Positions 1 to 32,262 of a stretch of DNA of 32,262 nt are shown here, in pieces. The position numbers and the translations under genes were made by a program. This DNA is from Candidatus Aminicenantota bacterium (lineage in GTDB: Bacteria; Acidobacteriota; Aminicenantia; UBA2199): positions 1 to 32,262 of the forward strand of contig JAOZUQ010000029.1 of the NCBI GenBank assembly GCA_029938635.1, read 5' to 3'. Position 1 is the stretch's first letter, and every line of letters starts with the position of its first letter. Below the pieces are notes generated by a model. It searched no databases. It had not been told where the DNA came from and worked only from the letters and a program-made list of their open reading frames with translations.

Positions 1-598
1 ATCTTAAATAGTCAGATAGATCAGTTATTATCTCCCTTGCTTCCTCTTTATCATAATCAATTAATGCCATTATGGTATTAAGAGCATTAAAAAGAAAATG
101 GGGATTTAACTGATAAGATAACATCTCCAGTTTTGCCTCTCTTGCCAGGTTTTTTGCCTCTTCAGTTTTAAGTTTTTCATCATCCTTCTCTTTTAATAAT
201 TTAAGAACAAAAAAAAGTCCTAAGAAAGGGACTAAAGTAAATATATTCATCGCACTTCCTAAAATAAATCCTCCGAAAGTAATATTAAATTTTTGAAAAT
301 AAAAATAAGTATGGATTCCGATAAATATATTAATAATGCATGATGAGACAAGTAATGCTAAAACTAAGATTAAAATTCTTTTTTTATTTAAAGATTTATT
401 ATAGAAATATTTCTTAAATAAATAAAATAGAAAAATTGTAAAAATCGAAAACACAATAAACTGATAAATTCCAGATCCAATTATATAATTTAGTAAATCA
501 GGACTTTTATAAATAAAAACGATTGCTCGTATTATTAAATAGACCAGCCACATAAAAACAACAAAAACCGATGATATAAAAAAATCTCTGTTCTTCAT
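1..598 (-). CDS. LytS-type sensor histidine kinase, 3' end outside window
   Basis: The reading frame starts at ATG 598-596 and runs off the left edge of the window, so only the first 199 residues are present. They hold four or five hydrophobic segments (about residues 8-28, 37-60, 72-97 and 105-130) and then a short charged helix. The last part reads LSYQLNPHFLFNALNTI, the phosphoacceptor-histidine motif of the His_kinase family (PF06580) found in LytS/YehU-type kinases; the ATPase domain lies beyond the edge. Such kinases normally phosphorylate a LytTR-type response regulator, which may be the next gene outside the window. No clear Shine-Dalgarno sequence precedes the ATG. The family call is firm because the motif is diagnostic; the signal sensed is unknown. 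Confidence 0.85.
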   Translation of the reverse strand, partial: MKNRDFFISSVFVVFMWLVYLIIRAIVFIYKSPDLLNYIIGSGIYQFIVFSIFTIFLFYLFKKYFYNKSLNKKRILILVLALLVSSCIINIFIGIHTYFYFQKFNITFGGFILGSAMNIFTLVPFLGLFFVLKLLKEKDDEKLKTEEAKNLAREAKLEMLSYQLNPHFLFNALNTIMALIDYDKEEAREIITDLSDYLR

Positions 599-711
599 TA
601 CTATTCAATAATAACATGTTATCCAGGAAACTAAAAAACCGTTTAATCTTTGTTCGATTCTTACTGACACATGAAGTTAAAAATGCGCTACGTCCCTCAT
701 AAAGATATAAA

Positions 712-733
712 GGCCGCCCCGGAAGGAGCGGCC
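712..733 (-). terminator. intrinsic terminator of the TonB-dependent receptor gene
   Basis: A 9-bp GC-rich stem (712-720 with 725-733) closes a 4-nt loop. On the minus-strand RNA all pairs form, with one G-U wobble that would be a C-A mismatch on the plus strand, so the hairpin is built for minus-strand transcription. It is followed by a broken T-rich tract (TTTATATCTTTAT). It sits 27 nt past the stop codon of the receptor gene. Confidence 0.7.
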
Positions 734-759
734 CGTATATTTAATATCGTTCTGAGATA

Positions 760-3639
760 TTAAAAGTTAACTCTTACTCCGAACTGGAATATCCCGGGAT
801 TAAGTACCCTGAGAATATCACCCTGACTACTTCCGAGAACAGCATTAACTTTTAGTGTTGTGGCGTTATTGGTAATATTGTACCCGTCAACAAACACTGT
901 AGTTGTAACTGTGTCTGACACCTCGAATGTTTTTTCCAATCCGAGGTTCAGCATCCAGAATGTCGGCAGCCTGTCGTCACCGATCTTCTTGTCCGGTTCA
1001 TATATCTGATCCCATCCCAGGCCCGGCCTGTAGTACTCTTCATAATAAGGAATTACGTACCCCTCTCTGGCTGTGAAAACAGCTGTAAGGTTAAGCCCCC
1101 ACGGGAGCTTATACAATCCGGCAAGTTTGAACTGCCACCTGGCATTAATGAATATATCGGTTAAACCCGATCCGCCAGCTTCCGGTGCAACTGCCCCGCC
1201 ATCAAAGAAGTCAAAATTTGTAAGGTCTGTTCCATAATAGTTGTCAAAATATTCTGATTTAGTCCTTGCTTCCTTCCAGTCAGCATAGGAGAATGATGCA
1301 TCCAGCATCCACTTATCTGAGAACTTCTTGGTTACTGCAAATTGAATCGATGTATACTTATCACTATAGTCAGAACTGTGGTTTGTTAATGTGTTTCCCA
1401 GAGGCCTGGTGTATTGGAGATAATACTCTTTGGTTTTACCATTCGAAAAAGTATGTGTGCCGCCTATATACCAGTTAGCTGCGGTTTCGAGTGATCCATC
1501 CGGCATTTGTCCCCTGTACCACAGCAGATTATGCCTGTTCTTATAGAGGCCTGTCAGAGATACGACAAGGTCATTTCCAAATGCTTTCTCAAATGAAATT
1601 ATCAACTCATCAAGTAGAGGTGTATTCAGGTCCGGATCATATTTATTTCTGCTCTCTGTTGCATAAGGATCCTGTTCGTTAATATTCCAGTATAACCAGT
1701 CTTCGATATTTTCACTCCACTCACCCATCTCAACTATTCCATTTCCATTGTCATTCCAGGCAACATCGATCTCTCTTGCCCATGCGGTCCATGTATGGTC
1801 TGTTAATGTTTGTCCACTCTGCCCTCCATATCTTGCAAGAGATAATTTAACAACATTCTTTCCATCTCCAGAGATATCATAAGTAAAAGATAACCTCGGT
1901 GAAATGACCTCAAATGCCGCAGGAACATCCTTTCCAGCGATTGTAAGGTCTCCCATATATGCAGTGAATATCGGAGTGCCGTTAAATGTTAATCCCGGAA
2001 CTGTGGTCTCATTGTGCGATCCCTCCTCTTTATCATATCTGACACCAAAAGTTGCTGTCAGTTTCCCGAATGTAGCTGTATCGGACAGATAGAATGATCT
2101 CCTCTTGAATCCAAGGTTCTCAATTCCATTTGTTGTCCACCAGATCGCTTTATCAGATGTAGGGTCTCCTCTATCCCTTTGTGTCAGAGTCCTCTGGTTA
2201 GGAAAATAGATACTTGTTTGTGTGTCAGCTGTATAATAGTCAACTCCGAATCTGATCTCATGATCACCACCCATTACACCCTCAGCAAAGTAGTTACCAT
2301 TAAGTGAAAAGTTGAGTGAGTTTCTGTCTGTTCCATAATAATACATGTTCCCGTCATTGTAGAATGATGGTTTTGAATACTGCATCCTGTCCGGGCCTGT
2401 CAGAGATCCGTCCACAAGTTCACCGGCTTTTGGATCCAGTGCAAATCCACCGTCAGTATATGCAAATTTTGCAGTCAACATCAGGTTGCCTATGATCTGC
2501 TGCAAAGATCCATGCATAACAGATCCGGGTCCATACTGGTCCCAGAGAGATCCGGCACTCTGACTGGCGGCTCCATATGCAGCTCTTCCCCATTTTTTCT
2601 TGTCATCATAGGTGTAGGTAAAGTCACCCGCCGTATTACCAAACTGGACATTTAATTTTGCATAGCCTGCTGCCAGCCAGGTTGCATCCTCGGTCTGGGC
2701 AATAGTTTTGGAATGGATATCCTGGATACCCCACGAACCGAAGAACCATACCTTGTCCTTTACAATAGGGCCACCGAAGTTTATTCCGTATTGATACAAT
2801 CTTAATATACCCGGAGCTTCAAGCCCTGAATCGATCATACTCTGAGGAGTGGTCTGACTCATCTCCCAGGCTTCATCTTCAACATATAGATGGAAATCAC
2901 CTGAGTAATTGTTACCTCCCCTCTTCGTGACGAAGTTCAATTGAGTGCCGCCTGTCTGAGCAGTAATATCATTTGAACCGACTGTTACCTGGAGTTCCTC
3001 AAAAGTGTTAACATTAAGGTATGTGGGTGCCGCACCGATAGCAGACGGGTCTGTTATGTTAGCTCCGTCAACATTCCATGTTACATCCGCATCACTCCCT
3101 CCGTTACCGTAAAATCCGGACTGCTGACCGGATTCATTACCACCGACATCTTCCCTGTCAACCATCATTCCGGGAACAAGGTTAAGGATCGTCCACGGGT
3201 TCCTCGCGGTCGGAAGAGATTGGATCATCTCCTTTGATACACTTACGGAAACAGTGGTTTTCCTTGTATCTACAGCACTGGCTACACCTTTAACTTCTAT
3301 GACCTCTTTTAACTTGGTCGTTTCCATCTGAACGTTAAAAGTTTTGTTCTTACCAACAAACAGTCTTACCCCTTTCTGAATTACAGTTTTGAACCCTTCG
3401 AGTTCAAACTTTAATTCAACCATTCCCGGGGAAAGCCCCAGGAATCTGAAGTTCCCCTGTTCGGATGTAACCGTAACTTTTTCACCGACAACATCACCGG
3501 TAAGTGTTACCGCTACTCCGGGGATTGATGATCCATCAGGCAATACTACCGTTCCGTAAATGTCTGATGTCGATCCCTGTGCAAATGACAGTCCGCATAG
3601 AACTGCAACCGCCACAAGTAATGTGAATAATTTCTTCAT
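760..3639 (-). CDS. TonB-dependent outer-membrane receptor with carboxypeptidase-regulatory-like domain
   Basis: This 959-residue protein has a signal peptide (about residues 1-20, ending LSFAQG). Next comes a beta-sandwich of the CarboxypepD_reg-like type (about 25-105, with DIYGTVVLPDGSSIPGVAVTLTG-type strands), then a plug domain (about 115-240) and a long beta-barrel to the C-terminal Phe (RVNF), the usual last residue of outer-membrane barrels. The order matches Oar/SusC-like TonB-dependent receptors, which import large or scarce substrates using energy from TonB-ExbBD. No TonB box, SusD partner or transport operon is visible, so the substrate cannot be inferred. The start ATG 3639 is backed by AAGGAG about 7 nt upstream. 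The gene stands alone and ends at a terminator hairpin. Confidence 0.9.
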   Translation of the reverse strand: MKKLFTLLVAVAVLCGLSFAQGSTSDIYGTVVLPDGSSIPGVAVTLTGDVVGEKVTVTSEQGNFRFLGLSPGMVELKFELEGFKTVIQKGVRLFVGKNKTFNVQMETTKLKEVIEVKGVASAVDTRKTTVSVSVSKEMIQSLPTARNPWTILNLVPGMMVDREDVGGNESGQQSGFYGNGGSDADVTWNVDGANITDPSAIGAAPTYLNVNTFEELQVTVGSNDITAQTGGTQLNFVTKRGGNNYSGDFHLYVEDEAWEMSQTTPQSMIDSGLEAPGILRLYQYGINFGGPIVKDKVWFFGSWGIQDIHSKTIAQTEDATWLAAGYAKLNVQFGNTAGDFTYTYDDKKKWGRAAYGAASQSAGSLWDQYGPGSVMHGSLQQIIGNLMLTAKFAYTDGGFALDPKAGELVDGSLTGPDRMQYSKPSFYNDGNMYYYGTDRNSLNFSLNGNYFAEGVMGGDHEIRFGVDYYTADTQTSIYFPNQRTLTQRDRGDPTSDKAIWWTTNGIENLGFKRRSFYLSDTATFGKLTATFGVRYDKEEGSHNETTVPGLTFNGTPIFTAYMGDLTIAGKDVPAAFEVISPRLSFTYDISGDGKNVVKLSLARYGGQSGQTLTDHTWTAWAREIDVAWNDNGNGIVEMGEWSENIEDWLYWNINEQDPYATESRNKYDPDLNTPLLDELIISFEKAFGNDLVVSLTGLYKNRHNLLWYRGQMPDGSLETAANWYIGGTHTFSNGKTKEYYLQYTRPLGNTLTNHSSDYSDKYTSIQFAVTKKFSDKWMLDASFSYADWKEARTKSEYFDNYYGTDLTNFDFFDGGAVAPEAGGSGLTDIFINARWQFKLAGLYKLPWGLNLTAVFTAREGYVIPYYEEYYRPGLGWDQIYEPDKKIGDDRLPTFWMLNLGLEKTFEVSDTVTTTVFVDGYNITNNATTLKVNAVLGSSQGDILRVLNPGIFQFGVRVNF

Positions 3640-3924
3640 AATAAGTCTCCTTATTTAAGATCAGAAAAAATCTTCTGTCACCTCTTAACATTCAGTTTCC
3701 TTTCCAATAAAGAAAAATAAACATGGAGTTTTTGACATCAAACTTATATCGAGGAGAACCGGTTATACAGAAACGGGATATTACATATAAAGTCTTGATA
3801 AAATTACAAAAAAAATAATATCAGGTCAGATAATTCATATATTTGAAATATAACATCAAAAAAACGTAGCCAGGAAATCATCAATTAGAAAGTGAATTGC
3901 AATATTCTGTCTATTTTCCTGAAA
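3640..3924. other. AT-rich intergenic region without a supported gene
   Basis: The gap between the divergent receptor and flavin-reductase-like genes is 361 bp, of which the right end (3925-3969) is described separately. The left part should contain the receptor promoter, but I could not place a convincing -35/-10 pair. A loose inverted repeat CAGAA-N6-TTCTG lies at 3662-3677, just upstream of the receptor start. One 31-codon frame from ATG 3723 has no ribosome binding site and is not called. Confidence 0.5.
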
Positions 3925-3969
3925 ATAAGAACATATTCTCATGGAGTTTACCATTACAAACCATATAAT
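3925..3969 (+). promoter_or_regulatory. palindromic activator-type site A plus -10 box
   Basis: ATAAGAA-CATA-TTCTCAT (3925-3942) is an inverted repeat with one mismatch. Exactly 21 nt separate it from TATAAT (3964-3969). The hexamer 17 nt upstream of the -10 (ATGGAG) does not resemble a -35, so the promoter looks activator dependent, with the repeat centred near -42. Expected transcription start is about 3976, giving a leader of about 25 nt before the TTG start of the flavin-reductase-like gene. Two further copies of the repeat occur at 5564-5581 and 10391-10408. Confidence 0.65.
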
Positions 3970-4000
3970 ACTTATAAACGAAATTTAGAAAGGAGGAAAT

Positions 4001-4528
4001 TTGGAATTGATAAATATACCCAATAATAAACTGAGTGTGAAGATCAATGATATCTGGTACAACAAATGGTTTTTGTTAACAAGCGGCGACTTGGAGACTC
4101 AGCACTTTAACACAATGACCGTAGCATGGGGATTTTTAGGAATAATGTGGAATAAGCCTGTTGCAGCAGTTGTTGTACGTCCTGGAAGATACACTATTGA
4201 GTTTATTGAAAAGTATGAACACTTTACTCTCTCTGCTTTTGACAGACAATACAGAGATGACCTTACATTGCTGGGAACAAAATCCGGAAGAGATGGAGAC
4301 AAAATATCCGAAACCAAACTCAATCCAACTCCATCCGTTATTGTCCCTTCTCCATCCTTTAAAGAAGCAGAACTTATCATAGAGTGCAAAAAGATATATT
4401 GGGATGATTTCAAACCGGAGCATTTTCTTGACCCTTTGATAGACAAGAACTATCCAAAAAAAGATTATCACAGGATCTATTTCGGAGAGACCCTGAAAAT
4501 ATCAGGTTTAAAAAAATACCATAGCTAA
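4001..4528 (+). CDS. flavin reductase-like FMN-binding split-barrel protein
   Basis: This protein of about 175 residues has the features of the flavoredoxin/DIM6-NTAB flavin reductase family. These are a strand region near residue 20 (WFLLTSGD), the FMN-contacting stretch NTMTVAWG with a following W-N-K-P (about 33-50), and the segment RPGRYTIEFIEKYEHFTLS. It probably binds FMN and acts as a small cytoplasmic flavin or NAD(P)H-dependent oxidoreductase; substrate unknown. The start is unusual: there is no in-frame ATG, only TTG at 4001 (4 nt after a strong AGGAGG) or TTG at 4007 (10 nt after it). I use 4001 but either may be right. The gene is monocistronic and sits behind palindromic site A. 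Confidence 0.82.
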   Translation: MELINIPNNKLSVKINDIWYNKWFLLTSGDLETQHFNTMTVAWGFLGIMWNKPVAAVVVRPGRYTIEFIEKYEHFTLSAFDRQYRDDLTLLGTKSGRDGDKISETKLNPTPSVIVPSPSFKEAELIIECKKIYWDDFKPEHFLDPLIDKNYPKKDYHRIYFGETLKISGLKKYHS

Positions 4529-4615
4529 ACTCATTTGCAATTGTTTTTTTAAGTAGATAGTTTATTATCAAAAATTATATGAAAATCTATTACATCTGAT
4601 AACAATTATTTCACA

Positions 4616-5476
4616 TTACAAACTGAGGATCATTTCATATTGCCCCAGGCCCGGAGAGATATTTAAACTTTTCATAAACTTTTTTATTGGTTTATATTCT
4701 ACTATTGTATTAAGGACCTTGATCTCTTTATTTTTTGAATATTTTAATAATTCAGAAAAAAGTAGAGTAGCTAATTTCCGGTTTCTATGACTTTTTTCAA
4801 TACAAAATTGTGGTATATCTCCTGTTTCCGGTTCAACAATTCCATATCCGATTATATTCTTTTTAAAAGATATTCCGATTATTTTAAAATTGGATTCCTT
4901 TCTTTGTATCGATTCTATTGAATTCTGCCATGAAGGTACAAAATTCCAAAAGCTTCTTAAAAGTTCCCAATCCGGCTTTATATCATTCTGGAAACTATAT
5001 GAATTTGGAAGTACGCTTTGTGTGAGTTTTATATCAGAAATTTTAGAAACAAAATAGTCAAATTCCCTGACTACTGAAAATCCCGCTTTTTTATAGAGGT
5101 CAAAAGCCTTAGTGTTTGATTTTATTACTTCAAGAAGATATTGTTTTACTCCATTATCCCTTAAAACCGGGAGAGATTCATTAAAAATCTTTGTTGCCAG
5201 TCCCTTTTTTCTATACTCTTTTATAATTCCTGTACCGGTATCATATGCAGTAGGAAGGCTGTCCCATATTCCTTTCCCATTTAAAGTGAACCCTATAAGT
5301 TTACCATCATCAAAAGCACCAAAAGAAATATCCTCATTGTATCCACGCCTCTCGATCATATATTTAAGTTGTGGAAAAGTGAGATCAAAAGGTTCAACAT
5401 AATCTGAAAAGGCTCTTCTAAAACAATTGTGTATTGTCTTAATGTTTACCCCTGTTAATAATTTTATCTCAATCAA
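4616..5476 (-). CDS. tandem GNAT-family N-acetyltransferase
   Basis: This 286-residue protein has two GNAT folds. The N-terminal one (about 1-150) carries the acetyl-CoA pyrophosphate loop in EYRKKGLATKIF and the typical AFDLYKKAGF ending. The C-terminal one (about 170-286) has a second loop in SHRNRKLATLLFSELL. Two-GNAT proteins of this size acetylate small amines or protein N-termini, but neither half allows a substrate call. The start is TTG 5476, preceded by AAAGGGGGAATTA; no in-frame ATG lies nearby upstream. It converges on the flavin-reductase-like gene with 87 nt between them, and diverges from the membrane-protein gene at 5696. Confidence 0.85.
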   Translation of the reverse strand: MIEIKLLTGVNIKTIHNCFRRAFSDYVEPFDLTFPQLKYMIERRGYNEDISFGAFDDGKLIGFTLNGKGIWDSLPTAYDTGTGIIKEYRKKGLATKIFNESLPVLRDNGVKQYLLEVIKSNTKAFDLYKKAGFSVVREFDYFVSKISDIKLTQSVLPNSYSFQNDIKPDWELLRSFWNFVPSWQNSIESIQRKESNFKIIGISFKKNIIGYGIVEPETGDIPQFCIEKSHRNRKLATLLFSELLKYSKNKEIKVLNTIVEYKPIKKFMKSLNISPGLGQYEMILSL

Positions 5477-5563
5477 TAATTCCCCCTTTCACAGCAATTA
5501 CTATTTCTATCATTATATATATAATTTTTTAATAAACATGAGTATTAAATCGTTTTTTTGAAA

Positions 5564-5608
5564 ATGAGAAATTATTCTCATGAATAATTTCATTCATGAA
5601 TTTATACT
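5564..5608 (+). promoter_or_regulatory. palindromic activator-type site B plus -10 box
   Basis: ATGAGAA-ATTA-TTCTCAT (5564-5581) is a perfect 7-4-7 inverted repeat. TATACT (5603-5608) follows after 21 nt, the same gap as at site A. No -35 box is recognisable. Between repeat and -10 lies a second small palindrome, ATTCATGAAT (5592-5601), which could be an extra operator. The arrangement points rightward, to the membrane-protein gene at 5696; no -10 box at matching distance faces the GNAT gene to the left. Confidence 0.65.
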
Positions 5609-5695
5609 CTTTACACAGGGCGAATTAATTTGACTAATTATAAAATATTTGCCAAAGTGCTTAAATTGCATCATTCTATTTAGTTATAAAAAAAA

Positions 5696-6493
5696 ATGGA
5701 CACATTATTCCTGTTAAGATTAGTACTGACCTTTTTTACCGGAACAGCATGGATCTATTTCTCGATCTCCATCGGGAAAAAATTCGGAAGTAAGATCAGT
5801 GGATTCATAGCCGGATTGCCATCAACGGCTTTATTATCCTTTTTTTTCATAGGATATTCCCAATCACCGCACATTGCTTCAAGTGCTGCAACCATTTTCC
5901 CCCTGTCATATGCAATGACCGGGATGTTTCTTCTCATTTATGCAAAGTATGTTGAGAAGGGACTTTACTTCGCCTTATCAGCAGGGCTTTCTATATGGTT
6001 TTCAGGAGCTCTGATCTTAGCAATTCTGAAACCGTCAAATTATCTTCTAAATCTTTTGTTGTACTTAATTATTCTTATTTTTTTAGTTTTTGGTCTTAAA
6101 AAAATTTCAGGTTCCGGATCTAATATAAAAAAAAAGATCATATATTCATCCTCTCAAATAACGATCAGATCTCTATTCGGAGGTTTATTAATCACATTAG
6201 CTGTATTGCTCTCCAAAATAGGAGGGCCAGTATTTGGAGGAATATTTGCTGCTTTTCCAGCGATGTTCATATCAACACTTACTATTTCATACAGGTCCTA
6301 CGGAATGAGATTTTCAAAAGCATTAACAAAACCCCTGCTGCTAACAGGAATGATAACAATTGTTATTTTCTCAATAGGAGTAAGATATTTCTACGTACTA
6401 TTCGGTTTATATCTGGGAACCATTCTTTCAGTATTTTTATCTTCCATAAGTGCATTCCTGACTCTTGCTTTTATACAAAAAAAAATCAGATAA
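5696..6493 (+). CDS. polytopic inner-membrane protein with internal duplication
   Basis: A 265-residue, strongly hydrophobic protein with about nine transmembrane helices. Two halves carry related signatures: GFIAGLPSTALLSFF near residue 36 and GGIFAAFPAMFIST near residue 181. Each is a Gly-rich turn, then G/A-x-P, then a helix, so the protein seems to have arisen by duplication of a four-helix unit. The signature resembles DUF3147-type membrane proteins, but I hold that loosely. No transport motif or catalytic residue is recognisable. The ATG is preceded only by an A-run (TTATAAAAAAAA) with no Shine-Dalgarno, which is odd here and may mean weak or regulated translation. Palindromic site B lies about 115 nt upstream. 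Confidence 0.75.
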   Translation: MDTLFLLRLVLTFFTGTAWIYFSISIGKKFGSKISGFIAGLPSTALLSFFFIGYSQSPHIASSAATIFPLSYAMTGMFLLIYAKYVEKGLYFALSAGLSIWFSGALILAILKPSNYLLNLLLYLIILIFLVFGLKKISGSGSNIKKKIIYSSSQITIRSLFGGLLITLAVLLSKIGGPVFGGIFAAFPAMFISTLTISYRSYGMRFSKALTKPLLLTGMITIVIFSIGVRYFYVLFGLYLGTILSVFLSSISAFLTLAFIQKKIR

Positions 6494-6512
6494 CACTTTT
6501 CTGACCTTTCAA

Positions 6513-6863
6513 TTACCTGAGGGAAGTACTAATATCCTTAAGGAAATACTTGAGGTCCTCCTGGCTCCTGATTTTCCTTGTCTCCCTTATTTTAAACTTC
6601 TTTATCTTTTCGTTGAGGGTGGTTGGTTTAAGCCCGAGAATAAATGATGCTATCCTCTGACTTCCACCTGACACTCTTAATGCCCGGCAGATCAACTCCT
6701 TCTCAAATTCTCCCATAAAATTCTTCAGCGGAACATTCGCACTAACACAATTGCTCAAAAGATAATTTTTTATAAGTGTATCCCTTAACTTCTTAAGATC
6801 ATTTGTAGCATCTGTTGAATCCGTATCTTTAGAAAATTCATCCATTATCTTATCTGTTTTCAT
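6513..6863 (-). CDS. small Fis-type helix-turn-helix DNA-binding protein
   Basis: The C-terminal half (about residues 50-95 of 116) matches the Fis/HTH_8 fold: FEKELICRALRVSGGSQRIA, then LGLKPTTLNEKIKKF, the pattern that ends NtrC-type activators and forms the Fis protein. The N-terminal half is charged and has no AAA+ or receiver domain, so this is a stand-alone DNA-binding protein. I place the start at ATG 6863, which has AGGGA about 9 nt upstream. A longer frame from TTG 6953 would run into the preceding small gene and encode unlikely sequence. It is the last gene of the minus-strand cluster and converges on the membrane-protein gene with a 19-nt gap. Confidence 0.8.
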   Translation of the reverse strand: MKTDKIMDEFSKDTDSTDATNDLKKLRDTLIKNYLLSNCVSANVPLKNFMGEFEKELICRALRVSGGSQRIASFILGLKPTTLNEKIKKFKIRETRKIRSQEDLKYFLKDISTSLR

Positions 6864-6915
6864 TTTTATGATTCCCTGAATCTGTTTTTTACTGCCTAAA
6901 CCGCATCCGGAGAAT

Positions 6916-7116
6916 TCAAGACACTTTTTTAGAATATATAATATACTCAACAATTAAGAAGAATAACGGAAAAGTGATACTTAGAAGTATTTGAGTATCT
7001 AACCCGATAACACATTCCCCGCTTATCAAATTTAAAGACCTGAATAAGAGAAATATAATTGCTGCTAATGACAGACTTTGAAGGACCCCGAAGATCCAGA
7101 ATATTCTTGTTTTCAT
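6916..7116 (-). CDS. 66-residue two-TM membrane protein
   Basis: A short frame with ATG 7116 and a good Shine-Dalgarno (AAGGAG, 7 nt upstream). The product has two predicted membrane helices (about residues 4-24 and 43-62) joined by a short acidic loop, with a charged tail YSKKVS. It has no recognised family. It lies between a LytTR gene (57 nt upstream) and a Fis-type HTH gene (52 nt downstream). In known LytTR regulatory systems a small membrane protein holds the LytTR protein inactive, which suggests, but does not show, such a role here. The clear ribosome binding site and coding-like composition make a real gene likely. Confidence 0.68.
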   Translation of the reverse strand: MKTRIFWIFGVLQSLSLAAIIFLLFRSLNLISGECVIGLDTQILLSITFPLFFLIVEYIIYSKKVS

Positions 7117-7173
7117 TGCTACTCTCCTTGTCTAATGATTTTATAATAACTACATTTCTTGTTCTTTTTCATT

Positions 7174-7506
7174 TTAGATCCTTATGAGTTTTACCAGTCT
7201 CTCCCGGTATCTCCTACCCCACTGCAGAGTTTTATTATTATTAAGAACTATTACAAAATTGTTGTTCTCCGACTCCCTCATCTCATTTATCCTGTCAATA
7301 TTGACTATGGTAGATTTGTTCACTCGCATGAATTCGTCAGGCCCAAGTTCCTCTTCGAGGAAAATTAATGACCTCTTCACCACATAGCTTTTCTCATCAC
7401 AAAATAGCCGGCAATAGCTCCCCTCCGACTCTATGAAATTAATTTCATTCTTATTGACAAAATAATAACGTCGGCCGTTCTTAATGAGTATTTTTCCCAT
7501 AGTCAT
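7174..7506 (-). CDS. stand-alone LytTR-domain transcriptional regulator
   Basis: This 110-residue protein is almost entirely one LytTR DNA-binding domain (PF04397). It contains NEINFIESEGSYCRLFC, then the signature EFMRVNKSTIVNIDRI, and a final strand NNKTLQWGRRYRERLVKLI. It has no receiver domain, so it is not a classical phospho-response regulator. LytTR domains usually bind imperfect direct repeats. ATG 7506 lies 5 nt after the stop of the preceding GNAT gene, so translation is probably coupled; ATG 7500 is an alternative start. Its control may come from the adjacent two-TM protein or from the LytS-type kinase at the left edge of the window, but neither link is demonstrated. Confidence 0.88.
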   Translation of the reverse strand: MTMGKILIKNGRRYYFVNKNEINFIESEGSYCRLFCDEKSYVVKRSLIFLEEELGPDEFMRVNKSTIVNIDRINEMRESENNNFVIVLNNNKTLQWGRRYRERLVKLIRI

Positions 7507-7511
7507 TCAGA

Positions 7512-7979
7512 TCACGATTCCTTGAAGGATTTATAACTCTGCAGCTCCATCCCGGGAGAAGTAACATGCCTTATAACAAACCCATTCCTTTTATAAAATT
7601 CTGTTTTCCCTCTTGCACAGAATAATTGGATATCACGGATATTGTGTTTTTTACATTGATCTAAAAGAGATTTAAGGATCATTGTTCCTATTCCTCTTTT
7701 TTTAAATCCAGGATGAACGATCATATCCACGATCAACGCATGAAGTATTCCATCAGATATTATTCGGCCGAATCCTACTAATGAATTATCCTTATATGCT
7801 GCAATCATATACCAACTTGCAGAAATGGCAGAAATCAATTCATCTCTGTTTAAATTGTAATAATCATTCCATCCGGTAGTTTCAAATAGTGAAAAGAATT
7901 TATCTTTATCAGGGATCAGATTGCTGTATATGATATTTGCTTTTTCTCTATAACTGATCGGATTTGAGTTGAATTCCAT
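7512..7979 (-). CDS. GNAT-family N-acetyltransferase
   Basis: A 155-residue single-domain GNAT protein. The acetyl-CoA-binding motif is visible as HPGFKKRGIGTMILKSLL (about residues 88-106), preceded by the strand ALIVDMIV and followed by LFCARGKTEFYKRNGF, the usual end of the fold. Substrate unknown. Its ATG overlaps the stop codon of the upstream Ntn-hydrolase gene by one base (TAATG), with GAGAGGG inside that gene serving as ribosome binding site, so the two proteins are probably made in linked amounts. An acyl-amide hydrolase next to an acyltransferase may act on the same amine, but this is a guess from position. Confidence 0.87.
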   Translation of the reverse strand: MEFNSNPISYREKANIIYSNLIPDKDKFFSLFETTGWNDYYNLNRDELISAISASWYMIAAYKDNSLVGFGRIISDGILHALIVDMIVHPGFKKRGIGTMILKSLLDQCKKHNIRDIQLFCARGKTEFYKRNGFVIRHVTSPGMELQSYKSFKES

Positions 7980-9286
7980 TATCCCTCTCCATTAATAAAA
8001 AAAGATCTTGTTATAGTTTCACTGCTGAATACGGCATTTCCTGTATTGGCCCTGATCTTCCAGAAATAATTAACATCTGTCTCAAGGCTGGAAATAGTGT
8101 GTGAAAATCTGATTTGAGTCTCTGTAGAAAGAACATCATCAGAGATCCGGCATTCTGTGAAAAGCAGCAAAGCAATTAGTATTAACAAAATCCGGATAAG
8201 GTATCCTGAACGATTCTTATATCCTATTAATAAAAATCCAAAAAGAAAATAGTGGTAATGACTGATCTTTAAGATATGAACAGATGCAATCATTGTATCT
8301 ATTGGAATAGTTATACATTCAGAAAGATCTTCATTCAGAGAATAAACAAGTTCATAAATACTATCCGGTTTCCCATACCACTCAAAATTTACATCTATAG
8401 TATTTATCTTCTGCCTGTCCACAGGAAATATAATATCAATATTTGAGAAAAGTAGAGGAATATCTATCTCCGTGTTTCTCTTTAAACTATTCTGATCCAG
8501 GGTTATTTTTATATATTCTGAAAAATTGTGATAATAAAAAAGGTAAACAGAAGATTCCACTGAATTGTAAATATTCGAGTATTGTGTAGGATACTTCCCC
8601 TCCTGGTGAGTTGACTCAAGAATATTTATTATAAGTGGAATATCCAGAGCAGTATTTTTGTCTAAAATTTTCTTTGCTGCTTCATACCTCTCACATGGAT
8701 ATCCACCGAGTGAAGGGAAAGAATGATAAAAATTTGTCATAATCTGATATCTGTTTTTTTTTAAAATATATCCATCCCCTTCAACGATCACAGAACTACC
8801 GAATCTGTCTCCTATCAGATATTGAGCTTCAAACTGGTCATCACAATAATATTTTTCAAATATTTTCAGAGCATCTGCAATAGTTTTGCACTCCTCCATT
8901 ATCTTTTTCATTAACGGGCCTGTATATTTGATCTTATTCGCAACCGAAACAGGCATATCAAGAAATGGAACTGCTGTAGCATCCCAGAAAAGCCCATACT
9001 CATTCATCCCTCCCTGGGGGAATCCACTCTTAAATCCAAACTTTATCCATCCGTATTTATTTTCTGCCGGTGCAACAAATATCATCAATGTTTTCGGGTC
9101 GCTCCAATCCTCGTTATTACCCCCAAGTGAGATCCCGTTCCAGGAAACATAGAATACAGTACAAGAAAAAACTCTAATCCCTGAGAAAAAAAAGAAAATC
9201 AACAGGAAAAACAATAAATTCCTCTTGTTCTTCCCCGGGCAGGACCCGGCTGATCTTACCGGATATCCGTTATTTTCAGTTGCCAT
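7979..9286 (-). CDS. exported Ntn-hydrolase (linear amide C-N hydrolase family) with C-terminal membrane hairpin
   Basis: After a hydrophobic signal (about residues 24-41) the sequence reads SCTVFYVSWNG and then GGNNEDW. This is the N-terminal-nucleophile pattern of choloylglycine hydrolase and acyl-CoA:6-APA acyltransferase relatives, with Cys42 as nucleophile. Signal-peptide cleavage at Ser41 would expose it. The hydrolase region ends near residue 295. The rest looks like a fibronectin-III-like fold split by two membrane helices (about 344-379). Such enzymes cut linear amide bonds such as N-acyl amines. Start choice is uncertain: ATG 9286 overlaps the upstream gene by 31 nt and gives a long polar N-terminus. 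TTG 9214 has AAGAGGAA just upstream and would give a normal signal peptide. Confidence 0.78.
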   Translation of the reverse strand: MATENNGYPVRSAGSCPGKNKRNLLFFLLIFFFFSGIRVFSCTVFYVSWNGISLGGNNEDWSDPKTLMIFVAPAENKYGWIKFGFKSGFPQGGMNEYGLFWDATAVPFLDMPVSVANKIKYTGPLMKKIMEECKTIADALKIFEKYYCDDQFEAQYLIGDRFGSSVIVEGDGYILKKNRYQIMTNFYHSFPSLGGYPCERYEAAKKILDKNTALDIPLIINILESTHQEGKYPTQYSNIYNSVESSVYLFYYHNFSEYIKITLDQNSLKRNTEIDIPLLFSNIDIIFPVDRQKINTIDVNFEWYGKPDSIYELVYSLNEDLSECITIPIDTMIASVHILKISHYHYFLFGFLLIGYKNRSGYLIRILLILIALLLFTECRISDDVLSTETQIRFSHTISSLETDVNYFWKIRANTGNAVFSSETITRSFFINGEG

Positions 9287-10290
9287 ATCTCATTCTCTTC
9301 TTCTTCGATCAATTGGTAGATTTTGCCCTTATAAATTGTAAAAGGTGAGAAGAGGAGAGGATTCATAAAGTGAAGGGGCAGTTCCCTTCTTCCCAGAAAA
9401 TTACCATCCGGATCATAGAAAAAAGTTTCGAGCCCCTCCTCAGATCTTTTCCAGGTGAATATATATATTTTGGAGTTATCAGAATATATGAAAAATATAA
9501 CAGGATAATATTCGGGAAAGACCAATCTCTTTTGCATACTCCTGTAAACATAATCAGGGGAATTCGCTTTCAGATAATTCAAGAAGTTTTTTTTATCTCT
9601 CTCTTTAAACTTCAGCCGCTTATAATCCCTTTTGATCGTGAACAAACTGTCACCATTAGAATTAAAGGCCCTGACAATAAAACCTTCTTCACCCGAAATA
9701 TAGATCCGGGATCCGAAGGTTTTGTATGAAAAAGCCTTTTTAAAAAAATTTTTATTCCCTTTTAATGAATCAAATCTTGAACCCACACTTGTCCGATATA
9801 TCTCTTTAACTTTTTGCAGCCTGCTGTTGTAAATATTTATAGTCCTGAACCCCTCATTTTTATCCATGTCTGTTCCGGTTCCAATATATCCGTTATTAAA
9901 AGGTTGGAACCCACCTGAAATCCCCGTGTCTTTCGGCGATCTTATATCCTCGATAAATTTCCCATCCATGGAAAAGTATGAAACTTTCCCGAGACTGCTC
10001 ACTAATACTTTACCTGATACAATATGAAGTCGGATAACCCCTAAAAACTCACCGGGACCTTCGCCTTTTTTACCAAATCTTTTTAACAGCCTGGAATTGT
10101 TCAGATCAAAAATAAGTATCGTCGCCTTTTCAGTTACAAACATCCGGTCCTTTTCGATCACAATAGATCCGGGTTTTAAAATGTCAGGAAACGAAATAGC
10201 CTTATCTGACTTTTCCGAAAATAGAACCCCGCTTATCAAAAATAGTATAATTATCAGCAGATATAAAAACATTAATAATGCTCTTTTCAT
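9256..10290 (-). CDS. exported 6-bladed beta-propeller protein
   Basis: The protein (344 residues from ATG 10290) starts with a long hydrophobic signal or anchor (about 4-25) and continues as a beta-propeller of the 6-bladed type. The key motif GKKGEGPGEFLGVIRL near residue 78 marks this family (PF17170-like), and blades repeat the pattern G-x-I-Y-I/V. Members are periplasmic or surface proteins, abundant in Bacteroidetes- and Aminicenantes-like genomes; their ligands are mostly unknown. AAGGAG 8 nt upstream selects ATG 10290 over an in-frame start 39 nt further up. It is the first gene of a six-gene minus-strand operon and lies back to back with the propeller-LuxR sensor gene. Site C and a good -10 box lie in its upstream region. 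Confidence 0.82.
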   Translation of the reverse strand: MKRALLMFLYLLIIILFLISGVLFSEKSDKAISFPDILKPGSIVIEKDRMFVTEKATILIFDLNNSRLLKRFGKKGEGPGEFLGVIRLHIVSGKVLVSSLGKVSYFSMDGKFIEDIRSPKDTGISGGFQPFNNGYIGTGTDMDKNEGFRTINIYNSRLQKVKEIYRTSVGSRFDSLKGNKNFFKKAFSYKTFGSRIYISGEEGFIVRAFNSNGDSLFTIKRDYKRLKFKERDKKNFLNYLKANSPDYVYRSMQKRLVFPEYYPVIFFIYSDNSKIYIFTWKRSEEGLETFFYDPDGNFLGRRELPLHFMNPLLFSPFTIYKGKIYQLIEEEENEIWQLKITDIR

Positions 10291-10330
10291 CAAAACTTCT
10301 CCTTCAAAACAAATTATCCTTAAGATCAAA

Positions 10331-10351
10331 TTTTTGGTAATTAACCAAAAA
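10331..10351. promoter_or_regulatory. inverted repeat in the leader of the propeller operon
   Basis: Arms TTTTTGGT (10331-10338) and ACCAAAAA (10344-10351) pair perfectly around a 5-nt AATTA spacer. With the proposed minus-strand start near 10358 the repeat would fall at about +8 to +28, so it could be a repressor site or a weak hairpin in the leader. It differs from the ATGAGAA repeat. Confidence 0.5.
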
Positions 10352-10364
10352 ACTATCTGCTTAT

Positions 10365-10408
10365 ATTATATTTACAAATATAAAAAATAAATGAGAAAAT
10401 CTTCTCAT
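10365..10408 (-). promoter_or_regulatory. palindromic activator-type site C plus minus-strand -10 box
   Basis: ATGAGAA-AATC-TTCTCAT (10391-10408) is a perfect 7-4-7 inverted repeat, identical in both arms to site B. On the minus strand TATAAT (10370-10365) follows after 20 nt, matching the 21-nt gap at sites A and B; there is no good -35. This would start transcription near 10358 toward the six-gene operon. On the plus strand TATATT (10435-10440) lies 26 nt from the repeat, so autoregulation of the divergent sensor gene is possible but the spacing fits less well. Confidence 0.65.
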
Positions 10409-10514
10409 TTTGTATTTTTATTACTTTAGCAGGATATATTATTATAATTAAAGAAATTAAATTATTCCGACAAAAATTCATTTATTTTCGTATGATTATA
10501 GTGGAAAGGATCCA

Positions 10515-13244
10515 ATGAAAATTCTTGTATTTATAATTATTCTAACTTCATCTTTATTATGTTTGACGGGGCCGGGAATCAGCGATATCCAATTCGGCCA
10601 TATAACTATTAATGATGGCCTGTCCCAAAATACTGTTTATTGCATTTTCCAGGATAAAAAAGGTTTTATGTGGTTCGGAACAGAGAAAGGACTAAATAAA
10701 TATGATGGCCACAGTTTTAAAATTTATACACATTGCCCATCTGATCCCGAAAGCCTTAGTTACAACATGGTGTTATCAATTTATGAATTTCCTGATGAAC
10801 CCGGGATACTATGGGTCGGGACCTGGGGTGGAGGATTAAACAGGTTCGATACAACAAATGAAAGTTTCACTCATTTTAAAAGAGATGAGAATAAATATAA
10901 CAGCATTAGTGATAACACCATAAGAGTTCTTTATAAAGACAGCAACAATTACTTGTGGATCGGGACCGATTCAGGAATAAACAGATATATGAAAAACACT
11001 TCCGAATTTAAAAATTTCCAAATCTTAACAAAAAGTAAATCTGTCTCAGAGGGAAACAGAGTTTTGTCAATAATTGAATTAAACAATGGAACTATACTGG
11101 CAGGGACAGATGGAGAGGGAATATATTATTACGATAAAGATAAGGATGGATTTTCACCTTTTATTCCATCAGGAATACCGGACAGTTTTTTAAGATCAAA
11201 AGTACGATCCATGATCAAAGACAGATCCGGAGATTTATGGGCCGGCACCTATGGTTCCGGTATCTTCAGGATAGATAATAAAGGAAAATTTAAAAACAAA
11301 TATGATAGCAAAATGAAGAGTAACGGTCTGAATAATGATTTTATAAGATATATTGTTCAGGATCATTATGGATACCTGTGGTTTGCAACTCATGGGGGCG
11401 GCCTGATCAGATTTAACCCGGATAAAAGTTCAATGCACTCTTTTAATTATAGTGAGAAGGACCCTGGAAGTATAAGCAACAATATCGTTCTCTCGGTTCT
11501 TGAGGACAAAGAAGGTGTTTTATGGGTTGGGACTTTTGGGGGTGGGGTTGATAAGTATGATAACAGGAAACATTATATAGAAAATATAAAAATATCAAAT
11601 AACTCCCGGAGTGGCATTTGGCAAAATACTATCACATCATTATCCATTGGTATAGGCAACAGAATATGGATTGGATCTGAAGGCGGGGGGATCGGATATT
11701 ATGAACCTGACTCAGGAAAAGTAAAATATCTCATGCTCAATCCTGAATATGAGAAAGATATCCTCAGTAATATCATTTATGCGATCCTGGAATACAAACC
11801 CGGAAGATTATTGCTGGGGACGTGGGGCGCAGGACTTTATGATTTTGATGTTAAATCAGGAGGCTCTAAACATTACGAATTTCCAGAAGATCCCACAGGA
11901 AGTTTAAGTAAAAGCAGGATCGTATCTCTTCTAAAAGACAAATCAGGAGATATTTGGATTGGAGCATGGGGTGAAGGATTGATCCGGCTGAGAAGGAATG
12001 AAAAAAGAATAATTAGTTATGAGAATAATAGATCAGATCCGGACTCTCTAAGCAACAACATGATTCATTCTTTGTACGAGACCCGCTATGGGGAGATCTG
12101 GATCGGTACAGAAAATGGCTTGAACAGATTTCAAAGAGACACCGGAACATTTACAAAATATTTTAATGGTCCCGGGAATCCTGAAACATTGAGCAACAAT
12201 AAAGTAATTACGATCTATGAAGACAGATCGCAAACTTTGTGGATAGGAACAGATCATGGACTTAACCGGTATAACAGAACTTCAAATTCATTTACATCTT
12301 TTTCAACAGATTGCGGGCTGCACGGGGAATCAATATTTGGGATACTGGAGGATAGTGAGGGGAATCTATGGATTAGTACAAATTTCGGTTTAAATAAATT
12401 TAATCTGTCTGACAAAAGATTTACTACTTTTGATGTAAGAAAAGATATCAGTAGATATGAATTCAGCAGAGCTCATTCCCTGGGAAAAGACGGGAGAATG
12501 TATTTTGGAGGAGTTGATGGTATTTATGCCTTTTATCCTCACGAACTGAAGCAAAACTTGTTTTCTCCTGAAATTGTGTTTACATCTTTTAAAAAATTTC
12601 AAAAGGAGGTAAAACTCCGAAGGAGTATTTCAGTACTTTCTGAACTGAATCTCTCCCATAATGATTCAATAATTTCATTTGAGTTCTCATCCCTGAGTTT
12701 CTCAAATCCAGAAAAGAACATGTATGCTTACAAACTACAGGGATTGTATGAGAACTGGATATATCTTGGAAATAAACACGATATCTCATTTACTAATCTT
12801 GATCCCGGTGAATATGTACTTAAAGTAAAAGGGTCTAATTCAAATGGAATGTGGAATGAAAAAGGAACATCTATAAAAATAATTGTCTCCCCTCCATTCT
12901 GGCAAACTTGGTGGTTCAGGTTTTTTATACTAATCCTGATGACCTTACTTGTCTATATTTGGCACAATAGCAGAATGTTACGGTTAAAAAACCAATTAAA
13001 ATCAGAGCATGCGATAGAAAAACTCTGCCAGAAGAAGAAAATATCCAGCCGTGAAAAAGAGATCATTTTTTTAGTGATAAAAGGGATAAGCAATAAAGAG
13101 ATCGAGGATAAATTATTCATTTCACCACACACTGTCAAGAACCATATTTACAATATTTTCCAAAAATTGAACATCAGCAGCAGAGGACAATTGACAGAAT
13201 TATTTAAAAATATTTATTTTTCCGAAAACGATAATGAAGATTAG
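10515..13244 (+). CDS. transmembrane propeller sensor with Y_Y_Y domain and LuxR-type HTH output
   Basis: This 909-residue protein has a signal peptide (about 1-20), then 14 Reg_prop blades of the type G-x-L-W-I/V-G-T-x-x-G-L (about 25-670), enough for two 7-bladed propellers. A Y_Y_Y domain (about 710-795, ending IVSPPFWQTWW), one membrane helix (about 799-817) and a cytoplasmic LuxR/GerE helix-turn-helix follow. The HTH (about 840-900) has SSREKEIIFLVIKGISNKEI and SPHTVKNHIYNIFQKL. This is the hybrid two-component (HTCS) sensor layout, except that the kinase and receiver are missing: periplasmic ligand sensing seems to act directly on a membrane-tethered DNA-binding domain. The start has AAAGGA about 5 nt upstream. 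Divergence from the minus-strand operon around site C suggests it controls that operon. Confidence 0.9.
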   Translation: MKILVFIIILTSSLLCLTGPGISDIQFGHITINDGLSQNTVYCIFQDKKGFMWFGTEKGLNKYDGHSFKIYTHCPSDPESLSYNMVLSIYEFPDEPGILWVGTWGGGLNRFDTTNESFTHFKRDENKYNSISDNTIRVLYKDSNNYLWIGTDSGINRYMKNTSEFKNFQILTKSKSVSEGNRVLSIIELNNGTILAGTDGEGIYYYDKDKDGFSPFIPSGIPDSFLRSKVRSMIKDRSGDLWAGTYGSGIFRIDNKGKFKNKYDSKMKSNGLNNDFIRYIVQDHYGYLWFATHGGGLIRFNPDKSSMHSFNYSEKDPGSISNNIVLSVLEDKEGVLWVGTFGGGVDKYDNRKHYIENIKISNNSRSGIWQNTITSLSIGIGNRIWIGSEGGGIGYYEPDSGKVKYLMLNPEYEKDILSNIIYAILEYKPGRLLLGTWGAGLYDFDVKSGGSKHYEFPEDPTGSLSKSRIVSLLKDKSGDIWIGAWGEGLIRLRRNEKRIISYENNRSDPDSLSNNMIHSLYETRYGEIWIGTENGLNRFQRDTGTFTKYFNGPGNPETLSNNKVITIYEDRSQTLWIGTDHGLNRYNRTSNSFTSFSTDCGLHGESIFGILEDSEGNLWISTNFGLNKFNLSDKRFTTFDVRKDISRYEFSRAHSLGKDGRMYFGGVDGIYAFYPHELKQNLFSPEIVFTSFKKFQKEVKLRRSISVLSELNLSHNDSIISFEFSSLSFSNPEKNMYAYKLQGLYENWIYLGNKHDISFTNLDPGEYVLKVKGSNSNGMWNEKGTSIKIIVSPPFWQTWWFRFFILILMTLLVYIWHNSRMLRLKNQLKSEHAIEKLCQKKKISSREKEIIFLVIKGISNKEIEDKLFISPHTVKNHIYNIFQKLNISSRGQLTELFKNIYFSENDNED

Positions 13245-13254
13245 AATAGACAAT

Positions 13255-13755
13255 TTATTCCTGTGTTCCCATCCCGTATTCTGACCACTCCTCTTTTGCC
13301 GGACCATATATACCGGGCACTTTCATATTAAGCAGTCTCATTATCACAGTCATCTGACCTCTGTGATGGATCTGGTGTTTAACAAGAACAGAGAGCACTT
13401 TGCTCCGCTTCCATTTCTGTTTATACAATTCAACAATCTCATTCAGATCCGAATCGTTCCAGTTTTCCTTTAATGAGTTTACAAGTTCTCCACTATATTT
13501 TTCATATTTATCTATTATAATCTTAATGCTCTCAGGAACATCTCTATTTTCAAGTGTATCTTCAGATATTATCTTTGCACTTGCAGGCATTTCAGTTAAA
13601 GTTTGAGTTATATGCCATGCTATTTTGCCCAGAGTTCTGACATTTTCATTCACTTTATCCTTTATTTCAGTATCATCAATTTTTTCAAAAATTTTAATAG
13701 TGGCTTTTGCCTCTTCTTCCCAATCATCAATAAAATCTTCAATGTTTTTATACAT
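13255..13755 (-). CDS. DinB-like four-helix-bundle protein
   Basis: This 166-residue, all-helical protein has the DinB/YfiT metal-binding triad: His48 in GKIAWHIT, and His127 and His131 in KHQIHHRGQMTVIMRLL. The tail VPGIYGPAKEEW is also typical of DinB family members. These enzymes include bacillithiol- or glutathione-linked transferases and damage-inducible proteins; the exact reaction is not predictable here. ATG 13755 is preferred over TTG 13761 because GAGGAG sits 7 nt before it. The gene converges on the propeller-LuxR sensor with only 10 nt between stop codons. Confidence 0.85.
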   Translation of the reverse strand: MYKNIEDFIDDWEEEAKATIKIFEKIDDTEIKDKVNENVRTLGKIAWHITQTLTEMPASAKIISEDTLENRDVPESIKIIIDKYEKYSGELVNSLKENWNDSDLNEIVELYKQKWKRSKVLSVLVKHQIHHRGQMTVIMRLLNMKVPGIYGPAKEEWSEYGMGTQE

Positions 13756-13876
13756 AATCAATCTCCTCTTTTTCTTCTCTCAAAATAATAAATGAAAAGT
13801 TAAGAACTTTAAACAGGAAGTAGAAAAAAACTTTGGACAAAATATTACCAGACAAATAGTTCTTAAACAGACTATT

Positions 13877-14446
13877 TTATTTTTGATATTTCAAAATTTC
13901 ATCGATCGGTTTCCTGATCCATCCCTTTGTATTACGGGAGTTCATAACTTTGTCCTGAATGTCCTTGTCGGGATAACCAACAGAGATAATGAGGGGAATG
14001 TTCATAGACTTTTTTATCCCCAACTCTCTTTTGACCGCTTTTTCATTGAACCACCCGACGTAGCATGTACCAAGGCCGAGTTCCGTTGCCTGAAGGACAA
14101 GATGTTCACAAGCAATGCCGATATCAATGAGGTAGAACATGGTATCTCTTACAAACCCGCCAACCTTCGTCAGAAAACTACCCTTATCAGATATAACAAT
14201 AATTAGCGATGAAGCATTTTTTATAAACTTTGTTGCGCTGTATATTCCGGTAATTGCTGCATCTGCAACAGCATTGAGTTTATCCGGATCATCAATCACC
14301 ATAAAATTCCACGGTTGGGAATTGCTGGCCGATGGAGCCAGGCGGGCAGCCTCGATACATTTCTCAATCTTCTCCCGCTCAACCTTATCAATAAGGTATC
14401 TTCTGCAGCTGTATCTTTTTTTTACAAGTTCCGAAAAATCCATCAT
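13877..14446 (-). CDS. nitroreductase-family FMN oxidoreductase
   Basis: The 189-residue protein carries nitroreductase marks: KKRYSCRRY at the N-terminus (FMN phosphate binding), APSASNSQPWNFMVI, and GLGTCYVGWFNEKAVKRELGI near the C-terminus. The family uses FMN and NAD(P)H to reduce nitroaromatics, quinones or flavins, usually as a cytoplasmic homodimer. Two ATG codons are adjacent (14446 and 14443); GAGGTGA lies so close that 14443 may be the real start. It follows the DinB-like gene upstream by 121 nt and may have its own promoter. The physiological substrate is unknown. Confidence 0.9.
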   Translation of the reverse strand: MMDFSELVKKRYSCRRYLIDKVEREKIEKCIEAARLAPSASNSQPWNFMVIDDPDKLNAVADAAITGIYSATKFIKNASSLIIVISDKGSFLTKVGGFVRDTMFYLIDIGIACEHLVLQATELGLGTCYVGWFNEKAVKRELGIKKSMNIPLIISVGYPDKDIQDKVMNSRNTKGWIRKPIDEILKYQK

Positions 14447-14567
14447 TCACCTCGCCTCAGAAGATAAATGAAATGGAGCAAATTATCAACATATAGCCGG
14501 GTGAAAAAACAAAAATTATCCACAAAAATAAATTGTTAAAAAAATTTTATTTTATAACTTTTATTCA

Positions 14568-14596
14568 TTGACATATACCAACAGTAGGAATAAAAT
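14568..14596 (+). promoter_or_regulatory. sigma-70-type promoter of the octaheme cytochrome operon
   Basis: TTGACA (14568-14573), a 17-nt spacer, and TAAAAT (14591-14596). This is one of the two best housekeeping-type promoters in the window. Expected start is about 14603, giving a leader of about 60 nt before the cytochrome ATG. Confidence 0.75.
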
Positions 14597-14662
14597 TCTT
14601 CTTTCAAAAACAGATTTAAATACTTTGTCGTGTAGACTGTCCGGCAAAGGAGGAACCAGATT

Positions 14663-16348
14663 ATGATTAATAAAACATATTTTTTTGCCTTCATTATATC
14701 GTTATTTTTTTTAACGTATTCTTATGCTGACAACAATTCGAAAAATATTCAGGTCAATTCTCATTCAAATTATCAGATATTGAAACAGGATTTTAAAAAG
14801 CCCGGGGATGTAACAAAGGCATGTTTAACCTGTCATACGGAAGCAGCAAAAGATATCATGAAAACCTCCCACTGGACCTGGTCGAACAAAACAGACAAAC
14901 TCCCCGGCAGAGAAGGCAAAATATATGATATAGGGAAAAAGGAAGGACTCAATAATTTTTGTATATCGATCCAGTCAAATGAAGAGAGATGTACAAGTTG
15001 TCATATAGGCTATGGATGGAAGGACAAGCATTTTGATTTTTCTGATGAGTCCCGTGTAGATTGCCTGGTGTGCCATGACACGACAGGCACATATGAAAAA
15101 TTCCCTTCCGGTGCCGGATATCCGGTCGGAGGAGACCACGGATCCCTGAAAGGCAAAGAGTCGGTTCTGTTTAAAGGGAACAAGAAAACCTACCATAAAC
15201 CTGATTACGGATTGATTGCTCAAAATGTTGGTGAACCGGGAAGAGAGAATTGCGGAGTCTGCCATTTTTACGGAGGAGGCGGAAATGACGTTAAGCATGG
15301 TGATCTGGATAAATCCCTGCTGAACGCAACCCGCAGCATTGATGTCCATATGGCAATAGATGGTGCAAATATGAACTGCAATGATTGCCACCCTGCAAAG
15401 AATCATGAAATTAAGGGGCAGCTCTATTCTGTTGAAAGTGAAGATAAGAACAGAGTAAGTTGTGAAAAATGTCATACCGAAACTCCACATACAGGCAGAC
15501 TATTCACAGACAAATATGACAACAGATATAACAATAAACTAAGGGAGAGAAAAGCTCCGGAAAAAACCTTTGAGCACCTTATCCTCGATAGACACAGCAA
15601 GAATATTGCATGCCAGACCTGTCACATCCCCCACTATTCCAAAGTTCACAAGACCAAGGTTTATTGGGACTGGTCCAAAGCAGGGAAAAAATTCACTTCA
15701 GGCCCAAACAAAGGGAAGCCACTGGTGCTGAAAGATGAGGACGGGAATGTTATATATAACGGGAAAAAGGGTGAGTTCAAGCTGGCAAAAAATATTATCC
15801 CTGAATACTTTCTTTTTAACGGTGTTGCAGGACATACACTTATCGATGATAAAATTGATCCTTCAAAAGAACCGATTGAACTGAATCAGATGTATGGAGA
15901 CTGTAACAGTAAAAGAACCAAGATCTGGCCGATGAAAGCAATGAAAGGGAAACAACCATACGATCCTGTTAACAAAACTTTTGTATACGTAAAACTTTTC
16001 GGTAAAAAGGGATCAGGAGCATATTGGTCCGATTTTGACTGGGTAAGATCTGCAACTGAAGGGATGAAATACGCAGGAAAACCGTTCAGCGGCAAAGTCG
16101 ATTTTATCGAAACAAAAATGTACTGGCCTATATCACATATGGTTTCACCAAAAGAGGATGCACTTAAATGTTCCGAATGTCATTCCAGAAACGGAAGGAT
16201 GAAAGATCTGGATAGTTGCTGGATCCCCGGCAGAGACAGGATACAGATAATCGATATATTCGGATTTCTTTCAATACTGGGTGTTATATTCGGTGTTTTG
16301 ATCCACTCTTCTCTAAGATTGTTTTTCGGTAAAAAGTTTAAAAAATAG
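14663..16348 (+). CDS. octaheme c-type cytochrome, tetrathionate reductase (OTR) family
   Basis: Eight CxxCH haem-binding motifs start at Cys54, 110, 134, 197, 239, 267, 317 and 503 of a 561-residue protein with a signal peptide (about 1-22). The third motif lies in DCLVCHDTTGTYEKFPSGAG, a stretch typical of the octaheme tetrathionate reductase family. Shewanella OTR, the characterised member, reduces tetrathionate and also nitrite and hydroxylamine in vitro. The C-terminus adds a membrane helix (about 530-550), which suggests the periplasmic haem domain is anchored to the inner membrane. AAAGGAGG precedes the ATG. A cytochrome b561-like gene follows after 9 nt, so the pair probably forms a quinol-to-periplasm electron-transfer complex. 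The true electron acceptor cannot be read from sequence. Confidence 0.92.
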   Translation: MINKTYFFAFIISLFFLTYSYADNNSKNIQVNSHSNYQILKQDFKKPGDVTKACLTCHTEAAKDIMKTSHWTWSNKTDKLPGREGKIYDIGKKEGLNNFCISIQSNEERCTSCHIGYGWKDKHFDFSDESRVDCLVCHDTTGTYEKFPSGAGYPVGGDHGSLKGKESVLFKGNKKTYHKPDYGLIAQNVGEPGRENCGVCHFYGGGGNDVKHGDLDKSLLNATRSIDVHMAIDGANMNCNDCHPAKNHEIKGQLYSVESEDKNRVSCEKCHTETPHTGRLFTDKYDNRYNNKLRERKAPEKTFEHLILDRHSKNIACQTCHIPHYSKVHKTKVYWDWSKAGKKFTSGPNKGKPLVLKDEDGNVIYNGKKGEFKLAKNIIPEYFLFNGVAGHTLIDDKIDPSKEPIELNQMYGDCNSKRTKIWPMKAMKGKQPYDPVNKTFVYVKLFGKKGSGAYWSDFDWVRSATEGMKYAGKPFSGKVDFIETKMYWPISHMVSPKEDALKCSECHSRNGRMKDLDSCWIPGRDRIQIIDIFGFLSILGVIFGVLIHSSLRLFFGKKFKK

Positions 16349-16357
16349 GAGAAAATA

Positions 16358-16957
16358 ATGAAGAAAATCAAATTATATTCAATATTCCAGAGATTTTCAC
16401 ACTGGTTCCAATTCCTGCTGATATTAGTATTGGCAATAACAGGATTTGAAATTCACGGGAATTTCATAATACTCGGATTCAGCGGTGCCGTAAAACTACA
16501 TAACCTTGCAGCTCTTGTTTTAATAATCCTCTACCTGTTCATATTCTTCTGGTTCGCTACGACAGGAGAGTGGAAACAATATATTCTGACTAAGAACAAA
16601 CTTTATGCAATGATCATGTATTATGCAAAGGGGATTTTCAAGAATGAACCCCATCCTGTAAAAAAGACAGAATTAAGCAAACTAAATCCTCTTCAGAGAA
16701 TAACATATTTCACATTCAGATTTATTCTGATACCTCTAATGGTAGTAACAGGAATCATATATTTTTATTCCAGTATAAACATGGGCGTTAAAGTAAACCC
16801 TGTAAAACTCATAAGCATAATTCATACGATAGGGGCATTTGTTATTGTCTCCTTCGTCATAATTCATGTCTATATGACAACTACGGGACATACGATATTT
16901 TCAAATATAAAAGCAATGATAACCGGGTATGAAGAAATACCTGAAGAAGAGGACTAA
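16358..16957 (+). CDS. cytochrome b561-like membrane haem subunit
   Basis: A 199-residue protein with four membrane helices and four well-placed histidines (His15, His48, His156, His170) that match the two b-haem ligand pairs of the Ni-hydrogenase/formate-dehydrogenase cytochrome b family (PF01292). It opens with IFQRFSHWFQFLL, the family's usual first helix start, and ends in an acidic cytoplasmic tail. It should oxidise quinol in the membrane and pass electrons to the octaheme cytochrome encoded just upstream. GGAGAAAATA in the 9-nt gap supplies the ribosome binding site, and the two genes are surely cotranscribed. Confidence 0.9.
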   Translation: MKKIKLYSIFQRFSHWFQFLLILVLAITGFEIHGNFIILGFSGAVKLHNLAALVLIILYLFIFFWFATTGEWKQYILTKNKLYAMIMYYAKGIFKNEPHPVKKTELSKLNPLQRITYFTFRFILIPLMVVTGIIYFYSSINMGVKVNPVKLISIIHTIGAFVIVSFVIIHVYMTTTGHTIFSNIKAMITGYEEIPEEED

Positions 16958-16976
16958 GCATCTTTAATAATTTAAT

Positions 16977-17585
16977 TTAGTTTTCACCGATCATTTTTAT
17001 TTGGGACTTTATTTCCCCGGGAATAACTGAGCCGTAAAATGCATATTCAGCAAGTTTTTGAAGAGCTTCCGCTCTTTTCTCCGCATTTATTTTTCCCAGT
17101 TTAAATTTCTTTCCTTTTCCAAAAATAGCACCGATTATACCCCCGCCAACGCTTAGAACCCCAAGTATAACTATACCGGCAGTAACCGCAACTCCTATCA
17201 GTATTATGTTTCCAAGAACTTCTCCCAGATTATCTCCTTCTTTCGGGACAAGTAATAAAAGGCCGCCTGCAATAATAACACCGATACCGGCACCGATCAG
17301 AATTCCTTTGCCGGCTTTGGATTTTTTCCCGACTATTACTTTTTTGATATCTTTAACAGGAAAACCCAGAATCCCTTTTGAATGTTTTTCCTTAATTACA
17401 ATCAGTTTCTCGGTTACTGAAAGAAAGTTTCCTGTATACTTTTTAGAATATGAATAAACCTTAATTTTTGATCCTTCATATTGTTTGGCTGAATATAAAT
17501 TGTCACAGGGAATGATAAACAGAGATATCAGGAATAAAATTATAAAGCTTTTTATTAGTGAATTTTTTCCGGTTAATGTAAGCAT
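16977..17585 (-). CDS. exported protein of unknown function with glycine-rich membrane segments
   Basis: The 202-residue product has an N-terminal hydrophobic signal (about 12-28). A small beta-rich section (about 38-85) follows, with the pattern GFPVKDIKKVIV, like the SH3-like modules in many exported FCB proteins. Two Gly-rich hydrophobic stretches (about 95-117 and 127-155, spacing GxxxG) look like glycine-zipper helices. The tail is charged. No family with a known function is recognised. ATG 17585 has GGGGAG about 6 nt upstream. The gene converges on the cytochrome b gene with a 19-nt gap and diverges from the methyltransferase gene across a perfect palindrome. Confidence 0.7.
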   Translation of the reverse strand: MLTLTGKNSLIKSFIILFLISLFIIPCDNLYSAKQYEGSKIKVYSYSKKYTGNFLSVTEKLIVIKEKHSKGILGFPVKDIKKVIVGKKSKAGKGILIGAGIGVIIAGGLLLLVPKEGDNLGEVLGNIILIGVAVTAGIVILGVLSVGGGIIGAIFGKGKKFKLGKINAEKRAEALQKLAEYAFYGSVIPGEIKSQIKMIGEN

Positions 17586-17627
17586 TTAAATCTCCCCAAA
17601 AACATGATTTTGTTAAGCCTTTAATTA

Positions 17628-17645
17628 TTGAAATTGCAATTTCAA
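17628..17645. promoter_or_regulatory. perfect 18-bp palindrome, candidate operator
   Basis: TTGAAATTGCAATTTCAA is a perfect palindrome with no spacer, placed 43 nt upstream of the exported-protein gene and about 150 nt upstream of the methyltransferase gene, in their shared upstream region. It has no T-run after it, so an operator is more likely than a terminator. No second copy was found in the window. Confidence 0.5.
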
Positions 17646-17793
17646 ACTAATTACAGGCAAAGGTCAATATTTGTATGCAACCTATACATCTATTTGACAA
17701 TTAAGTGTTTTTTCTTTAGTGTTTTATATGATTAAAAAAGTTCTCTCAAGAATTCCCGGATTCAAATGGAAGAAATTTTAAAGGAGTATAGAT

Positions 17794-18534
17794 ATGGCTA
17801 AAATCGGTGAAAAAAATTATTTGAAAAATTTGGGAAAAGATGGGATTCAACATTCAATTAACAAACCTTTCTCAGATATAAATTGCGGTGAATTCCTGAT
17901 GGGAATCGGAGCAGTAATGTCATTGCTGCCTCCTCCCCCGGCCAGAATACTTGATCTTGGTTGTGGAACCGGATGGACAAGCATTTTTTTTGCAAAAGCC
18001 GGTTATGAAGTTACCGGTGTTGATATTGCAGAAGACAGTATTTTTTATGCAAGAGAAGATAAAGAAAAAAAGAAACTGGAAAAACTGGATTTCCTGGTTT
18101 CTGATTATGAAGACCTGCAATTCAATGAGGAATTTGATGCAGCTGTTTTTTTTGATTCTCTTCATCACTCCGAAGATGAATATCTTGCTGTAAAAATGGC
18201 GTACAAATCTTTAAAACAAAATGGAGTCTGCATAACATCAGAACCTGGCAAAGGGCATTCGAAACAGAAGACATCCATTAACGCCATGAAAAAATTTAAT
18301 GTTACGGAAAAAGATATGCCCCCGTGGAAAATAATTAAATTAGCAAAAAAAGCTGGATTTAAAAGATATAAAGTTTTTCCGCATCAATTCTTTTTAAGTA
18401 AAGGGATCTATAACAATTTGATTCGAACCGATAAGTCAATATTTTTAAAACCACGATTTTTAAGAGAACTTGCGAAATATTTAAAAATATTATTCAAACG
18501 TCAAAAAAACAGTATAATTCTGCTGGTGAAATAA
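17794..18534 (+). CDS. class I SAM-dependent methyltransferase
   Basis: The 246-residue protein has a clear Rossmann methyltransferase core. Motif I is ARILDLGCGTGW (about 50-61), an acidic residue ends the next strand (VTGVDIAEDS), and motif IV is FDAAVFFDSLHH (about 114-125). The C-terminal third is basic and may recognise the substrate, which could be a small molecule or a lipid; nothing identifies it. AAAGGAG lies 9 nt before the ATG. The tricorn protease gene begins 14 nt downstream, so the two are probably one operon, though a functional link is not obvious. Confidence 0.87.
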   Translation: MAKIGEKNYLKNLGKDGIQHSINKPFSDINCGEFLMGIGAVMSLLPPPPARILDLGCGTGWTSIFFAKAGYEVTGVDIAEDSIFYAREDKEKKKLEKLDFLVSDYEDLQFNEEFDAAVFFDSLHHSEDEYLAVKMAYKSLKQNGVCITSEPGKGHSKQKTSINAMKKFNVTEKDMPPWKIIKLAKKAGFKRYKVFPHQFFLSKGIYNNLIRTDKSIFLKPRFLRELAKYLKILFKRQKNSIILLVK

Positions 18535-18548
18535 TAAAAGGAGAAAAC

Positions 18549-21500
18549 ATGAAAAAAGCATTATTTTTAATTCTATTATTATCAATTATAAGTTTCGGGT
18601 TCAGTTCCGATGAAGCCCGGTTGATGAGATTCCCTGATATAAGCGGAGATCTTGTTGCCTTTGTTTATGCAGGTGACATTTGGACTGTCCCGGCAAACGG
18701 AGGGACAGCAAAACATCTGACTTCTCATGAAGGAATGGAGTTGTTCCCTAAGATATCTCCTGACGGAAAATGGATCGCCTTTTCCGCAGAATATTCAGGA
18801 TCGAGGCAGATTTATGTAATGCCAAGTGAGGGAGGAACACCGAAACAACTTACTTACTATAATGATGTAGGTTATATGCCGCCGAGAGGTGGATGGGATT
18901 ATGTCGTACTAGACTGGACACCAAACAGCCGGAAGATACTTTTCCGCGCAAACAGAACTCCATTTGGAAAGAGGGTTGGCAAATACTTTCTTATCGACAG
19001 GGAGGGTGGATTTGAAACACCTCTGGAAATACCGGAAGGCGGATTCGGAAGTTTCTCACCGGACGGAAAGAAATTATGTTACACTCCGATTGGAAGAGAA
19101 TTCAGGACATGGAAAAGGTATAAAGGTGGAAGAGCATCGGATGTATGGATCTACGACCTCGAAAAAAGTTTATCAAAACAATTAACAAAATTTAAAGGGA
19201 GCGATCAGATTCCTTCATGGTACAAGGATAAAATATACTATGCATCTGATAAAAGCCTCACACTTAACATTCACAGTTTTGACCTGAAAACAGGCAAAAC
19301 ACTCCAACTGACCAAACATACCGAATATGATGTTATGTGGCCCTCCGGTGAGAAGAACCTTCTAGTTTATGAGAATGGAGGATTTTTACTTAGACTGGAT
19401 CTTGATACCGGTATAGAATCAAAGATCAGTGTAAAAATAAATTATGATGGTAAATCAACTCTCCCATATTTTAAAAATGTTAAGGATAACATCTCCGGAG
19501 TGTCGATATCACCGACAGGAAAGAGAGCTCTTTTTGATGCAAGGGGAGATATATTTTCAGTTCCTGCAAAATACGGTGAGATAATTAACCTGACGGGCAC
19601 ACAGGGAGTAAGAGATATGGCTCCCGAGTGGTCTCCGGACGGTAAGAATATAATTTTTTATTCAGACAGATCCGGTGAATATGAGATGTACCTTCAGGAT
19701 GCAAAGCTGAATAATCCGCCGGTCCAATTAACCAAAAGAAGTTCAGCCTGGAAATACTCGCCTCTCTGGTCACCCGACAGCAAAAAGATCCTCTACTCAG
19801 ATAGGACACATCAATTAAAGATCCTCGATGTCAAAACAAAAATTGAGACCATAGCAGACAAAGGGAGGAGCAATGATATCAGGGATTACACCTGGTCACC
19901 AGATTCGAAGTGGGTAACATATTCAAAGGACAGTGATAATGACCTTTTTGCAATATGGGTATATTCCCTTGCAAATAAGAAAGCGACTCAACTGACAAAC
20001 GACAGGTTCAATGATGATTCTCCCGTATTCTCACTATGCGGCAAATACCTCTTCTTCCGCTCTAACAGAGATTTCAATTTAACTTTCTCTTCATTTGAAT
20101 TTGATTATCTCTATAATAAAGCTTCAAAGATCTATGCTCTGGCTCTTGAAAAAAATACTCCGCCATTGTTCAAAGATAAAAATGATGTGGAGGAAGTGAA
20201 AAAAAGTAATGCTCAAAAAAGTAATAAGAAAAAACCTGCTGCAGTTGAAAAGAAAGACACAGCAAAAGTGAAGATCGATTTTAAAGGAGCCGACAGCAGG
20301 ATAGTAGCTTTCCCGGTAAGCAGTTCAAATTATTTTAATATCGAACCTGTTGAAGGGGGAGTGATCTATATCAGGCAGGGTACACTTTATAAATTTGATG
20401 TTTCGAAAAAGAAAGAGGAGAAGATTCTCTCTAAAGTAAGGTTCATCATACTCTCTTCAGATAAGAAAAAGGTATTGTACAGGTCGGGTTCCGATTACGG
20501 GATCATTCCAATAAAACCGGGACAGAAACCGGGAACCGGGAAACTGAAACTTTCCGAATTGAAGATGAAGATCGAACCTCTTAAAGAATGGAAACAGATT
20601 TATAACGATGGCTGGAGGATCTTCCGGGACTGGTTCTATGCCAAAAACCTTCACGGCCTGGACTGGAAAAAGATGGGTGAAAGATACAAAAAGCTCCTCC
20701 CTTATGTGAAACACCGTGCAGATCTTGATTATCTGTTCGGAGAACTTGTAGGCGAATCCAACACAGGCCATTGCTATGTGAACTATGGAGATTTCCCCAA
20801 AGTAAAGAGGATGGACACTGGGCTCCTTGGTGCTGAGTTCGAAGCAGACAGCGTATCAGGCAGGTATGTCATCAAAAAGATCTATAAGGGAGAGAACTGG
20901 AATACATCCCGAAGATCTCCTCTCACTGAACAGGGAATAAATATCAAAGAGGGAGACACAATTTTATCGATAAACAATCATGATGTTACCATCAAAGATA
21001 ACCTCTATAGATTCCTCGAGAATACAGCCGGTAAAAGAATTTCAATATTAGTTTCCAATGTATCCGGGAAAAAAGAATATAAAATCAAACCGCTGAAAAG
21101 TGAACTTCCGCTTTTTTACCTTGACTGGGTAGAGTCCAGGAGAGTTTTGGTCGATAAACTTTCCGGAGGAAGGATCGGTTATATTCATGCACCGAACACT
21201 TCTTTCGAAGGTAATAGAGAATTGTTCAAGGGGATGTATGCTTTCCACAATAAGGAAGCTCTTATAATTGACGACAGATATAATGGAGGAGGATTCATTC
21301 CGGATGTAATGGTCGAACTGCTGGGTAGAAAACCACTCGCATATTGGGCAGTCGGCGGAGTTAAACCATTCAGAACACCAGGAGTTCTTCACGAAGGGCC
21401 CAAAGCCATGCTCATAAATCACTATGCAAGTTCCGGTGGAGATGCTTTCCCCTATTTCTTCAAGAAGAGGAACCTCGGCATCCTCATTGGCACCAGGACA

Positions 21501-21794
21501 TGGGGAGGGCTGGTCGGACTTTCGGGTAATGCAGGCTTTGTTGATGGTGGAAGTTTTAATGTTCCTACTTTCGGATTCTTTGATACTGAAGGTAATTGGG
21601 CTGTTGAGGGTATAGGAATTTATCCTGACATTGAAGTTATTGACACTCCTCATCTGGTTGCAAAAGGTATCGATCCGAGTATTGAAGCTGCTGTCAAATA
21701 CCTTCTGGAAGAATTAAAGAGAAATCCGGTAAAGAGAGTTAAGCAGCCGAAAGATCCGGACAGATCAAAATGGATCGAACAGGAAATTAAATAG
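18549..21794 (+). CDS. tricorn-type protease (S41 family)
   Basis: A 1081-residue exported protein (signal about 1-19). It has WD40/PD40-like beta-propeller repeats of the type SPDGKWIAFSA (about 25-540), a Lys-rich linker (about 548-574), a tricorn C1 helix domain (about 680-780), a PDZ domain (about 785-850) and an S41 catalytic domain (about 870-1065). Catalytic residues by family pattern are His741 (SNTGHCYV), Ser962 (YASSGGDAF) and Glu1020 (WAVEGIGIYPDI). The Asp after the nucleophile in archaeal tricorn is Gly here, and the Ser before the His is also Gly. Both changes occur in many bacterial homologs, so activity is still likely. It should degrade peptides in the periplasm. AGGAG precedes the ATG. 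Confidence 0.92.
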   Translation: MKKALFLILLLSIISFGFSSDEARLMRFPDISGDLVAFVYAGDIWTVPANGGTAKHLTSHEGMELFPKISPDGKWIAFSAEYSGSRQIYVMPSEGGTPKQLTYYNDVGYMPPRGGWDYVVLDWTPNSRKILFRANRTPFGKRVGKYFLIDREGGFETPLEIPEGGFGSFSPDGKKLCYTPIGREFRTWKRYKGGRASDVWIYDLEKSLSKQLTKFKGSDQIPSWYKDKIYYASDKSLTLNIHSFDLKTGKTLQLTKHTEYDVMWPSGEKNLLVYENGGFLLRLDLDTGIESKISVKINYDGKSTLPYFKNVKDNISGVSISPTGKRALFDARGDIFSVPAKYGEIINLTGTQGVRDMAPEWSPDGKNIIFYSDRSGEYEMYLQDAKLNNPPVQLTKRSSAWKYSPLWSPDSKKILYSDRTHQLKILDVKTKIETIADKGRSNDIRDYTWSPDSKWVTYSKDSDNDLFAIWVYSLANKKATQLTNDRFNDDSPVFSLCGKYLFFRSNRDFNLTFSSFEFDYLYNKASKIYALALEKNTPPLFKDKNDVEEVKKSNAQKSNKKKPAAVEKKDTAKVKIDFKGADSRIVAFPVSSSNYFNIEPVEGGVIYIRQGTLYKFDVSKKKEEKILSKVRFIILSSDKKKVLYRSGSDYGIIPIKPGQKPGTGKLKLSELKMKIEPLKEWKQIYNDGWRIFRDWFYAKNLHGLDWKKMGERYKKLLPYVKHRADLDYLFGELVGESNTGHCYVNYGDFPKVKRMDTGLLGAEFEADSVSGRYVIKKIYKGENWNTSRRSPLTEQGINIKEGDTILSINNHDVTIKDNLYRFLENTAGKRISILVSNVSGKKEYKIKPLKSELPLFYLDWVESRRVLVDKLSGGRIGYIHAPNTSFEGNRELFKGMYAFHNKEALIIDDRYNGGGFIPDVMVELLGRKPLAYWAVGGVKPFRTPGVLHEGPKAMLINHYASSGGDAFPYFFKKRNLGILIGTRTWGGLVGLSGNAGFVDGGSFNVPTFGFFDTEGNWAVEGIGIYPDIEVIDTPHLVAKGIDPSIEAAVKYLLEELKRNPVKRVKQPKDPDRSKWIEQEIK

Positions 21795-21805
21795 ATACAA
21801 TATTT

Positions 21806-21840
21806 TGGGACAGGCCAACCTTAAAAATTGACTTGTCTCA
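21806..21840 (+). terminator. putative terminator after the tricorn gene
   Basis: Arms 21806-21818 and 21828-21840 pair at 12 of 13 positions around a 9-nt loop; two of the pairs are G-U and exist only in plus-strand RNA. A weak T-rich tail (GCTTTATTCTTG) follows. It begins 11 nt after the tricorn stop codon. Confidence 0.5.
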
Positions 21841-21870
21841 GCTTTATTCTTGATATAAGCAGAGAGCAGA

Positions 21871-22752
21871 TCAGAAATTTACCTGACGAAGTTTAAGCCT
21901 GGAAATCATTAATGAGCAGATTAGTATCAGCCCTCCTCCTGACAATTGAATGAAGTTAAGTTTTTCATTCAATACAAAGAAGCCGAATACAAGTGTAAAA
22001 AGCGGGACCAGAAGTGCGAACATACTGCTGTTTGATGCCCCTTCATTCTGTAATGCTGCATAGAAGAACAGAATACTGCCACTGAAAGTAATTCCATTGG
22101 AGAGTACCAGCATTAAAATTTTCCAACTCTTTATTGTGGCGAACCCTCCGGGAGAAAAAATAAAAATAAGTATAAACAGAAAGATCGCTCCGAAGAGGGA
22201 CCTGCCGAAAGCAGTTTCGATAATAGTCATGGTTTTTAAAACTTTTTTCCCGTAAACCCTCATTGAACCGATCAGGAATGCCAGCATCAGTATTATCATA
22301 TCCCCTTTACGCGGAACAATGCTCTTCCCCCCGGTAGTTACAAGGTATACACCAAAGATCATGATAGCCATGAATATGTAAAATCTTTTTGACGGCATTT
22401 CCTTAAGGAATAAAAAAGCAAAAAGAACTGCTGCTGCCGATGAAAGTGACATTATAAATGAAGCATTAACTGCTGTGGTATTCTGCAGTCCCCATAACTT
22501 TAAGATGATCCCTATTCCGGAAAATCCGATCCCCAGAATGAGAAAATGTTTATAATTCTTCTTTACTATTTTTACCGGATCATATTTTTTATAAAAAAGG
22601 ATCACAGATATGATAACAAATCCGGCGGTTATCCTTAAAAAAGCGAAAACCACTTTATCAACACCATTATTAAGTACGATTTTCTGCAATATATGTCCCA
22701 TTGCAACAAACAGAGCAAAGCAGATCAGGTATAAGACACTTCTTGTTTTCAT
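21871..22752 (-). CDS. EamA-family (DMT superfamily) transporter
   Basis: A 293-residue protein with ten membrane helices in two EamA repeats (about 5-140 and 150-285). Typical signs are the first-repeat FAFLRITAGFVIISVILF and the second-repeat AALQNEGASNSSMFALLVPLFTLVFGFFVLNEKL, where the conserved Glu follows the Gly-Phe-Phe helix. Family members export metabolites or amino acids across the inner membrane; the substrate is not predictable. The ribosome binding site is odd: AAAGGA touches the ATG directly with no spacer, and a stop codon 13 codons upstream rules out a much longer protein. It is flanked by a convergent tricorn gene and a divergent thioredoxin-like gene. Confidence 0.88.
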   Translation of the reverse strand: MKTRSVLYLICFALFVAMGHILQKIVLNNGVDKVVFAFLRITAGFVIISVILFYKKYDPVKIVKKNYKHFLILGIGFSGIGIILKLWGLQNTTAVNASFIMSLSSAAAVLFAFLFLKEMPSKRFYIFMAIMIFGVYLVTTGGKSIVPRKGDMIILMLAFLIGSMRVYGKKVLKTMTIIETAFGRSLFGAIFLFILIFIFSPGGFATIKSWKILMLVLSNGITFSGSILFFYAALQNEGASNSSMFALLVPLFTLVFGFFVLNEKLNFIQLSGGGLILICSLMISRLKLRQVNF

Positions 22753-22803
22753 TCCTTTGAAAAAGTATTGTACTTCAAGATATTCGTTTTAACAAACCAT
22801 AAG

Positions 22804-22832
22804 TTGACACCGAAATTCAATCCAATTATATT
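22804..22832 (+). promoter_or_regulatory. sigma-70-type promoter of the thioredoxin-like gene
   Basis: TTGACA (22804-22809), a 17-nt spacer and TATATT (22827-22832). The expected start near 22839 leaves a short leader of about 17 nt that contains GGAGG ahead of ATG 22856. Confidence 0.75.
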
Positions 22833-22855
22833 ATTAAATATATTTGGAGGCGGGG

Positions 22856-23752
22856 ATGACAATAAAAAAATATTTTATTTCTCTTCTTATAGTGTTTCTA
22901 TTTGTTTTGGTAAACGTCAGTATCTTAAAAGCTGAGGAATCTGAAGGTCCCGGGAAACTGGCATATAAAGTGATGAAAACTGCGGAATCTCATAAGAGAA
23001 AAGGCGAGATATATGAGGCAGGCAAAGTATTTCTCGAGTCAGCTATGATGTATAAAAGAGCTATAAAAAGCGAACCAGACAACAGAGGGTATAAAACAAA
23101 TTTTAAATATTGCCTCGGGACCCGCGGTTATATTCATATCAAAAAAGGTCAATCTATGATCAGGGAAAAAAAATTCGGCGAGGCTGCAAAATATTTTAAG
23201 TGGGCAACGGATGCTTATAAATATGCTCTTAAAGAATTGCCGGGAGAGAGGAATTTCAAAACAAATCTTGAATTTGCTCAATACCATGGAGGAACTGCTA
23301 ATTTCGAATATCAGTTAGCAAAAAAAGGTTCTGCTCCGGACCTGAAGATCGAAAACTTCAAAGGAGGGGAGATAAATTTAACTGATTTTAAAGGTAAAGT
23401 GGTTCTTCTCGAATTCTGGGCAGGCTGGTGTCCTTCATGTAAAAAAAGTCTTCCGAAACTCGAAACATTATACAAAGAATTATCATCAAAGGGTTTCGAA
23501 GTTATTGCGGTTGCAATGGACAAAGATAAAACATGGAAAAAATACTTGTCGGACAAAAAAGCCGTAGAAACATCAAAACAATATTCATTTAAATTTGGCT
23601 GGGGAGACAAATCTGTTTCGAATGCATATGGGAATTTCAATTCGATCCCGACAATTATTCTTATCGATAAAAAAGGGAACCTTTATAAAAAAGTATCTTC
23701 CAGTGACCGGTCAGAAGAGAACTTAAAGAAACTTATAAGGTCATTACTGTAA
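22856..23752 (+). CDS. exported TlpA/ResA-like thioredoxin with helical-repeat N-domain
   Basis: The 298-residue protein has a signal peptide (about 1-26) and a helical region (about 30-155) with TPR-like repeats: two similar units, KAFL..AMMYKRAIKSEPDN near 58-76 and AAKYFKWATDAYKYALKELPG near 110-130. A thioredoxin domain follows (about 158-298). Its active site is WCPSC with Cys192 and Cys195, preceded by LLEFWAG, as in the TlpA/ResA group. It probably acts in the periplasm as a thiol-disulfide oxidoreductase, perhaps in cytochrome c maturation or protein quality control. ATG 22856 is the start: GGAGG lies 5 nt before it, and an in-frame TTG at 22844 would place that site inside the gene. 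Confidence 0.88.
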   Translation: MTIKKYFISLLIVFLFVLVNVSILKAEESEGPGKLAYKVMKTAESHKRKGEIYEAGKVFLESAMMYKRAIKSEPDNRGYKTNFKYCLGTRGYIHIKKGQSMIREKKFGEAAKYFKWATDAYKYALKELPGERNFKTNLEFAQYHGGTANFEYQLAKKGSAPDLKIENFKGGEINLTDFKGKVVLLEFWAGWCPSCKKSLPKLETLYKELSSKGFEVIAVAMDKDKTWKKYLSDKKAVETSKQYSFKFGWGDKSVSNAYGNFNSIPTIILIDKKGNLYKKVSSSDRSEENLKKLIRSLL

Positions 23753-23831
23753 TCCCGGAAAAATAAAACAGCCATATAGAATTGCATTCTGATATAATTG
23801 TTTTAAATTAACATAATTTAAGGAGTCCAAT

Positions 23832-25184
23832 ATGAAAAGAAAGCCTTTTATTCAGATATATTTTTTATTAATTGTTTTTTCTTTAATGAATGTTCAGTCA
23901 TCTGCAGCAATAGATGAAAGCAATAATTCATTCAAGTCTGAGATAGTAAAAATTATTTCATCAGAATTGCAATCTTTAAAAGCACTATACATAAATCTTC
24001 ATAAAACTCCCGAACTCTCATCCCAGGAGATCAACACTTCCAGGAAGATGGAGAAAGAGTTAAAGAATGCAGGATTCGAGATTACATACGGAGTAGGAAA
24101 TTATGGTGTTGTAGGAATAATAAAGAACGGCCCGGGAAAAACTATCATGGTCAGAACCGACATGGATGCCCTCCCGATCACAGAAAAAACAGGACTCCCC
24201 TATAAGAGCAATGTAAGGATGAAGGACAGTTCAGGGAATGACGTAGGTGTAATGCATGCCTGCGGCCATGATATCCATATGACAGTTTTTACAGGGACAG
24301 CAAGAGTCCTGGCAAAACTTAAAGATAAGTGGTCAGGAACATTAATGATGGTTGCTCAGCCTGCAGAAGAAACAGGGGTCGGAGCAAAAGCAATGCTTGC
24401 AGACGGGCTTTTCACAAGATTCCCCCGCCCCGACTATGCACTCGCACTTCATGACGGGCCAATACCCACCGGGACAATTGCATCAAAACCGGGATATATT
24501 CTTGCCAATGTCGATTCTGTTAACATTGAAGTAAAAGGTATAGGCGGGCATGGAGCTGCTCCGGAGACAACGAAGGATCCTATTGTGCTTGCGTCACAGA
24601 TAGTAATGGCACTTCAGACAATAGTCAGCAGGGAAGTACCTCCCAACAAAAAAGCTGTTGTTACGGTCGGTTCCATACACGGAGGGACAAAACACAATAT
24701 CATTCCCGACAGAGTTTATTTGAAACTTACTGTCCGTTCATACGAAAAGGAAATAAGAAAAAATATTCTCGATTCTATTAAAAGGATTTCAAAAGGTATC
24801 GGTATCGCTGCAGGACTAAAAGAAAAGGACCTCCCTGTAGTTACGATAATGAACGAATCTGTAAGTGCCACATATAACGATCCGGAACTTGCAGAAAAGG
24901 TCATGAACTCATTTAAAAAAGCAATAGGGAAAGAGAATGTTATTCTTGCTGAAGCTGTAACCGCAGGTGAAGATTTTTCAGAATACGGCCGGGTTGAACC
25001 GAAGATACCCACATTTATATATTGGCTCGGAGCAGTAAACCCTGAAAAATTTATGGAAGCACAAAGATCAGGAGAAAAACTTCCGGGACTCCACTCTCCC
25101 TTCTGGGCACCCGATTATGAACCGACAATAAAAACCGGTATTTTGACAATGAGCTCAGCTGTACTGGACCTCCTGAAAAAATAA
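23832..25184 (+). CDS. exported M20-family amidohydrolase
   Basis: A 450-residue zinc or manganese hydrolase of the M20D type (hippurate, IAA-amino acid and N-acyl amino acid hydrolases). It has a signal peptide (about 1-26). Metal-site motifs are RTDMDALPITE (109-118), MHACGHD with Cys144 and His146, QPAEETGVGAKAML with Glu179/Glu180, and His207 in LALHDGP. The dimerisation domain covers about 225-340. Export is notable, since most M20D enzymes are cytoplasmic. AAGGAG lies 7 nt before the ATG. It follows the thioredoxin-like gene after 79 nt and converges on the nitrilase gene with a 3-nt gap. Both enzymes cleave C-N bonds, but one is exported and the other is not. Confidence 0.92.
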   Translation: MKRKPFIQIYFLLIVFSLMNVQSSAAIDESNNSFKSEIVKIISSELQSLKALYINLHKTPELSSQEINTSRKMEKELKNAGFEITYGVGNYGVVGIIKNGPGKTIMVRTDMDALPITEKTGLPYKSNVRMKDSSGNDVGVMHACGHDIHMTVFTGTARVLAKLKDKWSGTLMMVAQPAEETGVGAKAMLADGLFTRFPRPDYALALHDGPIPTGTIASKPGYILANVDSVNIEVKGIGGHGAAPETTKDPIVLASQIVMALQTIVSREVPPNKKAVVTVGSIHGGTKHNIIPDRVYLKLTVRSYEKEIRKNILDSIKRISKGIGIAAGLKEKDLPVVTIMNESVSATYNDPELAEKVMNSFKKAIGKENVILAEAVTAGEDFSEYGRVEPKIPTFIYWLGAVNPEKFMEAQRSGEKLPGLHSPFWAPDYEPTIKTGILTMSSAVLDLLKK

Positions 25185-25187
25185 TAT

Positions 25188-26147
25188 TTAAAAAATTTCA
25201 GACACTACGGGGGGCATTGGATCTTCATTAACCATCAGTTTGAAAACATCGGGCCTGGCATAATGGCCCGTGACATCAAAATCGAGTTTCCCACGCACTA
25301 CTTCACTCATGTCCAGATCTGCGTATAGGATCCCATCCTTATCATAAAGAGGCCCATTTATAACTTCGCCTTGTGGTGAAACAATAACACTACCTCCCCT
25401 TGATAATATATCAGGCATATCTTTAAGCTCTTCTATCCCTTCAAGATCGGCAGGATACATCTCCTTTGTTACAAATTGATTACACCCGAGGACAAAGCAT
25501 CTCCCCTCAAGGGCTATATGTTTCATTGTCGCCTGCCACCTTTCCCTGTGATCTGCGGTCGGTGCTACATAGATCACCGGGCCTTTACCGTATATCGCCA
25601 TCCTCGCCATCGGCATATAATTCTCCCAGCAGATCAATCCTCCGATCTTACCCAATTCCGTATCAACAACAGTCAGGGTGCTGCCATCCCCCTCTCCCCA
25701 GATCAATCTTTCAGATCCGGTAGGCTTTAGTTTTCTATGCTTCCCGAGGATTTCCCCGTCTTTCCCAAAATATACAAGAGTGCAGTATAAGGTCCCTCCA
25801 CTGAAATCAGAATCTTTCTCGATCACCCCTATCGCAACAAATACTCCATGCTTCTTTGCACACTCACCGATCTTATCTGTTCCCGGTCCTGGTATATCGA
25901 CAGAATTTTCCCAATACCTCTGCCACAACTTCCTGCCCTCTTCTGTCCGACCTCCCACCTTCATACCGAATGAGAGACCCCTCGGATAGGCCGGAATGAA
26001 CGCTTCGGGAAATAAGATGAACTCTGCTCCATTCGAAGCGGCTTCACTTATAATTTCACAAACTTTATCTATTGTCTTTTTAAGGTCGAACAATACCGGT
26101 GCAGCCTGAACTACAGCAACCTTAACTGAAGCAGATCTATTATTCAT
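25188..26147 (-). CDS. nitrilase / carbon-nitrogen hydrolase
   Basis: The 319-residue protein has the complete nitrilase catalytic set: Glu48 in FPEAFIPAYPRG, Lys139 in HRKLKPTGSER, and Cys173 in ICWENYMPMAR. The WEN after the catalytic Cys and the PAYPRG after the Glu match aliphatic and arylacetonitrile-type nitrilases rather than plain amidases, so conversion of an organic nitrile to acid plus ammonia is the likely reaction. There is no signal peptide, so it is cytoplasmic, and nitrilases usually form spirals of many subunits. AAAGGAGA lies 7 nt before the ATG. The gene ends 3 nt from the stop of the M20 gene. Confidence 0.93.
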   Translation of the reverse strand: MNNRSASVKVAVVQAAPVLFDLKKTIDKVCEIISEAASNGAEFILFPEAFIPAYPRGLSFGMKVGGRTEEGRKLWQRYWENSVDIPGPGTDKIGECAKKHGVFVAIGVIEKDSDFSGGTLYCTLVYFGKDGEILGKHRKLKPTGSERLIWGEGDGSTLTVVDTELGKIGGLICWENYMPMARMAIYGKGPVIYVAPTADHRERWQATMKHIALEGRCFVLGCNQFVTKEMYPADLEGIEELKDMPDILSRGGSVIVSPQGEVINGPLYDKDGILYADLDMSEVVRGKLDFDVTGHYARPDVFKLMVNEDPMPPVVSEIF

Positions 26148-26175
26148 TTTTTTCTCCTTTGATCTAACACTCCCT

Positions 26176-26205
26176 ATTTTATATCCCGTACGGTTTTAAA
26201 ATCAA
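26176..26205 (-). promoter_or_regulatory. possible promoter of the nitrilase gene
   Basis: On the minus strand TTGATT (26205-26200), an 18-nt spacer and TAAAAT (26181-26176). The spacer contains the palindrome CCGTACGG (26186-26193), a possible operator. The expected start near 26169 would leave a leader of about 20 nt. Confidence 0.4.
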
Positions 26206-26285
26206 ATTCATTATTTAAAAGAAATGACTTTATCCCCATTGAATATTACAATTAATTATATAATCTATTAATAGAAGAGGGTAAA

Positions 26286-26897
26286 ATGAAAAATAAAATT
26301 GTCATTCTGATTATAGTTTTATTCCTGTTTAATTGCAGTGCTTCCAAAGTATCTCCTCCGAAAATTGATCTGGTTCCCGGTGGTAAGATCGGAGTGATCA
26401 CATTCAAAGTTGAAAATGCAAGAGGTGTCCTTGACGAGATCTCAACAGAAATACTCATTGGTCATCTGAAAAAATACTATGAAAGATCAGAGATAATCCT
26501 GCTGGGGAAACCGGAAGATCTTATGTTAAAAGAGTTCGGACTCAATGTGTCTCTGAAAACACTTGAAAATTTATGCAGAGAACAGAAACTTGACAGCATC
26601 CTGTTCGGGAAGATCATAGTCTCAAATATCAGGGCAACTATGAAAGTTAAAAGCCTCCTGCAGCGGTCACGTATCAAGGCAAAATTCAGAATGACAGCAG
26701 AACTTAACCTCTACTCTGCATTATCCGGGAAAGTCACCTGGAATGGATCCTCTTATAAAGAAGGAAACGCATCCTATGATCATTATGCAAGGGATCTGAA
26801 TCCTGATTTTTATGTGTCAGATAAGGACGAATCCTATAGAAAGTTTGTCAGAAAACTGATCTACTCCCTTACCGAAGATTTCCGTTCAGCACGTTGA
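26286..26897 (+). CDS. lipoprotein, possibly LpoB/CsgG-like
   Basis: A 203-residue protein with a lipobox (LFNC, Cys17) after a short hydrophobic signal, so it is probably anchored to a membrane by lipid. The body shows an alternating alpha-beta pattern: GKIGVITFKVENARG, a helix with STEILIGHLKKYY, then LCREQKLDSILFGKIIVSN. This order (first strand with a V-x-x-F, helix, then a 'D-x-I-L-x-G' strand) resembles the LpoB/CsgG/FlgO-type fold; similarity is by eye only. A role in envelope assembly is plausible. GAGGG lies 5 nt before the ATG, and TATAAT occurs at 26259-26264 without a good -35. It converges on the DUF5916 gene with 4 nt between stop codons. Confidence 0.7.
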   Translation: MKNKIVILIIVLFLFNCSASKVSPPKIDLVPGGKIGVITFKVENARGVLDEISTEILIGHLKKYYERSEIILLGKPEDLMLKEFGLNVSLKTLENLCREQKLDSILFGKIIVSNIRATMKVKSLLQRSRIKAKFRMTAELNLYSALSGKVTWNGSSYKEGNASYDHYARDLNPDFYVSDKDESYRKFVRKLIYSLTEDFRSAR

Positions 26898-26901
26898 ACT
26901 A

Positions 26902-29172
26902 TTACAATACGAGAGCATATCCGATCTTCAGAAAAAAAGTTCTGTCAGTTCTTGTAATGTCGATCCCCTTTAATCCGAAATGGTTATCCGAATAACCGAG
27001 GAATAAAACCGTTTGCGGATTTATCTTATACGAGAATAGGAATTGGGTGAACACAGCCTTTGTCTTTTCATCGACAGGCACAATATAGAGTCCTGTATTT
27101 CTATCAATATGAGTATATTGGACTATTGCCCTGACAAATGTTCTTATATTTAAATTGTAGATAAACTTTGCCTGCAGAAGATTCGCCGTATAAACTTTTT
27201 CTCCCTCAAAATCAAACTTTTCATAGACATGACTCAGGTTAAGGTTGAGATGCCTGCCGACACCGAGTTCAATACCGGGATTTAATTGAAGAGAGTTCCC
27301 CAACCTTGTATTTATATAATCAATTGCATCACCATACCTTGTATACAGGAAATAATATACTCCTCCACCCGGCTTCATCTCACCATAGAACTGGAGATAG
27401 TTTACATTAAAAGTCTCTCCGTTATAAACCTCTTTTGAAATATTTACGGCTGTTTGAGCAAAAGACTGAAGCGGACCCTGGTAATTAATATTCATATAGA
27501 GTTTCTGATCTGTAAGATTGCCATCCTGATCAGTTACATGCCATCCCCTTAATATGAAAGATATCCTATTGAACCAGCTCCCTCTCTTTCCCCAGATCAC
27601 AGGAGTTATATATGCATCGATCTTTCTGTAATCAACCCTGGGTATAAATCCGGAATCGGCCCTGAAACCTGAAGAAAGATCTGTATATTGGATCTCATAA
27701 ATAAGGTTTCTGGAAAAATGGGTAAAATCTGCAAAGATGGCATTCCCTCCAAAATTTCCTGTTGCCTGCCCGTAAGTTACCGCAATATCATCAGGGTATT
27801 CTGTCTGAGATCTCAAAAATTGAATATTTAAAGTTTTTGATCTTCCAAACCTGAAAAAGCCATCACCACCCACTACATGATTTGAATATTCATCACCTGC
27901 CCTGCCTGTGTATAAAAATCCGAGAGCAGATCCTTTTCCAACATCCCTCCTGTATCGGAACACTCCTGAGAAGACATCATTATTTATTGATAGAGATGAT
28001 GAACCCTGGTTAGATGGGAAGATAATATTATTGAATTTATCTCTTGTAGTATAGAATCCTATGGCATTCTTTCCTATCTTACCGGTAAGTTTTCCACCCC
28101 AATACGGATCAAAAACTGTCCTCGTGAAAATTGCCTCGAGGGGAGTAAGAAAAAAATCAGCACCTTCAAGAAAAAATGGCCTCTTTTCAGGATACCGTAT
28201 TGCATACCTGTTATTAACTTCCAATTGCTGCACATCTGCCTCGACTTGAGAAAAATCGGGATTGACAGCAGCATTCAGAACAAGATTTGAAGTGATCCCC
28301 CAACGTGCGCTGATTCCAGGTTCCGCTTCAATTTCCCCATTCACAATTTTCCCGGCAGGGAAATTGTCCAGTTTATCTGTTCTCACCATGGTCAGTGTCG
28401 GATCAAATTCAAGATTCTTGCCAGGTGATAATCCTTTAAAACCGGTCACCTTATTGAATTGACATAAAATACAATTCTTATTCCGGTCCCTTACATGTGT
28501 GCTCATCCTGTGCCTTGCATTCCTCGGGTAAGACCTGTCAGCCTCAATACCCCATGTGAGAACTCCTTTATCTTTAGGAAATCTCAACTGGTTAAGGGGA
28601 ATCGCGACTTCTACAACATATCCGAAATCAGTGATCTTGCCTGCAGAGTTCCATATCGCATCCCATGAAAAATCTTCATATCCCTCCATTTCAGAAAAGA
28701 TCGCATCTGCCTGAACTCCAAGCGGATTCACTCTAAACTGGAAAGCGCGCCTCTCATCATTAAATGTATCGAGCATAAAGCTTATATGATCATCCTGGAT
28801 AAATGTGTTTATACTGTCCCTGTCCATGAGGTGAGCACGGATCTTCTTCGGATCAGGATCGTAGCAGACAAATGCTATATAAAAATTCTTTTCATCAAAA
28901 GTGACCATCACATCGGTTTTTACCGGCGGCTTCGTTGCATCACCAGGTGACCACTCATAATCGATCCCCACTTTCTCCGGATGTTTCCATGCTTCTTCAT
29001 TAAGAATCCCGTCAATATGGATCTTTGATAAAGCCTTTAAAACATTGAAATTTTTGGCAGGCGGATACACCTTCTCCGCTTTCTTCTGTTCCTGTGCAAA
29101 ATTAAGATTAAAAATAAGTGAAAAAAACAATAGAAAAGCAATCCCCTTAATAACCGGATGCAATGACCTCAT
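26902..29172 (-). CDS. DUF5916 outer-membrane protein with CBM9-like N-domain
   Basis: The 756-residue protein has a signal peptide (about 1-26) and a CBM9-like beta-sandwich (about 40-230) containing IDGILNEEAWKHPE and VNPLGVQADA. A long barrel-like region of the DUF5916 family (about 235-756) follows, with repeated aromatic strands such as NRYAIRYPEKRPFFLEGADFF, a hallmark stretch. Members are thought to sit in the outer membrane, yet no substrate is established. Some are annotated as hydrolases because of the CBM9-like part, which I do not follow. ATG 29172 is preceded by GGGGG at 6 nt. It is transcribed in the same direction as the partial tricorn gene upstream, but the folded element between them makes shared transcription doubtful. 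Confidence 0.9.
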   Translation of the reverse strand: MRSLHPVIKGIAFLLFFSLIFNLNFAQEQKKAEKVYPPAKNFNVLKALSKIHIDGILNEEAWKHPEKVGIDYEWSPGDATKPPVKTDVMVTFDEKNFYIAFVCYDPDPKKIRAHLMDRDSINTFIQDDHISFMLDTFNDERRAFQFRVNPLGVQADAIFSEMEGYEDFSWDAIWNSAGKITDFGYVVEVAIPLNQLRFPKDKGVLTWGIEADRSYPRNARHRMSTHVRDRNKNCILCQFNKVTGFKGLSPGKNLEFDPTLTMVRTDKLDNFPAGKIVNGEIEAEPGISARWGITSNLVLNAAVNPDFSQVEADVQQLEVNNRYAIRYPEKRPFFLEGADFFLTPLEAIFTRTVFDPYWGGKLTGKIGKNAIGFYTTRDKFNNIIFPSNQGSSSLSINNDVFSGVFRYRRDVGKGSALGFLYTGRAGDEYSNHVVGGDGFFRFGRSKTLNIQFLRSQTEYPDDIAVTYGQATGNFGGNAIFADFTHFSRNLIYEIQYTDLSSGFRADSGFIPRVDYRKIDAYITPVIWGKRGSWFNRISFILRGWHVTDQDGNLTDQKLYMNINYQGPLQSFAQTAVNISKEVYNGETFNVNYLQFYGEMKPGGGVYYFLYTRYGDAIDYINTRLGNSLQLNPGIELGVGRHLNLNLSHVYEKFDFEGEKVYTANLLQAKFIYNLNIRTFVRAIVQYTHIDRNTGLYIVPVDEKTKAVFTQFLFSYKINPQTVLFLGYSDNHFGLKGIDITRTDRTFFLKIGYALVL

Positions 29173-29208
29173 AATGATCCCCCTATATAGATAATAAACG
29201 GTAAAATC

Positions 29209-29333
29209 AAAAAAAAAGTTTTATTCCAGGCATAGCCGTCTATCCGCTCTCGCGGCCACCTCAGGGGTGACTCGTTAATATCGATCACTCCGGGGACAGG
29301 AAGCGTTAAGCGGATGACGGCGAAAGCCTGAAT
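29209..29333 (-). terminator. GC-rich folded element ending in a T-run; terminator and possible structured RNA or repeat
   Basis: Outer arms 29223-29231 and 29326-29333 (ATTCCAGGC / GCCTGAAT, one bulge) and inner arms 29235-29248 and 29309-29321 (14 against 13 nt, one bulge) form a long stem. Inside it a second hairpin forms (GGGGTGA 29264-29270 with TCACTCC 29285-29291), and CCGC-TCTC-GCGG (29244-29255) offers a competing fold. On the minus strand the outer stem is followed 5 nt later by nine Ts (29217-29209). It lies 11 nt after the stop of the partial tricorn gene, so it can act as that gene's terminator. It is far larger and more GC-rich than a plain terminator. No other copy is in the window. 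Confidence 0.6.
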
Positions 29334-29343
29334 CCCAATAAGC

Positions 29344-32262
29344 TTATTTTTTAAGTTGTTTCAGGATTATTTCTATTGCTTTGTCCAATTGGGGGTCCTT
29401 CCCTTCCAGCCTGTCCTTAAGAGTATTCTTTATATAAACATCAGGTTTCACACCTGTTTTTTCAAGATCCTTCATATCGAGAGAATAACATCCCCACGAA
29501 GGGAGTCTGTAGAACGAACCGTCAACCAGTGATTTCCCTGAGGTGAATATGATCCATCTGTATGTTTCAGTCCCGACTATCTTTCCGAGTTTCAACTCTT
29601 TAAAACCGGACCCCATCATCTCTGCATCACTTAGTGACTGTTGATTGAGCAGCAATACTATCGGCTTGGAGGAAGGTGCAAAATTTGGCTGAGGCCCATA
29701 TTTACCTCCCCTGTATTTCCAGTATGAGTAGGCTTTCTGACTCAGAAAATTCAAAACATCATCGTGAACATTCCCCCCACGGTTATATCTCAGATCAAGT
29801 ATAAGAGCATCTTTCTTATACCATTCTGTGGTCATATCTATCAAAAAACTTCTCAACTCTGAACCACCCATATCTTTCATATAAACATAAGCGATCTTAT
29901 TATCACTTTTCCTGTCTACCCTTTTCTGATTTGTATCGATCCATTTATCATATAGATATTTCTTAATCTCCCTGTTGGATACAGGATGAATATTTACTTT
30001 AAACCTCTTTAATCCCCTCCTGAAAGTCAATTCAAGTTCATTTTCAAGAGAAGGTTGTGAAAAGTAGAACTCTCTGTTCAAAGAAGTATCGATAGGAGTA
30101 TCGTTAATTCTCTCAAGGATATCTCCTCTCCTGAGATCAATTTCTTTCTTATCGGCAGGGGAATACTTTAGAATATTGAAAACCTTATAGGGATCTTTTT
30201 TATCAAACATTATCCCTGTCTCTGATGTTTTCATTTTATGGAACGTCTTCTCCTCATCTCCATTTGAATAAAATCCAAGGTGGGATGAGTTAAGTTCACC
30301 CAGCATATCATTAATAAGAAGTCTAAGATCTGATCTTGATGTGAGAAAGGGGAGGAACCTGGAATATTTTTCCTTCATTTTACTCCAATCGACACCATGA
30401 AACTTTTCATCATAATAATTGATCTCAAGGTTTGCCCATGTTTCACCGAACATCTGGGAAAATTCTTCTTTTAAATTTCTCACAAATCTGTAATTCATTT
30501 TTAATGGAGTAAATTTGTTCCCCTTCATATCGAGAGATCCGATCTTCCCTTTTATCAGAGCATAGTATATTTTCCCTGATTTCAAAGCTGAATAATCAAA
30601 GCCTTTGGATCCCTTTATCAATTTTGTTTTATTTTTTTCAAATGGTTCTATCACAGTTTTATATAAGTGAAAACCGTCCCCTTCATGATCAGATAAATAC
30701 AATGCAATCAGTTTCTCTCCATCCATAAAAACTGCAGGAGTGGACTGATTGCCGGATCCCGGAGATATTTGTTCCCACCTCTTTCCCATCTCATCAAAAT
30801 CGATATCGACCTTTATTACCGGAGTCGCTTTTTTCTCCTTATCCTTCTTCTTTTTTTCACTCTTTTCTTCCTTTTTAAAAAGATCATTCCACTTGTCAGA
30901 TCTGAACTTATCTGAAAATTTCCGGAGGGGAAGAGCATATATTTTTGACTCTCCTCCTCCACGTGGATATTGAGGCTTGTATCTGTCCGCTTCAAAGAAA
31001 AGGTATTTCCCGTCAGGTGACCAGAAAGGTTGTGTTTCGGTAACTCCGGAATCGGTTATATTGATTGTTTCCCCTTTTTCCAGATCGTGAATAAGAATAT
31101 CCTGTTCAAAATTTCTGAATGCTGTAAAAGCAATGAATCTGTCATCAGGAGAGAACCTGGGCATAGAGTTGTAAAACCCCCAGAGTTCATCCTCTGCAAT
31201 TACTTTTGATGAAAAATCAGACAGATCAAGTATTTTTACAAGTTTTTTGCCACTGAGATAGACAGCTTTATCTCTTTTTGAATTAAATGAAATATTTCTG
31301 TCATCCATTTTTGAATTAGTTATCCGGATCGCCCTGCCATTCTCAAGTCTGAAGAGATCGAGATAACCGTTAACAGTCTGATTAAAAAGGAGTGATCTGC
31401 TGTTACTCATCCATTTGACCTCTACCACTCTTCCTTTCGGATCAGTGCCCATTTTTTTTACAAACTTTCCTTTAATATCAGATACGAACAATTCACCTCG
31501 CGAAACAAATGCTATTTTTTTTTCATCAGGAGAAATATCAAAATCACTGATCTTCCCTGATATATTAAAATCTTTTGAGAGCTTTAATCTATTGTTTTCA
31601 TAAAGATCGATCTCAATTCCGGATATTGCTTTACTCTTTGTATCATAGAGGAATAGTTCATACCCTTTTTCAAAAACCACTTTTGATCCGTCAGCACATA
31701 CCTGGGGATACTTGATCGAATCCTTGAATTTCGTAAGGCTGATCTTTTTACCATCTTTTAGAATAAAAAGATTATACTCACCCGTCCCTTCATCGGAAGC
31801 AAAATAAACATTCCCTTTCTTATCAATAGAATGCCAGAAATCTTTCCCTTTGTAGTTTGTGTGAGAGATCAATTCCGCCGTCTCAGGGTTATATGATTTA
31901 ATATCCGGATTATAATCCCCTTTATACCTTTTCCTTGATGCGAACCGGAAGCTTTCCCATGTATCAGTAAAATAAAGTGCAGGTGAGAGAGGATCCTCAA
32001 CAATATTGTGAACAGTATTAAAGAAGTTTTTAAATATTCTTACAGGAGTTCCCCCGTCTCTGCTGACTTTGTAAGAAGAAAAATTATTATGCCTCATAGA
32101 AGTGAAATAAATATGATTTGAATCCCATGACCAAGAATCAACTATATCAGAAGAATCATGAAATGTTAGTTGTTCTATTTTTCCACCATCTACGGGAATT
32201 ATATAAATATCAGGATTACCTCCCTGCGTAGAAGAAAAAGCAATCCATTTACCATCGGGTGA
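29344..32262 (-). CDS. second tricorn-type protease (S41 family), 5' end outside window
   Basis: The frame is open to the right edge of the window, so the start and signal peptide are missing; 972 codons remain. Beta-propeller repeats (SPDGKWIAFSS at the very edge, DISPDEKKIAFVS and others) are followed by a Lys-rich linker (near 30830-30900), a C1 domain, a PDZ domain and an S41 domain. Catalytic residues by pattern are His in GELNSSHLGF (codon 30282-30280), Ser-Asp in NQQSLSDAEMM (Ser codon 29631-29629) and Glu in LEKTGVKPDV. Here both the Ser before the His and the Asp after the nucleophile are kept, unlike in the tricorn gene at 18549. The two are clearly paralogues with the same domain order. 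It ends 11 nt before the folded element. Confidence 0.92.
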   Translation of the reverse strand, partial: SPDGKWIAFSSTQGGNPDIYIIPVDGGKIEQLTFHDSSDIVDSWSWDSNHIYFTSMRHNNFSSYKVSRDGGTPVRIFKNFFNTVHNIVEDPLSPALYFTDTWESFRFASRKRYKGDYNPDIKSYNPETAELISHTNYKGKDFWHSIDKKGNVYFASDEGTGEYNLFILKDGKKISLTKFKDSIKYPQVCADGSKVVFEKGYELFLYDTKSKAISGIEIDLYENNRLKLSKDFNISGKISDFDISPDEKKIAFVSRGELFVSDIKGKFVKKMGTDPKGRVVEVKWMSNSRSLLFNQTVNGYLDLFRLENGRAIRITNSKMDDRNISFNSKRDKAVYLSGKKLVKILDLSDFSSKVIAEDELWGFYNSMPRFSPDDRFIAFTAFRNFEQDILIHDLEKGETINITDSGVTETQPFWSPDGKYLFFEADRYKPQYPRGGGESKIYALPLRKFSDKFRSDKWNDLFKKEEKSEKKKKDKEKKATPVIKVDIDFDEMGKRWEQISPGSGNQSTPAVFMDGEKLIALYLSDHEGDGFHLYKTVIEPFEKNKTKLIKGSKGFDYSALKSGKIYYALIKGKIGSLDMKGNKFTPLKMNYRFVRNLKEEFSQMFGETWANLEINYYDEKFHGVDWSKMKEKYSRFLPFLTSRSDLRLLINDMLGELNSSHLGFYSNGDEEKTFHKMKTSETGIMFDKKDPYKVFNILKYSPADKKEIDLRRGDILERINDTPIDTSLNREFYFSQPSLENELELTFRRGLKRFKVNIHPVSNREIKKYLYDKWIDTNQKRVDRKSDNKIAYVYMKDMGGSELRSFLIDMTTEWYKKDALILDLRYNRGGNVHDDVLNFLSQKAYSYWKYRGGKYGPQPNFAPSSKPIVLLLNQQSLSDAEMMGSGFKELKLGKIVGTETYRWIIFTSGKSLVDGSFYRLPSWGCYSLDMKDLEKTGVKPDVYIKNTLKDRLEGKDPQLDKAIEIILKQLKK

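Follow-up and report, generated by a model that had tools for sequence, protein, structure and literature searches.

The locus and its inverted repeats

The window, as the whole analysed stretch of 32,262 nucleotides is called here, is contig C98 of a 3.05 Mb genome in 137 contigs (G000). The plus strand carries a gene for a flavin-reductase-like protein (PF01613) at positions 4001–4528 and one for a membrane protein with a partial DUF3147 match at 5696–6493. A predicted six-gene operon is found on the minus strand. Its first gene (9256–10290) encodes a secreted propeller-type protein related to the propeller genes of sister modules; the listed open reading frame extends to a TTG at 10329, and an ATG is present at 10290. 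This is followed by a C45/AAT-like Ntn hydrolase that scores below curated cut-offs (7979–9286), a GNAT acetyltransferase (7512–7979), a standalone LytTR DNA-binding protein (7174–7506), a 66-aa hydrophobic protein (6916–7116) and an HTH_8 (Fis-type) protein (6513–6953). Divergent from the operon, on the plus strand, is the open reading frame of a large putative regulator (10515–13244).

The standalone LytTR and HTH_8 pair (6513–7506) is a recurrent module in relatives (L185, L186, L133, L135, L187–L193) and often adjoins propeller-LuxR hybrids or TonB receptors. On contig C48 two such pairs stand in tandem ahead of a TonB receptor, which shares 74% identity with the TonB receptor of the window. 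Further along the window, at 14663–16957, a multihaem-cytochrome-like gene is paired with a membrane protein gene; a syntenic contig of genome G002 carries the genes on both sides and shows no match to the pair.

An 18-base palindrome with the consensus ATGAGAA-N4-TTCTCAT is present at three neighbouring promoters. Site 1 (3925–3942, plus strand, ATAAGAACATATTCTCAT) has one mismatch, and site 2 (5564–5581, plus strand, ATGAGAAATTATTCTCAT) and site 3 (10391–10408, ATGAGAAGATTTTCTCAT on the minus strand) are exact. The first-pass annotation of this DNA, which reported two exact copies and one with a single mismatch, has all coordinates right. Its estimate that exact copies should arise by chance well under once in 1,000 windows is in line with the 0.0004 (independent bases) to 0.0009 (first-order Markov) expected per window; from the window composition, 0.03–0.09 are expected per genome.

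The genome-wide motif scan that the annotation proposed yields three exact copies and one copy with one mismatch, three of the four being those at the window promoters, clustered within 6.5 kb (chance approximately 1e-5). A reversed-pattern control gives no copy in the same genome, either exact or with one mismatch. The remaining copy, G000:C40:4601, is found within a coding frame; thus the observation that no copy is found inside genes holds for the window but not for the genome as a whole. Allowing two mismatches adds 39 places, for a total of 43, versus 16 for the control across the whole genome, and since these places are mostly background, the near-perfect copies are essentially the real sites. 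An Rfam search of the window gave no match.

Promoter geometry

The −10 box of the flavin-reductase-like gene (TATAAT, 3964–3969, plus strand) and that downstream of site 2 (TATACT, 5603–5608, plus strand) each begin 21 nt from the end of the repeat, and the −10 box of the six-gene operon (TATAAT, 10365–10370, minus strand) 20 nt from it, exactly the gaps noted earlier. Measured from the dyad centre to the first base of the −10 box, the distances are 30.5, 30.5 and 29.5 nt for sites 1, 2 and 3. If the −10 box starts near −12, a distance of 29.5–30.5 nt places the dyad centre near −42. A search for −35 boxes at 16–18 nt spacing from the −10 box gave best matches of only 3/6, 3/6 and 1/6, which bears out the earlier remark that no usable −35 is present, and a promoter scan listed none of the three as a two-hexamer promoter. 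The centre-to-−10 distance is 29.5–31.5 nt in eight promoters from the window and other genomes. A fixed distance to the −10 box, a weak −35 (at most 3/6 in the window) and a centre near −42, as reckoned from predicted starts, are together the features of class II activation. Across module promoters in general, palindromes near −42 are not significantly in excess (14 vs 8.9 ± 2.6).

Site 3 is situated as well in the divergent spacer shared with the regulator gene at 10515–13244. On the regulator side the nearest TATAAT is at 10443, 34 nt away, so that autoregulation from site 3 is possible, at a geometry unlike that of the three target promoters. A perfect palindrome of another sequence, TTTTGGT-N5-ACCAAAA, lies at 10332–10350, just 3′ of the operon −10 box and inside the predicted leader; it may be a second operator or an RNA hairpin.

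A candidate membrane-spanning LuxR-type regulator

Three local regulator candidates are found in the window: the LytTR protein, the HTH_8 protein and the hybrid protein at 10515–13244. The hybrid displays a signal peptide, Reg_prop propellers, a Y_Y_Y domain, one transmembrane segment and a predicted cytosolic GerE helix-turn-helix (HTH) with the recognition helix SPHTVKNHIYNIF. Besides the N-terminal signal there is a hydrophobic segment at approximately residues 797–817, between Y_Y_Y and the GerE domain at about residues 835–909. A membrane-spanning segment and a DNA-binding domain are thus present in one protein, as is characteristic of transmembrane transcription regulators. Pfam gives Reg_prop, Y_Y_Y and GerE for this sequence and no autoinducer-binding domain, which rules out a LuxR of the AHL-binding type.

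One-component regulators of the LuxR type that span the membrane and carry propeller/Y_Y_Y sensors are common in the family. The best matches to the full-length hybrid are two G008 hybrids and one from G003 (621, 600 and 574 bits), with paralogues from its own genome lower (422, 399 and 291 bits). G002 carries a partial orthologue, 96% identical, that ends at a contig edge. In the same-genus genome G001 only a 50-aa HTH remnant is present (88% identical), together with no intergenic dyad site and no close flavin-reductase orthologue. The loss of both site and regulator in G001 is weak evidence for their association because the flavin-reductase target was lost too.

In G003 a different dyad, TGACA-N2-TGTCA, occurs in seven exact genome copies (control 0) and is found at promoters of LuxR hybrids, a propeller protein and neighbouring genes (L188, L243, L246).

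The dyad in related genomes

Among 142 genomes of the class, an exact dyad with a −10 box at 20–23 nt is found only in this genome and in G008. G008 has three sites (up to one mismatch), all intergenic and all 22 nt before a −10 box, with the centre 31.5 nt before it. The gene that follows each of them has a class I lanthipeptide leader (NF038153). No precursor of this type was found in G000; the two genomes thus have site and geometry in common but differ in targets. The dyad was not found at lanthipeptide-type precursors of other genomes. In family genomes other than G008, sites within one mismatch lie in coding frames or have no promoter context.

A comparison of upstream regions in relatives, called for by the first-pass annotation, therefore has a divided outcome: the dyad appears with the same geometry in G008 but is absent from the flavin-reductase orthologue loci among the best matches. 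G010, which has the closest flavin-reductase orthologue, shows no GerE, Crp_2, LytTR or HTH_8 relative.

All seven family genomes that reach about 5 Mb (G004, G005, G008, G011, G014, G018 and G021) contain precursor leaders of the class I lanthipeptide type, with 5–42 matches each; none of the 27 smaller ones does.

Scan of 84,980 genomes

The pattern AAATGAGAA-N4-TTCTCAT-N20-22-TANANT was searched in 84,980 genomes, with loci selected without reference to proteins. Eleven loci were found, about the rough chance expectation, and several of these are terminator-like or coding. The count is near chance, and it is the GerE neighbours alone that stand out: at two of the eleven loci the dyad immediately adjoins a gene for a multi-TM GerE/LuxR protein, and no GerE gene was found at the others. 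In Ignavibacteriales SURF_24 (L144) a multi-TM GerE protein (5934–6872) and an M61 peptidase are encoded divergently, with the dyad in the spacer that separates them; in a Bacillota MAG (L153) the dyad has a multi-TM GerE protein (3021–3887) on one side and an M20 peptidase on the other. A dyad upstream of potential targets with a GerE gene nearby is thus present in the window and at both of these loci. The HTH of the Ignavibacteriales protein shares 67% identity with the window HTH, the highest of the HTHs compared (the paralogues on C64 and C94 give 60%). Both the GerE neighbours and this similarity were noticed post hoc, in the course of a comparison of helices. A plasmid search for relatives of the Ignavibacteriales regulator gave three HTH-only matches.

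In two species of Candidatus Tenebribacter (L145, L154) the dyad precedes a TATAAT by 21 nt and is followed by an operon for a 115-aa protein and an ATPase-like protein, with no GerE gene nearby.

The recognition helix and the DosR box

In DosR, residues Lys179, Lys182 and Asn183 contact bases (PMC4082495). A gapless alignment places His-Lys-Asn at these positions in the window protein; Lys182 and Asn183 are kept and Lys179 is replaced by His. An unusual recognition helix of the type xxHTVKNHIY is common to the window, G008 and the Ignavibacteriales protein. His at the Lys179 position is found in the window protein, the G002 orthologue, the G001 remnant, G008:C28, G008:C442, G023:C14 and the Ignavibacteriales protein. 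The Bacillota protein has Asn here and most others have G, K, S or N.

The window dyad was compared with the box of the NarL-family response regulator DosR/DevR and is not one. The core GGGACTWWAGTCCC is not present, and three of five half-site positions match (−7 G, −5 G, −4 A), with A at both −6 and −3 (GAGAA, not GGGAC). Given the shared positions −7, −5 and −4 and the differences at −6 and −3, the dyad is DosR-like in kind without being a DosR box. Promoters were scored with a DosR-box consensus taken from outside the data set. Promoters of related GerE/LytTR/HTH_8 genes are enriched for it, with at least 11 of 14 matches in 10 promoters (100 shuffles: 1.4 ± 1.25, maximum 5). The relative G008:C625, whose own helix has Lys, shows the DosR core AGGACTTTAGTCCC.

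Dyads resembling the DosR box (e.g. AGGACTTTAGTCCC) are found in GerE/LytTR/HTH_8 promoters at L140, L192, L233, L267 and L280.

Interpretation and alternative explanations

The first-pass annotation read the repeats as a small regulon under a LuxR-type class II activator, naming no particular regulator, and this is supported by the scarcity of the dyad, its fixed distance to the −10 box, its reuse in G008 and the adjacent GerE/LuxR genes at two scan loci. As judged from sequence, the dyad is very probably the operator of a GerE/LuxR-type regulator, and the protein at 10515–13244 is the probable cognate regulator. Given these two points, the geometry makes activation the likely mode, rather than repression. 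The complete reading, in which the dyad would be the operator of this propeller-Y_Y_Y-TM-GerE protein and would serve class II activation of three transcription units, is given a probability of roughly 0.68.

The periplasmic double propeller and Y_Y_Y domain would sense a signal, which the single transmembrane helix would relay to the cytosolic GerE domain. A GerE dimer would bind ATGAGAA-N4-TTCTCAT through its xxHTVKNHIY helix and, positioned near −42 just upstream of a poor −35, would contact RNA polymerase in the class II manner. The flavin-reductase-like gene, the membrane-protein gene and the six-gene operon would be the activated units.

Several observations count against this reading. 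G023:C14 has an H-type helix, yet G023 has no site within one mismatch; the Bacillota helix carries N, not H; and the G008 proteins with H-type helices fall short of full propeller hybrids and, in an assembly that is fragmented, do not adjoin the sites of that genome.

The alternative that survives best keeps operator and regulator and has the bound protein repress, by blocking RNA polymerase at the −35 region. The dyad does abut or overlap that region, and the −35 boxes at the G008 and Bacillota promoters are fair (4–5/6), which makes activation less compelling there. Repression is nevertheless unlikely, as the distance to the −10 box is fixed within 2 nt across the eight promoters, the window −35 boxes are poor, as in class II activators, and transmembrane LuxR proteins of another kind are activators (PMC9734109).

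Somewhat less probable again is that the standalone LytTR or HTH_8 protein of the operon, acting as autoregulator, binds the dyad in place of the GerE hybrid. The genes of both are at the locus, and their pairing is conserved in many relatives, where a propeller-LuxR hybrid is frequently transcribed divergently from them; HTH_8 dimers can bind inverted repeats. But G008 has sites and no relative of the HTH_8 protein, its only LytTR being of the response-regulator type; LytTR and HTH_8 genes are absent near the Ignavibacteriales and Bacillota sites; and the paralogous pairs of the same genome carry no dyad.

A CRP/FNR-family regulator using the dyad as a class II site, read as A-TGAGA-N6-TCTCA-T, is very improbable. 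Position and half-site shape are CRP-like, and a single CRP-like gene (C88) is present in the genome. Its orthologue in the same genus, G001:C103, encodes an identical HTH, yet G001 has no intergenic site; in G008, which has three sites, a genuine HTH_Crp_2 protein is missing and the best match is GntR-like. Regulator and operator thus fail to co-occur, and CRP/FNR is rejected as cognate regulator. That the repeats are palindromic by chance, or serve as terminators or as an RNA hairpin, as AT-rich spacers and the terminator-like or coding scan loci might suggest, is the least credible of all, in view of fewer than 0.001 expected per window, the fixed −10 geometry, the negative result of a search for terminators at the dyads, the functional coherence of the G008 sites and the GerE neighbours in other phyla.

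For the preferred reading, in which the GerE hybrid binds the dyad, a wider extension can be proposed tentatively, at slightly less than even odds. A GerE specificity subclass with the xxHTVKNHIY helix might read the dyad in this lineage as well as in Ignavibacteriales and Bacillota, joined to membrane sensors as different as propeller/Y_Y_Y and multi-TM ones, and steer peptide-related genes, by which are meant lanthipeptide-type precursors, the M20 and M61 peptidases and the C45-like hydrolase. The dyad would then be a DosR-box relative in which two half-site positions have changed. Operon content and the targets in other genomes give a hint of peptide-related genes.

A predicted operator tied to a recognition helix would make the regulons of propeller/Y_Y_Y LuxR regulators findable from sequence, and would reveal how a membrane-anchored regulator gains access to its local promoters. 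It offers a testable recognition rule, that a change of DosR Lys179 to His changes GGGAC to GAGAA, and would link LuxR regulators with propeller/Y_Y_Y sensors to promoters of lanthipeptide-type precursors.

Comparison with known systems

In the literature searched, no described operator was found for propeller/Y_Y_Y membrane LuxR-type regulators. Class II sites of CRP/FNR share a dyad centred near −41.5, but here the CRP-like orthologue and the operator do not co-occur. Transmembrane LuxR proteins of Eggerthella lenta (DadR, CadR, HcdR) are activators (PMC9734109); these and other transmembrane regulators (PMC10269533) have in common with the window a LuxR-type HTH on a membrane protein beside its targets. 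The E. lenta proteins have a 12-TM sensor, whereas the window regulator has one transmembrane segment and propellers, and no operator (palindrome, inverted repeat or DNA motif) for them was found in the text searched (PMC9734109).

LuxR and TraR, acting as class II activators from a lux or tra box near −42, share the dyad of approximately 18 bp of the form ATG...CAT, the class II position and the LuxR-family HTH. The window protein differs in that an autoinducer-binding domain was not found and that it carries a periplasmic propeller/Y_Y_Y sensor. With DosR/DevR the GerE domain is common, as are the palindrome with G at −7 and −5 and A at −4, the retained Lys182 and Asn183, and a proximal box that abuts the −35 or, as with DevR, overlaps it (PMC3029386). 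The window regulator differs from DosR/DevR in having His for Lys179 and no receiver domain, and in spanning the membrane.
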